Shown here: positions 1 to 64,000 of the stretch, one piece after another
Layout of the letters: the number at the start of each line of letters is the position of its first letter
Position numbering within the stretch: the stretch's first letter is position 1
Assembly: GCA_035533755.1 (NCBI GenBank)
Contig: DATLTC010000096.1
Coordinates: 1 to 64,000, forward strand
Reading direction: 5' to 3'
From: Gemmatimonadaceae bacterium
Lineage (GTDB): Bacteria; Gemmatimonadota; Gemmatimonadetes; Gemmatimonadales; Gemmatimonadaceae
Length of the DNA: 64,000 nucleotides
Notes under the pieces: model-generated
The model's database searches: none
Seen by the model: the letters and a program-made list of their open reading frames with translations, nothing else
Told to the model about the DNA's origin: nothing
Position numbers and translations under genes: made by a program

Positions 1-36
1 AGGTCGGCCAGCAGCATCGATGAGAGCGGGCCGGCA

Positions 37-63
37 AGTACTCTGGAAAGATCGAGTATTTTT
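37..63 (+). terminator. Weak terminator-like hairpin with T-run
   Basis: A 7-base-pair stem (one G-T pair) at 37-43 and 54-60 encloses a 10-base loop and runs into five consecutive T residues at 59-63. It could end a plus-strand gene lying left of the window. The short stem makes this uncertain. Confidence 0.25.
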
Positions 64-174
64 AGTCCAGTGAGCATATGATGGCTTGAATATGACTGTA
101 TAGTGTTGCTGATTTAGATCATATCGGTCGGTTCTCGCCGAGCGCTCATATGCGTCGAAATGGTGCCGGCGTCC

Positions 175-202
175 TTGCATAGCTGTCGAAAAATCATATA
201 CT
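175..202 (+). promoter_or_regulatory. Candidate sigma70-type promoter
   Basis: TTGCAT at 175-180 and TATACT at 197-202 are separated by 16 bases, in one of the few AT-rich spots. The -10 matches the consensus at five of six positions, the -35 only at three. It would give a leader of about 110 bases before the phasin-like gene that opens the first operon. Confidence 0.35.
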
Positions 203-318
203 TGCGGCGAATTCTCCCACAGGTGTGGGATTCGGGGCCCGCGAACATAGCGCGCCGCCGATTGTCCATCAAATGAAACGGGGCGCACTTCCCCCTTACC
301 AACGAGTGGACGCGATAG

Positions 319-999
319 ATGCCGCACAATGCGCAGGGCGGTCCCGCCAAACCCGCCACAGACCACCCGCCCACCACCCCAGCCACCTCGCCGGCCCCGC
401 CGGCCCCGCCGGCTCCGCGCCGCGGCCCGGGGCATCGCGCCGACGCGCGTGATACAGTCGCCGAACTCGCCGAAAAGGCACAGCTCATCAGCCTCGAGGC
501 CGGGAGCAAAGTGGCAGCGGCCATGAAGGACGTGATCAGCGCCTCCGTCGGCATTGCCGGCTTCGCCATCGAGAGCGCGCGCGACCTGACCAACTACATG
601 GTTCGCCGCGGACAGATGACGCAGGACGAAGCGGACAAGCTGCTGCGCGAAGCAGAAGCGGCGCACGCCAAGCGGCCGGCGGCCGAGCGCGTTCGGCCCA
701 CGGCCACCAAGGTGACCGCTGAGCGAGTCGCACTGGCCAAGGCGCAGGCCGCGCGGGCCGCGGAGATCGCCGCCGCCGCGTTCGCCGAACTCCACCCGCC
801 GCGCCCTCCCAAGCCCCCGTCCAAGGTGTTCATGCCCAAGCCGGTGAAGGGCGAGAAGGTTGCCGCCAAGAAGCCCGCCAAGCCGGCGGCGAAGAAGCCC
901 GCGCCGGCCAAGAAGCCGGCCAAGAAGGCCGCGCCCAAGGCGCACAAACCGGCGCCCAAGAAGCCGGCCAAGAAGGCTGCCGCGAAAAAGAAGCGGTAG
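319..999 (+). CDS. Phasin-like protein with a lysine/alanine/proline-rich histone H1-like tail
   Basis: This 226-residue protein has three parts. Residues 1-45 are a Pro/Ala-rich leader without structure. Residues 46-120 form an amphipathic helical region of the kind seen in phasins (polyhydroxyalkanoate granule proteins), ending in a segment around RRGQMTQDEADKLLREAE that is typical of phasin-like proteins. Residues 175-226 are a basic tail of repeated AAKKPAK-type units as in PhaF or bacterial H1-like proteins. In PhaF-type proteins the tail binds DNA non-specifically while the helix binds granules. No PHA synthase is present here, so a granule role is unproven; a nucleoid-associated role fits equally well. 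The ATG at 319 is the first start after the promoter candidate, with only a poor ribosome site. Confidence 0.75.
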   Translation: MPHNAQGGPAKPATDHPPTTPATSPAPPAPPAPRRGPGHRADARDTVAELAEKAQLISLEAGSKVAAAMKDVISASVGIAGFAIESARDLTNYMVRRGQMTQDEADKLLREAEAAHAKRPAAERVRPTATKVTAERVALAKAQAARAAEIAAAAFAELHPPRPPKPPSKVFMPKPVKGEKVAAKKPAKPAAKKPAPAKKPAKKAAPKAHKPAPKKPAKKAAAKKKR

Positions 1000-1015
1000 T
1001 TCCGGAGATCGGCGC

Positions 1016-1486
1016 ATGCTTCGCTCGCGGCACCTCGTGCTCCTGCTCATCGCGGTCGTCGCCGGGTGGTTCGCGCTGCGCCGCGTCGCCTCGGCGCCGC
1101 CCGCGCCTCCCGATCCCATGCAGATCCAGCGTGAGATCATGGCCATGCTCGACCACGGGGCCCAATCCTGGGACCGCGGCGATCTGGACGCCTTCGTCTC
1201 GGACTATCTCCCCGACACCGAGACCACGTTCATCACCAAGACGGGTGTGGTCCACGGCATCGCCGCGATCCGCAACGTGTACGCCGCCCGCTTCGCGCCC
1301 GGCGCCCGGCGCGACTCGCTGCACTTCCAGAACGTGGAAGTGGACGTGCTGGGCCCCGACCTCGTGAACACCATCGCCTGGTACGTGCTCACGCGTGGCG
1401 ATTCCATCACGGCCCGCGGACCCACGTCGCTCGTCATGCGCCGCGTGAGCGGCCGCTGGCTCATCGTGCACGACCACTCGAGCTAG
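1016..1486 (+). CDS. Membrane-anchored SnoaL/DUF4440-like protein
   Basis: A 156-residue protein starting at ATG 1016, just after the phasin-like gene stop at 999. Residues 4-22 are a hydrophobic segment that could be an uncleaved anchor or signal peptide. The rest (about 35-156) matches the NTF2-like SnoaL/DUF4440 pattern: a helix with AQSWDRGDLDAFVSDY, a central strand ending in an HGIAAIRNVYAARF stretch, and a final RWLIVHDHSS strand. Members of this fold include ketosteroid-isomerase-like enzymes and many ligand-binding proteins of unknown role. The gene stops one base before the next start, so it is probably cotranscribed with the sugar kinase that follows. Confidence 0.75.
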   Translation: MLRSRHLVLLLIAVVAGWFALRRVASAPPAPPDPMQIQREIMAMLDHGAQSWDRGDLDAFVSDYLPDTETTFITKTGVVHGIAAIRNVYAARFAPGARRDSLHFQNVEVDVLGPDLVNTIAWYVLTRGDSITARGPTSLVMRRVSGRWLIVHDHSS

Positions 1487-1487
1487 C

Positions 1488-2465
1488 GTGGCGCGGGTGG
1501 TGGCCATGCGCGCTCCCACGCGCGTGGACTTCGGCGGCGGCTGGACCGACGTTCCGCCGTATTGCGAACGCGAGGGGGGCGTGGTGTGCAGCGTGGCGAT
1601 CGCGAGATACGCCACGGCGGTGCTCCGGGACGACACACCGCCCGCACCTTGCCGCGCCGGCGAGGCGATGGATGCCGACGCGCCGCTCGTGCGCGCGGCA
1701 CTCGCACGCGCCCATCTGGCCGGATCCGTCCGCGCGTCCCTGACCAGCGACTTCCCCGTGGGCGCCGGCCTCGGCGGGTCGTCCGCCGCCGGTGCCGCGC
1801 TGCTCGGCGCGATCGATCGCTGGCGTGGGGTTCCGCTGGACCGCGCGGACATCGCGGAACGGGGGCGCACGATCGAGGTCGAGGATCTGGGCGTGGCCGG
1901 TGGGCGGCAGGATCACTACGCCGCCACGCATGGGGGACTGCTCGGCCTCACCTTCGGCGCCGCGGTGGCCGTCCACCGCATCCCGCTGCCAGCGCCGCTG
2001 CGCGCCGAGCTCGAGCGCCGCTGCGTGCTCGTGTACACGGGCGAATCGCGCGTCTCGGGCGACACGATCTCCGGCGTGCTCGAGGGCTACCACCGCGGGG
2101 AGAAGCGTGTAACGTTCGCTCTCGCGCGGATGCGTGAGCTGGCCAGGGCGATGATCGCGGCGCTCGAGGACGGCGACGTCGATGCGCTGGGGATGCAGAT
2201 CGGCGAACACTGGACGCACCAACGGGCGCTGCATCCCGCCATTCCCACGCCCCGCATCGATGCCGTCATCGCGCGCGCCCACGACGCCGGCGCCCTGGGC
2301 GCCAAGGCCACCGGGGCCTCCGGCGGCGGGTGCGTGGTGGCGATCGCGCGCGCGGGCGACGAAGAGGCGGTGCGCCGGGCCATGGGCGCGCTGGGTGCAT
2401 TGGTGCCATTCACGGTGGATGAAACAGGACTGATCGCATGCGACTGGAACGCGGAGACGCCGTAG
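1488..2465 (+). CDS. GHMP-family sugar kinase, D-glycero-D-manno-heptose 7-phosphate kinase-like
   Basis: 325 residues from GTG 1488 (ATG 1506 is an alternative). The N-terminus carries the APTRVDFGGGWTD signature of HddA/fucose kinase-type GHMP kinases. The phosphate-binding loop is PVGAGLGGSSAAG at residues 90-102. A substrate-site stretch VEDLGVAGGRQDHYAA follows at about 134-149, and a C-terminal glycine-rich loop GAKATGASGGGC closes the active site. HddA phosphorylates heptose 7-phosphate at C1 for GDP-heptose synthesis. The other heptose genes are not nearby, so the substrate could be another sugar phosphate. It overlaps the start of the downstream M20 gene by 28 bases. Confidence 0.85.
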   Translation: MARVVAMRAPTRVDFGGGWTDVPPYCEREGGVVCSVAIARYATAVLRDDTPPAPCRAGEAMDADAPLVRAALARAHLAGSVRASLTSDFPVGAGLGGSSAAGAALLGAIDRWRGVPLDRADIAERGRTIEVEDLGVAGGRQDHYAATHGGLLGLTFGAAVAVHRIPLPAPLRAELERRCVLVYTGESRVSGDTISGVLEGYHRGEKRVTFALARMRELARAMIAALEDGDVDALGMQIGEHWTHQRALHPAIPTPRIDAVIARAHDAGALGAKATGASGGGCVVAIARAGDEEAVRRAMGALGALVPFTVDETGLIACDWNAETP

Positions 2466-3622
2466 GCCTGGCCCGGGCGCTCATCCGCACGGATTCGCGC
2501 AATCCGTCGCTCGTGCCCGGCGGCCCGGGCGAAGGCCACGTGGCCGCCGTGCTCCGCGGCGTGCTCGACGCGTGGGGATTCCGCGTGGAGCTGCAGGAGG
2601 TGGCGCCGGGCCGCCCCAACGTGGTGGCGCGGATCGGCACGCCCGGCCCGCACGCGCTGATGTTCAACGGCCACCTCGACGTCGTGGGCGTGGACGGGAT
2701 GACGCATGCCCCGTTCGCCGCCGACGAGCGCGACGGTCGCCTGTACGGACGCGGGTCGTCGGACATGAAGGCGGGCGTGGCGGCGATGTGCGCGGCCGCC
2801 GCCCTCGCCGCCGACGGCCTCACGCACGGCGAGGTGGTCGTGGCCGGCGTGGTGGACGAGGAGTTCGAGAGCCGCGGCACACGCGCCCTCGTGGCCGCCG
2901 GCATCCGGGCCGATGCCGCCGTCGTGACCGAGCCCACGGGACTGGCCATCATGCCCGCGCACCGCGGCTTCGTGTGGGTGGACCTCGTCTTCCACGGCCG
3001 CGCCGCGCACGGCAGCCGGTGGGACCTCGGCGTGGATGCCATCCGCCACGCCGGTCTGGTGCTCGCCGAGCTGGATGCGTTCGACGCCGACGAGTTGCCG
3101 CGGCGTTCCCATCCGCTGCTGGGCCATCCGTCGGTCCACGCCTCGCTCATCGCCGGCGGCTCGGGCATGTCCACGTATCCCGACCGGTGCGAACTCAAGA
3201 TCGAGCGGCGCACGATTCCGGGCGAGACGCCGGCCCAGGTGATGGCCGAAGTGGAAGCCATCTGCGCCAGGGTGCGGGCCCGGCGGCCCGCGTTGCGCGT
3301 GGATGCGCGCCTGTCGCTGGCGCAGAGTCCGAGCGACGTGCCCACCGACGCGCCGATCGTGCGCGCCCTGCGGGATGCGCTGGAGCATCAGGCCATCGAC
3401 GTCCGCACCGAGGGCATGAGCGCGTGGACCGACTGCGCCGTGCTCAACGAGGCCGGCATCCCGGCCGTCTGCTTCGGGCCCGGCGACATGTCGCTCGCCC
3501 ACGCCCATGAGGAATACGTGGAGACGGAACAGATCCGGCGCGCCGCCGCCGTCCTCGAACGGCTGGCGCGCGGGTGGTGCGGCGGCGCGACCAACGGAGT
3601 GGAAGCGCCATGGCGCAACTGA
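2438..3622 (+). CDS. M20 family metallopeptidase (ArgE/DapE/carboxypeptidase type)
   Basis: 394 residues. The zinc-binding residues of the family are visible: H79 and D81 in NGHLDVVG, the bridging D109 in GRGSSDMKAG, the general-base pair E141-E142 in VVDEEFES, E165 in TEPTG, and a late histidine in SLAHAHEEYVE. A dimerisation domain (about 175-285) starts with AHRGFVWVDLVFHGRAAHGS. The family removes acyl or amino-acid groups, as in ArgE, DapE and peptidase T-like enzymes; the exact substrate cannot be read from the sequence. It is translationally coupled with the kinase upstream (28-base overlap), and its end overlaps the start of the next small gene by 13 bases. Confidence 0.85.
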   Translation: MRLERGDAVGLARALIRTDSRNPSLVPGGPGEGHVAAVLRGVLDAWGFRVELQEVAPGRPNVVARIGTPGPHALMFNGHLDVVGVDGMTHAPFAADERDGRLYGRGSSDMKAGVAAMCAAAALAADGLTHGEVVVAGVVDEEFESRGTRALVAAGIRADAAVVTEPTGLAIMPAHRGFVWVDLVFHGRAAHGSRWDLGVDAIRHAGLVLAELDAFDADELPRRSHPLLGHPSVHASLIAGGSGMSTYPDRCELKIERRTIPGETPAQVMAEVEAICARVRARRPALRVDARLSLAQSPSDVPTDAPIVRALRDALEHQAIDVRTEGMSAWTDCAVLNEAGIPAVCFGPGDMSLAHAHEEYVETEQIRRAAAVLERLARGWCGGATNGVEAPWRN

Positions 3623-3828
3623 CCGCCGCCCAGTACGACACGCTCGAGCGGGCCGTGGCGAACTCGCAACGGCTCGTGGTGTACCGCCGGGGTACGGAAT
3701 TCATCGTCGTGCCGGAACGGCTGTGCCTGCACGACCGCCGCGAGGCCATCGAGGCTCGCAACCCCACCACCGGAGACCACCTGACGCTGTTCATCGACGA
3801 GATGGACACCATCGAGGTCGTGCGATGA
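3610..3828 (+). CDS. Small conserved-looking protein of unknown function
   Basis: 72 residues from ATG 3610, inside the last codons of the M20 gene. The sequence alternates strands and short turns (LVVYRRGTEFIVVPERL, then LTLFIDEMDTIEVV) and looks like a small beta-rich domain with no signal or membrane segment. The stop codon overlaps the start of the RNase H-like gene (ATGA at 3825-3828), so the two proteins are made from one message at linked rates. I do not recognise a family. Confidence 0.65.
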   Translation: MAQLTAAQYDTLERAVANSQRLVVYRRGTEFIVVPERLCLHDRREAIEARNPTTGDHLTLFIDEMDTIEVVR

Positions 3829-4466
3829 ACGAGCCCGCTCCCCTGCCCCTGATCGCCATCTATGCCGACGAATCGTGCCTCGGCAACGGGCGCGAGGGAG
3901 ACAACCCGGGAGCCGCCGGGGGCGTGATCGAATTCCGCGGCGCGGAGTCCGGCGCCGTGCAGCGGTGGGACTATTGGCGCTCGGAGCCGGCAACGACCAA
4001 CAATCGCATGGCGCTGCTGAGCGTGATCGAGGCGTTCCAGCTCATCGCGCAGAAGGGGGGCCGGTTCCGCGTCCTGTTCACGAGCGATTCGCAATATCTG
4101 ATCAAGGGCATGAGCGAATGGGTGCCGGGCTGGATGGCGCGCGGTTGGCGCCGCAAGACCGGGCCGATCGAGAATCTGGCCCTGTGGAAGGAGGCCGTGG
4201 AGCGGGTCCGCCCGCACGCGGTCCAGTGGCAATGGGTGCGGGGCCACGACGGCCACGTGCAGAACGAGTACGCCAACCATCTCGCGATCCGGGCAGCAAG
4301 GGAGCAGACGGCTTCGGTGGGCGCCGAGCCGTCCCGGTTCGGCGAATGGCTGGCGGCCGAGCGGGCCGCCCGCCGGATGCACGCCGACCCGGCGCCGTTT
4401 CCCGATCCTCGTAGATTCAAGGCGTCGCGGCCGCTGCCCGTGGCGCAGGCGACGATGCTCGACTAG
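3825..4466 (+). CDS. RNase H type 1-like protein with altered active site
   Basis: 213 residues. The fold is plainly RNase HI: D15 in YADESCLGN (D10 of the E. coli enzyme), TTNNRM at 57-62, D88 in FTSDSQYLIKGM (D70), and WVRGHDGH with H141 (H124). Two of the four metal-binding carboxylates differ. The E48 position is Ala63 (NRMAL instead of NRMEL), and the D134 position is Asn151 (NEYAN instead of NERCD). Loss of E48 severely weakens E. coli RNase HI, while D134N is tolerated there. The protein may therefore bind RNA/DNA hybrids with little cleavage, or use other residues. A C-terminal extension (about 160-213) is Ala/Arg/Pro-rich. It is coupled to the small gene upstream. Confidence 0.85.
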   Translation: MNEPAPLPLIAIYADESCLGNGREGDNPGAAGGVIEFRGAESGAVQRWDYWRSEPATTNNRMALLSVIEAFQLIAQKGGRFRVLFTSDSQYLIKGMSEWVPGWMARGWRRKTGPIENLALWKEAVERVRPHAVQWQWVRGHDGHVQNEYANHLAIRAAREQTASVGAEPSRFGEWLAAERAARRMHADPAPFPDPRRFKASRPLPVAQATMLD

Positions 4467-4477
4467 TGGAGGCCGGG

Positions 4478-5080
4478 ATGGACGCCATCGACCGCATGTT
4501 CACCGTGCTCGCGCAAACGGTGCGCGACACGCAACCGCGATACCTCACGCAGCCGTTCGAGGTGGCGGAGCTGTACCAGACGCTCCTGCCGTATCGCCAC
4601 TTCCGACGGGAGTTGGCGATCGAAACCAACGAGGATTACGAACTCGCGCTGATGCAGCTCCTTTCCGGGGCCCGCGGGTATCTCATCGTGGACGATCGCA
4701 TGCGCGACGCGCTGGCGCGCGAGTTGGCGTCGCCCAACCCCGATCTGGGCGTGTTCCGGCAGTATGCCGACGCCCAGGTGGCGCTCTCGCCGGCCGCGCT
4801 GCAACAGCATGGGCGGGGGGCGGCGGCCGAACCGGCGCCGGCAGGCGGATCGACGGTCCGGCTGTCCACGCCGGCGTCGGTGGCGGCGGCCGCGGCGGCC
4901 GCCGACGAGCTGCGGTGCCGGTACTGCAGCGGGAGACTGCCGCAGGGGCGTCGCGTCGTGTTCTGCCCGCACTGCGGCCAGAACCTCACGGTGATGAATT
5001 GCAGCGCGTGCGGCGCTGAACTGGAGGTGGGATGGAAGTTCTGCGTGGCGTGCGGCCGGTCGTCCGGCCAGAACGCATGA
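4478..5080 (+). CDS. Zinc-ribbon domain protein
   Basis: 200 residues from ATG 4478, chosen because GGAGG lies 5 bases upstream; a GTG at 4466 would add four residues. Residues 1-95 form an acidic, mostly helical domain of unknown family (AELYQTLLPYRHFRRELAIE). A Pro/Ala linker follows. The last 50 residues hold a double zinc ribbon: CRYCSGRLPQGRRVVFCPHC and CSACGAELEVGWKFCVAC, each with two CxxC knuckles. Such C-terminal ribbons usually serve protein-protein or RNA contacts. The stop overlaps the start of the following lipoprotein gene (ATGA). Confidence 0.75.
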   Translation: MDAIDRMFTVLAQTVRDTQPRYLTQPFEVAELYQTLLPYRHFRRELAIETNEDYELALMQLLSGARGYLIVDDRMRDALARELASPNPDLGVFRQYADAQVALSPAALQQHGRGAAAEPAPAGGSTVRLSTPASVAAAAAAADELRCRYCSGRLPQGRRVVFCPHCGQNLTVMNCSACGAELEVGWKFCVACGRSSGQNA

Positions 5081-6168
5081 TGCGGCGCGTCTGGCGGAGC
5101 GGCGCCCTGGTCGCGCTCGCGGCGTGCACGGCATGCGCCACCGGAGCGCGGCGCACGGCCGGCGGGGGCGCCACGCCCGCGGCCGCCCCGGCGCGGGCGT
5201 GGCCCGTGGTCACACGGGAGGACGTGGATCTGTGGCTTCACGGATACGCCATGCTCACGCGCGACGCGGCGCAGGTGCCGGTATTCCGCCGCGGCTATCG
5301 CGACTCGATGACCGTCATCCGGCAACGCGCCAACGTGCTCACCGGCCTCGACGCCAATCATGAACAACTGAGCGCGTTGATGGCGCAGAACCCCGAGATC
5401 TCCAGCGGGCAGTTCGTGCCGTTGTACTTCGATTCGTGGGACCAGGTGGTCCAGGCCACGACCGCCTTCCTCGGCGCCAACGGCGACCCCCGCAGCGCCG
5501 AGCCGTCGCTGCGGGGTCAGGTGGCGCTTCTCGCGTCGATCTTCCCCACCGTGCAGGACCGCAACTGGCTGCGGCTGTTCATGCAGTCGTTGGGCGACGA
5601 ATCGGAGCACTTCTACCACCAGTACTGGATCGCGCAGCAGCGCGCGCGCGGCCCCGTGGCCGGGTCGGTGGACTCGCTCTGGCAATCGCTGCGGCCGCGC
5701 TTCCAGCGCTTTCTCACCAATACGCACCAGCTGGACGGACAGATCGTGCTGTCGCTGGTCCTGGGCGGCGAGGGCCGCACGCTCAACGCGGCGCCCGACC
5801 ACAACGTGATGGTGGTGACGCTGCCCGCATCGCCCGCCACGGTGGCCGAACCCATCTACGTGGTGGCGCACGAGTTGGTGCAGACCATCGCCGCCGCGGC
5901 GATCAACGACAACGCCTCGCCGGCCGAGCAGCGCAACGGGGTGGCGGCCGGATACGCACCCACCGCCGCCGTGCGGGGCGGCGAGATGCTGATCGAGCGC
6001 GTGGCGCCCGAACTGGGCGACGGCTTCATGCGCTTCTATCTGAGCCAGGCCGGCGTGACGCCCCCGGCCACCGGCGTGCAGGCCGTGTTCACCAGCACGT
6101 TCCCGCTCCCCACGGCCATCGTCGCCGACCTGGCCCGCCAGATCAACCAGGCACTCGGCGGAAGCTGA
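5077..6168 (+). CDS. Putative lipoprotein of unknown function
   Basis: 363 residues from ATG 5077, overlapping the stop of the zinc-ribbon gene. The N-terminus has two arginines, a hydrophobic stretch and a lipobox ending LAAC, so it is probably lipid-anchored at the periplasmic face. The rest is soluble and helix-rich, with no recognised family. Near residue 264 is VVAHELVQTI, which resembles the first half of a gluzincin motif but lacks the second histidine, so I do not call it a peptidase. Trp/Tyr-rich segments (NWLRLFMQSLGDESEHFYHQ) suggest a substrate or protein interface. A short gap separates it from the next gene on the same strand. Confidence 0.65.
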   Translation: MMRRVWRSGALVALAACTACATGARRTAGGGATPAAAPARAWPVVTREDVDLWLHGYAMLTRDAAQVPVFRRGYRDSMTVIRQRANVLTGLDANHEQLSALMAQNPEISSGQFVPLYFDSWDQVVQATTAFLGANGDPRSAEPSLRGQVALLASIFPTVQDRNWLRLFMQSLGDESEHFYHQYWIAQQRARGPVAGSVDSLWQSLRPRFQRFLTNTHQLDGQIVLSLVLGGEGRTLNAAPDHNVMVVTLPASPATVAEPIYVVAHELVQTIAAAAINDNASPAEQRNGVAAGYAPTAAVRGGEMLIERVAPELGDGFMRFYLSQAGVTPPATGVQAVFTSTFPLPTAIVADLARQINQALGGS

Positions 6169-6196
6169 CCCGGCCTTCGCGCCGTATATTGAGATC

Positions 6197-7009
6197 ATGG
6201 CCGACCCGCAGGTTCCCGTCCCGCGAACCCCGCTCGATCGCGCCGCGCTGGAACGTGTGCTGGCGCGCGCCGCCGAGTTGCAGGCGCGCACCGGCGACTC
6301 CGCAGATATGATGACCGACGATCAGATCCTCGATCTCGGCAAGGAGGTGGGCCTGTCGCCGCTGCACCTGCGGCAGGCGCTGGCCGAGGAGCGCGCCGGC
6401 CGCGATCGCGAACACCGACCCGGCCGGTTCATCGGCCCGTCGCTGGTCAGCGCGGAGCGCACCGTTCGCGGAACCGCCGCCGACGTCTTCTCGGCGCTCG
6501 ATGTGTGGCTGCAGAAAGACGAGTGGCTGCAGATCAAGCGCCAGTTTCCGGACCGCATCGTCTGGGAACCCCGCCGCGATCTGGAAGGCGGCATCCGCCG
6601 CATGCTCAACGTGGGCGGGCGCGGGTATGCGTTGTCCAAGGCGAGTGACGTGGGCGCCACGGTGGTGCCCGTGGATGACGGCCGGCTGCTGGTGCGGTTG
6701 GACGCCGACCTGAGTTCCCACCTCCGCGCCGCCACCGGCCGGATGATCGGGGTGGCCACGATCGGCGCGGCGGCCAGCGGCGCCGCGCTCCTGCTGCACT
6801 TTGCTGCGCTCGTGGCCGTGGCGCCCGTGGTGGCCCTGGGGGCACTCGGATTCTTCGGCGCCCGGGAGCTGCACGCCAACGCGGTGAACCGGGCCCAGCT
6901 CACCCTGGAGCAGCTACTCGACCGGCTGGAGCGCGGCGAGCGCGCCGAGAATCCGTCGCTGCTCAAGCTCCTCGCATCGGCGGCGGGCGCCGTTCCGCGG
7001 CGCTACTGA
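6197..7009 (+). CDS. Membrane-associated protein of unknown function
   Basis: 270 residues. Residues 1-75 are helical and acidic, with a segment MTDDQILDLGKEVGLSPLHL that looks like a small helical regulatory domain. The middle part (about 90-190) is a mixed alpha/beta region. Residues 182-225 hold two hydrophobic helices separated by a short turn, consistent with a hairpin in the inner membrane. The C-terminus is a charged helix (LTLEQLLDRLERGER). I know no named family. The gene ends 7 bases inside the end of the convergent squalene-synthase-like gene. Confidence 0.65.
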   Translation: MADPQVPVPRTPLDRAALERVLARAAELQARTGDSADMMTDDQILDLGKEVGLSPLHLRQALAEERAGRDREHRPGRFIGPSLVSAERTVRGTAADVFSALDVWLQKDEWLQIKRQFPDRIVWEPRRDLEGGIRRMLNVGGRGYALSKASDVGATVVPVDDGRLLVRLDADLSSHLRAATGRMIGVATIGAAASGAALLLHFAALVAVAPVVALGALGFFGARELHANAVNRAQLTLEQLLDRLERGERAENPSLLKLLASAAGAVPRRY

Positions 7010-8112
7010 CGTCCGCCCCATCGGGGCACGAGCCTCACCGGCCGGCGCCGGGCGCGTTCGGCCAGCCCGTTGAGCACCCGATTGCTCAGGATCCCGATCA
7101 CGCTCAGCGCGATGAGCGACTTCACCTCGGCGCGCGAGATCTTCACCACCTCGCGTCGCGCCAGTGCCGTCGGCGACCGCGTGAGGTCGCGGAGCGTGGC
7201 GTAGGCGAACAGAAGTGGCAGCGCGCAGAACAGCCGGACAGCCACGGCACGCCGCGGGACGAGCAGCAGATAGTCCTTGGCATGCTCCAAGTCCTCCCAC
7301 GCCATCTCGATCAGCGACGTGAGGGCGGCCTGCGTGCCTTCCACCCGCTCGCCGGCCAGGATCGCGGCGTGGCTGCTGCCATACTCGGCCAGCAGTTGCT
7401 CGGGGATGTAGATCGAGTTCTCGTGCGCCGCGTCCGGGGCCACGTCCTTGAGGATGTTGACCGTCTGCAGGGCCTCGGCAAACGACCGGCTGCGCTCGCG
7501 GAGCGCGGCGTACTCGCGCTGGCCGATGCTCGGGGTGTGCTCGTGCCAGAGGTCGGTGAGCAGGTAGCCCACCGTGCCGGCCACGTAGTAGCAGTACTCG
7601 CGGTACTCGTCCAGAGTCTGGATGCGGATGCCGTGCGGGTACCGCAGCACGAACTTGCGCATGCCCACCGCCATCTCGGTGACCCACCGCTGCACGTGGG
7701 CGCGGGTGGCCGGCGGGAGTTGCCGGAACACCACGAACACCAGATCGGCGTGATGTACGAGGCGCAGGTGGGCGGGCTCGCCCGCCATCCGCTCGATCAG
7801 GGCCGGGAACCCGTCGGCCAGGGCCGGGTCGTCGAAACACGCGAGGAAGCGGTCGAACAGCGCCGCCTTCTCGGCCGCCGGGAGCACCGGCTCGTCCTCG
7901 ATGGTATCGGCGATCCGGCAGAGCAGGTACGCGCAGTTCACCGCCTGCCCCAGCACGCCCGGCAGCACCCGGATGCTGAGGGCGAACGTCCGGGACACGG
8001 CCGGCAGGATATCGTGCGAGAAGCGGCGCGCGCTCTCGAGGCGAGGATCGGGCGGCGACACGGGGACCTGCGGGGTCGTCGTGAGCGGAGTGGTTTCGTT
8101 AAACTTCTGCAT
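7003..8112 (-). CDS. Squalene/phytoene synthase family protein
   Basis: 369 residues. Both Asp-rich prenyl-diphosphate sites are present: DTIED at residues 69-73 and NILKDVAPD with D222 and D226. Other family marks are SRTFALSIRVLP near residue 40, YCYYVAGTVGYLL near 172-184 and NSIYIP near 231. This arrangement fits head-to-head condensation of two farnesyl diphosphates to squalene or dehydrosqualene. A hydrophobic segment near residue 335 may sit at the membrane, as in eukaryotic-type squalene synthases. No hopene cyclase, desaturase or HpnC/D/E partner lies in the window, so the end product is unknown. It faces away from the FAD dehydrogenase across an 80-base gap that must contain both promoters. 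Confidence 0.88.
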   Translation of the reverse strand: MQKFNETTPLTTTPQVPVSPPDPRLESARRFSHDILPAVSRTFALSIRVLPGVLGQAVNCAYLLCRIADTIEDEPVLPAAEKAALFDRFLACFDDPALADGFPALIERMAGEPAHLRLVHHADLVFVVFRQLPPATRAHVQRWVTEMAVGMRKFVLRYPHGIRIQTLDEYREYCYYVAGTVGYLLTDLWHEHTPSIGQREYAALRERSRSFAEALQTVNILKDVAPDAAHENSIYIPEQLLAEYGSSHAAILAGERVEGTQAALTSLIEMAWEDLEHAKDYLLLVPRRAVAVRLFCALPLLFAYATLRDLTRSPTALARREVVKISRAEVKSLIALSVIGILSNRVLNGLAERARRRPVRLVPRWGGRQ

Positions 8113-8192
8113 TGCCGGTTCGCCGAGAAACCTACCGCGCCGGAAGCGCCGGCGCTGCCCGCCGGCACGTCTCTGGAGAGGACATCGTTCGC

Positions 8193-9836
8193 GTGAGCAT
8201 CACTGCACCGCCGGGATTCAGGGGAACGTTCCGTACCGACGACGCGGCGCGCGCCGTGTACGGCGAGGCCGCGGGGATCACCCGCAACTGGCCCAGCGCC
8301 GTAGCCGTGCCCGCCGACGAGCGCGACCTGCAGACCCTCGTGGGGTGGGCGCATCGCGAAGGCGTGCCCCTCGTCCCGAGAGGATCGGGCAGCGGCGTGG
8401 CCGGCGGGGCGCTGGGCGACGGCGTGGCCGTGGACCTCTCGCGATTCCGGACCATGGGCGCGGTGGACGAATCCCTGCGCACTGTGCGGGTGGGCGCCGG
8501 CGTGTTGCGCGGCGAGGCGGATCGGGCCGCGCGCGCGGTGGGGTTGCGCTTTCCGGTGGATCCGTCGAGCGGTGAGTTCTGCACGGTGGGGGGCATGGCG
8601 GCCACCAATGCGGCGGGCGCCAATTCCATGCGTCAGGGTCCCATGCGGCCCTGGGTGCAGGCACTCCGCTGCGTGTTCGACGACAGCTCGGTGGCCGACA
8701 TCCGGCGCGGCGCGGCGCCGGCGCGGGAGATCGCGGCCATCGACCGGTTCATGCGCGAAGCGCACGACGCCATCGCGCGTCGCGAGCGAGCCACGCCGTC
8801 GGTGCATCCGCGGGTGTACAAGGACTCGTCGGGGTACGCCACCGCGGCCTACGCCGCGAGCGGCGACTTCGTGGATCTGCTCGTGGGCAGCGAGGGCACG
8901 CTGGCGCTGTTCACCGAGGTCGAGCTTCGTCTGGAGCCCATCCCGGCATCGAGCGCCAGTCTGCTCGGCGAATTCCGGTCCCTCGACACGGCGGTCCGGG
9001 CCGCGGTCGAGGTACGCAAGACAGGCGCCACCGCCTGCGAGCTGCTCGACCGGACGTTTCTGGAGCTGGCGAGCACGGGCACCGCGCCGCTCCCGGTGGC
9101 CGCGGGCGCCGACGCCGTGCTCCTGGTGAAGCTGGAGGGAGAGTCTGCCCGTGATGTAGGGGCGCGGGCCCGTTCCATCGAGCAGGTGTTTCGGCGCCTC
9201 GGCGCCTCCGGCGTGACGCTGGCGCTCGAGCCGACCGCCGAGCACGACCTGTGGGAGCTGCGCCACGCGGTGAGCCCCATCCTGTCGCGGCTCGATCCGT
9301 CGCTCAAGTCCATGCAGTTCATCGAAGACGGCGCCGTGCCGCCCGAGCATCTGGCCGACTATGTGCGCGGCGTGCGCGCGGTGCTCGAGCGCCATCGGGT
9401 ACGCGGCGTGATTTTCGGACATGCCGGGGACGCGCACATCCATGTGAACCCCCTGATCGACGTCAGCCAGCCCGACTGGCGAGCCAAGTTCGACGGGATC
9501 CTCGACGGCGTGGTGGCGCTCACGGCGTCGCTGGGCGGCACGCTCACCGGCGAGCATGGGGACGGCCGGCTGCGGACGCCGCTGCTGTCGCGGGTGTGGA
9601 GCGACGCCGCCCGGGAGCGGTTCTCGCTCGTGAAGCGCTGCTTCGACCCCCGCGGAATTCTGAATCCGGGCGTGAAGGTGCCGCTCCCGGGACAGCGCGC
9701 CGTGAAGGACGTGAAGTACGATCCGTCGCTGCCGCCGATTCCCGCCGCCGCGGCCCGGGCGCTGGAAGTGGTGGAGCGCGATCGCGCGTACGGAGAATTC
9801 CGGCTCGGCTTGCTGGATGCGCACGCCGAGTCTTGA
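8193..9836 (+). CDS. FAD-binding oxidoreductase, GlcD / D-lactate dehydrogenase type
   Basis: 547 residues from GTG 8193, preceded by GGAGAGG at 11 bases; a longer frame to 8112 exists but its added residues look non-coding. The N-terminal PCMH FAD-binding domain shows LVPRGSGSGVAGGALGDGVAVDLSRF and PSSGEFCTVGGMAATNAAG. The C-terminal FAD-oxidase domain shows EDGAVPPEHL, IFGHAGDAHIHVNP and GEHGDGRLRTPLL, then RGILNPGVK near the end. These marks define the GlcD/Dld family that oxidises 2-hydroxyacids such as glycolate or D-lactate. The iron-sulfur C-terminal domain of the longer fused members is absent, so electrons must go to another partner. Confidence 0.87.
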   Translation: MSITAPPGFRGTFRTDDAARAVYGEAAGITRNWPSAVAVPADERDLQTLVGWAHREGVPLVPRGSGSGVAGGALGDGVAVDLSRFRTMGAVDESLRTVRVGAGVLRGEADRAARAVGLRFPVDPSSGEFCTVGGMAATNAAGANSMRQGPMRPWVQALRCVFDDSSVADIRRGAAPAREIAAIDRFMREAHDAIARRERATPSVHPRVYKDSSGYATAAYAASGDFVDLLVGSEGTLALFTEVELRLEPIPASSASLLGEFRSLDTAVRAAVEVRKTGATACELLDRTFLELASTGTAPLPVAAGADAVLLVKLEGESARDVGARARSIEQVFRRLGASGVTLALEPTAEHDLWELRHAVSPILSRLDPSLKSMQFIEDGAVPPEHLADYVRGVRAVLERHRVRGVIFGHAGDAHIHVNPLIDVSQPDWRAKFDGILDGVVALTASLGGTLTGEHGDGRLRTPLLSRVWSDAARERFSLVKRCFDPRGILNPGVKVPLPGQRAVKDVKYDPSLPPIPAAAARALEVVERDRAYGEFRLGLLDAHAES

Positions 9837-9883
9837 TTCAGATGTGAGAGGTCGCCCCAGTGCAGACTCGGTTGCAGACTAGC

Positions 9884-9973
9884 TGTAGGACGGTAGGGCG
9901 GTAGGAGGGAAGGACGGATGCCTGCCGAACGCCGTTTACGCACTACCGTCCTACCGTCCTACTGTCCTACTCC
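9884..9973. repeat. Inverted GTAGGACG-type short tandem repeats
   Basis: The gap between the FAD dehydrogenase and thyX holds imperfect copies of GTAGGACG on the plus strand (about 9885-9918) and of its complement CCTACCGT (about 9943-9971), separated by some 25 bases. The two arms can pair into a long imperfect hairpin. The same unit appears in direct orientation at 41649-41677 near the marR stop, so this looks like a dispersed intergenic repeat family rather than a gene-specific signal. Confidence 0.7.
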
Positions 9974-9975
9974 CA

Positions 9976-10749
9976 ATGTCCATGACTCCCCAGACTCCCG
10001 AGCTCTTCACCGCCCCCCGCGTGACGCTCCTCGCCCGGCCCGCGTTCACGGAGCCGGCGCACCTTCCGGTCGAGTGGCAGGGAGAGAGCACGGACGGCGA
10101 GCGGCTGGCGGAATTCGCCGGCCGGCTGTGCTACATGAGCCAGCACAATCCGGCCAAGCGGGCCACGCGGGAGTATCTGGATAACATCAAGAAGCAGGGG
10201 CATGGGAGTGTCCTGGAGCACGCCAACTACTCCGTCCTCCTCGAGGGGGTGAGCCGGTCGCTCACCCACGAGCTGGTGCGGCACCGCGCCGGCTTTGCCT
10301 ACTCGCAGCTCTCGCAGCGGTACGTGGACGAGTCCCACGCGGCATTCGTGGTCCCTCCCGCCATCATCGGCGACGCGGCGCTCGAGGCGGCATGGCGCGC
10401 TCAGGTGGAATCGGCCCAGCAGGCCTACGTGGCGCTCGTGGAGCAACTCATGGAGCGATACGGGTGGGTGGCCGACAAGGTCCACCGGCGGAAGATGTCT
10501 CGGGAAGCGGCGCGCGCGGTGCTCCCCAACTCCACCGAGACGAAGATCGTGGTGACCGCCAACGCCCGCGCCTGGCGCACCATGCTCGAGCTTCGATCGG
10601 GCGAGGGCGCCGAGATGGAGATTCGCCGCGCGGCCATCGCCATCCTCCGCATGCTGCAGGCCGAGGCGCCGGGCTTCTTCTCGGACTTCGAGGTGTACAT
10701 GGCCGAGGACCGCCGAGAGGCGGCGCGCATCTCATACCACAAAGTCTGA
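9976..10749 (+). CDS. thyX: Flavin-dependent thymidylate synthase ThyX
   Basis: 257 residues. ThyX makes dTMP from dUMP using methylene-tetrahydrofolate, FAD and NADPH. The signature region lies at residues 99-117 (ELVRHRAGFAYSQLSQRYV), with the RHR at 102-104. The usual motif is RHR followed by seven residues and Ser; here the aligned Ser is Ser113, one position later, with another Ser at 110. Other family marks are HGSVLEHANYS at about 76-86 and LPNSTETKIVVTANARAWR in the C-terminal half, whose NAR is the substrate-binding stretch. A second possible start is ATG 9982. Presence of ThyX suggests the cell may not use ThyA. Confidence 0.93.
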   Translation: MSMTPQTPELFTAPRVTLLARPAFTEPAHLPVEWQGESTDGERLAEFAGRLCYMSQHNPAKRATREYLDNIKKQGHGSVLEHANYSVLLEGVSRSLTHELVRHRAGFAYSQLSQRYVDESHAAFVVPPAIIGDAALEAAWRAQVESAQQAYVALVEQLMERYGWVADKVHRRKMSREAARAVLPNSTETKIVVTANARAWRTMLELRSGEGAEMEIRRAAIAILRMLQAEAPGFFSDFEVYMAEDRREAARISYHKV

Positions 10750-10828
10750 GCGAACCGCGCGCCGCGCCTTTTTTCCCGTTGCGCGACGAATTCAGGCTAC
10801 GTATCTTGGCGCGTCCTTTCGAGATCGG

Positions 10829-12049
10829 ATGACGCGCATCGGTTTCGCGTACAATCAAAAGCCAGAGTCGACTCCCGCGTCGCATGCTGCATCCGACGCG
10901 GTCGACGCCGACGACGAGCCGCCCAGTACGCGCCGGGACGAAAGCGCCCGGACCTTCTACTCTGTCCCGTCCACTCCATTCGCCACGGCAGGCGGTGGCA
11001 CGGGACTCGTCGTCCCCGCCTCTCCCGCGCCGGCCGTCACCGACGACGTGTTCGCGGAATGGGACTCCGCCGAGACGATCGACGCCGTGGCCCACGCCCT
11101 CTCGGCGATGGGCGAGGTGATCCGGCTCGAGGCGACCCCCGACTTCCCCGAGCGGCTGCGCGACGCCAGGCCGGACATCGTGTTCAACATCGCCGAGGGG
11201 CTGGCCGGCCCCAACCGCGAGTCGCACGTGCCGGCGATCTGCGAGTTCTTCGGGATTCCCTATTCGGGGAGCGACCCGTTCACCCTCGCGCTCTGCCTGC
11301 ACAAGGCCCGCACCAAGCAGATGCTGGCCGCGCACGGCATTCCCACGGCCGGCTTCGCGCTCGTGGAGACCGATGCCGAGCTCGAGGCTCTGGCCGCCGG
11401 CCGCCATCCGCGGTTTCCCGGCTCGCCGTCGCGGTTCCCGCTGTTCCTCAAGCCCGTCCAGGAAGGCTCGTCCAAGGGAATCACGGAGCGGAATCTCGTG
11501 CGCGGCCCCGACGAGCTCCTGATGCGCGGACGCGAACTGCTCCGGGACTACGACCAGCCGGTGCTGGTGGAGGAGTATCTGCCGGGCGCCGAATTCACGT
11601 GCGGGGTGCTCGGCAACGGCGGCGCCGCGCGGGTACTCCCGATCGTGGCGCTGCGGTTCGACACGCTCCCTGACGGCGCCGTGCCGATCTACGGGTTCGA
11701 AGCCAAGTGGGTCTGGGACACGCGCGACCATCCGCTCGAGATCTTCGAATGCCCGGCGCGTATCGCGCCCGAGCTTCGTTCGGCCATCGAGGCGGTCACG
11801 CTGGGGGCGTACCGTGCCCTGGGCTGCCGTGACTGGTCGCGGATCGACGTCCGGTTGGACGCCGCCGGCGCCCCCCACGTGATCGAAGTCAATCCGCTGC
11901 CCGGGATCCTGCCGGATCCGGCCGACCACTCCTGCCTGCCCAAGGCCGCGCGCGCGGCGGGGCTGTCGTACGACAGGCTGATCCAGGCTTGTCTCATCCA
12001 CGCCGCAGAGCGCCAGGGCGTTGCACTCGAGCGCGGGAGCATACCGTGA
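10829..12049 (+). CDS. ATP-grasp ligase, D-alanine-D-alanine ligase-like (first of pair)
   Basis: 406 residues. The Ddl-like core is clear: FNIAEGLAGPNRESHVPA at about 116-133, FGIPYSGSDPFTLALCLHK at about 138-156, an ATP-lysine in FPLFLKPVQEGSSKGI near 210, VLVEEYLPGAEFT near 246, and metal ligands in WSRIDVRLDAAGAPHVIEVNPLPG near 336-359. Residues 12-70 are a low-complexity Ala/Ser/Pro/Asp-rich insertion missing from Ddl. The family joins a carboxylate to an amine through an acyl-phosphate. Real Ddl is normally near cell-division genes; here the neighbours are another ATP-grasp, a GNAT and lysine aminomutase, so a different peptide bond is likely. Its stop overlaps the GTG of the next gene (GTGA at 12046-12049). 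Confidence 0.85.
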   Translation: MTRIGFAYNQKPESTPASHAASDAVDADDEPPSTRRDESARTFYSVPSTPFATAGGGTGLVVPASPAPAVTDDVFAEWDSAETIDAVAHALSAMGEVIRLEATPDFPERLRDARPDIVFNIAEGLAGPNRESHVPAICEFFGIPYSGSDPFTLALCLHKARTKQMLAAHGIPTAGFALVETDAELEALAAGRHPRFPGSPSRFPLFLKPVQEGSSKGITERNLVRGPDELLMRGRELLRDYDQPVLVEEYLPGAEFTCGVLGNGGAARVLPIVALRFDTLPDGAVPIYGFEAKWVWDTRDHPLEIFECPARIAPELRSAIEAVTLGAYRALGCRDWSRIDVRLDAAGAPHVIEVNPLPGILPDPADHSCLPKAARAAGLSYDRLIQACLIHAAERQGVALERGSIP

Positions 12050-13113
12050 GAATCGCCATCCTGTTCGATGGAGCATCGGCCATCGCCGCCTTCCCCGACC
12101 TGCAGATCCTGGCAACGGTCGAGGCCATCGAGCACGCGCTCGTGACCGAGGGGAACACCGTGACGCGGCTGCCGGTGCACCCCGACGGCCGCTGGATCGA
12201 GCGCCTGCGCAAGGGCCGGTTCGAGCTCGTCTTCAACATGTGCGAGGGGATCGACGGCATCGCCGCGCTGGAGCCCCCCGTGATCGCCGTGCTCGAACTG
12301 CTGGCCATTCCGTATACCGGCAGCTCCAGCTACACCACGGCGCTCTGCCTGCGCAAGCACGTGGTGAACGCCCTGCTCGCCAACGCCGGCCTCCCGGTGC
12401 CCCGGTTCGCCACCTTCCGCAGCGGAGACCCGGTGCAGTCGATCGGCTATCCGGCCATCTGCAAGCCGACCGCCGAGGACGCATCCATCGGCATCGAGCA
12501 GAAATCCGTGGTCCGGACCAAGCGCGCGCTGGCCCAACGGCTGGAAGCGATGCTCGAACGCTGGAATCAGGTATTGGTGCAGCGGTACGTGGACGGCCGC
12601 GAGGTGAACGTCGGGATCGTGGGCGACACGGTGCTCCCCGTGGCCGAGATCGACTTCGAACAGATGCCCGAGGGCCTGTGGCGCATCGTGAGTTATCGGT
12701 CCAAGTGGGAGACGGGGAGTGAAGAAGACCTCGGCACGGCGCCACGGTGCCCGGCCGATCTCTCGCCGGAGTTGGAGGCCGAGGTGCGCCGCATCGCGCT
12801 GGAGGCGTGGCGGCTGGTGGGCGGCTACGGCTACGGGCGGGTGGACATGCGCATCGACGCCGACGGCCGGCCCTGGATCCTGGAAGTCAACGCGAATCCG
12901 GACATCGCGCCGGACGCCGGCCTCGCCCGCATGGCCAAAGTGGCGGGCATCAGCTACGCGAAGCTCATCCGCACCGTGTGCCAGCTGGGATTGCACCATC
13001 GCATCGATGTCGGCGAGGCCGACCGGCTGTGGGCGCTGGCGTTCCAGCTCTCGGGGGGCGTGGATCCCACGCTCGAGACCGATCTGTTCGACGGCGCGCG
13101 CCAGGCCTCGTGA
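12046..13113 (+). CDS. ATP-grasp ligase, D-alanine-D-alanine ligase-like (second of pair)
   Basis: 355 residues from GTG 12046, in GTGA overlap with the first ligase. It keeps the same framework: FNMCEGIDGIAALEPPVIA near residues 63-81, IPYTGSSSYTTALCLRKH near 88-105, YPAICKPTAEDASIGI near 139-154, VLVQRYVDGREVN near 180-192, and YGRVDMRIDADGRPWILEVN near 262-281. It shares this framework with its neighbour but is shorter and lacks the low-complexity insertion. Two different ligases in tandem usually mean two successive amide bonds, or one ligase per substrate order. The stop overlaps the ATG of the GNAT gene by one base. Confidence 0.85.
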   Translation: MRIAILFDGASAIAAFPDLQILATVEAIEHALVTEGNTVTRLPVHPDGRWIERLRKGRFELVFNMCEGIDGIAALEPPVIAVLELLAIPYTGSSSYTTALCLRKHVVNALLANAGLPVPRFATFRSGDPVQSIGYPAICKPTAEDASIGIEQKSVVRTKRALAQRLEAMLERWNQVLVQRYVDGREVNVGIVGDTVLPVAEIDFEQMPEGLWRIVSYRSKWETGSEEDLGTAPRCPADLSPELEAEVRRIALEAWRLVGGYGYGRVDMRIDADGRPWILEVNANPDIAPDAGLARMAKVAGISYAKLIRTVCQLGLHHRIDVGEADRLWALAFQLSGGVDPTLETDLFDGARQAS

Positions 13114-13625
13114 TGATCACCATCGGTGCCATGGACGCGTCGCAACGCGCGGCGCTGCGCGACCTGCTTCACGCCACGGGGTCGTTCCGTCCGGACGAGA
13201 TCGGCGTGGCGCTCGAACTGTTCGACGAGGCGTTCGGACCGCCGGCACCGAGCGCGGATTACGAGTTCGTGGCGGCGCTCGATGCGGCGGGACGCCTCGC
13301 GGGATACTGCTGCTACGGCCCAACGCCGGGAACCAACGGGACGTACGACGTCTATTGGATTGCGGTGCACCCGTCGCATCAGGGGGCGGGAGTGGGATCG
13401 GCGCTGCTCGCCGAGGTGGAGCGTCGGCTCCGGGACCGTGGAGCGCGGCTGGTGGTGGTGGAGACGTCGGCCCGCGAGGGCTACGACTCGGCACGGCGGT
13501 TCTACGGAGCGCGCGGCTACCGCGCGGCGGCACGCCTCCGCGATTTCTACGCCCCGGCGGACGACCGGGTGGTATTCACGAGGCAGCTCGGCAGTTCCCC
13601 CTTACCCGCAGATCGCGGAGCCTGA
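13113..13625 (+). CDS. GNAT family N-acetyltransferase
   Basis: 170 residues from ATG 13113, sharing one base with the upstream stop. The acetyl-CoA pyrophosphate loop is HQGAGVGSALL near residues 89-99, preceded by the strand YDVYWIAVHPS. A late ARRFYGARGYR segment is the usual motif B/C. In archaeal and some bacterial osmolyte pathways, a GNAT (AblB) acetylates beta-lysine made by a lysine 2,3-aminomutase; the gene right after this one encodes such a mutase. I infer a beta-lysine or beta-lysyl product as acceptor, but no residue here proves the substrate. Confidence 0.85.
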   Translation: MITIGAMDASQRAALRDLLHATGSFRPDEIGVALELFDEAFGPPAPSADYEFVAALDAAGRLAGYCCYGPTPGTNGTYDVYWIAVHPSHQGAGVGSALLAEVERRLRDRGARLVVVETSAREGYDSARRFYGARGYRAAARLRDFYAPADDRVVFTRQLGSSPLPADRGA

Positions 13626-13630
13626 CGGCC

Positions 13631-14803
13631 ATGAGCGACTGGCAGCAAATCCTCCATACCGGCATCGACACGCTGGACAAGCTGGCCGAGCGGTTCGGAC
13701 CCGACGTCATCGACGTCGAGGCCCTGCAGCCCGCGTTCGAGAATTTCCAGATGCGCCTCACGCCGGCCGTTCTCGCGCAGATCAAGGAAGTGGGAGACCC
13801 GATCTGGAACCAGTACGTCCCCACCATCCAGGAGTTGGACGTGGTGGACGGCGTGATCGACTCGCTGGACGAGGACGGAGATTCGCCGGTGCCGAACATC
13901 ACGCATCGGTATCCCGACCGCGTCCTCTTCCTGGTGAGCCCGGTGTGCGCGTCGTACTGCCGGTTCTGCACCCGCCGCCGGAAGGTGGGAGACCCGGAGA
14001 AGATCCCGCTCAACCAGTATGAATCGGCATTCGAGTACATCCGGAGCCACCCGGAAATCCGCGACGTGATCATGAGCGGCGGCGATCCGATGATGCTCTC
14101 GGACCGCCGGCTGGAATATCTATTCCAGCGGCTGCGTGAGATCCCGCACGTCGAGATCATCCGCATCGGCAGTCGGATCACCTCGCATCTGCCGGAGCGG
14201 ATCACCCCGGAGTTCTGCGAGATGGTCAAGAAGTACCATCCCGTGTACATGAACACGCACTTCAACCATCCCAGCGAGCTCACGCCGGCCACCGTGGCGG
14301 CGCTGGGGCGCCTGGCCGACGCCGGCGTGCCGCTGGGCTGCCAGACCGTGCTCCTCCGCGGGGTGAACGACAACGCGGAGACGATGAAGGAGCTGATGCA
14401 GAAGCTCCTCAAGGCGCGGGTGCGCCCGTACTATCTGTACATGGCCGACCAGGTGGCGGGCGGCGAGCATTTCCGCACCATGGTGGAGACCGGCCTCGAG
14501 ATCGTGAAGGCGCTCCGCGGCTGGACGTCGGGGCTGGCCGTACCCCACTTCTGCATCGACGCACCCGGCGGCGGGGGGAAGGTGCCGCTGCTGCCCGAGT
14601 ACGTGGAGAAGATCACCGACGAAGAAGTGATCTTCCGCAACTACGAGGGCAAGCGCTTCACCTACAAGCAGCCGCGCCAGCCGGTGACGGCCAGCGCATG
14701 CGGCGCGGCCGCGGAGCAGGAACCCGGCGTGCTACCCATCCAGAGCGGCGCGCGGCCGAAGAAGGCGGCGCGGCCCAAGCGCCGGCGCAGCGCGGGCTCG
14801 TAA
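13631..14803 (+). CDS. kamA: Lysine 2,3-aminomutase (KamA-type radical SAM enzyme)
   Basis: 390 residues from ATG 13631, five bases after the GNAT stop. The radical SAM cluster ligands are C106, C110 and C113 (CASYCRFC). PLP binds K317 in DAPGGGGK. From family knowledge, two aspartates of the Clostridium enzyme (D293, D330) hold the lysine epsilon-amino group; D273 and D310 here have the same 37-residue spacing and the same distance to the PLP lysine. This supports lysine rather than glutamate as substrate, giving beta-lysine. The Cys-rich zinc tail of the clostridial enzyme is missing; the C-terminus is instead a Lys/Arg/Ala-rich extension. It is the last gene of the operon, followed by a strong hairpin. 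Confidence 0.9.
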   Translation: MSDWQQILHTGIDTLDKLAERFGPDVIDVEALQPAFENFQMRLTPAVLAQIKEVGDPIWNQYVPTIQELDVVDGVIDSLDEDGDSPVPNITHRYPDRVLFLVSPVCASYCRFCTRRRKVGDPEKIPLNQYESAFEYIRSHPEIRDVIMSGGDPMMLSDRRLEYLFQRLREIPHVEIIRIGSRITSHLPERITPEFCEMVKKYHPVYMNTHFNHPSELTPATVAALGRLADAGVPLGCQTVLLRGVNDNAETMKELMQKLLKARVRPYYLYMADQVAGGEHFRTMVETGLEIVKALRGWTSGLAVPHFCIDAPGGGGKVPLLPEYVEKITDEEVIFRNYEGKRFTYKQPRQPVTASACGAAAEQEPGVLPIQSGARPKKAARPKRRRSAGS

Positions 14804-14812
14804 TCAAGAGTC

Positions 14813-14846
14813 CGCCGTGGGCAGGGACGGCCTACTGCCCACGGCG
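14813..14846 (+). terminator. Hairpin terminator after the kamA operon
   Basis: A perfect 12-base-pair stem at 14813-14824 and 14835-14846 encloses a 10-base loop, starting 10 bases after the kamA stop. The following T-run is very short. Because the next gene is convergent, it may act in both directions. Confidence 0.7.
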
Positions 14847-14860
14847 TTCCGCCGCGTTGG

Positions 14861-15262
14861 TCAGTGCATCGAGATGACGATGGCGCCGGCGCCATTGCCG
14901 GTGCCGAACCGCTGGGTCGCGTCGGTGGCGTCGAGGTACCGAATTTCACGGATGCCGTCCACCGGCAGCTCGCGCAGGCGACTCAGGCCCACGCTCACAT
15001 TGTCCAGGTACACCTGGATCGTGTACGACTGCTGCTGGGTGATGGACGAGGCCCCCCCGCGCATGATGAGCATCTGCGGCCGGAGCTGCCGGATGGCGTC
15101 GTAGGCGTTGCTGTACGCGCCCTGCGCCAACTCCGCGCTCGTGATCACGTCGGGATTGCGCGGCGCTCGCGTCGCGCCCGACGAGGCGGCGCCGCCGGCA
15201 CTCGCACAGGCACCGGCGGTGAGACCGAGGATCAGGCAGAGCGCCAGGGCTGAAGGACGCAT
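14861..15262 (-). CDS. Small lipoprotein with TonB-receptor plug-like domain (copy 1)
   Basis: 133 residues. The signal peptide ends in a lipobox (LTAGAC), so the protein is likely lipid-anchored. The mature part has the layout of a TonB-dependent receptor plug: ITSAELAQ, a helix YDAIRQLRPQML, the strand YTIQVYLDNV, then IREIRYLDATDATQRFGTGN and a closing GAIVIS strand. No beta-barrel follows; the gene ends after the plug. It lies 17 bases downstream of a paralogue, with the same order of elements. Function is unknown; stand-alone plug domains might dock on a receptor or act as envelope scaffold. Confidence 0.75.
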   Translation of the reverse strand: MRPSALALCLILGLTAGACASAGGAASSGATRAPRNPDVITSAELAQGAYSNAYDAIRQLRPQMLIMRGGASSITQQQSYTIQVYLDNVSVGLSRLRELPVDGIREIRYLDATDATQRFGTGNGAGAIVISMH

Positions 15263-15279
15263 CGTCGCTCCGGGGCCGG

Positions 15280-15684
15280 TCAGTGGGTGATCAGCTGAAT
15301 CACGCCGCCCGGATTGCCCGAGCCGAATCGCTGCATGGCCTGCGATGGACTCAGATAGCGGATCTCCCGGATCAACCCCAGCGGCATGCCGTGCAGCACC
15401 GAGATGTCCCCGATCTTGTTGTCGTCCTGGTACACGTTGAGGGTGTAGCCCGCCGACTGGGTGAGCGACGACGTCTGCTCCGCGGGCCGCACCCGGAGCA
15501 TCTCGGGACGCAGGTGCTGGATGGCTTCGTAGACCGTGGTTGAATTCTCGGCCGCCAGCTCCTGCTGCGTGATCACGTTCCGATCGCGCACGCCGGACGC
15601 CGATCCCGCGCTCGTCCCGGTGGTGGCGCAGGCGGACAGCAACAGTCCGGCGGTCAGTCCCAGCAGTGTTCGTGACTTCAACAT
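15280..15684 (-). CDS. Small lipoprotein with TonB-receptor plug-like domain (copy 2)
   Basis: 134 residues, paralogue of the downstream gene. The lipobox is LLLSAC near residue 19. The domain repeats ITQQELAAEN, VYEAIQHLRPEMLRV, YTLNVYQDDN and IREIRYLSPSQAMQRFGSG, ending GGVIQLITH, which is close to the end of plug domains. A GGAGGAGAT stretch lies just upstream of the ATG at 15684, a strong ribosome site. The pair is probably one transcript and may be cotranscribed with EF-G2 upstream. Confidence 0.75.
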   Translation of the reverse strand: MLKSRTLLGLTAGLLLSACATTGTSAGSASGVRDRNVITQQELAAENSTTVYEAIQHLRPEMLRVRPAEQTSSLTQSAGYTLNVYQDDNKIGDISVLHGMPLGLIREIRYLSPSQAMQRFGSGNPGGVIQLITH

Positions 15685-15723
15685 CGCATCTCCTCCATGA
15701 CGGGAACCGGGTCGCGGGCGGCC

Positions 15724-17826
15724 TCAGTGCGCCAGCGCTTCTTCATGCTCCTTGCTCGACTCCGCGATCACGCGCTGGGCGGCGTCGGGCGGCATCTCTT
15801 CATAGCCGTGGAACCGGTGGATGAACATGGCGCGTCCCTGGGTCATGGACTGCAGCGCGCTCGCATACATGTGCAGCTCGGCCTGCGGGATCACGGCGCG
15901 CACGCGGGCGCCGTCGGGCGTGCTGTCGGTTCCCATGATGTGCCCGCGCCGCGACGACAGATCGCCGAGCACGTCGCCCAGATATTCGTCCGGCGTGGTG
16001 ATCTCGAGATCGTCCAGCGGCTCGAGCAGCACCGGCTTGCATTTTGGCGCCACCGCCTTGAACCCCAGGATGCCCGCCATCTTGAACGACATTTCGTTGG
16101 AGTCCACGGTGTGGTACGAACCGTCGTAGACCTCGGCCCTGAAATCCACGAGCGGGTATCCGGCCAGGATGCCACGGACGGCGGCTTCCTGCACGCCCCG
16201 GTCCACGGCGGGGATGAACTTGCTGGGAATCGCGCCACCCACGATGCGATCCACGAATTCGTATCCCCCGCCGCGGGGGAGGGGGGAGAACCGCACCCAG
16301 CAATCGCCGAACTGGCCGCGGCCGCCGCTCTGCTTCTTGTGCCGGCCCTGCCCCTCACCCGTGCCTCGCAGCGTCTCGCGGTACGCGATGCTGGGTTTGG
16401 TGAGGTCGGCTTCGACTCCGTACCGACGCTTGAGCTTGGCCAGCGTGACCTCGAGGTGCCGTTCGCCCAGCCCCGATACGATCGTCTCGTGGGTCTCGGC
16501 GTTGTAGTGCATCTCGAACGTCGGATCCTCGTCGTGCAGCTTGTGGAGTCCGGCCTGGAGCTTCTCCTCGTCGGCGCGGGCGGCGGCGTGCACCGCCATC
16601 TGCAGCGCCCCCTCCGGGAAGGCGATCTGCGGGAGCCGCACCGGATGTTGGCGGGTGGACAGGGTGTCGTTGGTGTGGGTATTGCGGAGCTTGGCCACGC
16701 AGCCGATGTCGCCGGCATGGAGAACCGCCTGCTCCGTCCGATCCTTGCCCTGCGTGATCGACAGATGGTTCAGCTTCTCGACGCCGTCGCGGGTGGCGTT
16801 GAACACCTCGGCCCCGTTCTCCACCCGGCCCGAGAAGATGCGGAAGAACGTCACCTCGCCCACGTGCGGCTCGGACGTCGTCTTGAAGGCGAGCGCGGCG
16901 AACGGCGCGTCGTCGATGGCGTGGATCTCCACCGTGCGATCGCCCTCGGCGCCCTTGAAGGCGTGCAGCTCCTCCATCTCCCACGCCGTGGGCATCAGTT
17001 CGACGATCGTGCTCAGCACCGCCTGGGTCCCGTAGTTGAGTTCGCTGGATATGCAGAACAGGGGGAACAGCTCCATCTGCTTCATCGCTTCCTTCATCGC
17101 GGCGACGGCGTCTTCCCGCGGGATCTCGCCGCCCTCCAGGTACCGCTCCAGCAGGGAGTCGTCGGTGGCGGCGATGGTCTCGATGAGCTGCTCGTAGTAC
17201 TTGTCGAACTGCGGCCGGTGCTCGGCCGGGATCTCGACCTCGTCGTAGTTCCCGCCCTTCACCCCGCGCTTGTACAGATGCGCCTTTCTCGTGAACAGGT
17301 TGATGATCCCGTGGAACTCCGGCCCTTCGCCGATCGGCACCTCGACCGGAATGACCTTGTTGGTGAGGCGGGCGCGGATCTGGTCCACCACGTCGTCGAA
17401 GCTGGCGTGCTCCTTGTCCATCATCGAGGCCACGAACAGCACCGGATCGCGCCGCCGCACGGCCTCGCGAAACATGCGTTCGGTGCCCACCTCGATCCCC
17501 GCCGTGGCGCTCACCACGCAGAGCGCGCCGTCGGCGGCGGCGAGTCCGGCGACCGCGTCGCCCTGGAAGTCGAGGTATCCCGGCGTGTCGATGAGATTGA
17601 TCTTGGTGTTCATCCACTCGGCGTACGCGCAACCCAGATTGATCGAGTAGCCGCGCTCCACTTCTTCAGGGGCCGTGTCGGTGAGCGACGTGCCGTCCTT
17701 CACGGAGCCGTGGCGCTTGCTGGATCCAGACACGAAGGCGAGCGCATCGACCAGGCTGGTCTTGCCGCTCGCCCCGTGTCCCACTACCGCCACGTTCCGG
17801 ATTTCTGACCCTCGATATTCTGGCAT
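15724..17826 (-). CDS. Elongation factor G-like GTPase (EF-G2 / FusA2 type)
   Basis: 700 residues, full length for the family. The P-loop is GHGASGKT at 16-23. The G3 motif is DTPGYLDF (80-87): Tyr84 replaces the catalytic His of EF-G, as is usual in the EF-G-like subfamily. The G4 motif reads SMMD (134-137) instead of NKxD, so guanine recognition should differ. Domains II to V are all present, with SGRGQFG-like RHKKQSGGRGQFGDCWVR near residue 473. EF-G2 paralogues have uncertain roles; some work in ribosome recycling or translocation, others bind GTP weakly. The gene is probably not the housekeeping fusA, which normally sits with rpsL, rpsG and tuf. Confidence 0.88.
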   Translation of the reverse strand: MPEYRGSEIRNVAVVGHGASGKTSLVDALAFVSGSSKRHGSVKDGTSLTDTAPEEVERGYSINLGCAYAEWMNTKINLIDTPGYLDFQGDAVAGLAAADGALCVVSATAGIEVGTERMFREAVRRRDPVLFVASMMDKEHASFDDVVDQIRARLTNKVIPVEVPIGEGPEFHGIINLFTRKAHLYKRGVKGGNYDEVEIPAEHRPQFDKYYEQLIETIAATDDSLLERYLEGGEIPREDAVAAMKEAMKQMELFPLFCISSELNYGTQAVLSTIVELMPTAWEMEELHAFKGAEGDRTVEIHAIDDAPFAALAFKTTSEPHVGEVTFFRIFSGRVENGAEVFNATRDGVEKLNHLSITQGKDRTEQAVLHAGDIGCVAKLRNTHTNDTLSTRQHPVRLPQIAFPEGALQMAVHAAARADEEKLQAGLHKLHDEDPTFEMHYNAETHETIVSGLGERHLEVTLAKLKRRYGVEADLTKPSIAYRETLRGTGEGQGRHKKQSGGRGQFGDCWVRFSPLPRGGGYEFVDRIVGGAIPSKFIPAVDRGVQEAAVRGILAGYPLVDFRAEVYDGSYHTVDSNEMSFKMAGILGFKAVAPKCKPVLLEPLDDLEITTPDEYLGDVLGDLSSRRGHIMGTDSTPDGARVRAVIPQAELHMYASALQSMTQGRAMFIHRFHGYEEMPPDAAQRVIAESSKEHEEALAH

Positions 17827-17844
17827 GTGCCGGTCCTCATCACC

Positions 17845-18111
17845 TCAAGTGAGTGTGCCGATGCGGGGGGCGATCGACAGCCAGGCGCGGAGTGTGTCGT
17901 CCTCGACATCCCCCACGCTGCCCGGCAGGTCCACAGCGATCGCACGGCCCGACTGACGCACCTCGCTGACGCAGGTGAACACGACGGCATTGTTGCCGCC
18001 GGCCTCACCGTTCACGTATGCGGCGCTCCATGTGCGGCCGAGGGCGTCCGTAAAGACGCGCTCGCCGCCTGATGGGCGGCGGAAGGAGGTGCGGATAGAC
18101 TGCCTGGGCAC
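17845..18111 (-). CDS. Small protein of unknown function
   Basis: 88 residues from GTG 18111. The first 20 residues are basic and polar, then GERVFTDALGRTWSAAYVN and NNAVVFTCVSEVRQSGRAIAVDL form a beta-rich pattern. It has no signal or membrane segment. It lies 18 bases upstream of EF-G2 on the same strand and may be cotranscribed with it. A plausible coding start and normal composition support it; I do not recognise the family. Confidence 0.6.
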   Translation of the reverse strand: MPRQSIRTSFRRPSGGERVFTDALGRTWSAAYVNGEAGGNNAVVFTCVSEVRQSGRAIAVDLPGSVGDVEDDTLRAWLSIAPRIGTLT

Positions 18112-18185
18112 GTTTCGATGCTCCTCTGTACTTCAAAGCCTGACCCCCTGCATAGGGGTTCGTCAAGGTGTGCCGGCCGGAAACG

Positions 18186-18217
18186 CCACCGGGGAGCGAC
18201 TAGGCGCTCCCCGGTGG
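18186..18217 (-). terminator. Hairpin terminator
   Basis: A perfect 13-base-pair stem at 18186-18198 and 18205-18217 encloses a 6-base loop. It lies just past the end of the minus-strand gene at 18251-18808 and before the small gene that starts at 18111. On the minus strand it is followed by a short TTT-containing stretch. Confidence 0.65.
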
Positions 18218-18250
18218 GTTGGACTGCTCGGACGAATCAGGTGTCGTGTC

Positions 18251-18808
18251 TCACTCCCCCTCAAAGTCGAAGGCCAGACTGTCTGCTTCCCGCCACCGTT
18301 CCAGCACCGACTCCAGCGGCTTCAGAACCGGCGCCGTCAGCCCCCCCACGGGCCCCAACGACACCGTAATCGCCCGCCGTGCCCCTTCGGGCCAGTCGGG
18401 CATCGACAGTCCGGCCACGAGGCGACCGATCACCTGGCCGCATTCCCGCATCAGTTCCGTGGCCGTGGCGTGGAGAATCTCCAGCGGAATCTCCAGGTCC
18501 CGGGTCACGAGCTGTCCGGTGCTGTCGCGCCACGCCGCGTCACCCACGGCGCCGCGCTCCGCCCACACGCCCAGATGGCGGATGGACTCCAGACTTCCCT
18601 CGCCTCCCCCCTCCCCCTCCTCCCCCGTACGGTGGCATTCCACCGCCGCCGCCAACGCCAACGCAACGGACTCCGTGGTCGGGGCGCCATACAGCGTCAC
18701 GATGTCCCGTGACGGCCGCTCGGAGTCGAGCGGCGCCGGAACGGAGTTCACGTGCGCGAGCACCGGCGAGTGGTCGGGGTTCTCCTCGAGCATCACGAGG
18801 ACATCCAT
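18251..18808 (-). CDS. Protein of unknown function
   Basis: 185 residues from ATG 18808, chosen because AGGAGGGGGT sits directly upstream, a very strong ribosome site; longer in-frame versions have a poor start. The first 12 residues are hydrophobic but too short for a signal. A Gly/Glu-rich stretch EEGEGGGEG around residue 66 breaks the chain, followed by a mostly helical half with a polar face. I see no catalytic motif. The region upstream (18809-19014) holds no gene. Confidence 0.65.
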   Translation of the reverse strand: MDVLVMLEENPDHSPVLAHVNSVPAPLDSERPSRDIVTLYGAPTTESVALALAAAVECHRTGEEGEGGGEGSLESIRHLGVWAERGAVGDAAWRDSTGQLVTRDLEIPLEILHATATELMRECGQVIGRLVAGLSMPDWPEGARRAITVSLGPVGGLTAPVLKPLESVLERWREADSLAFDFEGE

Positions 18809-19014
18809 ACCCCCTCCTGAATAAAGTGCTGCTGCACCATCGCCTTGCTCCCTCGAACGACGGCCGGCGGCATGGAGTTTCACCTCCGACCACGCGCCGC
18901 CCAGCCCTCGTCCGTACAAACACACCCGCCGCGAAATCGTTCCAGCGCGCTGCCGCGCCGTCACGGCGTTTCCCTCTCAACTCGCGGACGTAAGATCGGG
19001 TCACTTGCAACGCA

Positions 19015-19043
19015 AGAGGGCCCCGCGATTCGCGGGGCCCTCT
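19015..19043 (-). terminator. Strong hairpin terminator
   Basis: A perfect 13-base-pair stem at 19015-19027 and 19031-19043 with a 3-base loop lies 22 bases past the stop of the minus-strand lipoprotein at 19066-19740. Its high GC content makes it a likely intrinsic terminator for that gene. Confidence 0.72.
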
Positions 19044-19065
19044 CGTGATCGCCATCACCAAGCGA

Positions 19066-19740
19066 CTACTGCGGCGTGCCGCCGATGATGATCGTGCCGA
19101 TGGCGTAGCAGCCATCGTCCACGCCCGGCGTGCAGTCATCCACCAGCCCGGTGTGCACGTTGTAGCCCGTGAAGTGCTCCACGCGGCGCCACACGGCCCC
19201 CGTGCGGATGTTCACGTGCGTGGCCAGCGTCGAGTCGGTCGCCGACTCGTCCACCACCGGGCCGCCCGGCACGGCCGAGAACAGGACCGCGAACCGGCGC
19301 AGGTCGCCATGGCCACCGATGGCCGCCAGGCGGAGGGTGTGGATGGTCACCCAGCGGGACGGATCGTTGCTGGGCACGAATCGGATGTCGGGGGTGAAGT
19401 CCACGTAATCGCGGCCGTCGATCGTGGTCACCGTGGCGCTCACGTGGATCGGCGACCTGGCCGCCGTGCACGGATCGTTCCAGGTGCCCGGGCCGTACGT
19501 CGACGTGGTCGGGTCGCACACCGCGCGGGGGGGAACGACGAGCAGGTACTGGCCCAGCGTGTAGACCCCGCCGCGGGTGGAGATGTCGAACGTGTACGCG
19601 GCTCCACCGTAAGCGCCGCGCGACTGCGAAGCCGACGGGCCGGCAGCGACCGGTGCCGTAGCCGTGGGAGACACACTGTCGCCGCAGCTGGCGGCCAAGG
19701 TGAGCGCTGCGACTGCGAGAGCCGAGGGGATCCGGCGCAT
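19066..19740 (-). CDS. Secreted lipoprotein of unknown function
   Basis: 224 residues. The signal peptide ends LAASC near residue 19, so the mature protein begins with a lipidated Cys. The rest is Thr/Ser/Gly-rich and beta-strand-rich (YTFDISTRGGVYTLGQYLLVVPP, then RWVTIHTLRLAAIGG), with four cysteines in CDPTTSTYGPGTWNDPC and DDCTPGVDDGC that may form disulfides outside the cytoplasm. No family is recognised. It is flanked by an intrinsic terminator downstream and a 137-base gap upstream, so it is probably transcribed alone. Confidence 0.65.
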   Translation of the reverse strand: MRRIPSALAVAALTLAASCGDSVSPTATAPVAAGPSASQSRGAYGGAAYTFDISTRGGVYTLGQYLLVVPPRAVCDPTTSTYGPGTWNDPCTAARSPIHVSATVTTIDGRDYVDFTPDIRFVPSNDPSRWVTIHTLRLAAIGGHGDLRRFAVLFSAVPGGPVVDESATDSTLATHVNIRTGAVWRRVEHFTGYNVHTGLVDDCTPGVDDGCYAIGTIIIGGTPQ

Positions 19741-19832
19741 TGAACCCTACCGTAAAGAAGGAGTCTCGGACGTCGGCCACCCCGCGGCGAGCGGCCTTAC
19801 GCTTGGAATCGGGTACTCAGAGAAAACGTATG

Positions 19833-19855
19833 CCTGGCGCCATATTTGCGCCAGG
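19833..19855 (-). terminator. Hairpin terminator of the GGDEF/STAND gene
   Basis: An 8-base-pair perfect stem at 19833-19840 and 19848-19855 with a 7-base AT-rich loop follows the minus-strand stop at 19878 by 22 bases. Read on the minus strand it is followed shortly by a run of four T residues. This matches an intrinsic terminator. Confidence 0.6.
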
Positions 19856-19877
19856 ATTAGAGAAGTTGTGACTCAGA

Positions 19878-22800
19878 TCACGAAATCGCGGCGAGAATCG
19901 CATATCGGTCGGTGAGCGAAGTGAATCCCAAACCCGCCACGCGGGATGCGTAGCGCTCCACCGCCGCACGGGCCACCCCGCGGTCGATCCGGAAGATCGC
20001 ATCGGCGCAGGCGGCGGTGAACCACGCCGCGCTGTAGAGGTCGGTGGCGTCGGCGAGGGCCCGCGCCTGCTCGAACTGCTCGAGGGCGTCGGTACGGCGT
20101 CCCTCCGCCGCCGCCACGAGCACGCGCAACGTCTCCACGAGCTCCCGCCCCTGGAACCACTCGGCGCGCGTGGCCATCCGGCTCTCGGCTTCGGCCAGCG
20201 GACGCCGGGCCTCCTCGCCGCGGTTCATGGCGAGGAGGCACAGCCCCTCGCCCGCCCGCGCGCCGATCTCCACGTCGGATTGCCCGATGCGCTGGGCCAG
20301 CGACGCCGTGGCGTCGTACAGCTCGGCCCCCGATGCGGGCTGCCCGCTCTCCCGGGCGGCGTGCGCCATGTTGAACAGCGCGTACAACTGGTACTCCGTG
20401 TTCTTGAGCGAGGCCGACAGCCCGAGCGCCTCGCTGAACAGTTCCCGCGCCCGGTCATAATCACCCAACTTCTGGATGATGAGTCCGAGATTGAGCGCCG
20501 CGGCCGCCCAGAGGTCGGCCATGCCGGCCGCCCGCGCCAGCGTGATGGCCGTGGCGAGCGATTCACGCGCCGCGTCGATCTGGCTCTCGAGCTGGAGCAC
20601 GATGCCGAGATTGTTGTAGCAGCGCACCTGAGCACGGATGTCCCCGCCCGCCCGGGCCAGGCCGAGGGCGCGCTCGTAGCACTCGCGCGCCCGCTTGGGC
20701 GATTCGGTCTCCACCGTGATGCCGAACCGCGTGAGCGCCTCGGCGAGCAACAGCGGATCGCCGATGCGCTCGGCCATCTCCACGCACTCGGCGGCGATCC
20801 GCGCCGCCTCGCGGGGTTCGCCGAGCCGACCATGCACCTGCGAGAGCAGCGTGAGGATGGCCACGCGCTCCTCGTCGAAGCCGAGCTGCGTGGCCGCGTC
20901 GTCGAGCACCCGCAGCGCATCGAGGGACCGGCGGGCCGGCTGGCCCAACTCCTTGCGCGCCCGCTCGCGCATGCGGCGCAACGTGAGCGCCCGCCGCTCG
21001 TCGCCCTCGCCGGCGAACCAGTCGAGCGCGAGGTCGCACAGTTCCTCTTCCTCGTCGTACCGGCCCAGCGCCTCGGCGATCTGCGCCAGCCGCACCCGCC
21101 CCTCGGCCAGATCACCGGGCGACGGCGCGTTGCGCGCCGCCAGCTGCAGAAAGTCGCCGGCCGTGGTGAGCGCGTACAACGCTTCGGCCTGCGTCGCGGC
21201 GTCGAGCGCCGTGCGGTAGGCGTCGACGGCGACGCCGGCCGCGTCGTAATGCTGGGCGATCTCGGCGATCGTGCCGTCGCCCCGCGCCTCCATGGCGCGC
21301 GCCACGCGCTCGTGCCGCAGCCGCGCCTGCTCGGGCGACGGCGAGCGCGCCAGCACGTCGGCGATCGATTCGTGCGTGAACAGGAATGCCTTGCGCCGGC
21401 GCTCGTAGGTGTACTGCAACACCCCCGAGGCCAGGCCCTCCTCCACCGCCACCTCCACGGCGCGCGCGCTGCCGGCCCCCGCCGCCTCGACCAGCGGCAC
21501 GTCGAACTCGCGGCCGATCACCGCGGCGGTGGAGAGCACGGCGTGCGTGCTCGCCGAGAACCGCTCGAGGCGGCGGGACAGAATCCCCTCCGCGTCCGAC
21601 GGCATCCGCAGCCCGGATACCGCCTTCCATTGCCACTGTTGGCCGTCGTTCCACAACGAACCTTCCTCGGTCAGGCAGCGCACCAGTTGCGTGAGGAGGA
21701 ACGGATTGCCCTCGGTGTGGCGATACACGAACGCGAGGAGGTCGCGCCCCACCTCCTGGTGATCCAGGGCGGCTTCGAGCCAGCGCTTCACCTCCTCGCG
21801 CGTCAGACGCGACAGATGGAGCTCCTGGTAGCCGGCATGGTGCTGGAGCGCCGCCAGCCGCTCGGCGGCCGGCGTGTGCTCGACGCCCGTGCGCATCGTG
21901 ATGCAGACGAGCAGCCGTTCGTCGGTCAGATGCTCCACCAGATGGTCGAGCGTATCCCACGAGGCTTCGTCGGCCCACTGCATCTCGTCCAGCACCACGA
22001 CCAACGGCCACTTGGCGGTGGCGATGCGCAGGTAGGCCGCGATCTCCTCCATGAGCCGATACTTGGTTCCCGCCGGAATCGCCGGATCGCGCGGCAGGGT
22101 GGGCACGAGCTTCGGCAGTTCGCGCCACACCTGATCCGGCGGCGGGGCCACGCGGCGAACGGTCTGGAGTACGCCGGCCCACGGCCCGTACGGCTGGCGC
22201 ACCGACATCATCCGGCCGCGGCCATACACGGTCGATCCACCGAGCAGGCGAACTTCGGGTTCCAGCTGGCGCGCCAGCGTGAGCGTGCCGCTGCCCGGTT
22301 CGCCGACAATCGAGACGATGCGCGGGTGTCCGGCGGCCGCCTCGTCGAGCAGGCGGAACAGTGTGCGACGCTCGGTCAGGCGACCGGCAAACCGGCCCAC
22401 GTCCGGCACGGCGAGCGCGGCGCTGTCCGCAGCGTCGCGCGCCACGGCCACGCCGTCGCCGCCTCGCTGGGCGATGCCGGCGCAGGCCTGCCGCGCCGCC
22501 GAGACGAGTCGCTCCGGATCGGCCCCATGATCCGGGGCCGCGGCAACCCCCGCCGAGATCGTCACGCGGGGAGCGGCGGGCACGGCGCGCATGGATTGAC
22601 CGGGGCTGAATTCGTGCCCGCGCACGGCAGCCCCGATGCGATGCGCCACCTGGCGCGCGTCGGTGACGCCGGCGCCAAGGAGCATCACGACCAACTCGCC
22701 GTCCGACACCCGTTGCACGTAGTCGCCGGTGCGCAGGATGCGCTGCAACATGCGCGCGATCTGCTCGCACACGTCATCGGCGCCCGACGGACCCAGCGCC

Positions 22801-22910
22801 GAACGCAGGGCCTGCAGGCGGTCGAGCTCGATCGAGACGAGTGACACCGGGCGCGCCGTGGCACTCGTCTCGGCCAGCGTCGCCGAAACGACGTCTATCA
22901 GCTCGCGCAT
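19878..22910 (-). CDS. GGDEF-like / STAND-type AAA ATPase / TPR multidomain protein
   Basis: 1010 residues from ATG 22910; in-frame sequence further upstream looks non-coding. Residues 20-160 are a GGDEF-fold domain with the signature reduced to SDGEL (69-73), so cyclase activity is unlikely. Residues 175-500 are a STAND-like ATPase: the Walker A site reads GEPGSGTLT (203-211) with Thr instead of the essential Lys, while Walker B is intact (LVVVLDEMQWAD, 303-314). The rest, about 560-1000, is a helical repeat region with TPR-like units (NNLGIVLQLES, NLGLIIQKLGDYDRARELFSEA). The design matches signal-sensing regulators, but both catalytic centres look damaged, so it may work as a binding scaffold. 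Across 212 bases it faces the DUF1800 gene. Confidence 0.85.
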   Translation of the reverse strand: MRELIDVVSATLAETSATARPVSLVSIELDRLQALRSALGPSGADDVCEQIARMLQRILRTGDYVQRVSDGELVVMLLGAGVTDARQVAHRIGAAVRGHEFSPGQSMRAVPAAPRVTISAGVAAAPDHGADPERLVSAARQACAGIAQRGGDGVAVARDAADSAALAVPDVGRFAGRLTERRTLFRLLDEAAAGHPRIVSIVGEPGSGTLTLARQLEPEVRLLGGSTVYGRGRMMSVRQPYGPWAGVLQTVRRVAPPPDQVWRELPKLVPTLPRDPAIPAGTKYRLMEEIAAYLRIATAKWPLVVVLDEMQWADEASWDTLDHLVEHLTDERLLVCITMRTGVEHTPAAERLAALQHHAGYQELHLSRLTREEVKRWLEAALDHQEVGRDLLAFVYRHTEGNPFLLTQLVRCLTEEGSLWNDGQQWQWKAVSGLRMPSDAEGILSRRLERFSASTHAVLSTAAVIGREFDVPLVEAAGAGSARAVEVAVEEGLASGVLQYTYERRRKAFLFTHESIADVLARSPSPEQARLRHERVARAMEARGDGTIAEIAQHYDAAGVAVDAYRTALDAATQAEALYALTTAGDFLQLAARNAPSPGDLAEGRVRLAQIAEALGRYDEEEELCDLALDWFAGEGDERRALTLRRMRERARKELGQPARRSLDALRVLDDAATQLGFDEERVAILTLLSQVHGRLGEPREAARIAAECVEMAERIGDPLLLAEALTRFGITVETESPKRARECYERALGLARAGGDIRAQVRCYNNLGIVLQLESQIDAARESLATAITLARAAGMADLWAAAALNLGLIIQKLGDYDRARELFSEALGLSASLKNTEYQLYALFNMAHAARESGQPASGAELYDATASLAQRIGQSDVEIGARAGEGLCLLAMNRGEEARRPLAEAESRMATRAEWFQGRELVETLRVLVAAAEGRRTDALEQFEQARALADATDLYSAAWFTAACADAIFRIDRGVARAAVERYASRVAGLGFTSLTDRYAILAAIS

Positions 22911-23122
22911 GAGGGTGTGTGACGGGGGTCGCAGATCACCGGTCGGTGTAGGAACAAGACACCTTGACCGGCTCCGGCGAACCGTACGCACGTTCGCCCC
23001 GGTCCCGCAAGCGGGACTGTCACTTTTTGGTGCGGTAGCGTCACACTCCGGGTCGGTCGGGTTAACAGCGGCTCCCATACGCCCGTCTGACGAGCACCAT
23101 CCCCCAACCGGGAGAGCGCGAG

Positions 23123-25015
23123 ATGCGGTTCCGTTCCTATATATGGTTGTGGCTGCCCGCCGTTGGCGCGCTGGGGTCCTGCGCCAGCGGCGCGCCCTCG
23201 GCCACGGCGGCGGCGGCACCGGCCATGGCACCGGTGGCGGAGCTGCGCGAGCAGCTACCGGAGCAGCAGATCCTGCAGGTTCTCAATCGGCTGGCCTATG
23301 GGCCGCGCCCCGGAGATGTCGAGCAGGTGCGGGCCATGGGGGTGGACCAGTGGATCGCGCGCCAGCTCACCCCGGATCGCATCGACGATCACGTGGCCGA
23401 TTCGGCGCTGGCCCGATATCACATGCTCGACACGCCGACGCGGGACATCGTGCAGTCGTTTCAGGACATACAGCGCGCTCGCCGCGAGGAACAGCTCGCG
23501 ATGAAGGCGGACGACGACACGGCAACGCAGCGCAACGCGCGGCAGCAATATCTGCGCGCCCATCCCGAGCTCCGGGAGTTGCAGCAGCGGGTGCAGGGCC
23601 CGGTGAACCAACTGATGTCGGCGCAACTGGCGCGGGCCGTGCTCAGCGAGCGACAGCTCGACGAAGTGATGGTGGAGTTCTGGGAGAACCACTTCAGCGT
23701 GTATGTGGGCAAGGGCCAGACGCGGAATTTTCTCAACGCCTACGACCGCGAGGTGATCCGTCCCCATGTGCTGGGCAAGTTCCGCGATCTATTGGGCGCG
23801 GTGGCGCACAGCCCGGCGATGCTGTTCTATCTGGACAATTGGGAGAGCCAGGCCGACAGCACGCATGCCACGCTCGCCGCCAACGGTCGCGTGGCCACGG
23901 CGGCGCAGCGCCGCCGCGTGCTGGAGACGATCGAGCGGGCGCGGCCCGATCAGCTTCCACCGCGGCTGCGCAACATGTCGGCCGAGCAGCGGCGGAGACT
24001 CATCCAGCAGATGCAGCAGTCGCGCAAGCGCGGCCTCAACGAGAACTACGCCCGCGAGCTGATGGAACTGCACACCCTGGGCGTGGACGGCGGCTACACG
24101 CAGCAGGACGTGATCGAGGTGGCGCGGTGCCTCACGGGATGGAGCATCGATCTGCGCACCGGCGAGTTCATCTTCCGACCGCAGATGCACGATGCCGACG
24201 CCAAGGTCGTGCTCGGGCACCGGATCGCCGCCGGGCGCGGCGAAGAGGACGGCGAGCAGGTGCTGGACATTCTCGCCAGCAGCCCGGCCACGGCGCACTT
24301 CATCGCTCGCAAGCTGGTGGTGCGATTCGTGAGCGACAGCCCGCCGCCGGCGCTCGTGGAACGCGCGGCGCAGACGTTCCTGCACACCGGCGGCGACATC
24401 CGCGAGGTGGTGCGCACGATCGTCACGTCGCCGGAGTTCTTCAGCAACGCGGCCTATCGCGCGAAGGTGAAGACGCCGTTCGAGTTGGTGGCCAGCGCGC
24501 TCCGGGCCGTGAACGCCAAGCCCGACACCACGCCGCGGCTGGCCGGGCTCGTGGCGCTGCTCGGCGAGCCGGAGTTCGGCCGACAGACGCCCGACGGGTG
24601 GCCCGATCAGGGCGACGCGTGGATGAACACGGGCGCGATCCTCGATCGGATCAACTTCGGCCTGCTGCTGGCCAGCAGCCGGCTGCCCGGTGCGCCGCTC
24701 GCCAACTGGACGTACGCCCAGCAACTGCGTCGCGCGCCCCACGCCCAGCAGGTGGACGGCGTGATCCATGCGATCCTCGGCGGGGAGGTGTCGCAGGTCA
24801 CGCGCGACGTGCTGCTCACGGGCGAGAATCCATTCCTCAAGAAAGCACAAAGCGACTCTCTCGCTAACATGGGAGGCGCCGTGGCGTCGAACGCGATGGA
24901 ACGAGGTCGGGGCGGACGCGGCGGATACAACGCGCTCACGCGGCCGGTGAATCTGTCCGGATTGCCGCTGGTGGTGGGCCTCGCGTTGGGCGCACCGGAA
25001 TTTCAACGCAGGTAG
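23123..25015 (+). CDS. DUF1800 family protein, exported
   Basis: 630 residues. The N-terminus has a signal peptide with a lipobox-like end (LGSCAS). DUF1800 marks include LNRLAYGPRPGDVEQV near residue 54, ENHFSVYVGKG near 191, NENYARELMELHTLGV near 306, YTQQDVIEVARCLTGW near 323 and a late TPDGWPDQGDAWMNTG near 489. The family is widespread in environmental bacteria and almost always next to a DUF1501 gene, as here. Its biochemical role is not established; a cell-surface or export function is often assumed. The distance to DUF1501 is only 11 bases, so they form one operon. Confidence 0.85.
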   Translation: MRFRSYIWLWLPAVGALGSCASGAPSATAAAAPAMAPVAELREQLPEQQILQVLNRLAYGPRPGDVEQVRAMGVDQWIARQLTPDRIDDHVADSALARYHMLDTPTRDIVQSFQDIQRARREEQLAMKADDDTATQRNARQQYLRAHPELRELQQRVQGPVNQLMSAQLARAVLSERQLDEVMVEFWENHFSVYVGKGQTRNFLNAYDREVIRPHVLGKFRDLLGAVAHSPAMLFYLDNWESQADSTHATLAANGRVATAAQRRRVLETIERARPDQLPPRLRNMSAEQRRRLIQQMQQSRKRGLNENYARELMELHTLGVDGGYTQQDVIEVARCLTGWSIDLRTGEFIFRPQMHDADAKVVLGHRIAAGRGEEDGEQVLDILASSPATAHFIARKLVVRFVSDSPPPALVERAAQTFLHTGGDIREVVRTIVTSPEFFSNAAYRAKVKTPFELVASALRAVNAKPDTTPRLAGLVALLGEPEFGRQTPDGWPDQGDAWMNTGAILDRINFGLLLASSRLPGAPLANWTYAQQLRRAPHAQQVDGVIHAILGGEVSQVTRDVLLTGENPFLKKAQSDSLANMGGAVASNAMERGRGGRGGYNALTRPVNLSGLPLVVGLALGAPEFQRR

Positions 25016-25026
25016 CGGGGGCACTC

Positions 25027-26286
25027 ATGCATCGTCGCGTATTCGTGAAATCGGGCGCGCTGGCGCTCGTCACCATGGGCCTCTCGCCGAGCTTTCTGCG
25101 GCGCAGCGTGTTCGCCGCCGAGCTTCCGCGGGCGCGGAAGGGCAAGACGCTGATCTGCATCTTCCAGCGGGGCGCCGCCGACGCGCTCAACGTGGTCGTG
25201 CCGCACGGCGAAGCGGCCTACTATCGCATGCGGCCCACGATCGCGATTCCACAGCCGACGCGGAACACGCCCGGCGCGGCGATCGACCTCGACGGATTCT
25301 TCGGCCTGCATCCGGCCATGGCGCCATTCAAGCCGCTGTGGGATCGCGGATTGCTCACCGCGGTGCACGCCGTGGGCAGCCCGAGCAACACCCGGTCCCA
25401 CTTCGACGCCCAGGACTACATGGAGAGCGGCACGCCCGACGACAAGGGCACGCCCGACGGCTGGCTCAACCGGTACCTCGCCGCGCGCGGAACGTGCGCC
25501 GAGTGCGAGGTGAAGGCGCCGCCGCCGTTCCGCGCCGTCTCGATGACGCCGCAGACGCCCCGCATTCTGGAGGGCAAGTCGCCGGTGGTGGCGATGAACG
25601 ACCTGGATGAATTCACCATCCGCACCGGCGGCAGCGCCGCCGCCGAGCTCGAAGCGCTGTACATGACCGGCTCGTCGGACGTGGTGCACGCCGCGGGCGG
25701 CGACATGTTCGAGGCGATGAAGGTGCTGCGCGCCGCGAATCCCGAGCAGTACCAACCGCGCAACGGCGCCCGGTATCCCGACTCGCCATTCGGCCAGCAT
25801 CTGAAGCAGATCGCCCAACTCATCAAGTCCGACGTCGGCCTCGAGATCGCGTTCGCCGACGTGGGCGGCTGGGACACGCACGTGAACCAGGGTGGATCCA
25901 CCGGCCAGCTGGCGCAGCGTCTGGACGACTTCTCCACGTCGCTCGCCGCACTGGTCGCCGACCTGGGCGATCGCATGGACGACGTGACGATCTTGACGAT
26001 GTCTGAATTCGGCCGCACCGCGCGTCAGAACGGGAATGGTGGAACAGATCACGGTCACGCGAGTTCAATGTTCGTGATCGGCGGCGACGTGAAGGGACAC
26101 AAGGTGCACGGCAAGTGGCCGGGCCTCGAGCCCGAGCAGCTCAACGAAGACCGCGATCTGGCGTTGACGACGGATTTCCGGAGTCTGTTCTCCGAAGTCG
26201 TGGGCAAGCATCTCGGCGCCACGGCGTTCGAGCGGATCTTTCCGGGATTCGCGGTGGATAAGAGCACATGGGTAGGGGTGCTGTGA
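25027..26286 (+). CDS. DUF1501 family protein with Tat signal
   Basis: 419 residues. The N-terminus MHRRVFVKSGALAL has a twin-arginine motif (RRVFVK) and a hydrophobic stretch, so folded export by Tat is likely. Family marks are LICIFQRGAADALNVVVPHG near residue 41, SHFDAQDYMESGTPD near 122, and DVTILTMSEFGRTARQNGNGGTDHGHASSMFVIGG split across about 319-353. The last block resembles the metal-site region of sulfatase/alkaline-phosphatase-like proteins, to which DUF1501 is related. It is paired with DUF1800 upstream and followed by a hairpin. Confidence 0.87.
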   Translation: MHRRVFVKSGALALVTMGLSPSFLRRSVFAAELPRARKGKTLICIFQRGAADALNVVVPHGEAAYYRMRPTIAIPQPTRNTPGAAIDLDGFFGLHPAMAPFKPLWDRGLLTAVHAVGSPSNTRSHFDAQDYMESGTPDDKGTPDGWLNRYLAARGTCAECEVKAPPPFRAVSMTPQTPRILEGKSPVVAMNDLDEFTIRTGGSAAAELEALYMTGSSDVVHAAGGDMFEAMKVLRAANPEQYQPRNGARYPDSPFGQHLKQIAQLIKSDVGLEIAFADVGGWDTHVNQGGSTGQLAQRLDDFSTSLAALVADLGDRMDDVTILTMSEFGRTARQNGNGGTDHGHASSMFVIGGDVKGHKVHGKWPGLEPEQLNEDRDLALTTDFRSLFSEVVGKHLGATAFERIFPGFAVDKSTWVGVL

Positions 26287-26336
26287 TCGAGGGGGAGACG
26301 CGAAAGCGTCTGAGTGAGTGAAGCAGCCACTATCCA

Positions 26337-26370
26337 GAACGGCCTTGGCGGAGCATCGCCGAGGCCGTTC
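26337..26370 (+). terminator. Hairpin terminator between convergent genes
   Basis: A 14-base-pair stem at 26337-26350 and 26357-26370 with one G-T pair and a 6-base loop lies 50 bases after the DUF1501 stop. It is followed by GAATTTC. The class A PBP gene converges on it from the right. Confidence 0.65.
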
Positions 26371-26422
26371 GAATTTCATGGCTACCGGGCGTGGGCCCGG
26401 GTCCGCGGTCCGGCGCGAGCCG

Positions 26423-28555
26423 TCAGAACCGGATGACCCGCGCCAGGCCGCGCGCGAGGGCGCGCACCCAGCCGCCGAATCCGTCGGCGATGCTCGGCTC
26501 GGCGGGCGCCGTGTGCATGGTGCAGGTATCCGTGGGTGCGGTGCCGGGCTTGAACCATTCGCGCTGCCGCTGGGGGCACCAGGGACCGGCGAGCTGCCCC
26601 GACTCGGGATCGATGACGGCCGACACCATGTTGGGCGGTGGCGTCCACGCCGAATTCGCGGGCTCGCGCCACGCCGAGCGGATGATCGCCGCCCACGCCG
26701 GCGCGGCCAACCGTCCGCCGGTGGCGTTGGCGGCGATCGCATGGGGCGTGTCGTAGCCGAACCAGACGCCCGCCACGAGCGTGGGCGTATACCCCACGAA
26801 CCAGACGTCGTCATTGTTGTTCGTGGTGCCCGTCTTGCCCGCCACCGGCCCGGTGATGCCCATCTCCCGCACCACGCGGCCGGTGCCGAAGTTCACCACG
26901 CCTTCGAGCATCGACGTCATCTCGTAGGCGTCGCGCGGATCCATGGCCGGAGCGCGTTGCACCGCGCTCCTCCACAGGACCTTCCCGTTGGGGGCTTCGA
27001 TCCGCGTCACCAGGCGCGGCGTCACCCGGGTGCCGCCGTTGGCGAACGGCGCGTACGCAGTGACCAGTTCGAGCGGCGTCACTTCGAGCGCCCCGAGCGC
27101 GATCGAGGGCACCGGGGAGAGCGGGCTCGTGATCCCGTTGTGGCGCGCCGCGGCGATCACCTGGCGTTCGCCCACGCCGTGGCTCACGCGCACCGCAGCG
27201 GCATTGGACGAGATCATGAGCGCGCGGCGAAAGGTCACCGGCCCCTGGTAATCGTCGCTGTAGTTGGCCGGGCTCCAGATGCGACCGCCCACGTCCACGC
27301 TCACCGGCTCGTCCTCGACCATTGAAGCCGGCGAGAGTCCGGCCTCCAGCGCCGCGGTGTACACGAACGGCTTGAACGCCGAGCCCGGTTGCCGGCGCGC
27401 CTCGAGCGCGCGATTGAACGCGCCGCGCGCCACGCGGGTGCCGCCCACGAGCGCGCGGATGCCACCCGTGGCGGCATCCAGCGCCACGAACGCGCCCTCA
27501 ACCGGGCCAGGCGCCGATCCGTACGCGTCGTCCGTCTGGCTCTCGATGTACGCCGCCTGCCCCGCCACCACGCGGTCGGCAGCGCGCTGCAGCGGCCAGT
27601 CGAGCGTGGTGCGCACCACGAGGTCTCCCATGCGACGCCCGGCGGGGAGGACGGAGTCGACCACGGCGCGGACGGCATCCACCGCCGTGGACGCATCGCG
27701 CTCATCCGGGCGCCAGCCGTCTTCCGACACGTCGAGGGGTTCGTCCGCCGCGTGCTCCGCCTGGTCCCGGGAGATATAGCCCTGCTCCGCCATCAGTCCG
27801 AGAACGAGGTTGCGCCGCTGCATGGCGCGAGCCTTGTCGTGGCGCGGCGTGTACACCGAGGGCCCCTTGGGGAGCGCGGCGAGCATCGCGCCCTGCGCCA
27901 CCGAGAGTTGCGACACGTGTTCGCCGAACAGGTCGCGGCTCGCGGCCTCGACGCCGTAGACCCCATCACCCAGGTAGATGGCATTGAGGTACAGGTCGAG
28001 AATCTGATGCTTGGTGAGGTCGCGCTCGAGCAGCCGCGCATAGCGCAACTCGAGCAGCTTGCGCCTGATGGAATGGCCGTCGTAGCGGTTGGCCAGGAAC
28101 GTGTTGCGCGCCACCTGCATGTCGATCGTGCTGAACCCCTGGCGGAAGCTGCGCGCGGCGATGTCGCGCACCGTGGCCCGCGCGAATCCGCGCCAGTCGA
28201 TGCCGTGATGGGTGTAGAAGCGGCGGTCCTCCGTGGCGATGAACGCCTGCTGGACGTGCTGCGGCACCCGGCTGAGCGGCACGTTCACGCGGCGCACGAA
28301 CGCCAGGCGGCCGATCAATCGGCCGGACCGATCGAGGATCCGCCCCCCTTCGTCCGGCCGGTAGGCGCGCACGTCGGCCCGCGAGGGGCAGCCGGCGAAT
28401 CCGCAGGTGCCGAGCCAGACATCGAAGCCCACGAGCAGAGCGAGCACCACGGCCAGGGGGACGACCGGGATGAACGACCGCCAGCGCGCGGTCGCCCCGC
28501 GCACTCGCTGCCTGAGACCGTGGATGCGCGCCGCGATGGCGCCCGTGACGTTCAT
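26423..28555 (-). CDS. Class A penicillin-binding protein (PBP1A-like transglycosylase/transpeptidase)
   Basis: 710 residues. A transmembrane helix spans about 28-46. The GT51 transglycosylase domain has the catalytic Glu109 in ATEDRRFYTHHGID and a second motif GFSTIDMQVARN (140-151). The transpeptidase has SAFK (Ser392, Lys395), SSN at 449-451 and KTGT starting at 574. The tail contains WCPQRQREWFKPGT and ends in a short hydrophobic segment, as in several PBP1A-like proteins. It polymerises and cross-links peptidoglycan in the periplasm. It faces the deacetylase gene across 120 bases. Confidence 0.92.
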   Translation of the reverse strand: MNVTGAIAARIHGLRQRVRGATARWRSFIPVVPLAVVLALLVGFDVWLGTCGFAGCPSRADVRAYRPDEGGRILDRSGRLIGRLAFVRRVNVPLSRVPQHVQQAFIATEDRRFYTHHGIDWRGFARATVRDIAARSFRQGFSTIDMQVARNTFLANRYDGHSIRRKLLELRYARLLERDLTKHQILDLYLNAIYLGDGVYGVEAASRDLFGEHVSQLSVAQGAMLAALPKGPSVYTPRHDKARAMQRRNLVLGLMAEQGYISRDQAEHAADEPLDVSEDGWRPDERDASTAVDAVRAVVDSVLPAGRRMGDLVVRTTLDWPLQRAADRVVAGQAAYIESQTDDAYGSAPGPVEGAFVALDAATGGIRALVGGTRVARGAFNRALEARRQPGSAFKPFVYTAALEAGLSPASMVEDEPVSVDVGGRIWSPANYSDDYQGPVTFRRALMISSNAAAVRVSHGVGERQVIAAARHNGITSPLSPVPSIALGALEVTPLELVTAYAPFANGGTRVTPRLVTRIEAPNGKVLWRSAVQRAPAMDPRDAYEMTSMLEGVVNFGTGRVVREMGITGPVAGKTGTTNNNDDVWFVGYTPTLVAGVWFGYDTPHAIAANATGGRLAAPAWAAIIRSAWREPANSAWTPPPNMVSAVIDPESGQLAGPWCPQRQREWFKPGTAPTDTCTMHTAPAEPSIADGFGGWVRALARGLARVIRF

Positions 28556-28675
28556 GCCGATGGGGTGGTGAGTGGCTCCTGAGAGTCGTACGCCGGCCGG
28601 CTTCGCAGGTTTCTCCCGGCCCGATTAGACTTCACGTGCAGGCCCAACCCCACGTCCAGACCCGGATCCATCGCG

Positions 28676-29701
28676 ATGTCTTCCACCCAGGTGAAGCGGC
28701 TCATTCGCGCGTGCGCGACGGCCGCGTTCGTGTTTCAGTCGGCCAGCGCGCGGGCGCAAGCTGGTCCAAGTTCGACACCGGAACCCGGCCCAGGGGTTCA
28801 CCGGGGGGCAACTGGGGGGCAGCGGCCGCCGGCCCTGGCGCCCGATTCCATGGGCCGGGTGCCGATTCTCGAGTATCACCTCGTGGCCGACAGCGATTCC
28901 CGCTGGGGACGGAGTTGGCGTCACTTTGCGCAGGACCTGGAGCTGCTCTACGAGCGTGGCTACCGTCCCGTGACCGTGTCGCAGCTCGTGGACAGGCAGC
29001 TCGACATCCCGGCGGGGACCTCCCCGGTGGTATTCACGTTCGACGACGCCTCTCCCAGCCAGTTCCGCTACATCGAGCGCAACGGCCAGCTGGAGATCGA
29101 TTCGACGAGCGCGGTGGGCATCTGGCTGGCGTTCCACGCCAAGCATCCGGACTGGGGCAATCGGGCCACGTTCTGCATGCTGCCGGCGGCGGCGGCGGGC
29201 CACGCGTTCTTCGGCGAGAAGGGAATCCAGGGGCAGAAGAGCGCGTGGCGGTTCAAGAAGGTGCAGTTCCTGGCACAGCAGGGGTTCGAGCTGTGCGACC
29301 ACACGCTCTGGCACGCCGATCTGGCCAAGTACAGCGACGCGGTGGTGCAGGAACAGATCGCGCGGGGCGCGATGGCGATCGATTCCGCGGTGCCGGGGTA
29401 CCGGGTGCGCACGTTCGCGCTGCCGCTTGGGGTCTGGCCCAAGAACCGCGCGCTCGCCAAGCAGGGGTCGTGGAAGGATCCCAAGACCGGCCGTGTGTAC
29501 CGCTACGATTTCGACGCGATCCTGGAGGTGGCGGGCGGTCCGAATCGCAGCCCGTACGATCCCGAATTCAATCCGTTGCGACTCTATCGCGTGCAGATGT
29601 ATGGCGGCGAGCTCGCGCGGGTGCTCGACCTGCTCGACCGGACCAGGACGCGCTTCGTGGCGGGGACGCCGCCGCGGAGCGGGAATGCGGCTCGCCGGTA
29701 G
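28676..29701 (+). CDS. Polysaccharide deacetylase-like protein (NodB fold), secreted
   Basis: 341 residues. A signal peptide ends near residue 28 (SASARAQA). The NodB marks are VPILEYHLVA near residue 63, VVFTFDDASPSQF near 117-129 with the catalytic Asp pair, and CDHTLWHADL near 207 with the metal His. The closing R-T-F-A-L-P-L-G-V-W stretch near 246 fits the usual motif 4 with Pro. The family removes acetyl groups from peptidoglycan or chitin-like chains; a Pro/Gly-rich linker follows the signal peptide. Start ATG 28676 gives a clean signal peptide. It precedes the AraC-type gene by 20 bases. Confidence 0.82.
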   Translation: MSSTQVKRLIRACATAAFVFQSASARAQAGPSSTPEPGPGVHRGATGGQRPPALAPDSMGRVPILEYHLVADSDSRWGRSWRHFAQDLELLYERGYRPVTVSQLVDRQLDIPAGTSPVVFTFDDASPSQFRYIERNGQLEIDSTSAVGIWLAFHAKHPDWGNRATFCMLPAAAAGHAFFGEKGIQGQKSAWRFKKVQFLAQQGFELCDHTLWHADLAKYSDAVVQEQIARGAMAIDSAVPGYRVRTFALPLGVWPKNRALAKQGSWKDPKTGRVYRYDFDAILEVAGGPNRSPYDPEFNPLRLYRVQMYGGELARVLDLLDRTRTRFVAGTPPRSGNAARR

Positions 29702-29721
29702 CACCCGCTCATCGACTCTTC

Positions 29722-30567
29722 GTGTCCACGTTTCTCGCGTACCTTCCCGACGCACTGTTTGCCGCGGCCCAGTCCGGCATCCCTGACCTCATCCGCGTGG
29801 GATCACCGGCGGAGGTTCGCGCCCGCATTCGCACCATGAGAGTGGACGGCGTTATCTGCGACCCCGTGGCGGGCGCGGCGTCGGACGCGACCGACATCTT
29901 CTGGCTGGCCACGGATTTTCCCGCCGTCCACATCACGCTGTACACGGTGCTCGAGCCGGGAGTGGCGCAGGTGCTCACGCGGCTGGCGTCGGCCGGCGTC
30001 ACGGACGTCGTGCTGTTCGGTTACGAGGACGCGCCGGGCCGGTGGGGAGATCTGGTGGCTCGCGCTGCGGTGCGCGATGCGGTGACGAGGACGATCGCCG
30101 CGCTGGGGCCGACGTTGAAACAGGTGGGCGGTCCGTTGCGGGACGTCCTGGAGGGTGTCTTTCGCGCGCCGTGCAAGTTCCACACGGTGGACGACATGGC
30201 GGCCGCCGCGGGGCTGACGCGGCGGTCGGTGTATCGCCGGCTCGAGCGCGTGGGTGTCCACGCCGTGCATGACTGGATCGAGGGGGCTCGTCTTACCGGG
30301 GCGTTCGCGTTGCTTCGCGATCCGGCCCGTCAGGTGCGCGACGTGGCAGGCGCCGTCGGGTATGGGGGGCCGCAGGAACTGTCCGCGCGCCTTCGCGGGT
30401 GGACCGGTCGTTCGGTGGCGCAGTTGCGCGAGTCGGTGACGGCCGACGAGTTCGTGGAACACACCGTGGGACGTCTGGCACCCCGGCAGAGGCGCGACGG
30501 GGAGCCCGGTGGCGCGCACGCGCGGGCGGCAGACCGGGCGGGGAACGACGGGCGGCGCCATGCCTGA
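29722..30567 (+). CDS. AraC-type HTH regulator with degenerate receiver-like N-terminus (copy 1)
   Basis: 281 residues from GTG 29722. The N-terminal 110 residues have alternating strands and helices like a receiver fold (DGVICDP, FPAVHITLYTVLE, GVTDVVLFGYED) but lack the acidic pocket, so phosphorylation is unlikely. The C-terminal HTH_AraC domain (about 155-240) reads DDMAAAAGLTRRSVYRRLERVG and VRDVAGAVGYGGPQELSARLRGWTG. A paralogue with the same layout lies at 34410. The 3' end overlaps the downstream TPR gene by 8 bases, so the two proteins are made together and are likely partners. Confidence 0.78.
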   Translation: MSTFLAYLPDALFAAAQSGIPDLIRVGSPAEVRARIRTMRVDGVICDPVAGAASDATDIFWLATDFPAVHITLYTVLEPGVAQVLTRLASAGVTDVVLFGYEDAPGRWGDLVARAAVRDAVTRTIAALGPTLKQVGGPLRDVLEGVFRAPCKFHTVDDMAAAAGLTRRSVYRRLERVGVHAVHDWIEGARLTGAFALLRDPARQVRDVAGAVGYGGPQELSARLRGWTGRSVAQLRESVTADEFVEHTVGRLAPRQRRDGEPGGAHARAADRAGNDGRRHA

Positions 30568-31777
30568 TCCCCGGTCGCGGAGCATCCCGCGGGCCTTCCT
30601 GGACGAGATCGGCCGGCCGGGCGCGGACGACTCGGCGACCCACTCGGCCGTGGCCGGACTGTTGGTGCTCCGGTTGGTGGAGCGATGGGTGACCGGGGGG
30701 TGCCGCGCGCCCGTGGATGTGGCGGGTGCTCGCGCGGCGGTGGAGGCGATGGACACGGGCAATCCTGCGCGCGGGATGCTGGGCGAGGTGCTGTCGGCGA
30801 TCGCCCGGGGCGGCCCGGAGGAGATCGGCGGAGCGTTCGGGCAGCTCATGGCGTACGCGCGGGTGCTCGAGTACGCCGCCCAATGGCCGCTGGCCCTGGC
30901 GGTGTATGAAACGGTGATCGCGAACGGCGGACCGCCGACCCCAAACGACGCTGTGGTTCTGGCGCTCATCCGGCAGGCGTTCTGCCTGCGCATGCAGGGG
31001 CGGTTTGACGAGGCACTCACGCTGTGCAAGTATGCGCGGCGGCTGGCCATCAAGGCCGGTGATCTGGAGGGGGAGTTGCGGGCGGAGCTGGGCGTGGCGA
31101 TGGGGATGATGGCTCAAGGCCACCTGATCGAGGCTGACGCCAAGCTGCGAGCGATCCTGCGCCGGGCCCCGCGCGACAGCCGCGTCTCGATACGGTCCAT
31201 GGTGCTCAACGGGCGGGCAGCGGTGGCCGGCATGCGGGGAGACACCGTCTCCGTCATCCGGCTCGAGTATGCGGCCCTCCGAGAAAATCCGATCCCCTCC
31301 GAGCGCGATCGGATCCTGCACAACATCGGCGAAGCATTCCGAAGGTTGGGCGTGAGAGCGGTCGCGCGTGACGCATTTCTCGTCCTGTCGTGCACCGCCG
31401 AGGAGCAATACATGCGATGGTTCGGCGAGATCCAGTTGATGCTGATCGCCGCTCAAGATGGTGAGGCTGCGGTGTTCGAGGAGCATCGGTCGGCCCTGGA
31501 CTCGGCGGCGCTTCCTCCGCAATTGAGACTCGAGTTTCTCGGGCAACTCGCTGCGAGCCACAGGCTCCTGGGTGAACCGGAGATCGCGGCTTCACTCCTC
31601 CTTGAGGCAGTCCAGCTTGCCCAACGACACGGCTTCGAGTTTGGCGAGCTCGGCACGGAGCCCGGTTCGCTCGACCCGTGCGAGAACGCGGGAGCGATGG
31701 GCCTGTTGCCGCCGCGCATTGCGCGGATCGCCGACGCCATTCGCGCGCTCCGCGAGTCCACCGGGGCGGGCGCCTAA
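30560..31777 (+). CDS. TPR-like helical repeat protein (copy 1)
   Basis: 405 residues from ATG 30560, overlapping the AraC gene end. It is all-helical with repeat-like segments (LMAYARVLEYAAQWPLALAVY, RQAFCLRMQGRFDEALTLCK, SERDRILHNIGEAFRRLGVR), and no catalytic site or signal. A paralogue is encoded at 32835-34067; the two share LMAY.R.LEY, RDAFLVLS.TA.EQY.RW and P.ERDRIL.-IG.AF blocks. TPR proteins beside transcription factors in Gram-positive peptide-signalling systems (RRNPP) bind small peptides; that comparison is inference. The stop lies inside the following hairpin. Confidence 0.75.
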   Translation: MPDPRSRSIPRAFLDEIGRPGADDSATHSAVAGLLVLRLVERWVTGGCRAPVDVAGARAAVEAMDTGNPARGMLGEVLSAIARGGPEEIGGAFGQLMAYARVLEYAAQWPLALAVYETVIANGGPPTPNDAVVLALIRQAFCLRMQGRFDEALTLCKYARRLAIKAGDLEGELRAELGVAMGMMAQGHLIEADAKLRAILRRAPRDSRVSIRSMVLNGRAAVAGMRGDTVSVIRLEYAALRENPIPSERDRILHNIGEAFRRLGVRAVARDAFLVLSCTAEEQYMRWFGEIQLMLIAAQDGEAAVFEEHRSALDSAALPPQLRLEFLGQLAASHRLLGEPEIAASLLLEAVQLAQRHGFEFGELGTEPGSLDPCENAGAMGLLPPRIARIADAIRALRESTGAGA

Positions 31778-31832
31778 CCACGCAGACCGCGCGCACGGAG
31801 GGTCACCCCCGGGCGCGCGGCCTGCGTGGTTA
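31775..31832. terminator. Long hairpin, probable bidirectional terminator
   Basis: Arms at 31775-31794 and 31813-31832 pair over 19 of 20 positions (one mismatch), with an 18-base loop. The hairpin overlaps the stop codon of the first TPR gene and lies 20 bases before the end of the convergent Yip1-like gene. No T-run follows on either strand. Confidence 0.6.
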
Positions 31833-31852
31833 GGGATCGCAGCGACCGGCCG

Positions 31853-32599
31853 TTACGAGGCCCGCCACGCACCGATCAGCGAGGGCAGCATCATCACCAC
31901 CCAGAATCCGATGCCGAGCGCCCACGCCTTGGCCTTGGGCACCTTGCCGATCACGGCAACACCGATCGTGAGGAGCACCACTCCCCAGAGGCTGAACAGC
32001 TCGAATCGGTCGAGCAGAACGCCGACGATCGGCGAGACCGTGTCGGCGTTGAAGAACCGGGCGGGTCCGATCTCGATGCTGAACCGTGAGACGAACGCGG
32101 ACGGATCCATGAGCAGGCCCTGGATCGAGATCACGACGCCCTGCAGCACGCGCGGCACGGCCGCGTAGGCCGCCACGACGAGCGCGGCGTTCCAGGAGAT
32201 CTTGGTGCCCACCAGCTTGGCGCCCACCCACGCGACAAATCCTGAGATCACGACGATGATGGGCACGAAGACCACGGCGCCGATCTGCGCGGCGATCAGG
32301 CCCACCGATCGCGACTTCTCCAGCATCGCCGGGGTGAGCTGCGGGTTGTTCTTCATCGCGGTGGCCATGTTGCGCTGGAATTCGGCGTCGAAGATCGGTT
32401 CCACCACGTGCCGGTTGGCAAATCCCAACAGAGCCAGGAGGACCGTGACTACGAGCAGCGGGATCCAGAAATTTCCGTTGGCGCGCCGCCCGAACACCTG
32501 GGAGGGAGCGTAGAAGATGTCGAGGAAGTCTTCCCAGACCGACGTCTTGTCCTGCACGGCAGGGGGAGCGTCGGGGTGCATCGCGTTGGGGGAGTCCAT
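31853..32599 (-). CDS. Yip1-domain-like membrane protein
   Basis: 248 residues from ATG 32599; a TTG at 32632 would add 11 residues but has no ribosome site. A short N-terminal segment is followed by FLDIFYAPSQVFGR, typical of bacterial Yip1-like proteins. Five or so hydrophobic helices follow (WIPLLVVTVLLALLGFA, FVPIIVVISGFVAWVGA, LFSLWGVVLLTIGVAVIG, ALGIGFWVVMMLPSLIGAW). These proteins sit in the inner membrane; their role in bacteria is not defined. It separates the two TPR genes and is convergent with the first. Confidence 0.75.
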   Translation of the reverse strand: MDSPNAMHPDAPPAVQDKTSVWEDFLDIFYAPSQVFGRRANGNFWIPLLVVTVLLALLGFANRHVVEPIFDAEFQRNMATAMKNNPQLTPAMLEKSRSVGLIAAQIGAVVFVPIIVVISGFVAWVGAKLVGTKISWNAALVVAAYAAVPRVLQGVVISIQGLLMDPSAFVSRFSIEIGPARFFNADTVSPIVGVLLDRFELFSLWGVVLLTIGVAVIGKVPKAKAWALGIGFWVVMMLPSLIGAWRAS

Positions 32600-32725
32600 G
32601 CGATTCTCACTCGGATAGAGGAGGTGGACCAATCAGGAGACTGTTAACGCCTCCGCAAACATCCCCCATGGCACCCGCTCCGTCAATGTGAGCCGCCCTA
32701 TGGGGGTATCATGGTGACCGAGCCC

Positions 32726-32760
32726 TGTCACAAAACGCGACATCGGATGACACAAAACTG
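32726..32760 (+). promoter_or_regulatory. Inverted-repeat operator candidate upstream of TPR gene 2
   Basis: TGTCA (32726-32730) and TGACA (32748-32752) form an inverted repeat with a 17-base spacer containing AAAACGC, followed by CAAAAC. The segment recurs, reversed, at 34362-34393 before the lipopeptide gene. Both copies lie some 80-90 bases before the start codon in the same relative orientation. I propose a shared regulator binding site. Confidence 0.55.
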
Positions 32761-32834
32761 CACTTGTTCTGCGCGTTCGGCAGAGCAATTCTTCGCCCAT
32801 TGGAATGTGATCTCCAGTTCAACGGAGGCAAGAC

Positions 32835-34067
32835 TTGGTATTCGGGAATGAGAGCAGCCTGCGCCACCTTCCGTTTTTCGAGGAAGTAGCGACGCACGAA
32901 GAGCACGAAGCCGAGTGGCGGGCCGCGACGGCCGGCCTCGTCGTGTTGCGGCTTTTCGATGCCTGGCTGGAAGAGGGCGCATCGGCCGTGGTGCCGGATT
33001 CGTGGAACGTGCGCGCCGTGCGCACGGCGATCGAGGAGATGGACGACGGTACGCCCATGCGCGCAATCCTGGGCAGCATTGTTGACGCGATGCAAACCAG
33101 CAAGGGAGCGAACACGCACGAGGCCATGCCGCGCTTGATGGCGTATGGTCGGGCGCTGGAGTATGACGGTCGATGGGCCCTCGCAGTTGACGTCTACGAT
33201 AGCGTCATCGCCCACACCCACCCGGTGGAGGAAAGCGACACCGCCATCGCGGCGAACCTGCAGCGCGGCTTCTGCCTGAGGACGCTCGGTCGGTTCGAGG
33301 AAGCTCAGGTGGCATACACCGCCGCGGGCGCGGTCGCAGAGAGCGTGGGCGACATGATCGGTGTGCTGCGGGGGCGGATCGGCGACGCCAAGCTCGCTGT
33401 GGCACGCGGAAATCTCCCGTACGCCGAGACCGTGTTGGACGAGACCATTGCGGCAGCGGCCCAGCATGGCGTGACGGCCGTCCACTCCCGCGCCTTACAC
33501 GACCGCGCGATGGTGGCGGGCCTTCGAGGGAATCATGAGCTGACCATTCAGCTCGCGTATGAGGCACTACGGGAGTCTGAAACCCCCGCGGAACGTGATC
33601 GCATTCTCAGCGATATCGGTACGGCCTTCCATATGCTCGGGATCAGGAGCGCCGCTCGTGATGCGTTTCTCGTCCTCTCCACCACGGCGCAGGAGCAATA
33701 CACGCGCTGGATGGCCATGCTGTCGTTGATGACGATCGCGGCCGAAGATGGATTCGAGCCCGTGTTCCTGCAGTTTCGGCGCTCGCTCGCGAGCGCGCCG
33801 TTGCCGCCCGAATTACGGACGGAATACTACCTTCGGCTGGGACGTTCGCACCGCGCGCTGGGCCAGGACGACCCCAGCCAGATCGCATTTGCCAAGGCCG
33901 TCCAACTGGCGGAGCATCACGGATTCAACACGCTGCTGTTCGAAGCTGAGCAGCTGCTCGCAGCGTCAAGCCCAGAACCAAGCAGTTCGAATACCACGCC
34001 TGACACCGTGGCCGACATCGTTGAAGCCGTACGCGGTATGCGCGAATTGACCGTGTCGACGAGATAG
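32835..34067 (+). CDS. TPR-like helical repeat protein (copy 2)
   Basis: 410 residues from TTG 32835. The TTG is chosen because GGAGG lies 7 bases upstream and no other start has one. Like copy 1 it is fully helical with TPR-like units (LMAYGRALEYDGRWALAVDVYD, LQRGFCLRTLGRFEEAQVAY, PAERDRILSDIGTAFHMLG). It lacks a signal, zinc site or enzymatic motif. It ends 5 bases before a hairpin shared with the convergent lipopeptide gene. Its promoter region carries the same motif as the lipopeptide/AraC intergenic region, so these genes are likely controlled together. Confidence 0.77.
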   Translation: MVFGNESSLRHLPFFEEVATHEEHEAEWRAATAGLVVLRLFDAWLEEGASAVVPDSWNVRAVRTAIEEMDDGTPMRAILGSIVDAMQTSKGANTHEAMPRLMAYGRALEYDGRWALAVDVYDSVIAHTHPVEESDTAIAANLQRGFCLRTLGRFEEAQVAYTAAGAVAESVGDMIGVLRGRIGDAKLAVARGNLPYAETVLDETIAAAAQHGVTAVHSRALHDRAMVAGLRGNHELTIQLAYEALRESETPAERDRILSDIGTAFHMLGIRSAARDAFLVLSTTAQEQYTRWMAMLSLMTIAAEDGFEPVFLQFRRSLASAPLPPELRTEYYLRLGRSHRALGQDDPSQIAFAKAVQLAEHHGFNTLLFEAEQLLAASSPEPSSSNTTPDTVADIVEAVRGMRELTVSTR

Positions 34068-34071
34068 ACAA

Positions 34072-34097
34072 AGGGCCACGGCGCGAACCGTGGCCCT
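34072..34097. terminator. Bidirectional hairpin terminator
   Basis: A 10-base-pair perfect stem at 34072-34081 and 34088-34097 with a 6-base loop sits between the convergent stops of the second TPR gene (34067) and the lipopeptide gene (34120). It can serve both strands. Confidence 0.68.
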
Positions 34098-34119
34098 CGG
34101 TAGGGGTGAAGCGTTGGGA

Positions 34120-34272
34120 CTAGCTGCCCGATCCCATGTATCCACCCAAGCAGGTCACCGTGCTGGACGGGACGCAGGTATCATTTTTCGGAGCCGTCGG
34201 GCTCGCGCAGGCGGCCATCACAACGGAGGCAACGGCCAGGACGAGGTAGGTGATCTTCTTGCGGCGCGACAT
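34120..34272 (-). CDS. 50-residue exported lipoprotein-like peptide
   Basis: A short gene that is easily missed. The product starts MSRRKKITYLVLAVASVVMA and continues A-C at residues 21-22, a lipobox-like end for the signal peptide. The mature part is 29 residues, with SPTAP after the Cys and two more Cys at 33 and 41, and a Gly/Ser-rich end. GGGAG lies 8 bases before the ATG at 34272. It may be a lipidated peptide in the envelope or a precursor processed further. It is divergent from an AraC-type gene and convergent with a TPR gene. The size resembles signal-peptide precursors, but nothing proves signalling. Confidence 0.68.
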   Translation of the reverse strand: MSRRKKITYLVLAVASVVMAACASPTAPKNDTCVPSSTVTCLGGYMGSGS

Positions 34273-34361
34273 GGGGCGATCTCCCAGATTTGAGCAGAAG
34301 TTTCCGTGACGGGGAACGACTGATCGAGAAGCTAGGGTCGCCAGCCGGTGCGTAAACTCGC

Positions 34362-34393
34362 ATTTTGTGTCATCGGATAGCGTTTTTATGACA
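34362..34393 (-). promoter_or_regulatory. Inverted-repeat operator candidate between lipopeptide and AraC genes
   Basis: TGTCA at 34368-34372 and TGACA at 34389-34393 form the same inverted repeat as upstream of TPR gene 2, with a 16-base spacer (17 there) that includes AGCGTTTTT, the complement of AAAAACGCT. It ends 16 bases before the GTG of the AraC gene, so binding would block that gene's translation start region or promoter, and it lies about 95 bases upstream of the lipopeptide start. Confidence 0.55.
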
Positions 34394-34409
34394 CTCGGCC
34401 CCCTGAGGC

Positions 34410-35207
34410 GTGGACGTCGTCGCCCTCCTTCCCCGGCATCTTCTCACTCACCTGAGACTCGTACTCGGCCCGGAGCACACCCTCTCCGCCTCGGCGGACT
34501 GGATGGAGCTTCGCGCTACGGTGCAGAGCCGCATCGTTGACGTCGTCGTCGCGGATCCCGCGCTCGACGGAGTGGTGCACGTGGACACGCTGGCCGAGAT
34601 CCGGGAACTGTTCCCGTCCCTCCCCATCGTGCTCTACTCCACCCTCAGCGCGGCCGCGATGCAGGGCGTGGTCCAACTCGCCAGACACGGCGTGGAGCAC
34701 ATCGTGCTCAACCGGTTTGACGACGACCCCAAGCGCTTTCTCGAACTCCTCGAGCGAGTGCCGGCCCACGCCCTCGGCGAACGGATGCTGCGCGCACTGC
34801 GCGAGCCCATCGCCAAGCTGCCCGTGACGGTTGGCAGGGCCATCGAACAGCTGTACCGGTCCCCGGCCGGCTTCCATGGCGCCCGGGAGCTGGCGGAAGC
34901 CGGCGGCACCAACACTCGCGGACTCTACCGGTACATGGTGGCCGCGGGGATGCCCTCGGTGAAGGCGGTGGTGGTATCGGCACGACTCATCCGGGCATAT
35001 GCTTACCTGCGGGACCCCGGAAGATCGATCAAGGAAATCGCGGCCCGGGTGGGTTACAACCGGCCCTGGCTGCTCACAAAACAGATGCGTGAATTCACGG
35101 GGTACACGCCCAGCGAGGTGCGGGACGCGCTACCCCCCGAAGAGTTCGTAAAGCTGCTGGCCACGCGAGTGCGGGCGGCGCAGCATGACGAGGACGGCGA
35201 GCCCTGA
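34410..35207 (+). CDS. AraC-type HTH regulator with degenerate receiver-like N-terminus (copy 2)
   Basis: 265 residues from GTG 34410. The N-terminal part (about 1-120) has the strand/helix pattern of a receiver (IVDVVVADPALDGV, FPSLPIVLYSTLSAAAMQ, GVEHIVLNRFDDD) but no Asp pocket in the expected places. The C-terminal HTH_AraC (about 160-245) includes RELAEAGGTNTRGLYRYM and IKEIAARVGYNRPWLLTKQM. It matches copy 1 in order and style. The response-regulator gene follows after 35 bases on the same strand, so both may be cotranscribed. Confidence 0.8.
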   Translation: MDVVALLPRHLLTHLRLVLGPEHTLSASADWMELRATVQSRIVDVVVADPALDGVVHVDTLAEIRELFPSLPIVLYSTLSAAAMQGVVQLARHGVEHIVLNRFDDDPKRFLELLERVPAHALGERMLRALREPIAKLPVTVGRAIEQLYRSPAGFHGARELAEAGGTNTRGLYRYMVAAGMPSVKAVVVSARLIRAYAYLRDPGRSIKEIAARVGYNRPWLLTKQMREFTGYTPSEVRDALPPEEFVKLLATRVRAAQHDEDGEP

Positions 35208-35242
35208 CCAGGCGCTCCCGTCCACAGCTGGAGGACGGAGCG

Positions 35243-35635
35243 GTGCACGGGACGCCAATTCGAGTACTCATCGTCGACGATGAGGCCGCAATCTGCAAAG
35301 CACTCTCCATCGCGCTCACGCGCGCTGGATTCGACGTCCGCACCGCACTCAGCGGAGACGCTGGCGTTGCCGTGCTCAAGAAGGAGCCCGTTGACGTCCT
35401 CGTCCTCGACCTGCGCCTTCAAGACATGCGCGGCGACGTCATGTTCGAGTTGGCCAAAGCCGAGCAGCCGCACCTCAAGCACAGCACGCTGTTCATGACG
35501 GGCGACATCACCGAGAAGGCGGACCGGATCATCCGCAACTGCGACTGTCCGCTGCTTCGCAAGCCATTCGAGCTGCGCGACCTGACCAACATCGTCAGCG
35601 CCATGGCACCCAAGGCCCGCGACGTCTCGGCCTGA
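35243..35635 (+). CDS. Single-domain response regulator
   Basis: 130 residues from GTG 35243, with GGAGG 8 bases upstream. All receiver residues are present: D12-D13 in LIVDDEAA, phosphorylation site D56 in LVLDLRL, T86 in FMTGD and K107 in RKPFE. It has no output domain and no kinase beside it, so it must be phosphorylated by a kinase encoded elsewhere and act by contact. Position next to the AraC gene suggests it may control that regulator. Confidence 0.85.
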   Translation: MHGTPIRVLIVDDEAAICKALSIALTRAGFDVRTALSGDAGVAVLKKEPVDVLVLDLRLQDMRGDVMFELAKAEQPHLKHSTLFMTGDITEKADRIIRNCDCPLLRKPFELRDLTNIVSAMAPKARDVSA

Positions 35636-35664
35636 ACGTCCGGCAATGCCCAGCTGGCGGTCCG

Positions 35665-35692
35665 CGGCGCGCTCCCCTCGGGGGGCGCGCCG
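35665..35692. terminator. GC-rich hairpin, probable bidirectional terminator
   Basis: Arms at 35665-35677 and 35680-35692 pair almost fully (one T-G) and lie between the response-regulator stop and the convergent AhpD-like gene. The loop is too short for full pairing, so the inner pair or two must open. No T-run follows. Confidence 0.5.
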
Positions 35693-35703
35693 CCGTGCAT
35701 TGG

Positions 35704-36084
35704 TCAGGGCCGGGCGCGCTCCAGTTCGCTCCACCGGTCCACGGCGCGCCGGAGGTGCGGAATGACGATCGACCCGCCCACGATCAACCCGATGGACAGC
35801 GACTCGAACACCTGGTCGCGCGACAGCCCTTCCTCCGCGCACCGCACCAGGTGGTAGGTGACGCAGTCGTCGCACCGCAGCACCAGCGAGGCCACGAGCC
35901 CCAGCAACTCCTTGGTCTTCACGTCCAGCGCGCCGGCCTCATACGCCCGCGTGTCGAGCGCGAAGAAGCGATTGATCACCAGGTTGTTCTCGCCCAGGAT
36001 CTCGGCGTTCATGCGCTCCCGGTAGGCGCGGAATTCGGCCAGCGAGGCGCCATGCTCGTGTGTGTCCCCGGTCACAGTTTCCAC
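35704..36084 (-). CDS. AhpD-like carboxymuconolactone decarboxylase family protein
   Basis: 126 residues. The AhpD core is seen as E59 in KTKELL and RCDDCVTYHL with C71, C74 and H78, the CxxC-xxx-H arrangement of the redox-active members. Such proteins reduce peroxidase partners or act as hydroperoxide reductases. The start ATG at 36084 lies within the 3' end of the upstream gene (13-base overlap), so both come from one transcript. No peroxiredoxin gene is adjacent. Confidence 0.85.
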   Translation of the reverse strand: METVTGDTHEHGASLAEFRAYRERMNAEILGENNLVINRFFALDTRAYEAGALDVKTKELLGLVASLVLRCDDCVTYHLVRCAEEGLSRDQVFESLSIGLIVGGSIVIPHLRRAVDRWSELERARP

Positions 36085-36665
36085 CCCCGCAGCGTCTTGA
36101 GCGTCGACTCGAGCGCCGCGCGCTGCGCCTCGGCCGGCCCTTCACCAAGCAGCCCCTCGTAGGTGCGGATCGCGAGCTCCAGCGCCATCGGATCGTGCTC
36201 GGCGCCAGCCAGGCTGGTGGCGTTGTCGGCCAGCGCCGCCCGGGCCAACTGATCCTGCGGAAATCGCTGCGCCACCTGCTGCCACCGTCCCATGCGCTCG
36301 CGGATGTCGGATTCCGACAGCGCCCACAGGTGCCACGCGCCGCGATTCTCTGCGTCCACGGCAATGGCGCGCGACGCGAGATCGCCCACCACGTCCGGTC
36401 CGCGGCCGGTGAGCCAGTAGGCATTGGCGAGAATCACCAAGGCCTGCGCGTCTTCCGGCACCTGAGACACGATTCGCTCGTACGCGGGTATGATCACCTC
36501 GGGCAGGTCGCGGAACGGGACGCAGGCCGCCTGGAGTTGGGCGGGCGAAACGGCTTCCGCCACCGCGCGCACGCGATCCATGAGCACGCCCACGTTGTCG
36601 TGGCGCTGGTAGTCCTGCACCGCGGCCCGGAGTTCGGCGGCCGCGTCCATGGCTGGAGAAATCAT
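36072..36665 (-). CDS. TPR-like helical protein of unknown function
   Basis: 197 residues from ATG 36665 (ATG 36650 is an alternative; neither has a clear ribosome site). It is all helical with three or four repeat-like helix pairs (VIIPAYERIVSQVPEDAQALVILANAY split across about 57-83, SDIRERMGRWQQVAQRFPQD, LELAIRTYEGLLGEG). It has no signal or active-site motif. It overlaps the AhpD-like gene and is likely its upstream operon partner. Confidence 0.68.
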   Translation of the reverse strand: MISPAMDAAAELRAAVQDYQRHDNVGVLMDRVRAVAEAVSPAQLQAACVPFRDLPEVIIPAYERIVSQVPEDAQALVILANAYWLTGRGPDVVGDLASRAIAVDAENRGAWHLWALSESDIRERMGRWQQVAQRFPQDQLARAALADNATSLAGAEHDPMALELAIRTYEGLLGEGPAEAQRAALESTLKTLRGWKL

Positions 36666-37099
36666 GCCTGAAAATATGGGGCCGAGGCCCGGCCGCCTAC
36701 CGTCCCGGCCCGCCCGGACCACTCCAGGGTTGCGCGAACGAGGCAAGTTGCCGATACTCCATGCGTCCGCTGGCACGACCAGTACGGTCCTTCCGGCCGA
36801 TCGCGTGGCAGCCCGTCCCTCACGTGCGAGTGGATGATGGCGAGGAGGCCGCGCCCCGCAGGGCCCCGCCCGCCGACGCGTGAGGCATCCGCGCCGCGAG
36901 CGAGACAAATCAACGCCAGAGTCGCGTCGCACCACATCCCGTCAGTTCGCGCTCGACCGCGCTGCGAATTCATTCGCCCGGGTCAGATTCGAGCGCTTGC
37001 GCAATGGAGCGCGTGTGACGCGTGAGCAGCAGAGCCGGCCCACCGCTGAGCGTGGGCGTTCCAGACAGTGAGCTTCTCTTTTCCCAAACCATCAGCCGA
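36666..37099. other. Gene-free stretch between a TPR gene and rho
   Basis: About 430 bases without a credible gene. The open frames on both strands translate to Arg/Pro/Ala-rich sequence with no motif. The right half probably holds the rho promoter and leader. It contains a five-codon reading frame ATG GAG CGC GTG TGA at 37004-37018 and a GTG at 37022 that could add 26 residues to Rho. No hairpin with a T-run is obvious. Confidence 0.5.
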
Positions 37100-38692
<1,593 letters not shown>

Positions 38693-38728
38693 GCGAACCG
38701 GGGACGGGCGGCTGAAGGCGTCCGGCCC

Positions 38729-40111
38729 TCAGCTCTTCTTGCCCAACTCCTCATACAGCACGGCCACGGCCCTGAGCCCTCTGGTGAAGTTGTCCATGCT
38801 CAGCCACTCGTTGGGGGCATGGGCGTTCTCGCCGGGCAGTCCGAACCCCATGAGCAGGACGGGGGCGCCGAGGATGCGCTCGAAGTCGCCCACCACGGGA
38901 ATGGAACCGCCCTCGCCGGTGATCACCGGGGGCTTGTTGAACGCCGCGGCGAGCGCCTTGCGCGCCGCGTCGTAGAGCGGCCCGTCCAGCTCGGCGCGCC
39001 ACGGCCTGCCGCCATGCAGCGCCCGGACCGTGACCGTCACGCCGCCGGGCGCGACGCGCTCGACATGGGCCTTCATGAGCTGCTCGATCTCGCGCGGATC
39101 CTGATCGGGCACGAGGCGGCAACTCACCTTGGCCATGGCCTGCGACGGCAGCACCGTCTTGGCGCCCTCGCCGGTGTAGCCGCTGAGCAGGCCGTTGACC
39201 TCGCAGGTGGGGCGCATCCAGATGCGTTCGAGCGAGCTGTACCCGGCCTCTCCGCCGAGCACGGGAGCGCCGGTCTCGGCGCGGAACTGCTCGTCGTCGA
39301 ACGGCAGCGCCTTGATCTCTCGGCGGGCCTTGTCTCCCCAATCGCGCACCTTGTCGTAGAAGCCGGGGATGGCCACGTGGCCCGAGGCGTCGTGCATGGT
39401 GGCGAGAATGCGGGCCAATGCCATGGCCGGATTCACGACGGCGCCACCGTAGCTCCCGGAGTGCAGGTCGGTGGTGGGGCCGGTGACGTCGATCTGGAAA
39501 TAGGCGAGCCCGCGCAGCGACGAGAGGATGGACGGCAGGCCCGGCGCGAACATCGACGAGTCGGAGATGACCACCGCGCCGCACGCCAACTCGGCCTTGT
39601 GGGCCTCGATGAATGCCGCGAGGTGGTCGCTGCCCACCTCTTCCTCCCCTTCGGCGAGGACGACGACGTTCACGGGGAGGGCGCCGCGCACCTTGAGGTG
39701 CGCTTCGAGCGCTTTCATGTGGATGAACAGCTGGCCCTTGTCGTCCACCGAGCCGCGCGCGAACAGCTTGCCGTCGCGCACGGTGGGCTCGAACGCCGGA
39801 CTGTGCCACAACTCGAGCGGTTCGGCGGGCTGGACGTCGTAGTGGCCGTAGATGAGCACCGTGGGGGCATCGGCGCCGGCGCCCCGCCACTCGCCCACCA
39901 CGATGGGGTGGCCGGCGGTGGGGTGCACGGTGGCACGGAGTCCCGCATTGCTCATGTTGTCGGCCACCCACTGCGCGGCCCGGGCGGTGTCGGGGTCGTG
40001 CTCCGAGCGGGCGCTCACGCTGGGGATGCGCAGGAGGTCGAACAGTTCGTCGCGGATGCGGTGTTCGTTGGCGACGAAGAAGGCGTCGAGGTCGGGAGGA
40101 AGGTTGGACAT
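38729..40111 (-). CDS. M20 family dipeptidase-like metallopeptidase
   Basis: 460 residues from ATG 40111; the reading frame stays open far upstream but without coding quality. The active-site blocks are YGHYDVQPAEP near residue 89, GSVDDKGQ near 121, LAEGEEEVGS near 152 with the two Glu, SDSSMF near 179 and a late HAPNEW near 434 with the last His. This is the CNDP/DapE-like group that cleaves dipeptides or acyl amino acids in the cytosol. The lid domain contains DLHSGSYGGAVVNPAMALAR. A 36-base gap and opposite strand separate it from rho. Confidence 0.88.
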   Translation of the reverse strand: MSNLPPDLDAFFVANEHRIRDELFDLLRIPSVSARSEHDPDTARAAQWVADNMSNAGLRATVHPTAGHPIVVGEWRGAGADAPTVLIYGHYDVQPAEPLELWHSPAFEPTVRDGKLFARGSVDDKGQLFIHMKALEAHLKVRGALPVNVVVLAEGEEEVGSDHLAAFIEAHKAELACGAVVISDSSMFAPGLPSILSSLRGLAYFQIDVTGPTTDLHSGSYGGAVVNPAMALARILATMHDASGHVAIPGFYDKVRDWGDKARREIKALPFDDEQFRAETGAPVLGGEAGYSSLERIWMRPTCEVNGLLSGYTGEGAKTVLPSQAMAKVSCRLVPDQDPREIEQLMKAHVERVAPGGVTVTVRALHGGRPWRAELDGPLYDAARKALAAAFNKPPVITGEGGSIPVVGDFERILGAPVLLMGFGLPGENAHAPNEWLSMDNFTRGLRAVAVLYEELGKKS

Positions 40112-40261
40112 GGTGGTTAAAGAAACGGGGCAGGACCGAAACGGCGCAAGACCGATACGGCGAGAACGCGGGCGGGACGGGGGCCGTCTTGCTGTCCGAC
40201 GGCCGGACCGGCAGACTGTGGGACTGTTGGCGCGGCGGACATTCCCGAGACCACCGAATCC

Positions 40262-41158
40262 ATGAGACCGTTCCGGATGGCGCTTGCGGCGCTCATCGCC
40301 ATGTCGAGCATCGCCGGGGCCCAGAACACGCGCGTCGTGGTGCTGGGCACCGGCACGCCCAACGCCGACCCCGATCGCTCCGGGCCGGCGATCGCGATCG
40401 TGACCAACGGCCAGGCGTACCTCGTGGATGCGGGGGCCGGGATCGTACGCCGGGCGGCGGCGGCGGTGCGCGAGGGGGTGACGGCGCTGGCGATGCCGAA
40501 GCTGGACATCGTCTTCCTCACCCACCTGCACTCCGACCATACCCTCGGACTGCCCGACCTCATGCTGACCCCGTGGGTGCTGGAGCGCACGGCGCCGCTG
40601 CGCGTGTACGGGCCCCCGGGCACGGCGAACATGGTCCGGTTCATCGATTCCGCCTACGTGAAGGACATCGACATCCGGCTGCACGGGGGCGAGCCGTCGA
40701 ACAAGACCGGCTGGCGCACCGACGTGCACGAATTCACCGACGACGGCGTGGTATACCACGACGCCAACGTGACCGTGCGCGCCTTTCGCGTGCGGCACGG
40801 CGCCTGGGATTATTCGTTCGGGTACCGCTTCGAGACGCCGGATCGCGTGATCGTGGTGAGCGGCGACACGCGCCCCACCGACGCCGTGGTGCGGGCCTGC
40901 AACGGATGCGACGTGCTGGTGCACGAGGTGTACGACGCCGAGCAGTTCAAGAAGCGCTCGCCCGCGTGGCAGGCCTATCATTCCCGGTACCACACATCCA
41001 CGTACCAGCTGGGAGCGCTGGCGGCGCGGGCCAAGCCCAAGCTCCTGCTGCTGGTGCACCAGCTATTCTGGGGCGGCACCGACGCCGACCTCGTCCGGCA
41101 GGTGGAGACGCAATTTCACGGACGGGTGGTGTCGGCCCATGACTTAGGGGTATACTGA
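40262..41158 (+). CDS. Secreted MBL-fold metallohydrolase
   Basis: 298 residues. A short signal peptide (about 1-20) ends AGAQ. The beta-lactamase-fold zinc motif is HLHSDH at 88-93 with FLT before it, GDTRPTD supplies the bridging Asp near 200, and a late VHQLFW His ends the site. A central HGGEPSNKTG loop is like those in RNase Z/arylsulfatase-type hydrolases. The substrate is unknown. It lies 6 bases before marR on the same strand, so marR may control it or be cotranscribed with it. Confidence 0.85.
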   Translation: MRPFRMALAALIAMSSIAGAQNTRVVVLGTGTPNADPDRSGPAIAIVTNGQAYLVDAGAGIVRRAAAAVREGVTALAMPKLDIVFLTHLHSDHTLGLPDLMLTPWVLERTAPLRVYGPPGTANMVRFIDSAYVKDIDIRLHGGEPSNKTGWRTDVHEFTDDGVVYHDANVTVRAFRVRHGAWDYSFGYRFETPDRVIVVSGDTRPTDAVVRACNGCDVLVHEVYDAEQFKKRSPAWQAYHSRYHTSTYQLGALAARAKPKLLLLVHQLFWGGTDADLVRQVETQFHGRVVSAHDLGVY

Positions 41159-41164
41159 TCCCCC

Positions 41165-41662
41165 ATGGCGACCTCGAAATCCAGCCGCGAGAGCGCGATC
41201 CAGCGGGAGCTGCAGCAGACCCGACCGTTCCACTCGATCGGCGCCGAAGCGATGATCGGCATCATGCGCACCGCGGCGCTGATCCAGCGGGAGATCAGCG
41301 CCATCGTCGAACCGATGGGCATCACGCAACCGCAATACAACGTGCTGCGCATCCTGCGCGGCGCCGGCGACGAGGGCATTCCCACGCTGGCCATCCGCGG
41401 CCGGATGGTGGATGCGTCGCCGGGGGTCACCCGACTGCTCGACCGGCTGGAGGCGGCGGGGTATGCCCGCCGCGAGCGCAGCGCGCCCGATCGGCGACAG
41501 GTCATGTGCCAGATCACGGCCGCCGGGCTGGCCCTGCTCGCCCAACTCGACGCGCCGATCAGCGCATACGACGACGTGGTGGTGGAGATGCTCTCGGCCG
41601 CCGAGAAGCGCGAGCTGATCCGGATGCTGGACGCGATTCGGAAGACTACGGTAGGAGGGTAG
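41165..41662 (+). CDS. MarR-family transcription regulator
   Basis: 165 residues. The winged-helix region includes ITQPQYNVLRILRGAG near residue 54, VDASPGVTRLLDRLEAAGYARRERSAPDRRQV as recognition helix and wing (about 82-113), and a helical dimer tail. MarR proteins bind as dimers and respond to phenolic or oxidative ligands. Its last residues VGG and the stop codon are written by an intergenic GGTAGGA repeat. The MBL hydrolase ends 6 bases upstream. Confidence 0.87.
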   Translation: MATSKSSRESAIQRELQQTRPFHSIGAEAMIGIMRTAALIQREISAIVEPMGITQPQYNVLRILRGAGDEGIPTLAIRGRMVDASPGVTRLLDRLEAAGYARRERSAPDRRQVMCQITAAGLALLAQLDAPISAYDDVVVEMLSAAEKRELIRMLDAIRKTTVGG

Positions 41663-41677
41663 GAGGGTAGGACGGTC
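41649..41677 (+). repeat. Direct GGTAGGA-type repeat at the marR end
   Basis: Consecutive units GGTAGGA, GGGTAGGA, GGGTAGGA then CGGTCGG run from 41649 to about 41677. The unit is the same as in the inverted repeat at 9884-9973. The marR stop codon TAG (41660-41662) is one of the repeat's TAGs, so repeat expansion may have set the gene's end. Confidence 0.7.
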
Positions 41678-41691
41678 GGCCGTTCAGCGTC

Positions 41692-43242
41692 TCACGGCTC
41701 GGTCGCCGGCCACGTTCCCTTCCACCCGCGCAGGATCCAGATGCGCCGCCGGGTGGCGACTCCGCCGTCGCGACGGGTGAGCGGCACCAGCGCGCCCTTC
41801 TCCACCGACGCGAAGTGGGCAGCGAGCACGACGGCCGTGTGGTGCGGTTGCGGCACCTCGTCCAGCACGAGCAGCAGGTCGTCGCCCACGTGCGCGAGCG
41901 CCCGGAAGCCGGGCCACAGATCGTACTGATTGGGACGACTGGAGAGGTTGAGCGAGAAGGTGACGGGATGCCCCGCCAGATGGTAGGCCAACTCGGAGGC
42001 GTCCTGGTACTTGTCGGCGGCCACCCACGCGTGCACGCGATCGCCGGCCACGAGGCGTTGCGCCGCGGCGACGCTGTCGGCGAGCTGGCCCCACCCGGCC
42101 GACCGCGCCACGGGATCGCGCGGCGCCGGCAGCGGCAGCACCGGAACGACCGCCTGCACGTACACGACGCACGACACGACAGCCGCAAGTGCGAGGCCCC
42201 AGCGCAGCCAGCGGCGGCCGAGGACGCCCCAATCGGTGGCGGCCAGGAGCGGGACGGCCGGGATGTAGGCCAGCGCCGGCCAGTTGGCCTCCACCGGCCG
42301 GCGGAAGGCGCTGAACAGGAACATGCCGACGCACGTGAGGGCCACGACTGCCAGCAGGTAGTGGGCGTCGCCGGCCGGACGGCGGACCGCGCGCCACACG
42401 GCGATACTCAGAAGGACGAGCAGGATCGGGGTGGCGAGACCGGCCTGCCCGCCGACGAGGGCGAGTTCGCGCACGAGCGGCGAGCCGCTGGGCGCCCCCA
42501 ATCCGTGGTGCAGTTGGAACGTGAACGAGATCCAGCCGTGGCGTGAGTTCCAGGCCAAGACGGGAACGAACACCGTCAGCGCGGCCAGGCAGGCGGCCCA
42601 GGGTCCGGCTTCGCCCAGCCGTGCGCGCAGACTCCGGCGCGTGAGCACGGCGATCGTCACGCCCACGGGGAACAGGATGGATGTGTACTTGGACGAGAAG
42701 GCGAGGCCGAGCGCGAGCCCGGCGGCGATCCACCAGGCGAGCGACGCCGGGGAGTGGATCTTCGATTCGACGGCGCGAACCACGCAGTACACGCCCGCGG
42801 CGGCCGTGCACAGCAGCGGCACGTCGGGGGTGGCGAGCACCAGTCCGGCGGCGGCGAGCGGCATGAGCGAAAAGACGAGCGCCGCGAGGAGGCCGGCGCG
42901 GTCGCCGCCCAGGCGTCGGGCAATGGCCGAGGCGAACAGTGCCGCCAGGAATCCGGCGACGACGACGCCCAGGCGGACCGCGATCGGAGACGGCCCGATG
43001 CCGGCAGCGCCGGCGAGCCCGGTCCCGCCGCGGATGAGAGCGGCGATGCCCCACGGATGGTCGAAGTAGCCGGCGGCGAGGTGCCGGGACCACTCCCAGT
43101 AGTACGTCTCGTCGGGGAAGAGGGGGATGACCGCGGCGAACGCGAGTCGGACGAGCGCCGCTGCGGCAAGGACGAACAGGGCCAGGTGCCACGCATTCCG
43201 AATGTGCCTACCCGCCGCGCGCGGCGGACCGGGATCGGTCAT
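41692..43242 (-). CDS. GT39/PMT-like membrane glycosyltransferase
   Basis: 516 residues from ATG 43242, overlapping the PHP gene end by 4 bases. The N-terminal loop has PDETYYWEWSRHLAAGYFDHP, with the Asp-Glu pair typical of ArnT/PMT-type transferases that use lipid-linked sugars. About ten hydrophobic helices follow up to residue 380, then a periplasmic C-terminal domain with DRVHAWVAADKYQDASELAYHLAG near residue 407. It probably adds a sugar to lipid A, a protein or a polymer outside the membrane. The neighbour in the same transcript is a membrane PHP protein. Confidence 0.83.
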   Translation of the reverse strand: MTDPGPPRAAGRHIRNAWHLALFVLAAAALVRLAFAAVIPLFPDETYYWEWSRHLAAGYFDHPWGIAALIRGGTGLAGAAGIGPSPIAVRLGVVVAGFLAALFASAIARRLGGDRAGLLAALVFSLMPLAAAGLVLATPDVPLLCTAAAGVYCVVRAVESKIHSPASLAWWIAAGLALGLAFSSKYTSILFPVGVTIAVLTRRSLRARLGEAGPWAACLAALTVFVPVLAWNSRHGWISFTFQLHHGLGAPSGSPLVRELALVGGQAGLATPILLVLLSIAVWRAVRRPAGDAHYLLAVVALTCVGMFLFSAFRRPVEANWPALAYIPAVPLLAATDWGVLGRRWLRWGLALAAVVSCVVYVQAVVPVLPLPAPRDPVARSAGWGQLADSVAAAQRLVAGDRVHAWVAADKYQDASELAYHLAGHPVTFSLNLSSRPNQYDLWPGFRALAHVGDDLLLVLDEVPQPHHTAVVLAAHFASVEKGALVPLTRRDGGVATRRRIWILRGWKGTWPATEP

Positions 43243-44585
43243 GCCGCGCCTGCCGCTCCCCGGGGCCGGCGCCGGCGCCAAGCCACCGGCGCGAGCGCGA
43301 TCGCCCAGATCCAGAGCAGCCATGACACGCGCTCGTCGTTGGTGAGCATGGTGAACATGCGGCTGACGACGAGTGGCGCGGTGGCGATCAGGCGCCACGT
43401 GGACCCGCGGGTATTGGCCACGCGGCGCTCGACCACCGTGGTGCCCTCGAAGCCCCGGGTGCGGATGACGTCGTCGATGGCGGCGGCGAGCGAGTCGGTG
43501 GACATGCCGCGCCATCCGGGCAGGGACACGAGGGTCCAGCCGGCCGCGGTGAATCCCCATCCGTGATTGTCGCTGCCGGCCACCAGCGCGAGGTTGAACG
43601 TGTCAGCCACGTAACTGATCACCGTCCGGAGGCGGCGGACGTCTCCCAGCCCGCGCGGCGACGCGTCGATGATCTCGATGGCGCGCGCGCCGGGCGTGCC
43701 GGGCCCGTGGGCGGGATGCAGGTTCCGCATGAGATCGGGGAAGGTGTACACCACGATCGGCTCGCTGTTGGGAATGGCGCTCGCGAGCGCGAGGGACGTG
43801 TCGTCCAGATCGCGCAGCGCCGGATCGGTGAGGCCCCGGTACCGTCGCTCCGCCCCGAGCAGGTTCACGTGCGCGCCGCGCCACACCACCTCGAGCCCCT
43901 GCAGGATCATCGTGCCTTCGCCCGCCACCGGCGGATTGTTGGCGATTCCATCCTCGGCGCCCTGCACGGTGCGGTGGTCGGTGATGTAGGCAACGTCGAA
44001 CCCTGCGTTGCGATGCCAGCGGCGATTGGCCTCGGGGCTGAACCAGGGCGCGCCGTCATGGGAGAACTTGGTGTGCGAATGGAAGTCGGCCACGAGCACG
44101 GCGTCGTTGAACGGAGTGTCGACCGACACTGCGGCCATCGGGCGCGGGACGAGCGCGCCGACGGCGTAGACCAGCACCAGCCCGCCCAACGCGAGGGCCG
44201 CCGCTTTCAATTCACGAAGGAAGCCGGTGCCATGGCGGAATCCGCGCCACGCCCGGCACGCGGCGAACAGCGCCACCAGCGTGATGAGGATGGCGATGTG
44301 CTGGCGCACGCTCATCAGCGACAGCGTGTCCAACACGCTGCAGATGGGGGCCAGTAGCAGATACCCCGTGGAGAGCACCAGGTGCACGTCGGGCACGCGC
44401 TGGAAGGTGCTGGCGTTCCGGATCGGATCCACGGCGAAGTCGGCCGACACCAGCACGAGCAGCGACAGGATCACGGCCCACCAGGGCACGCGGCCCAGCG
44501 TGGGAAGACTCGCCGGTGATGCGGGGGAACCGGCATGAGCGGTGCGGCGCTTTGTGGAGTGGCGAGAACGATCGTCGGCGGCCAC
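43239..44585 (-). CDS. Membrane protein with PHP-type metal-dependent hydrolase domain
   Basis: 448 residues. Residues 30-160 hold three or four hydrophobic helices with a short periplasmic segment. The PHP motifs are VADFHSHTKFSHDG near residue 169, AYITDHRTV near 199 and LVAGSDNHGWGF near 337; the His/Asp set fits a trinuclear metal site. A last hydrophobic helix (WLLWIWAIALAPVAW) ends the protein. PHP domains cleave phosphoesters; the substrate here may be extracellular. It overlaps the GT39-like gene. Confidence 0.83.
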   Translation of the reverse strand: MAADDRSRHSTKRRTAHAGSPASPASLPTLGRVPWWAVILSLLVLVSADFAVDPIRNASTFQRVPDVHLVLSTGYLLLAPICSVLDTLSLMSVRQHIAILITLVALFAACRAWRGFRHGTGFLRELKAAALALGGLVLVYAVGALVPRPMAAVSVDTPFNDAVLVADFHSHTKFSHDGAPWFSPEANRRWHRNAGFDVAYITDHRTVQGAEDGIANNPPVAGEGTMILQGLEVVWRGAHVNLLGAERRYRGLTDPALRDLDDTSLALASAIPNSEPIVVYTFPDLMRNLHPAHGPGTPGARAIEIIDASPRGLGDVRRLRTVISYVADTFNLALVAGSDNHGWGFTAAGWTLVSLPGWRGMSTDSLAAAIDDVIRTRGFEGTTVVERRVANTRGSTWRLIATAPLVVSRMFTMLTNDERVSWLLWIWAIALAPVAWRRRRPRGAAGAA

Positions 44586-44674
44586 GGCGGGTCCGGTTGG
44601 GTGGGCGTGGGTCCAGCTGCCGAATGGTTAGTGTTCCACGTCTAAGGTAGCGTCACTTTTCCCAGAGCGCACCA

Positions 44675-46723
44675 ATGGCCAACCGACTGGCGCACGAGAC
44701 CAGCCCGTACCTGCGGCACCACGCGCACAACCCGGTGGACTGGTACCCGTGGGGGGCCGAGGCACTGGACCGGGCCCGCCGCGAAGAGCGGCCGATCCTG
44801 CTCAGCGTCGGGTACGCGGCGTGTCACTGGTGCCACGTCATGGAGCGCGAGTCGTTCGAAAACGCGGGCACCGCGGCCCTCATGAACGCGCGGTTCGTGT
44901 GCATCAAGGTGGACCGCGAAGAGCGTCCGGATCTTGACGCGATCTACATGCAGGCAGTGCAGGCCCTCACCGGGCACGGCGGGTGGCCGATGACGGTGTT
45001 CCTCACGCCCGAGGGCGAGCCGTTCTACGGCGGCACCTACTACCCGCCCGACGACCGGCACGGCATGCCGTCGTTCCGGCGCGTGCTCGAGGCGGTGTCG
45101 GACGCGTACGCCAATCGGCGCGGCGACGTGCGCAAGACCACCGACATGCTGCGGCAGATCTACGATGCGGCGGCGGCGCCCGCCACGGCCACCGGTGCGC
45201 TGGACGCGGCGCTGCTCGAACGCGCCTACCGCGCGGCCGCCGCGGAGTACGACGCGCGGTACGGCGGGTTTCGCGGCGCCCCGAAATTTCCGCAGGCAAT
45301 GTCGCTCGACGCCATGCTCGCCGTGTGGGCGCGAACGGGCGAGCCGTTCCCGCTCGAGGTGGCCGCGCGGTCGTTCCGCGCCATGGCGCGCGGCGGCATC
45401 TACGATCAGGTGGGCGGGGGCTTCGCGCGCTACGCCACCGACGCGGGGTGGCTGGTGCCGCACTTCGAGAAGATGCTCTACGACAACGCGCTCCTCGGCC
45501 GGCTGGCGGTGCACCTGTGGCAGGCCACGGGTGACGACGGCGTACGTCGCGTCTGCGAGGAGACGTTCGACTGGGTGGCCCGCGAGATGACGGCGCCGGG
45601 CGGCGGCTTCTACTCCACGCTCGACGCCGACAGCGAAGGGGAGGAGGGCAAGTTCTATCTCTGGACGGCGGACGAACTCGACGCGCTGCTGGGCGCCGAC
45701 GCCCCGCTCGTGCGTGCGTACTACGGCGTGGAGGCGGGCGGCAATTTCGAAGGCCGCTCGATCCTGCACGTGCCCGATGACCTCGGCGCCGCGGCGGCGC
45801 GGGCCGCGGTGGAGCCGGCCGCGCTGCGCGATGCCGTGGACCGGGCCCGGCGCACACTCTACGACGCGCGGAGCCGCCGGGTGTGGCCGGCCCGCGACGA
45901 GAAGATCCTGGCCGCGTGGAACGGGCTCATGCTGCGGGCGGTGGCCGAGGGCGCGCGGGCCTTCGAGTCGACCGCGTACCGCGACCTCGCGCTGCGCAAC
46001 GGCGAATTCCTGTTCCGCGAGATGGTGCGCGACGGGCGCGTGATGCGCGTGCACACCGACGGAGTCACGCGTCTCGCCGGCTACCTCGAGGATCACGCCG
46101 CGGTGGCGCTGGGCGCGCTGTCGCTCTACGAGCTGACCTTCGATCGCATATGGCTGGACCGGGCGCGCGATCTGGGCAGCGCCATCGTCCGCTGGTTCTG
46201 GGACGAGGAGACCGGCGCCTTCTTCGACACCGCCCGCGACCACGAGTCGCTGATCACGCGGCCGCGCGACGTGAGCGACAACGCCACGCCGTCGGGCACG
46301 TCGCTGGCCGTGGAACTGTCGCTGCGGCTGGCCGAACTGTTCGGCGACCCCGAGCACCGCGAACGCGGCGAGCGGGTGCTGGCCTCGCTCGCCGAACCGA
46401 TGGCGCGGCATCCGCTGGCGTTCGGGCATCTGCTGAGCGCGGCCGACCTCGCGGTGTACGGCGCGGTGCAGCTGGCGGTGGTGGGTGATCCGTCGAGCGA
46501 TGCGTTCCGCGCCCTGGCGCGGGAATCGGCGCGGCAATACGTGCCGTCGCTCGTCATCGCCGGCGGGGCGGCCGCGGACAACGCGGACGTCCCGCTGCTC
46601 GCGGACCGGCCGCTGCGGGATGGCCTGGCGACGGCGTATCTGTGCCGCGCGTACGCGTGCAACGCGCCGGTGACGGCGCCGGGGCTGCTGGCGGTCCAAC
46701 TGGAGGAGACGCGAACCGGGTAA
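44675..46723 (+). CDS. DUF255 thioredoxin-fold / six-hairpin protein (YyaL/SPATA20 family)
   Basis: 682 residues, normal length. The N-terminal thioredoxin-like domain starts [26 protein letters not shown] and has the motif CHWC at 50-53, a two-Cys site. The rest is an alpha/alpha barrel with APKFPQAMS near residue 206, GGFARYATD near 248, [14 protein letters not shown] near 261 and [15 protein letters not shown] near 315. Roles proposed for the family include cellobiose epimerase-like barrel activity and redox functions; none is certain. It has its own promoter region opposite the PHP gene. Confidence 0.9.
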
Positions 46724-46748
46724 GGCCGCGCGCCGTGCTCGGCGCCGG

Positions 46749-47585
46749 TCAGCGCAGCACGGTGCGGAAGCTGAAGGTCGAATCGACGAGGAAGAAGGCG
46801 CGGTTGTAGCCGCGCGGGTCGAAGGCCACGTAGCGCGGTCCGGCGCGGAGCACGACGTACGGGGAGTCGGTCAACTCGAAGTGCGCGGCGCGCAAAATGG
46901 CGGACGCCACCCGAGCGCACACCCCGACGTCATCAACCACCCGCACCGCGCTGGAGTCCACGCCGCCGAGGCCGAGGTCGTTCATCAACCGGATCTCGCC
47001 GGCGTCGCGCGAGGCGAGCATCTCCTTCACGGCATCGATGCGCAGCAGACCGCCGGTGGAGCCGTCGGCGCACGACGTTTCCGCCGGGCCGGACGCGTCG
47101 GCGGGGGGCGCGTCGGCGACATCGGTTCGGTGGAGCGACAGCGTCTGCGCGCTGGCCACGCCCGGCATATGGCGCACCACGTCGGCCGCGGCGTCGAGCA
47201 TCTCCACGTTCCCGGCGCCATGCAGGCGCACGAGGTAGTAGCCGTCGGCATCGCCGCCGCGGTCGCCGCCGATCACCACGCCGCACACGCGGTCCACGGC
47301 GGCCTGGCGCTGCATCTGGGTGGCCGACGTATCGAATCTGGCGGCGATCACGTTCTTGAGCAGACTCACGCCAGGCCGCGACGCCACGGTGATCGTGCCG
47401 AGCGAATCGAGGACGTCCTGCGCGATCGTGTCGGGCGCGAGCGGGGGCACGAACGCGGTGGCCGAACAGTCCCGACCGGGCAGGCTGGCCAGGCGCTGCG
47501 CGTACGCCGGCCGCGCGCCGGCGGCGGCCGCCAGCGCGGCGAACGCCAGCGTGAGCGCGCGCAGCGGCCGGGCTACTTCCACCAC
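46749..47585 (-). CDS. Secreted protein of unknown function
   Basis: 278 residues from GTG 47585 (GTG 47582 equally possible), overlapping the stop of the LolA-like gene. The signal peptide ends ARPAYAQ near residue 30. The mature part shows DTIAQDVLDSLGTITVAS, ADGYYLVRLHGAGNVEMLD and SPYVVLRAGPRYVAFDP, with an Ala/Asp-rich middle. Four Cys suggest disulfides. I do not recognise a family. It is the last gene of the two-component operon and likely works in the envelope with its neighbour. Confidence 0.65.
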   Translation of the reverse strand: MVEVARPLRALTLAFAALAAAAGARPAYAQRLASLPGRDCSATAFVPPLAPDTIAQDVLDSLGTITVASRPGVSLLKNVIAARFDTSATQMQRQAAVDRVCGVVIGGDRGGDADGYYLVRLHGAGNVEMLDAAADVVRHMPGVASAQTLSLHRTDVADAPPADASGPAETSCADGSTGGLLRIDAVKEMLASRDAGEIRLMNDLGLGGVDSSAVRVVDDVGVCARVASAILRAAHFELTDSPYVVLRAGPRYVAFDPRGYNRAFFLVDSTFSFRTVLR

Positions 47586-48337
47586 AGGGGCACCGTGGCC
47601 CACGCCGCAGGACTCCACAGCTGCGGGTCGAGCGAGTCGTTCACGCGCACGTCCGTGTAATCCTCCTGATAGGCCAGCTTGCCGCCCGACCAGACCTGCA
47701 CCTGCTCAGCCAGCCAGCCGCCGGGTCTGGAAACATAGCGATTGAAGCGGATGTCCTGCGTGGCCGTTCCGCGCGGGTTGGGCTGGATGAGCCGCACGAA
47801 CAGCAGGCGCTCGGCGTCCACCCAGAACTGCTTGCTCGCCGTATCTCCCGGGGCCGCACCCACGACGTACACCGGCCGGCCCTGGAAAGTGTCACGGTGG
47901 AACTTCGTGAGGTCGATTCCCTCGTGGCCCAGCACGTCCGCGGTGTGCGTCGGGGCCTGCCGGTACACATCGAACCCGAGGATCATGAGCGGGTTCCGCT
48001 CCGCCGCGGCGCCGGTGAGCTTGCCGCCTTTGAATAGATAGGTGCTGTCGCCCACATAGAGCATCCCGTCGCGGGCGGCCGCCTCGCCCATGTCGATGCG
48101 GAGCTTGCCCGGGATGGACGCCGCTTCGTGCCACGTCTGCACGCGCGCCTCGGCGCCGTCGGCCGCGAACCAGGTGCTCTTCTGGGTGAAGGTGAGCGTC
48201 CGGTACCAGGTGTCGGCGTACCGATCGTGCATCGCGGCGATGAGCTGCGGGCCATCGCTGGGCAACTGAGCGCGAACCGGGGCGGCGACGACGAGGTTCG
48301 CGAGGGCGAGTGCCGGAATGAACGCGAAGCGGCGCAT
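47573..48337 (-). CDS. LolA-like periplasmic protein
   Basis: 254 residues. The signal peptide ends about residue 23 (APVRAQ). The mature domain follows the LolA/outer-membrane lipoprotein-sorting fold: YADTWYRTLTFTQKSTWF, VQTWHEAASIPGKLRIDMGE, YVGDSTYLFKGGKL and KQFWVDAERLLFVRL with GGWLAEQVQVWSGGKL at the end. LolA-like proteins carry lipoproteins or lipids across the periplasm, or sense them. The gene sits 44 bases after an OmpR-type regulator, so envelope stress control is plausible. Confidence 0.75.
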   Translation of the reverse strand: MRRFAFIPALALANLVVAAPVRAQLPSDGPQLIAAMHDRYADTWYRTLTFTQKSTWFAADGAEARVQTWHEAASIPGKLRIDMGEAAARDGMLYVGDSTYLFKGGKLTGAAAERNPLMILGFDVYRQAPTHTADVLGHEGIDLTKFHRDTFQGRPVYVVGAAPGDTASKQFWVDAERLLFVRLIQPNPRGTATQDIRFNRYVSRPGGWLAEQVQVWSGGKLAYQEDYTDVRVNDSLDPQLWSPAAWATVPLWWK

Positions 48338-48380
48338 GGATTGGGGGGAGAGGGAGAGGCGAGCGCGGAGGGAAAGCTGC

Positions 48381-49067
48381 TCAGGCTTCGAGCCGGTAGC
48401 CCGCTTTCCACACGGTGAGGATGTGCTTGGGTTTGGACGGATCGTCTTCGAGCTTACGGCGCAACTCGGCGATGTGGATGTCCACCGTCCGCGTCATGAC
48501 GTCGGCGCTGTAGCCCCAGACCTCCTTGAGCAACTCGAGGCGCGAGACGACGGCGCCGCGGCGGCGCACGAGGGTGAGGAGCAGGTCGAACTCCTTGGGA
48601 CTCAGCGCCACGGGGTGATCGCCGCGGGTGACGGTGCGCGACGCCGGATTGATCTCCACGGCGCCGAACCGTTCCAGCGCCGCCGCGTCGCGGACGTCGG
48701 ACCGGCGGGCGCGGCGGAGGAGCGCCGCGACGCGGGCCAGCAGCTCGAGCACGCCGCACGGCTTGGTGACGTAGTCATCGGCCCCGAGGCGGAAGCCGAG
48801 CACCTTGTCGGTCTCCTCGCCGCGCGCGGTGAGGATGAGCACCGGCATCTCGAGTCCTTCGTCGCGCAGGGTGCGCAGCACCCGGTAGCCGTCCATGCCG
48901 GGCAGCATGAGGTCGAGGATGACGAGGTTGGGATTCCACTCACGGGCGCGGACCAGCCCCACCTCGCCGTCGCCGGCCACGTCCGCGTCGTAGCCTTCGA
49001 TCTCGAGGCCGGTGCGCAGGCCGTAGGCGAGATCGGGGTTGTCTTCGATGATGAGGATGCGGTTCAT
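48381..49067 (-). CDS. OmpR/PhoB-family response regulator
   Basis: 228 residues. The receiver has E8-D9 in IIEDN, phosphorylation site D52 in VILDLMLPG, T80 in ILTARG and K102 in TKPCG. The C-terminal winged helix (about 135-228) has ALSPKEFDLLLTLVRRRGAVVSR and MTRTVDIHIAELRRKLEDD. Its start overlaps the kinase stop by 4 bases (ATGA), so kinase and regulator are made in fixed ratio. Target genes are not visible; the downstream LolA-like gene is the natural candidate. Confidence 0.93.
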   Translation of the reverse strand: MNRILIIEDNPDLAYGLRTGLEIEGYDADVAGDGEVGLVRAREWNPNLVILDLMLPGMDGYRVLRTLRDEGLEMPVLILTARGEETDKVLGFRLGADDYVTKPCGVLELLARVAALLRRARRSDVRDAAALERFGAVEINPASRTVTRGDHPVALSPKEFDLLLTLVRRRGAVVSRLELLKEVWGYSADVMTRTVDIHIAELRRKLEDDPSKPKHILTVWKAGYRLEA

Positions 49068-50788
49068 ATGGCGGGCTCCTTGATCGCGGCGGCGCCGGCG
49101 GCCGGCAATTTCACGACGACGCGCACGCCGCCGCTGGGGGAGGTCTCCATGGTGCAGGTACCGCCGTGCATCTCCACCAACTCGCGTACGACCGAGAGGC
49201 CGATACCGCTGCCGCCGGTGCCGCGCTCGGTATCGCGGGCCAGGCGCACGTAGGGCTCCCACACGCGATCGCGGTCGGCCACGGCGACGCCCGGCCCCTC
49301 GTCGTCGATCCAGATGCGGGCCTTGGTGCCGGTGCGCGCCGAGCCGATGGTGATCGTCTGCCCTTCGGGGCCGTATTTGGCCGCGTTGTCGAGGAGGTTG
49401 AGGATCACCTGGCGGAAGGCGTCGCGGTCCACGAGGGCCACGAGGTCGACGGCGAGCTCGGCGCGCAGCTTCATCTTGCGGGAGCGCGCCAGCGGCGCGA
49501 ACAGTTCGAGCGCTTCGCGCAGTTCGCGCTCGAGGTCGGTGGGCGCCGGCGAGATCCGGTTCTGCTTGCGCTCGCCGCGCGAGAAGTTGAGGACGTTCTC
49601 CACGAGATAGGTGAGGCGGCGGGCCTCCTGGTCGATGATCCCCGCCGAGCGGACGCGCTCCTCCTCCGACCGCAGCTTGCCCATGTGCAGCAGTTCGGAG
49701 AACCAGCGGATCTGGGCGAGCGGCGTGCGGAGCTCGTGCGACACGCCCGAGACGAACTCGGTGCGGAGCCTGGCCAGCTCCTGTTCGCGGCGGAGCTGCA
49801 CGAGGGCGATGGCGAGCAGGATGGCCATCACGACCAGCAGGGAGATGAGCATCGGCAGCCGCGACGGCGGGAGCCCGCCCACGATCAGCCGGCCGGCGAC
49901 GTCGGGGCGCAGCGCCACGCGCAGCACGAGCCGGCCGAAGTTGGGCTCCAGCGTGTCGGCGACGCTGTAGGTGAGATCGTACTGGCCCGGCGAGCCGAAC
50001 AGGGGCTCGCCGTGGACGTCGTCCACGGCGAGCGAGAGCACCGAATCCACGGGCAGGCTGCCGACGAGCGACGGCGGCAGGAGGGCGTTGCGGTGGTATA
50101 CCGAACGGAACGCCGGGGTGAGGAACTGGAGCGGCGCCGTCTGGTAGCCGTAGATGACCACCGGCTGGCCCTTGAGGTTCCGCGACACGAGGAATACGAG
50201 CAGGATCGGCTGCTCGTCGATCCCGCCCAGGATCATCACGTACGAGTCGTTGGTGACGATCACGCGCATGGACGCTTGCGGCCGGGACCTGCTGTCCGTG
50301 GAGCCGTAGGACTGGGGGAGCATCTCCGACAGCGGCTTGAGCTGCTTGACGTAGGTGACCACGGTATCGCGCACCCACCGCAGTTCCGCCGTGGACGCAC
50401 GGTTCCGGGTGGTGAGGAGCTGGCCGTTGGGCCAGTCGATGCGGAAGTAGTACCGCACGCTGTCCAGGCACCCACACCAGCCGGCGTAGTCGCGGGCCAT
50501 GGCGCCCACCGATTCGGGACTGAGCAGCGACGCCGGCAGTCGCGTGGGATCCACCCGCATCGCCGCCTGGGCCAGCGACGGGATGATGTTGGTGAGGAGT
50601 TCGTTCTTGACCTGCTGCTCGAACTGCCAGTCGGCGAACGACGCGTAGTCGTGGAGGGTGTGCTCGGCGGTGAGGCGGTGGCCGCGAGCCGCCACCTCGG
50701 CCTGGTACACCAGCAGGGCGGTGACCACGAGCGCGAGCCCGAGGACGACCACCGTGCCGACGACGCGGGAGGGGCGGGGAGGGGTCAT
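49064..50788 (-). CDS. Sensor histidine kinase
   Basis: 574 residues. Transmembrane helices lie at about 9-27 and 317-337, enclosing a 290-residue periplasmic sensor domain with an unusual WCGC pair near residue 103. No HAMP is obvious. The H-box is SGVSHELRTPLAQI near residue 355, the N-box VILNLLDNAAKYGP near 464, then the G1 box DDEGPGV and GGSGIGLSVVRELVEMHGG. The sensor domain resembles no family I recognise. It overlaps the response regulator, followed by the LolA-like and secreted protein genes in one operon. Confidence 0.9.
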   Translation of the reverse strand: MTPPRPSRVVGTVVVLGLALVVTALLVYQAEVAARGHRLTAEHTLHDYASFADWQFEQQVKNELLTNIIPSLAQAAMRVDPTRLPASLLSPESVGAMARDYAGWCGCLDSVRYYFRIDWPNGQLLTTRNRASTAELRWVRDTVVTYVKQLKPLSEMLPQSYGSTDSRSRPQASMRVIVTNDSYVMILGGIDEQPILLVFLVSRNLKGQPVVIYGYQTAPLQFLTPAFRSVYHRNALLPPSLVGSLPVDSVLSLAVDDVHGEPLFGSPGQYDLTYSVADTLEPNFGRLVLRVALRPDVAGRLIVGGLPPSRLPMLISLLVVMAILLAIALVQLRREQELARLRTEFVSGVSHELRTPLAQIRWFSELLHMGKLRSEEERVRSAGIIDQEARRLTYLVENVLNFSRGERKQNRISPAPTDLERELREALELFAPLARSRKMKLRAELAVDLVALVDRDAFRQVILNLLDNAAKYGPEGQTITIGSARTGTKARIWIDDEGPGVAVADRDRVWEPYVRLARDTERGTGGSGIGLSVVRELVEMHGGTCTMETSPSGGVRVVVKLPAAGAAAIKEPAI

Positions 50789-50926
50789 GGTGAAGGAAAT
50801 GAAATGCTCGCCGCCGGGGCCAGCCAGCGAGCGGGGGCTGTCTTACCAAAGACTTACAGCGAACGGCGTGTCACAACATGGTATGATCGTCTTGACTGTG
50901 GGGGACAAGGGGTCAAACTCCAGAGC

Positions 50927-52702
50927 ATGCATTCCGTCACGGCTTCCTTCGTCCGCGGGATCTTCAGCGGCGCGGTGCACGAATCGCTGATCTTCCCCTA
51001 CCCTGACCCGCTCGACCGCCGGGATCCGGGCGAGGCGCGGCGGGTGGGTCGGCTGATCGACCGCCTGCGCGAGATCGCGCACGACCTGGTGGACTCGGCG
51101 GAACTGGACGCGCACGAGACGATACCGGAGCCGGTCGTGCAGGCGCTGGCGGCGGGCGGGCTCCTGGGGCTCACGATTCCCGAGGCGTTCGGGGGCGCCG
51201 GCCTATCGCCCGCCGGCTACGCGCGCGTGTTCGGCGAAGTATCGCGTATCGACGCCAGCCTGGCCGTGCTCGTGGGGGTGCACTGCGGCCTGGGGTGCAA
51301 GGCGCTGGTGCTGTACGGGTCGCCCGACCAGCAGGCGCGCTACCTGCCGATGCTGGCGCGAGGCGAGACGCTGGCCGCCTATGCGCTCACCGAGCCTGAG
51401 ACCGGCTCGGATGCGCAGAACATCCGGACCCGCGCCGAGCTGTCGGGCGACGGCACGGCGTGGATCCTCAACGGGCACAAGCAGTGGATCGGGAACGGGC
51501 AGCGCGCCGGCGTGATCGTGACGTTCGCGCAGACCCCCGTGGAGCGGGGCGGCGACCGCGTCTCGCGGCCCACGGCGTTCATCGTCCGGCCCGACATGCC
51601 GGGCTTCACGGTGCTGGGCACGGTGCAGAAGCTGGGCATCCGCGGGTCCACGCAGGCCGAGTTGCTGTACGAGGACCTCACCGTCCCGCTGGACCATGTG
51701 CTCGGCACCGTGGGCAAGGGATTCGCCGTGGCGGTGCGCGTGCTCAACGGCGGGCGCCTGTCGCTGGCCGCCGGGTGCACGGCCGGCGCCAAGCACCTGC
51801 TGCACGAGATGACGACGTTCGCCGAGGAGCGGGTGCAGTTCGGGAAGCCGATCATCGAGTTCGAGATCACGCAGCGCAAGCTGGCGCGGATCGCCGCCGA
51901 CACCTACGCCGCCGACGCGATGCTGGGCGTGCTGACGGCGATGGCGGCCGCGCCGGACGGCGACGATGCGCTGGAGGCGGCGTGCTGCAAGGTGTTCGCC
52001 AGCGAGCTCCTGTGGCGTGCCGCGGACGAGATGGTGCAGGTGGCGGGCGGACGGGGATTCGTGAAGCCGTATCCCTACGAACGCATGCTGCGCGATGCGC
52101 GGATCAACCGGATCTTCGAGGGGACGAATGAGATCCTGCGGCTGTTCATCGCCCTCAACGGCATCCAGGGACCGGCTGGCCAGATGCGCGAGATCGCGGC
52201 GGCGCTCAAGCATCCGGTCCGCCACCTGGGCCTGGTGAGCGGCTTCGCGGCGTCGCGGCTCAAGAGCCGGCTGGGGGCCACCGGCACGCTGGACGTGGTG
52301 CTGCATCCCCGGCTCGAGGGGCACCGGCGCTATTTCGAGCGGCACGTGCGCGAGCTCGCCGACGCCGGGCAGCGCCTGCTTGACGTGTACCGGGAGCACA
52401 TCGTGGACCGCCAGCAGGAGCTGGAGCGGCTGGCCGACATGGCCGTGGAGCTGTTCGCCACGGCGGCCGTGCTGTCGCGCACGCAGCGCCTGGTGGATGA
52501 GCGCGGGATCGCGGCGTGCGCGCACGAGGTGGACCTGTGCGATCTGTTCGCGGTGGAGGCCGGCCTCCGGTTTCGCGCCGCCCGCGACGCGCTGTTGTCC
52601 ATCCAGGATGAGACGCGGCGCGCGGTGGCGAGGTCCATACGGATAGCGCACGGCTACGCGGTGGACGACCCGCTGCTGGATTGGCCCCAACGGACGGAGT
52701 GA
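50927..52702 (+). CDS. Acyl-CoA dehydrogenase, long-chain (VLCAD-like) type with C-terminal extension
   Basis: 591 residues. Family marks are AYALTEPETGSDAQNIRT near residue 148, GHKQWIGNG near 183, FGKPIIEFEITQRKLA near 304 and the catalytic Glu398 in INRIFEGTNEILRLF. After the usual 400-residue core, about 180 residues continue as a helical domain, as in VLCAD/ACAD9-type enzymes that bind membranes. It oxidises acyl-CoA to enoyl-CoA with FAD, electrons going to ETF. No other beta-oxidation gene is near; the cyclase-family gene is one base after the stop. Confidence 0.9.
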   Translation: MHSVTASFVRGIFSGAVHESLIFPYPDPLDRRDPGEARRVGRLIDRLREIAHDLVDSAELDAHETIPEPVVQALAAGGLLGLTIPEAFGGAGLSPAGYARVFGEVSRIDASLAVLVGVHCGLGCKALVLYGSPDQQARYLPMLARGETLAAYALTEPETGSDAQNIRTRAELSGDGTAWILNGHKQWIGNGQRAGVIVTFAQTPVERGGDRVSRPTAFIVRPDMPGFTVLGTVQKLGIRGSTQAELLYEDLTVPLDHVLGTVGKGFAVAVRVLNGGRLSLAAGCTAGAKHLLHEMTTFAEERVQFGKPIIEFEITQRKLARIAADTYAADAMLGVLTAMAAAPDGDDALEAACCKVFASELLWRAADEMVQVAGGRGFVKPYPYERMLRDARINRIFEGTNEILRLFIALNGIQGPAGQMREIAAALKHPVRHLGLVSGFAASRLKSRLGATGTLDVVLHPRLEGHRRYFERHVRELADAGQRLLDVYREHIVDRQQELERLADMAVELFATAAVLSRTQRLVDERGIAACAHEVDLCDLFAVEAGLRFRAARDALLSIQDETRRAVARSIRIAHGYAVDDPLLDWPQRTE

Positions 52703-52703
52703 C

Positions 52704-53336
52704 ATGCGACACATCTACGACATCTCGGTGCCGCTGGAGTCGGGCGGGCTGGTGTATCCGGGCAATCCGGAGATCCACATCGCGCTGCAGCAGGCGATCG
52801 CCGACGGCGCCAGCGCCAACGTCTCGCGGCTGGAGCTGGGGTCGCATACCGGCACGCACGTCGACGCGCCGCGCCACTTCTTCGACGACGGCGCCGGCGT
52901 GGACACGCTGCCGCTGGACGTATTGATGGGCCCGGCGCTCCTGATCGCGGTGGCGCCGGACGTCATGGCCGTGACCGAGGAGCATCTGCGGCCGCACGAT
53001 CTGACGCATGCCACGCGCGTGCTCATCCGCACGCGCAACTCGGCGTTCCTCCGCGAGCGGGATTTCCACCCCGATTTCACCTACCTCTCGCCCGACGGGG
53101 CGGCGTATCTGGTGGATCACGGCGTCAAGCTCGTGGGGGTGGACTACCTCTCCGTGGAGCAGTTCCACTCCGGCCACCATCGTACACATCGCACGTTGCT
53201 GGAGCGCGGGGTAATCATCATCGAGGGGCTCGATCTCAGCGAGCCCCCGGCGGGGATCTACGAGCTGCGCTGCCTGCCGTTGCGACTCGTGGGGCTCGAC
53301 GGCGCGCCGGCGCGCGCCGTGCTGCTCGCGTCCTGA
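52704..53336 (+). CDS. Cyclase / kynurenine formamidase family hydrolase
   Basis: 210 residues. The metal motif is GSHTGTHVDAPRHFF with H48, H52 and D54, and the pattern IYDISVPLESGGLVYPGNP at the N-terminus is typical. A late VDYLSVEQFHSGHHRTHRTLL supplies the catalytic His region. Such enzymes hydrolyse N-formylkynurenine or other amides and lactones; no tryptophan-catabolic gene is adjacent, so the substrate is open. It starts one base after the acyl-CoA dehydrogenase stop. Confidence 0.87.
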   Translation: MRHIYDISVPLESGGLVYPGNPEIHIALQQAIADGASANVSRLELGSHTGTHVDAPRHFFDDGAGVDTLPLDVLMGPALLIAVAPDVMAVTEEHLRPHDLTHATRVLIRTRNSAFLRERDFHPDFTYLSPDGAAYLVDHGVKLVGVDYLSVEQFHSGHHRTHRTLLERGVIIIEGLDLSEPPAGIYELRCLPLRLVGLDGAPARAVLLAS

Positions 53337-53374
53337 CCCACTCGACAGGTCTTCTCTTTCCGGTGACTGGTGCA

Positions 53375-54273
53375 ATGCAATTGGCGATGATCGGCCTTGG
53401 CCGCATGGGCGGGAACATGGTGGAGCGATTGATGCACGGCGGCCACACGGTGGTGGTGTATGACCGGAGCGCCGACGCCGTCCAGCGGTACGCGGCGCTG
53501 GGCGCCGCGCCGGCCAAGGACCTTGCAGACCTCTGCGCGCAGCTCAAGGGGCCGCGCGTGATCTGGATCATGGTGCCGGCCGGCGCGCCGGTGGACGACA
53601 CGATCGCCGAGCTGCTCCCGCATCTGGGCGATGGGGACGTGATCATCGACGGCGGCAATTCCAACTTCCACGATTCGATGCGCCGCGGCGCGGCGCTGGT
53701 GGAGCGCCGGATCGAATTCATCGACGCCGGCACGAGCGGCGGCATCTGGGGGTTGGCAAACGGCTACTGCCTGATGGTGGGCGGATCGCGCCGCGCCGTC
53801 ACGTACTGCGAGCCGATCTTCAAGACGCTGGCTCCGCCCGACGGCTTCGCGCACGTGGGCCCGGTGGGCGCCGGTCACTACGTGAAGATGGTGCACAACG
53901 GCATCGAATACGGCATGCTCCAGGCGTACGCCGAGGGGTACGAGGTGCTGCACGCCTCCAAGACGTTCCCGGGCCTCGATCTGGAGCAGATCGCCTCGGT
54001 GTGGCAGCAAGGGAGCGTGGTGCGGTCGTGGCTCAACGAGCTGGCCGTGCAGGCGTTCTCCAAGGACGCGTCGCTCGGCGCCATCAAGGGCTGGGTGGCC
54101 GACTCCGGGGAGGGCCGGTGGACGGTGGCCGAAGCGATGGAGCTCGACGTGCCGGCGCCGGTGATCACGCTGTCGTTGCTGATGCGATTCCGCTCGCGGC
54201 AGGAAGACAGCTTCTCGGCCAAGGTGATCGCCGCGCTGCGCAACGAGTTCGGCGGGCACGCCATCAAGGCTGA

Positions 54274-54277
<4 letters not shown>
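53375..54277 (+). CDS. gnd: 6-phosphogluconate dehydrogenase, decarboxylating (short GndA-like, YqeC type)
   Basis: 300 residues from ATG 53375 (GTG 53363 is an alternative). The nucleotide loop is [11 protein letters not shown], followed by [11 protein letters not shown] near residue 92, [19 protein letters not shown] near 117 and [13 protein letters not shown] near 166 with the catalytic Lys. The short length is that of the NAD-preferring type. It converts 6-phosphogluconate to ribulose 5-phosphate with CO2 release. Its stop overlaps the ATG of zwf (ATGA), so the two oxidative pentose-phosphate enzymes are made together; 6-phosphogluconolactonase is not in the window. Confidence 0.93.
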
Positions 54278-55875
<1,598 letters not shown>

Positions 55876-55887
55876 CGGGCACGGCCG

Positions 55888-56616
55888 TTATCGGTCGCGA
55901 TCCGGGCGGCGCACGGGACCCATCCCCCGCCGCAGCGACATGCTGGCGCTGAGCGTGTCGCCCCAGGTCTCGGTGACCCGGGCGGTGAGGATCCGGTCGA
56001 GCAGCGGGAAGTGGCGCGCGACGTACGCGTTGCCCGCCGTCTGGAGCGAATCCTGCGACGGACCTTTCCCGCGCGGCGGGCCCTCGCCGTAGCCGCTGTA
56101 CAGCGAGTCCACGACGCCCATGCCCTGGACGACCTGCGCAAAGGGCGGGAAGCCGAACCCGCTGAGCGTATCGAGCCGCGCGTTGTCGCGCTCGTTGATG
56201 TAGAGCTGCACGCCGCGCGAGTGCGGGCCGCTGCGCGCGAACGCGATCGTGCCGCGCTGATTGCTGCGCAGCACGGGATCGTCGGGCAGGTTCCGGCCGC
56301 GCCAGGCCTGGTTCACCAGCGGGTTGCCGGAGATCCCGAACTGGGCCACGAACCCCTTGACGACCCGGAAGAAGTACGTGTCGTCGTAATAGCCGTTGGA
56401 CACGAGGAAGTAGAACCGGTCGGCGCCGTACGGCGACCAGTCGCGGTGCGCCATGACGAGGAACGGCCCCCGCGTGGTCCGGAACTCGACGCGGAAGCTG
56501 TCGGGCGCGGGGATCTGCAACTCCTCGGGCGTGGGCGCGAGCAGCGGCGAGCGGTGCGAACACCCCAGCACCGCCACGCTCGCCGCGAAGACCATCAATG
56601 CTGCCGTGGGTCGCAT
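55888..56616 (-). CDS. Cyclophilin-type peptidyl-prolyl isomerase, lipoprotein
   Basis: 242 residues. The signal peptide ends with a lipobox (VAVLGC, Cys19). The cyclophilin domain (about 40-205) shows FRTTRGPFLVMAHRDWSPYGADRF split across strands, FFRVVKGFVAQFGISG near 82, RGTIAFARSG near 121 and VVQGMGVVDSL near 161. It would help fold proteins in the periplasm. The catalytic Arg lies in FFRVVKGF. Its ATG shares one base with the stop of the upstream amidohydrolase, so it is translationally coupled with that gene. Confidence 0.87.
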   Translation of the reverse strand: MRPTAALMVFAASVAVLGCSHRSPLLAPTPEELQIPAPDSFRVEFRTTRGPFLVMAHRDWSPYGADRFYFLVSNGYYDDTYFFRVVKGFVAQFGISGNPLVNQAWRGRNLPDDPVLRSNQRGTIAFARSGPHSRGVQLYINERDNARLDTLSGFGFPPFAQVVQGMGVVDSLYSGYGEGPPRGKGPSQDSLQTAGNAYVARHFPLLDRILTARVTETWGDTLSASMSLRRGMGPVRRPDRDR

Positions 56617-59600
56617 CAGTTTCCGGTCAAGCCAGCCTCCACGTGCGGCACCTTGTCCTGCCAGAGGTAGTGCGGGAGCTTGCGCACCCGCGGGTATACC
56701 TCGTCGAGCGTGTTGCCGTCGTAGAGCCTGCCGTTTTTCATCACGTACTCGATGGTGTTGGTGTTCCGGATGTTGTCCAGCGGATTCCCGTCGAGCACGA
56801 CCAGGTCCGCCATCTTACCCGGCTCGAGGCTTCCGAGGTCCTTCTCCATCCCGATGCCCTCGGCTCCCAGAATGGTAGCGCAGCGGAGGACGTCGTAGGG
56901 CTGCATTCCGCCCATGGCGATCATCCACATCTCCCACTGGTAGCCCAGCCCCTGGAACTGGCCGTGGCTGCCCACGCCCACGCGGCCGCCCGCCTCCACC
57001 ACGCCCTTGGAGAACGCGGCGTGCAGCGGGAACGCATACTCCTCGGGCCGGAACCAGCCGCCGGGCCCCGGGCTGTCGCCGGCGCCGCTGCCACGCCGGC
57101 GCGTCTTCTCGTCGATGTCGTTTTCCGGGTGGAAGTGGCGCACCTTGGGGTCGTCGTGCACGTTCGTGTTGGTGAACCAGTAGTTCTCGCCGAACGGCGC
57201 CCCGTAGGAGACGATCAGCGTCGGGGTGTTCGTGGTGCCGCTCTTGGCCCAGAAGTTGACCACGTCGTCGTACAGCGGCGCGATCGGGAGCGCATGCTCC
57301 ACCCCCGGATAGCCGTCCATGGCGTGCGTCATCTCGAGCTTGAAGTCGAGGCCGCCCTCGGTGGTGGGCATCAGGCCAAGCTCCTTGGCCGCCATGATGA
57401 TGTACTCCCGCGTGAGACGGTTGCCCGACATGTACATCTTGAGCGTGTGCGTGTCGTAGTACTCCGCGTACCGCTTGAGCACGTCGCGGGCATCCTGCAT
57501 GGTCTTGATGTGCTCGGAGCTGAACACGCCCGGTCCCGTGGAGTAGATGCGCGGGCCCACCATCGCTCCCGTCTCCACCTGATCCTCATACGTGAGGACG
57601 TCGGTGGTCGAGGTCTGCGGATCGCGCGTCGTCGTGACGCCGTAGGCGAGCATCGCCAGGTACTGCCACACCTGCCCCACGTGCACGTCGGGCACCAGCC
57701 ACTGCGTGTGATAGTGGGTGTCCACGAACCCGGGCACGATCGTCTTGCCGCTCACGTCGATGACCTTGGCGCCCGTCGGGATGGCCACGCTGCCGCGCTT
57801 GCCCACGGCCACGATGCGGTCGTTGCGGATCACGATGTCCGCGTTCTCGATGATCTCGTGGCCCTTCATCGTGAGGGCGCGGGCGCCGCGGAGCACCGCC
57901 GTGCTCTGCGGGATGTCGCGGGCCGCCGTGACGATGACCCGATGTTCCGCCGGCTTGTAGGCCGACGCCGCATGCGCGGAGTCGCGCGCCGCGGAATCGG
58001 CGCCCGCGCCGCCCTGAGCACCGTTGCCGCCCCGCGCTTCGCGCGCCGCCTTCAGGCTGTCGTCCACCTGCTGGGCGCGGGCGAGATCGTAGGCCGCGAT
58101 CACGTTCCCGATGCCCCAGTACACCGTGTTCCCGTCGGGACTCCAGGCGGGGAACTCGCCGCCGATCTCGGTGAGCTTGCGCACCGGGAAGGCCGCGGCG
58201 GCCGGATCCGCCACCACGGTCGGCGCCGGGCCGACGCCGTGCGGAACCGTGACCGCGTAGATGGTCATGCCGAACTGCGCCACGGCGCGATCACCGTTGG
58301 GGCTGAGCAGCACGCGCTGGGCGCCGCCGCGGCCCGCGTTGTTCTCGAGATCCCCGACGACGGTGGGATCGGGCAGGTCGGTGCCGGCCATCTGCGCCGG
58401 CTCGGCGGCGGCCCCGGCGGTCGGCGGCTGGGTGACCCGCAGGATGTTCTTGATGTCGGTGCCGTCCCAGCGCACCGAGATCAGTCCGTCGGCCGGGCTG
58501 TAGATGAAGATCCGGCTCGTGTCGAGCGTGCTGAATTGCGGCATGGCGTGATTGCCGGCGGGCATCACCACCGTGGCGTTCCCACCGGTGGCCGGCACCC
58601 AGACGAGCTGGCGGTTCAGGCCGCCGTCGAAGGTGCCCGCGTTCTCCTGCAGATCGCGCGCCGAGGCGCGGATGGCCACCAGGCGGCGGCCGTCGGGCGA
58701 CCAGGCGAGATCGCGGTAGTACGCCGCCTCGGTGGTCAGGCGCTCGGGCGCGCCGCCGTTGGCGTCCACGCGATAGATCTCGCCCCCCGTCGCGTCGTCC
58801 CACGTGACGAAGGCGATCGACCGCCCGTCGGGCGACCAGGCGGGCTGGAACTGGCCGGTGTCCATCTGGGCGAGCCGCCGCGGCACGCCGCCGATCGAGT
58901 CGATGACGTACACGCGATCGAGGGCCGTGAACGCGATGCGGCGTCCGTCGGGCGCCACCGCGAGGTCGCGCACCTGATGCGCATGGAACGTGGCGGCATC
59001 GTCCACGCGGTAGACGAACCGCACCTCGGGGCCCATCGCCACCGCCACGTGGGCGGTGAACGGAATCTGCGTGGCCCTGGTGCCGTCCACCGGCACGCGC
59101 CAGATCTCGCCGCCGTACGACGCGATGATCGCGCGGTTGTCGGGGGTGAATGCGTACCCGGGAAGCACGTCGAGCGGCGCCCGAGATTCCTGGTCGTCGC
59201 GCTGCACGGGATACGCCAGCCAGCGCTCCATCCCGGTCTCGAGGTTGCGGATGCGGAGCCCCGTCTTGGCCTCGTACCGCGTGCCGTACACCAGCCACTT
59301 GCCGTCGTGCGAGATCTCGGGGCGGAACGCCGAGCCGTCGCGCGACGTGGTGACCGTGGAGCGTCCGGTCTCGCGGTCGTACACGGCCAGTTCGTACTGC
59401 GGGAAGATGGCGTTGTACGTCCAGTCGCCCGTGCGCTGGGCGTACCAGATGTAGCGGCCGTTGGGCTCCATCGCGGCGCCGAGCGTCTTGAGCTGCGCCG
59501 GTTCGGTGATCAGCGCCGTGCCGTTGCCGCCGCGCACGTCGTAGATCCAGAGTTTGGCCACGCCGCCCGTGGTGCCGCCCCTGGACGCGACGATGTACCT

Positions 59601-60065
59601 GCCGTCGGGCGTATAGCGCGGCGACACGTACTGATTGTCGTTGCCGTGCGTGACGGCCACGGTGTCGGTGCCGTCGGGGCGCATCGTCCACAGGTTGTCG
59701 CCGCCCGACCGGTCGGACACGAACACGATGCGCGACCCGTCGGGACTGAATCGGGGCTGCGCATCGTAGGCCAGGCCGTGGGTGATGGCGGTGGCCGTGC
59801 CGCCGGCGACGGGCACGGTGTAGATGTCGCCCAGCATGTCGAAGACGATCGTCCGGCCGTCGGGACTGACGTCGAGCGACATCCACGATCCCTTGGTGGT
59901 GGTGAAATCGGCGGAGCGGGCCGGCGTCAGCGGGAGCCGGTTCTGCCCGCGGGCCGAGTCACCGGCGCGTCCGCCGCGCTGCGCCGAGAGCGGCGGCACG
60001 ACGAGGGTGAGGGCAAGAGCGAGGGCGAGCCAGCGCACGAATGCGCGACGGGGGGCGCGGGGCAT
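56616..60065 (-). CDS. TolB-like beta-propeller fused to amidohydrolase, secreted
   Basis: 1149 residues from ATG 60065; the frame stays open further upstream but the added sequence lacks coding character. A signal peptide ends VVPPLSAQ near residue 29. Residues 50-700 contain many propeller blades with SPDG motifs (DVSPDGRTIVFDM, RFSPDGSRIVFVS, AWSPDGRSIAFVT). Residues 750-1149 form an amidohydrolase with GFVDTHYHTQW as the metal HxH, GVTTTRDPQ and a closing LGSLEPGKMADLVVLDGNPL. The propeller may bind substrate peptides for the hydrolase outside the cell. The downstream cyclophilin is coupled to it. Confidence 0.88.
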   Translation of the reverse strand: MPRAPRRAFVRWLALALALTLVVPPLSAQRGGRAGDSARGQNRLPLTPARSADFTTTKGSWMSLDVSPDGRTIVFDMLGDIYTVPVAGGTATAITHGLAYDAQPRFSPDGSRIVFVSDRSGGDNLWTMRPDGTDTVAVTHGNDNQYVSPRYTPDGRYIVASRGGTTGGVAKLWIYDVRGGNGTALITEPAQLKTLGAAMEPNGRYIWYAQRTGDWTYNAIFPQYELAVYDRETGRSTVTTSRDGSAFRPEISHDGKWLVYGTRYEAKTGLRIRNLETGMERWLAYPVQRDDQESRAPLDVLPGYAFTPDNRAIIASYGGEIWRVPVDGTRATQIPFTAHVAVAMGPEVRFVYRVDDAATFHAHQVRDLAVAPDGRRIAFTALDRVYVIDSIGGVPRRLAQMDTGQFQPAWSPDGRSIAFVTWDDATGGEIYRVDANGGAPERLTTEAAYYRDLAWSPDGRRLVAIRASARDLQENAGTFDGGLNRQLVWVPATGGNATVVMPAGNHAMPQFSTLDTSRIFIYSPADGLISVRWDGTDIKNILRVTQPPTAGAAAEPAQMAGTDLPDPTVVGDLENNAGRGGAQRVLLSPNGDRAVAQFGMTIYAVTVPHGVGPAPTVVADPAAAAFPVRKLTEIGGEFPAWSPDGNTVYWGIGNVIAAYDLARAQQVDDSLKAAREARGGNGAQGGAGADSAARDSAHAASAYKPAEHRVIVTAARDIPQSTAVLRGARALTMKGHEIIENADIVIRNDRIVAVGKRGSVAIPTGAKVIDVSGKTIVPGFVDTHYHTQWLVPDVHVGQVWQYLAMLAYGVTTTRDPQTSTTDVLTYEDQVETGAMVGPRIYSTGPGVFSSEHIKTMQDARDVLKRYAEYYDTHTLKMYMSGNRLTREYIIMAAKELGLMPTTEGGLDFKLEMTHAMDGYPGVEHALPIAPLYDDVVNFWAKSGTTNTPTLIVSYGAPFGENYWFTNTNVHDDPKVRHFHPENDIDEKTRRRGSGAGDSPGPGGWFRPEEYAFPLHAAFSKGVVEAGGRVGVGSHGQFQGLGYQWEMWMIAMGGMQPYDVLRCATILGAEGIGMEKDLGSLEPGKMADLVVLDGNPLDNIRNTNTIEYVMKNGRLYDGNTLDEVYPRVRKLPHYLWQDKVPHVEAGLTGN

Positions 60066-60130
60066 GGGCGATCCTGGGGGTTCGGTGGAGCGTAGACGAT
60101 GCCCCGCCGGGGCGTCGTTGGCAAGCCGGG

Positions 60131-61630
60131 TCAGCGCACCGCGTCGAAGTCGATGAACCCGCGCTGCGGATCGGCGTGCACCAGGCGCAGCTTGACCTTG
60201 TCGCCCACATCCAGCCCGTGCTCCCCGTGCACCACCATGCCCTCGGCGGGCGGGTGGAAGAGCCGCGCGAACGTGCCGTGGTCGGAGACGCCGGTCACGA
60301 TGCCGTCGAACACCTCGCCGATGCGGTGGGCGAGCAGCAGCGCGGCCGCCACCTTGCGCATCGTGCGCTCCACTTTGGTGGCCGCGTCCTCGCGTTCGGT
60401 GCAGTGGGCCGCGATCGCCGACAGTTCGTCGTTGGTGTACGGCGCGGCCGTACCGTCCAGCGCCGCCTTCACCGTGCGCTGGGTGACGAGATCGGCGTAG
60501 CGGCGATTGGGCGCCGTGGCGTGCGAGTAGTCGTGCACGGCGAGCCCGAAGTGGATGCCCGGATCCTTGCCCGGCAGGTCGAGCGCGTACTCGCCCGGCC
60601 CCATCAGCTTGACGATCGTCAGCGACAGGTCGGGAAACCGCACCGGGTCGGCGGCGCGACGCGCGATCATGAATCGAGATAGGGCCAACGAGTCGGGCGT
60701 CGCGGGCAGCGTCGTGCCGTACTGCTTGGCCAGATCGACGATCTTGCTCCATCGCTCGGGTTCGCGCACCACGCGGCGGATGCCCGACCGCCCCTTGGAC
60801 TCCAGGAACACGGCGATCGCGATGTTCGACGCGATCATGAAATCCTCGATCAGGTCGCGCGCTTTGCTCTTGCGCGTGAGCGCGAGATCCACCACCTGCC
60901 CGTCCCTGGCCACCGGCGTAGCCTCGAGCGTCTCGAACTCGAGGGCGCCGTGGCGTTCGCGCTGGGCCTTGAGCCGCTGCGCGGCCTCGGACTGCAGCCG
61001 GAGCTGTGCCTGCAGCGCGGCGTTGCCCGCCACCAGCCCCGGCGGCGTCGCACCGTCGAGCCAGGCCCCCACGTCGTCGTACGCGAGCTTGGCCTGGTTG
61101 CGGATCACCGCGCGGTAGACGTCGTGCGTCTGCACCTCGCCCTGCGCATCCACCACCGTCTCGATGACCACCGACAGCCGGTCGGCATCCTGGTTGAGCG
61201 AGGTGAGGCCGGTGGAGAGCTGGTCGGGAAGCATCGGGAACACGTCCACGCCGGTGTACACCGACGTCGCGTTCGCCTGCGCATGGAGATCGAGCGGCGT
61301 TCCCCTGGCCACCAGCGCATCCACGTCGGCGATGGCCACGAGCAGCCGGATCGATCCATCAGGCAGCTGCTCGGCGGCCTCCGCCTGGTCGAGGTCGAGC
61401 GAGGTGGCGTTGTCGATGGATGACCAGAGCAGGCGGCGCAGGTCACGCACGCCGTTCGGGATGGACGCCGGCTGTGTCAGGGCGCCGAGTTGCGTCCTGG
61501 TGTCGGCCGGGAAGTCGGTCTGGAAGCCGTACTTGGCGGCGATCCGGCGCGCGATCGCGTCGAGGTCCACGTTGCCCGGCACGCCGTGCCGCGGCGGGAG
61601 GTTCTGGTCGTGCTGCCCGTGATCGGAAAT
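60131..61630 (-). CDS. RNB-domain exoribonuclease (RNase II/R family)
   Basis: About 500 residues. The exact start is unclear: ATT 61630 has GGAG seven bases upstream, GTG 61582 and ATG 61726 are alternatives. The RNB motif reads IDNATSLDLDQAE: three of the four acidic residues of the usual IDxxxxxDxDD are kept, and the fourth is Gln. This Gln variant occurs in some RNB subfamilies. HIADV becomes VAIADVDALV, and FPMLPDQLSTGLTSLNQDADRLS follows. The C-terminal 75 residues look like an S1 domain (FDGIVTGVSDHGTFARLF). It degrades RNA 3' to 5'. Confidence 0.85.
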   Translation of the reverse strand: MSDHGQHDQNLPPRHGVPGNVDLDAIARRIAAKYGFQTDFPADTRTQLGALTQPASIPNGVRDLRRLLWSSIDNATSLDLDQAEAAEQLPDGSIRLLVAIADVDALVARGTPLDLHAQANATSVYTGVDVFPMLPDQLSTGLTSLNQDADRLSVVIETVVDAQGEVQTHDVYRAVIRNQAKLAYDDVGAWLDGATPPGLVAGNAALQAQLRLQSEAAQRLKAQRERHGALEFETLEATPVARDGQVVDLALTRKSKARDLIEDFMIASNIAIAVFLESKGRSGIRRVVREPERWSKIVDLAKQYGTTLPATPDSLALSRFMIARRAADPVRFPDLSLTIVKLMGPGEYALDLPGKDPGIHFGLAVHDYSHATAPNRRYADLVTQRTVKAALDGTAAPYTNDELSAIAAHCTEREDAATKVERTMRKVAAALLLAHRIGEVFDGIVTGVSDHGTFARLFHPPAEGMVVHGEHGLDVGDKVKLRLVHADPQRGFIDFDAVR

Positions 61631-61696
61631 GGGAGTGCTCCGCTGAGGTCGTGGGACCGGTTGTGCGAATCTGCACCCACGGACATGATTCCGACA

Positions 61697-61870
61697 ATGT
61701 CCGGCCCCGACGTTCCCAGGACCCATGCCCCATCCGGCGCGCCGCCTCCGGCCGAACCGCCGGCGGCGGAGACGTGCGATCACTGCGGCAGCACCGATCT
61801 CGCGTGGGTGAAGTGCAAGCTCATCTGCGGCAACTGCCGGCAGATCAACAAGAGCTGCGCCGACCTCTGA
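61697..61870 (+). CDS. Mini zinc-ribbon protein
   Basis: 57 residues from ATG 61697. A Pro/Ala-rich N-terminus of 26 residues leads to CDHCGSTDLAWVKCKLICGNC, then CRQINKSC: six cysteines in CxxC-type spacing that fit one or two zinc knuckles. The gene is squeezed between the RNB nuclease and nadC and runs opposite to both. Proteins of this size often bind RNA or a partner; no function is known here. Confidence 0.7.
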   Translation: MSGPDVPRTHAPSGAPPPAEPPAAETCDHCGSTDLAWVKCKLICGNCRQINKSCADL

Positions 61871-61891
61871 GCGCCGGCGGGCGGAGCCGGC

Positions 61892-62818
61892 CTACTCGAC
61901 GTCGAGCGAGAGATCGAGCGCCGGCACGGAGTGGGTGAGCGCTCCCACCGAGATCCAGTCCACTCCCGTCTCGGCGATCTCGCGCACCGTGTCGAGCGTC
62001 ACGCCGCCGCTGGCCTCGAGGAGCACGCGCCCCGCCACGAGGGCCACGCACGCCCGGAGTTCGTCGAGGGGCATGTTGTCGAGCATCACGACGTCGGCGC
62101 CGGCGCGCACCGCCGCCTCCACCTGATCGCGGCGCTCGCACTCCACTTCCACGCGGGTGCCGGGCGCGGCGATCTCGCGGCAGCGGCGCACGGCCAGCCC
62201 GACGTCGCCGTCCACTGCCGCCAGGTGGTTGTCCTTGATCAGCACCGCGCTGGCGAGATCGAGCCGATGGTTGGTGCCGCCGCCGGCACGCACGGCGTAC
62301 TTCTCGAGTAGGCGCCAGCCGGGCGTGGTCTTGCGCGTGTCGAGAATGCGCGCCCGGGTGCCGTGCACCGCGTCCACGTAGCGCGCCGTGAGCGTGGCCA
62401 CGCCCGATAGCCGTTGCAGGAAGTTCAGCGCCACCCGTTCGGCGGCGAGCATGGAGCGCGCGTGTCCCGTGATGTACAGCACCGTGTCGCCGGACGACAC
62501 GCGGGTGCCGTCGTCGGCGTCGATGCGGATGGATACCTTGGGGTCGAGCAGCCGGAACGCCTCCACGGCCAGCGGCACGCCGGCGATCACGCCGGCCTGC
62601 CTGGCCACCAGCGACGCGCGGGCACGGCGTTCGGTGACCACGGTGGCGATCGTCGTGATGTCGTTGAACGCGCCGTCCTCCTCGAGCGCGGCGCGCACCA
62701 GGCCGTCCAGCGCCGCGCCGTCCAGCGGGAACGTCAGGTGCCCCATGTCGCGAACCGCCGGCGCCGACAGCGGCGTGATCGTGCGCGGCGTACCGGGTGG
62801 TCTGGGCGCTGGCGGCAT
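61892..62818 (-). CDS. nadC: Nicotinate-nucleotide pyrophosphorylase (quinolinate phosphoribosyltransferase)
   Basis: 308 residues from ATG 62818, selected because GGGGAG lies 7 bases upstream, just behind the nadA stop. NadC joins quinolinate and PRPP to nicotinate mononucleotide. Marks are EDGAFNDITT near residue 47, ARILDTRKTTPGWR near 155 with the PRPP/quinolinate residues, YAVRAGGGTNHRLDL near 172, IKDNHLAA near 191, and VEVECERRDQ near 221. The end of the barrel shows DVVMLDNMPLDEL and LLEASGGVTLDTV. It follows nadA with a 4-base gap in the NAD de novo cluster. Confidence 0.94.
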   Translation of the reverse strand: MPPAPRPPGTPRTITPLSAPAVRDMGHLTFPLDGAALDGLVRAALEEDGAFNDITTIATVVTERRARASLVARQAGVIAGVPLAVEAFRLLDPKVSIRIDADDGTRVSSGDTVLYITGHARSMLAAERVALNFLQRLSGVATLTARYVDAVHGTRARILDTRKTTPGWRLLEKYAVRAGGGTNHRLDLASAVLIKDNHLAAVDGDVGLAVRRCREIAAPGTRVEVECERRDQVEAAVRAGADVVMLDNMPLDELRACVALVAGRVLLEASGGVTLDTVREIAETGVDWISVGALTHSVPALDLSLDVE

Positions 62819-62822
62819 CTGG

Positions 62823-63839
62823 CTACTCCCCGGGATCGCCCACCGGGGCAAGGGCGCTCGTGCCGCCGATCGAGACCATGCGCTCGATGGCGCGGCGCGC
62901 GCGGCGCGCGATGTCGGGTGGGACCGTGATGTGGTGCTCGTTGCGCTGCAGCGCGCGCAGCACCTTGGGCAGCGTGGTCACCTTCATGTACGCGCACGAG
63001 GCCCGCTCGTTGGCGGCGAAGAACGTCTTGCCGGGATATTCGCGGCGCAACCGGTGGAGGATGCCCACTTCGGTGGCGACGATGAATTCGTCGGCGCTCG
63101 AGTGCGCGGGACGGCGGATCATCCCCTCGGTGGAGAGAATCTCCACGCCGTCGGCGTCCACGTCGCCCGCCGATAGCGCTTCGAGCACCGACGTCGAACA
63201 GCCGCACTCCGGATGGATCAGGAACTCGGCGTGCGGGTGCGCGGCCCGCTGGAGCGCCAGGTGCTCGGGGTCGATGGCCGCGTGCACGTGGCATTCGCCC
63301 ATCCACACGTGGATGTTGTCGCGGCCCGTCATGCGCCGCACGTGGGCGCCCAGGAACATGTCGGGCAGAAACAGGATCTCGCGGTCGGCGGGGATCGCAT
63401 TCACCACGTCCACCGCGTTCCCCGACGTGCAGCAGTAGTCGCTCTCCGCCTTCACGGCGGCAGTAGTATTTACATATGCCACCACGACCGCTTCCGGATG
63501 CTCGTCCTTCCAGGCGCGTAGTTCCCCGGCGTCGATCGTGGCGGCCAGGGAGCACCCCGCGGCCAGGTCGGGCAGGAGCACCGTCTTGGCCGGCGAGAGG
63601 ATGGCCGCCGTCTCGGCCATGAAGTGCACGCCGCAGAAGATGATCACGTCGGCGTCGGTCCGGGCCGCTTCGCGCGACAGCCCCAGCGAGTCGCCCACGT
63701 AGTGGGCCACGTCCTGCACTTCGGGGCGTTCGTAGTTGTGGGCGAGGATCACCGCGTGGCGCGTGGCGGCGAGGGCGCGGATCTCGTCGTGCAGCGCGGC
63801 GGAACCGGCGTCGCGGGTGGGTGGGGTGTTCGTGGCCAT
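62823..63839 (-). CDS. nadA: Quinolinate synthase
   Basis: 338 residues. NadA condenses iminoaspartate with dihydroxyacetone phosphate and needs a 4Fe-4S cluster. Three cluster cysteines are seen in [10 protein letters not shown] near residue 70, [10 protein letters not shown] near 155 (one of the pair) and HPECGCS near 252. [23 protein letters not shown] near 34 and [17 protein letters not shown] near 137 complete the family signature. The gene lies between nadC and the nadB end, all on the minus strand. Confidence 0.95.
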
Positions 63840-63899
63840 ACGCCTCGGATATTAGTCGCGCCGGCCGACGAGCGGCGGGCGTCGCACTCAAACGAACGT

Positions 63900-64000
63900 T
63901 TAGACTTCGATGTGCCGTCCCCGCCACGCGCCGCGGGTGCGCGGGAAGTCGCTCCGGTAGTGCCCACCGCGCGACTCGCGTCGCTGCAGCGCCGCATCGA
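63900..64000 (-). CDS. nadB: L-aspartate oxidase, C-terminal end (partial)
   Basis: Only the last 32 codons are in the window; the 5' end lies beyond it. The tail reads RRESRGGHYRSDFP and ends RGRHIEV, close to the usual end of NadB, where RRESRGGH is the conserved C-terminal mark. The TAA stop is at 63900-63902. NadB oxidises L-aspartate to iminoaspartate, the substrate of NadA encoded next downstream. Confidence 0.83.
   Translation of the reverse strand, partial: DAALQRRESRGGHYRSDFPRTRGAWRGRHIEV

Follow-up and report, generated by a model that had tools for sequence, protein, structure and literature searches.

The stretch of DNA that was analyzed (here, the window; 64,000 nucleotides) belongs to a Gemmatimonadota genome (G000) of 3.25 Mb that is 98% complete. 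Four plus-strand open reading frames (ORFs) lie side by side in it. A1 (10829..12049; 406 aa, ATG start) encodes a Ddl-fold ATP-grasp ligase, and A2 (12046..13113; 355 aa, GTG start) encodes a second one. They are followed by a gene for a GNAT acetyltransferase that matches Acetyltransf_1, PF00583 (13113..13625; 170 aa), and by KamA (13631..14803; 390 aa), which encodes a radical SAM/PLP enzyme of the lysine 2,3-aminomutase type. All ORFs and junctions were re-derived from the sequence, and the touching and overlapping genes described in an earlier sequence-only reading of this DNA proved exact to the base. The A1 stop codon and the A2 GTG start lie within the GTGA at positions 12046 to 12049 (a 4-base overlap), base 13113 is common to the TGA stop of A2 and the ATG of the GNAT gene (a 1-base overlap), and a 5-base gap separates the end of the GNAT gene (13625) from the start of KamA (13631). 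Downstream of KamA, two tandem, similar short ORFs encoding lipoprotein-like proteins of 133 and 134 aa are found on the minus strand (14861-15684).

KamA matches the Pfam families Radical_SAM and LAM_C, the latter over its first half only, and its sole relative by sequence in the PDB is the lysine 2,3-aminomutase of Clostridium subterminale (2a5h; 388 bits). It passes the general KamA-family model TIGR00238 (286.6 bits versus a cut-off of 199.2) but stays below the curated AblA model TIGR03820 (436 bits versus 525.4), on which a true AblA used as a control scores 636.5 bits; no protein exceeds the TIGR03820 cut-off in any of the 59 genomes of the window's family. Given this score below the AblA cut-off, the substrate might differ from lysine. 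Nevertheless, the features of a functional-type lysine 2,3-aminomutase, i.e., the cluster cysteines (C106/C110/C113), the PLP lysine (K317), and two aspartates (D273 and D310), are all present. The two aspartates are 37 residues apart, as the sequence-only reading had noted, and align with D293 and D330 of 2a5h, which hold the lysine epsilon-amine. An alignment of 72 KamA proteins linked to such operons shows no variation in the three cluster cysteines, in D330, or in the PLP lysine equivalent to K337; the D293 position is occupied by Asp in 68 and by Gln in 4, the latter all from loci without the full four-gene set (L128, L130, L131, and L187). The KamA of every full operon retains the D293, D330, and K337 equivalents and the CxxxCxxC motif, which supports the earlier prediction of beta-lysine as the KamA product. 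From these residues, we strongly infer that KamA provides the mutase step from lysine to beta-lysine.

Because EpmB is a KamA relative, KamA could instead supply beta-lysine for the modification of EF-P. However, KamA reaches only 230 bits on the EpmB model TIGR03821, for which the cut-off is 369.3, and a model search of the window's genome found no EpmA over the cut-off. The best match to the EpmA model (249 bits; cut-off, 286.9) is an ordinary, full-length LysRS encoded beside prfB. EF-P beta-lysylation was rejected as the role of the operon on these grounds, and we give it hardly any credence.

Both ligases match the Dala_Dala_lig_C family (PF07478; A1, 112 bits; A2, 105 bits; gathering score, 24) but are far below the cut-off of the Ddl model TIGR01205 (140 and 132 bits, respectively, versus 245.65). 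Their structure models superpose on solved Ddl structures over nearly the full length (Z, 32-34). The best fold match of the A1 model (pLDDT, 84.8) is Pseudomonas aeruginosa DdlB (Z, 32.7), and the A2 model (pLDDT, 92.4) matches DdlB with a Z of 34.0. Residues 21-75 of A1 form a low-confidence insert in the model and are probably disordered. Residues of both ligases were mapped onto the numbering of Escherichia coli DdlB, for which the residue roles and the first residues of the sequence used are assumed. The equivalents of the ATP-grasp catalytic residues K97, K144, E187, R255, D257, E270, and N272 are retained. In contrast, the Ddl substrate pocket (H63, S150, Y216, G276, S281, and L282) is not preserved. 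H63 is replaced by E and Y216 by W in nearly all A1 and A2 sequences; A1 retains S150, G276, and S281, whereas A2 alters all six positions, with S150 changed to A or G, G276 to D, S281 mostly to A, and L282 to G. These differences from DdlB are fixed and lineage specific. In a ligase tree, A1 (with moderate support, 80/84), A2, and canonical Ddl form three groups, and the A1 and A2 lineages each contain both Gemmatimonadota and Bacteroidota. Thus, A1 and A2 separated before these operons diverged. Judged by sequence, A1 and A2 represent distinct lineages of ancient origin, neither of them a Ddl, and ATP-grasp catalysis is predicted to be intact in both.

The Ddl fold of both proteins nonetheless raises the question of whether they are wall D-Ala-D-Ala ligases, with the linkage to KamA being either incidental or serving a modified wall unit, and indeed the searches found no canonical Ddl in the assembly that contains the window, in its relative G129, or in G032. 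On the other hand, the same-genus genomes G558 and G570, like most carriers, have a canonical Ddl that exceeds the cut-off in addition to the ligase pair. Furthermore, over their whole genomes, the window's genome and G129 lack both canonical ddl and mutS (MutS1), two genes that lie near each other in the same-genus genome G558 (see also L145 2719-7850). Because the neighboring mutS is missing as well, the absence of ddl is explained by a lost or unassembled region, i.e., by a deletion or an assembly gap that the two genomes have in common. A1 or A2 might conceivably replace Ddl in these two genomes. For A1 and A2 in general, an identity as wall Ddl was rejected because of the model cut-offs, the separate tree lineages, and the coresident canonical Ddl; together with the changed pockets, this agrees with the earlier view that they are not ordinary Ddl enzymes, and we consider wall synthesis a very improbable role.

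The nearest solved relative of the GNAT is 2r7h, a “putative D-alanine N-acetyltransferase” (121 bits). The AblB model TIGR03827 (cut-off, 205.1) gave no match to the GNAT at an E value of 0.001, whereas a control AblB from Cytobacillus scores 285.6 bits; by BLASTP, the GNAT and AblB share 18.9 bits. By these sequence measures, the GNAT is not AblB, which upholds the previous claim that the operon differs from AblA/AblB. Membership in the AblA/AblB system was rejected for both proteins, KamA being below the AblA cut-off and the GNAT having no AblB match. It could still be that KamA and the GNAT make only N-acetyl-beta-lysine in the manner of AblA and AblB, while the ligases serve another reaction. 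In addition to the failed AblB match, the existence of A1-KamA pairs without a GNAT (L113, L128, and L187) argues against this, since it indicates that the ligase is a closer partner of KamA than the GNAT is. We therefore regard this alternative as unlikely.

The distribution of the four genes was surveyed in Gemmatimonadota and Bacteroidota, and plasmids were searched besides with A1, KamA, and the GNAT. A close A2 relative is present in about 50 of 150 sampled Gemmatimonadota genomes. All four genes occur in the same order in 24 of the 27 Gemmatimonadota loci examined (window included); the exceptions lack KamA (L047) or the GNAT (L051) or have only A1 and A2 (L062). Of 395 genomes from the phylum to which the Bacteroidales record L008 belongs, 73 have an A1-like match at an E value of 1e-40. 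The full set was found in 44 of 61 Bacteroidota loci, namely, 43 of the 60 examined among these 73 and L008 itself; the gene order is that of the window in 42 loci, and KamA comes first in the other 2. Over both phyla, 66 of 68 full-set loci share the same order with near-zero gaps, and this shared arrangement is not due to chance. The genome search and neighborhood comparison proposed in the sequence-only reading thus show that the set is not local but recurs in both Gemmatimonadota and Bacteroidota, two phyla that are only distantly related, and this deep conservation bears out the functional coupling of the four genes.

In the KamA tree, full-set proteins in the common order form a single clade (support, 100/99), and in the two KamA-first operons, the ligases and the GNAT are of the same set but KamA belongs to another lineage. 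That a different KamA lineage serves the same set suggests that what the operon requires is a supply of beta-lysine. Among the 59 genomes of the window's family, 27 have KamA and the ligase pair, 30 have neither, 1 has only the pair, and 1 has only KamA, which lies at a contig edge; KamA is found in these genomes essentially only within this operon. The co-occurrence of KamA and the pair has a Fisher p value of 1.6e-14, which is uncorrected for the relatedness of the genomes and serves as a guide value only.

Partial sets also exist and count against the explanation that we favor below: A1 occurs by itself in some genomes and, in others, together with KamA but without A2 or the GNAT. In five loci (L115, L117, L118, L126, and L127), a lone A1 is flanked by an rsmB-like gene and a gene for a small membrane-like protein, with no KamA nearby. 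A third Ddl-like ATP-grasp protein occurs in several Gemmatimonadota (L146, L148, and L151); in L146, it adjoins a protein that weakly matches the putative zinc metallopeptidase family PF15887, just under the cut-off.

The plasmid searches with A1, KamA, and the GNAT revealed only partial or single-gene relatives. On a Thioflavicoccus mobilis plasmid (L070 3557-9038), KamA is found together with a Ddl-like ligase, SbnA, an ornithine cyclodeaminase-like protein, and a diaminobutyrate aminotransferase, and this group looks like a diamino-acid peptide cluster. On a Rhizobium plasmid (L072 3491-6095), a KamA with an apparent Cys at D330 adjoins an ATP-grasp protein of the L-amino-acid-ligase type; the substrate of this mutase is probably not lysine. 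Both were rejected as instances of the same operon because their arrangements differ.

The flanking genes, which were named by reading their sequences, are of the housekeeping type (e.g., recG, gpsA, plsY, and thyX). Of 43 full-set loci from Bacteroidota, 34 have a RecG-like gene upstream, and no other recurring pathway gene was found in the flanks of these loci. Flanks of this type suggest that the four genes are sufficient. In favor of an exported antibiotic- or siderophore-like beta-lysyl compound as the product is the Thioflavicoccus KamA/ligase/SbnA group, which is reminiscent of a natural-product cluster. However, the set is not repeatedly accompanied by a transporter, NRPS, resistance gene, or regulator in the 43 Bacteroidota loci, and its conservation looks vertical, so that we see only a small chance of an exported product. 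The wall-unit and antibiotic roles suggested in the sequence-only reading are weakened, because canonical Ddl is encoded elsewhere in most carriers and no transporter or resistance gene recurs in the flanks.

Two variant loci contain possible breakdown enzymes. In L114 (7555-9294), a full operon has a GNAT-deacetylase fusion inserted between its A2 and GNAT genes. In L132 (7906-11063), an A1-like ligase is fused to a peptidase of family S58 and followed by a histone-deacetylase-family protein. The S58 family includes beta-aminopeptidases, and the fusion would fit the breakdown of an N-terminal beta-aminoacyl bond, although this is only suggestive. Such enzymes, like the small and self-contained nature of the pathway, would suit a dipeptide made from lysine as a storage compound or nitrogen reserve and not as an osmolyte. 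They are not specifically associated with the operon, however: the deacetylase (PF00850) and S58 peptidase (PF03576) families are near universal in the window's family and were rejected as missing partners. Their co-occurrence is therefore uninformative, the L114 and L132 contexts are anecdotal, and a storage role seems unlikely.

We consider it somewhat more probable than the opposite that the four genes form one self-contained cytosolic biosynthetic operon for an N-acetylated beta-lysine amide or short peptide, most likely an intracellular solute or stress metabolite. With one mutase, one acetyltransferase, two ligases, and no further partner that recurs throughout, the most economical route runs from lysine to beta-lysine and then to an acetylated, ligated product. 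KamA would shift the amino group of L-lysine from the alpha to the beta carbon, yielding beta-lysine. The GNAT would acetylate an amino group, most likely the epsilon-amine, and thereby mask it. A1 and then A2 would each form an acyl phosphate and one amide bond. The result would be a small amide or short peptide that contains N-acetylated beta-lysine and may be a compatible solute. The sequences themselves show how the operon is built and conserved, that KamA has an active site of the mutase type, and that the ligases keep their catalytic residues while their pockets are altered; we infer the substrates, the order of the steps, the acetylation site, the product, and its role. By analogy, the acetyl group may mask the epsilon-amine ahead of ligation, as has been proposed for a GNAT acting on lysine before amide formation in other lysine-based systems (PMC2922099). 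N-epsilon-acetyl-beta-lysine is itself a known solute (PMC1224877). We saw no sign that the operon is regulated by salt or linked to solutes.

Gemmatimonadota are abundant in soils, and few have been cultured. A four-gene pathway that is conserved in two phyla points to a common, overlooked metabolite. It is possible, though we hold the idea tentatively, that an N-acetylated beta-lysine di- or tripeptide made by two dedicated Ddl-derived ligases represents a new small-molecule class and a common intracellular solute or stress compound in many Gemmatimonadota and Bacteroidota. If so, beta-amino-acid solutes would extend beyond N-acetyl-beta-lysine, and the operon would show how relatives of D-Ala-D-Ala ligase came to serve beta-amino-acid ligation. 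All four enzymes are small and soluble.

Several known systems share parts of this arrangement. The N-epsilon-acetyl-beta-lysine operon (AblA/AblB) likewise couples an enzyme of the lysine 2,3-aminomutase type to a GNAT, but two ATP-grasp ligases are added here, the GNAT is related to AblB by fold only, and this KamA, besides its score below the AblA cut-off, covers half of the LAM_C domain. In EpmB/EpmA, a KamA-family enzyme also makes beta-lysine, whereas the present operon has no EpmA and its KamA is not EpmB. A1 and A2 have the fold and the ATP-grasp catalytic residues of the Ddl and Van ligases but differ from them in their separate lineages, their changed amino-acid pocket, and their linkage to KamA and a GNAT. 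The genes for N-acetylglutaminylglutamine amide (NAGGN) include GNAT and ATP-grasp activities, but that pathway is not known to have an aminomutase, uses another substrate, and relies on other ligase families. NAGGN itself is an acetylated, charge-masked dipeptide solute (PMC1224877) and in this respect is comparable to the product proposed here. The nonribosomal ATP-grasp peptide ligase operons (PMC2922099; Iyer and Aravind) likewise combine amino-acid-modifying enzymes with a single ATP-grasp ligase or with two. Among the open-access papers searched, none describes ATP-grasp ligases arranged in this way with an aminomutase, so that the earlier statement that no pathway with this set has been described holds for these papers only. 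We regard the operon as an extension of the known ATP-grasp peptide and beta-lysine solute pathways and not as categorically new.

Follow-up and report, generated by a model that had tools for sequence, protein, structure and literature searches.

Several bacterial systems, among them PlcR-PapR, NprR-NprX, and AimR-AimP, pair a TPR receptor with a short C-terminal signal peptide, and some of these activate themselves. In the enterococcal sex pheromone system PrgX/cCF10, the signal comes from a lipoprotein precursor, where it lies within the signal sequence of a larger lipoprotein. At araBAD, 21-bp direct half-sites adjoin the -35 box. Published surveys of RRNPP systems (PMC10075063, PMC9765709, PMC12700828) cover Firmicutes/Bacillota only. 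Such systems have been delimited as a TPR receptor of ~250-500 aa adjoining an exported propeptide of 10-100 aa (PMC10075063), and identical or near-identical pheromone repeats are documented in the propeptides of AimR, NprR, Rap, and PlcR systems (PMC9765709, PMC11343458).

Here we describe a locus from a Gemmatimonadaceae genome of about 3.25 Mb in 103 contigs; the window, meaning the whole stretch of DNA that was analyzed, is 64,000 nucleotides long. With a probability of roughly 0.6, we propose that TPR2, a lipopeptide, and AraC2, joined in some lineages by a response regulator, form a self-activating peptide-signaling circuit with RRNPP-like logic and an AraC-type output in a diderm phylum. 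In kind, the locus would be peptide signaling of a known general sort, and we do not class it as a member of RRNPP. Its features are as follows:

29722..30567, + strand: AraC1, a pseudo-receiver plus AraC HTH regulator with an HTH_18 match; the paralogue that lacks an accompanying peptide
30560..31777, + strand: TPR1, a Rap-like TPR protein that shares 8 bases with AraC1
31853-32632, - strand: an unrelated Yip1-family membrane protein gene that splits the two gene sets
32726..32757, - strand: predicted operator upstream of TPR2, half-sites TTTTGTGTCA / TTTTGTGACA, 22 bp apart, oriented towards TPR2
32835..34067, + strand: TPR2, TTG start, 410 aa; proposed cytoplasmic peptide receptor
34120..34272, - strand: lipopeptide precursor, 50 aa, with an SPII signal, predicted lipidation at Cys22, one Cys pair, and the C terminus ..GGYMGSGS
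34329..34356, - strand: predicted peptide promoter, -35 TTTACG (34351-34356), 16 bp, -10 TAGCTT (34329-34334)
34363..34393, + strand: predicted operator in the divergent peptide/AraC2 region, direct repeats TTTTGTGTCA-N11-TTTTATGACA with a 21-bp period
34410..35207, + strand: AraC2, a degenerate receiver-like domain plus AraC HTH; proposed activator of the peptide and TPR2 genes
35243..35635, + strand: CheY-like, stand-alone response regulator; accessory member of the unit

Like the Rap-Phr systems of Bacillota (RRNPP/RRNPPA), the locus sets a TPR protein that has no HTH beside a small exported propeptide; the modeled TPR fold is similar to that of Rap, among others, tandem pheromone units are known from Rap systems, and a receiver-domain partner lies nearby. 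TPR2 at 410 aa, with its adjacent 50-aa peptide and an SPII signal assigned by rule, falls within the size and adjacency limits given above. The locus differs from Rap-Phr in its diderm phylum, in an SPII lipopeptide that often carries a Cys pair and is encoded antisense between the TPR and regulator genes, and in an AraC-type regulator with a degenerate receiver. There is also no clear sequence relationship between Rap and TPR2, the best Rap match being partial, with an E value of 0.006. Whereas the receptors PlcR, NprR, and AimR carry their own DNA-binding domain, a separate AraC protein is predicted to bind DNA here. As at araBAD, an AraC-type protein has a divergent target with 21-bp direct half-sites predicted beside the -35 box; unlike AraC, it has a receiver-like N-terminal domain instead of a cupin, and its predicted targets are the peptide and TPR genes. 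A lipoprotein precursor as the candidate signal source is shared with PrgX/cCF10, whereas the conserved units here lie at the C terminus of a dedicated small precursor.

A preliminary description, made from the sequence alone, had seen in this region a single island of two paralogous AraC HTH regulators, two paralogous TPR proteins, a 50-residue exported lipopeptide, and an orphan response regulator. All of these genes are there. AraC1 and AraC2 are about 30% identical and score 43.4 and 46.1 bits, respectively, against Pfam HTH_18 (cut-off, 33.6 bits); TPR1 and TPR2 are about 40-41% identical, with no other members of the family found in this genome. The 8-base overlap of AraC1 with TPR1 is real (30560-30567), the response regulator is a complete stand-alone receiver (Pfam, 54 bits), and "lipopeptide" was the right word for a product with a lipoprotein signal. 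What did not hold is the single island: the genes form two sets, AraC1-TPR1 and TPR2-peptide-AraC2-response regulator, with the Yip1-family gene between them, and the peptide belongs to the second set only. The adjacency of AraC1 and TPR1 is also kept at another locus of the same genus (L064). As a speculation, this pair, which has neither peptide nor operator, may hear the same peptide or another.

Recurrence of the paralogues with a small exported peptide elsewhere had been set as a test beforehand, and it was found. Searches of 60 related genomes and of larger samples showed these TPR and AraC families to be encoded next to each other, with ~250-600 bases between them; 45 of 46 distinct gaps hold an antisense SPII lipopeptide (41 by a fixed automatic rule, which itself requires an SPII signal, and 4 by eye after gene edges were relaxed). 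The same rule yielded no sense-strand lipopeptides in TPR-AraC gaps, and its background was 6 hits among 920 shuffled gaps and 2 among 853 random windows. These controls, together with the synonymous bias in the repeats described below, rule out a chance small open reading frame, and because the TPR-peptide-AraC order recurs across the phylum, the locus is not an accident of one genome. Judged by sequence, then, both the linkage and the predicted export signal are established.

All TPR2 relatives in the named contig collection come from Gemmatimonadota, mostly Gemmatimonadaceae, and the TPR family was present in 180 of 395 sampled Gemmatimonadota genomes, spanning 79 of 138 genera. Other families of the same class show the identical gene order with an antisense lipopeptide, and in one family there are several paralogous sets per genome. 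In Gemmatimonadaceae, genes for a penicillin-binding protein/deacetylase and rho/omp85 are recurrent neighbors of the locus. Since its chromosomal place recurs in this way, and since plasmid and phage collections contained no match to TPR2, we rejected a mobile-element origin. A biosynthetic (RiPP) cluster was rejected as well, since the conserved neighbors that could be identified are housekeeping genes and no maturase was seen. In 40 of 60 loci, the gene next downstream of AraC encodes the stand-alone receiver, which is absent from family f5, another family of the class, so we regard it as an accessory found in some lineages only.

The precursor, MSRRKKITYLVLAVASVVMAACASPTAPKNDTCVPSSTVTCLGGYMGSGS, opens with a positively charged segment, continues with a hydrophobic one, and reaches the lipobox MAAC, and its predicted mature product should be a lipidated peptide of 29 residues. 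Mature parts are short in the family of the window, and the median over the peptides collected is 26 residues. NCBIfam holds no named family for either TPR2 or the peptide. GSG falls within the final eight residues of 33 of the 85 peptides, whereas shuffled mature parts would give 1.3; many single-copy peptides have such an end, as does that of the window with GGYMGSGS, and f6, a distant multicopy family, has the ends MMGSGS, MLGSGG, and FGSGG. Besides the lipidated Cys, exactly two further Cys occur in 58 peptides and none in 26, while one or three occur in no peptide. That the extra Cys are paired or absent suggests a disulfide and hence a life outside the cytoplasm, so the peptides with a Cys pair are probably disulfide bonded. 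Two properties of these precursors count against the proposed circuit: a lipidated precursor is an unusual pheromone source in a diderm cell, and Cys-paired C termini (..GSGTCH) are unlike linear Phr-type peptides.

In family f5, the peptide C termini consist of 2-8 tandem copies of a mostly 7-residue unit, including HNPDSGN (three copies), YTPDPGA (seven), HGPDAGS (four), and GTLGSGN (eight), and, among other arrays, HTLGSGN in three, four, and six copies and HTPDPGS in seven (one of them YTPDPGS). The arrays mostly end at the stop codon; the peptide of the window has one copy. Across 17 arrays and 68 units, counting all units in register and not only those matching a pattern, codon changes between neighboring units number 173 synonymous and 7 nonsynonymous. 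The units must thus be old enough for silent sites to have drifted while residues were kept, which marks each unit as under selection at the protein level. Within the genus of the window, the signal sequence is 86-90% identical, with mature peptides down to 50-60%. Such divergence is expected of diversifying signals; the alternative is neutral drift of a short tail.

These properties also bear on a different, improbable role for the lipopeptide, that of a sentinel reporting on lipoprotein export: when export or maturation fails, the cytoplasmic precursor or its C terminus would bind the TPR protein and shift AraC2 activity, with no signal passing between cells. Such a role would agree with an SPII signal in every copy found (albeit under a detection rule that demands one) and with a cytoplasmic TPR protein; repeats would increase avidity, and no importer would be needed. 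However, the paired Cys imply an oxidizing compartment as the place where the mature peptide acts, the C termini diverge strongly within a genus, and the circuit has almost no envelope-stress targets.

The structural model of TPR2 (AF2 pLDDT, 93.2) resembles known peptide receptors and other TPR proteins alike. Among bacterial folds, the closest by Foldseek and VIA-align are Rap (Z, 24.8 and 24.7), MalT domain III (23.9), NprR (22.1), and AimR (20.4), yet human APPBP2 (24.8) and APC/C subunits match as well as Rap does, and LGN shares the fold. Because APPBP2, APC/C, LGN, and MalT score alike, the fold, a TPR fold by model, is compatible with an RRNPP-type receptor but is no proof that TPR2 receives a peptide. 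A profile search of the PDB gave generic TPR chains as the closest, with RapJ (the partial match at 0.006) and NprR (0.045) behind LGN; Pfam returned generic TPR only, and matches in a viral structure library were mostly generic TPR proteins. Among related pairs, which overlap and include duplicates, the TPR protein diverges faster than AraC (mean identity, 61% versus 73%).

AraC2 is modeled as a receiver-like domain followed by an AraC double helix-turn-helix (AF2 pLDDT, 90.5), with receiver folds among its structure matches. Together with the HTH_18 scores, this model gives it the double helix-turn-helix DNA-binding domain that defines AraC/XylS proteins. The receiver-like fold that had been ascribed to the regulators is thus borne out in AraC2, but in degenerate form. 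Of the residues by which a phosphorylatable response regulator is recognized (acidic pair, phospho-Asp, Thr/Ser, and Lys), Asp-49 and the Thr/Ser position are kept, and Asp-49 and Pro-50 are invariant across relatives. AraC2 does not qualify as such a regulator; because the acidic pair and Lys of working receivers are missing, its normal phosphorylation is unlikely.

The region between the divergent peptide and AraC genes contains directly repeated half-sites of the TTTTGTGACA type. Their period is exactly 21 bp in 35 of 46 peptide-AraC regions, and over the 46 loci the mean best 11-mer match is 8.9 of 11 at this spacing versus about 6 at most others. In the core clade, a promoter with the sequence TTTACG-N16-TAgctT points toward the peptide gene six bases past the proximal half-site, at a distance that is constant in many relatives. 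The predicted sites therefore have the ~21-bp direct spacing near a -35 box that is typical of AraC/XylS operators, and by sequence the operator is in the position of a class II activator. The half-site varies by lineage (GTGACA, AGGACA, GCGACA, or CCTATCA), and the same lineage-specific form recurs upstream of TPR, facing it, in 13 of 39 loci, including that of the window. That this upstream operator is confined to a third of tested loci speaks against the circuit, as does the near absence of predicted operator targets outside it.

The tandem site occurs exactly twice in the genome of the window, in the peptide/AraC2 region and upstream of TPR2. A related general form, which is stricter and misses the window's own GTGTCA half-site, has 10 sites in 60 genomes, 8 of them at TPR/peptide/AraC loci, and its reversed control pattern has none. 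The other two precede genes for a 453-aa lipoprotein and a PLD-like protein; with this strict operator, no large regulon was found in the 60 genomes.

That the main conserved target of the operator is the peptide gene would also fit an equally improbable account, in which the peptide is itself the end product (a surface adhesin, a coat component, or a lytic or entericidin-like lipoprotein) and TPR and AraC2 only control its expression on another cue. Surface proteins, too, have tandem repeats. Against this, the mature part has a median of only 26 residues, the TPR-peptide linkage holds across the phylum with an operator common to both in part of it, and 2-8 copies of one 7-mer with a 173:7 synonymous bias suit a short recognized unit better than a structural tail.

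In the signaling circuit that we favor, AraC2 would occupy a pair of TTTTGTGACA-type half-sites with a 21-bp period and, placed as a class II activator beside the -35 box, would switch on, and not repress, the peptide gene; in the lineage of the window and some relatives it would also raise TPR2. The peptide would leave the cytoplasm through Sec, be cleaved by signal peptidase II, and acquire a lipid, and its C-terminal part, either GSG-type or, in relatives, tandem mostly 7-residue units, would be the signal. As exported peptide builds up, processing and re-uptake would deliver this signal to the cytoplasm, where the Rap-like TPR protein would bind it and relay to the degenerate receiver domain of AraC2, the stand-alone receiver, or both. 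We infer these steps, along with the biological output of the circuit; neither a processing protease nor an importer was found linked to the locus.

The preliminary description had likened the gene set to RRNPP peptide signaling. That idea is partly supported: it gains from the conserved linkage, and tandem units of ~7 residues and a Rap/NprR-like TPR fold support it because RRNPP logic predicts both; it is weakened by a fold match that is not exclusive to RRNPP, by an AraC1-TPR1 pair without a peptide, and by a response regulator that is accessory. Least probable is an internal loop in which TPR2 would restrain AraC2 as an anti-activator, much as Rap restrains ComA, and the peptide would only tune this inside its producer, serving as a developmental timer. 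The regulon is indeed self-contained and sits at a fixed chromosomal place near rho and omp85, not on mobile elements, but the export signal and the paired Cys indicate a site of action beyond the cytoplasm, and the multiple paralogous sets in genomes of one family resemble parallel signaling channels.

Our literature search, whose coverage was incomplete and which does not by itself prove novelty, returned no paper tying Gemmatimonadota to peptide pheromones and nothing nearer. We give even odds to the broader view that this is an undescribed, phylum-wide pheromone system of diderm bacteria, in which secreted lipopeptide precursors give off short signals, either GSG-type or tandem heptapeptides, and Rap-like TPR receptors sense these and act in turn on AraC regulators with pseudo-receivers. 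It would then be the first case beyond Bacillota of peptide quorum sensing read by TPR proteins, and genomes of one family would each run several parallel channels. If so, Gemmatimonadota, an abundant and barely studied phylum, would offer defined and synthesizable candidate signals, such as HTLGSGN and HNPDSGN, as well as an outgroup or a convergent case for the evolution of RRNPP systems, and peptide communication read by TPR proteins would extend past Gram-positives into diderm bacteria.

In the window, the peptide-bearing set is adjoined by the paralogous AraC1-TPR1 pair, an arrangement that is kept within the genus. Lacking a peptide and a tandem operator, this pair could be a receiver without a signal of its own. 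Among close relatives, a Yip1-family gene likewise lies between the two regulator sets.

Window 29722-31777: AraC1-TPR1 pair
Window 31853-32632: Yip1-family membrane protein, between both regulator sets and on the strand opposite to them

Across the 60 genomes searched, only two copies of the predicted operator were found beyond the circuit. The proteins encoded downstream are possible outputs of the circuit.

L243:1097-1127 (related genome): operator upstream of a 453-aa lipoprotein gene (1289-2650)
L244, about 4545-4575 (related genome): operator upstream of a PLD-like protein gene (3415-4470)

Within the window's own family, the peptides of two loci (L097 and L100) carry another type of tandem unit, DFVNPNV/DFVNPNA. 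In family f5 (L164-L170, L174), a different conserved element, TATGTCTTTTTCGAAGAT, precedes AraC, and the TPR proteins have an additional N-terminal part of about 200 residues for which Pfam gave no match. Genomes of family f6 (L213-L242) contain up to nine related TPR matches each. Many of these adjoin an AraC gene and are accompanied by a lipopeptide that is encoded antisense and has GSGG or GSGS as its last residues, which suggests that several sets exist in parallel.
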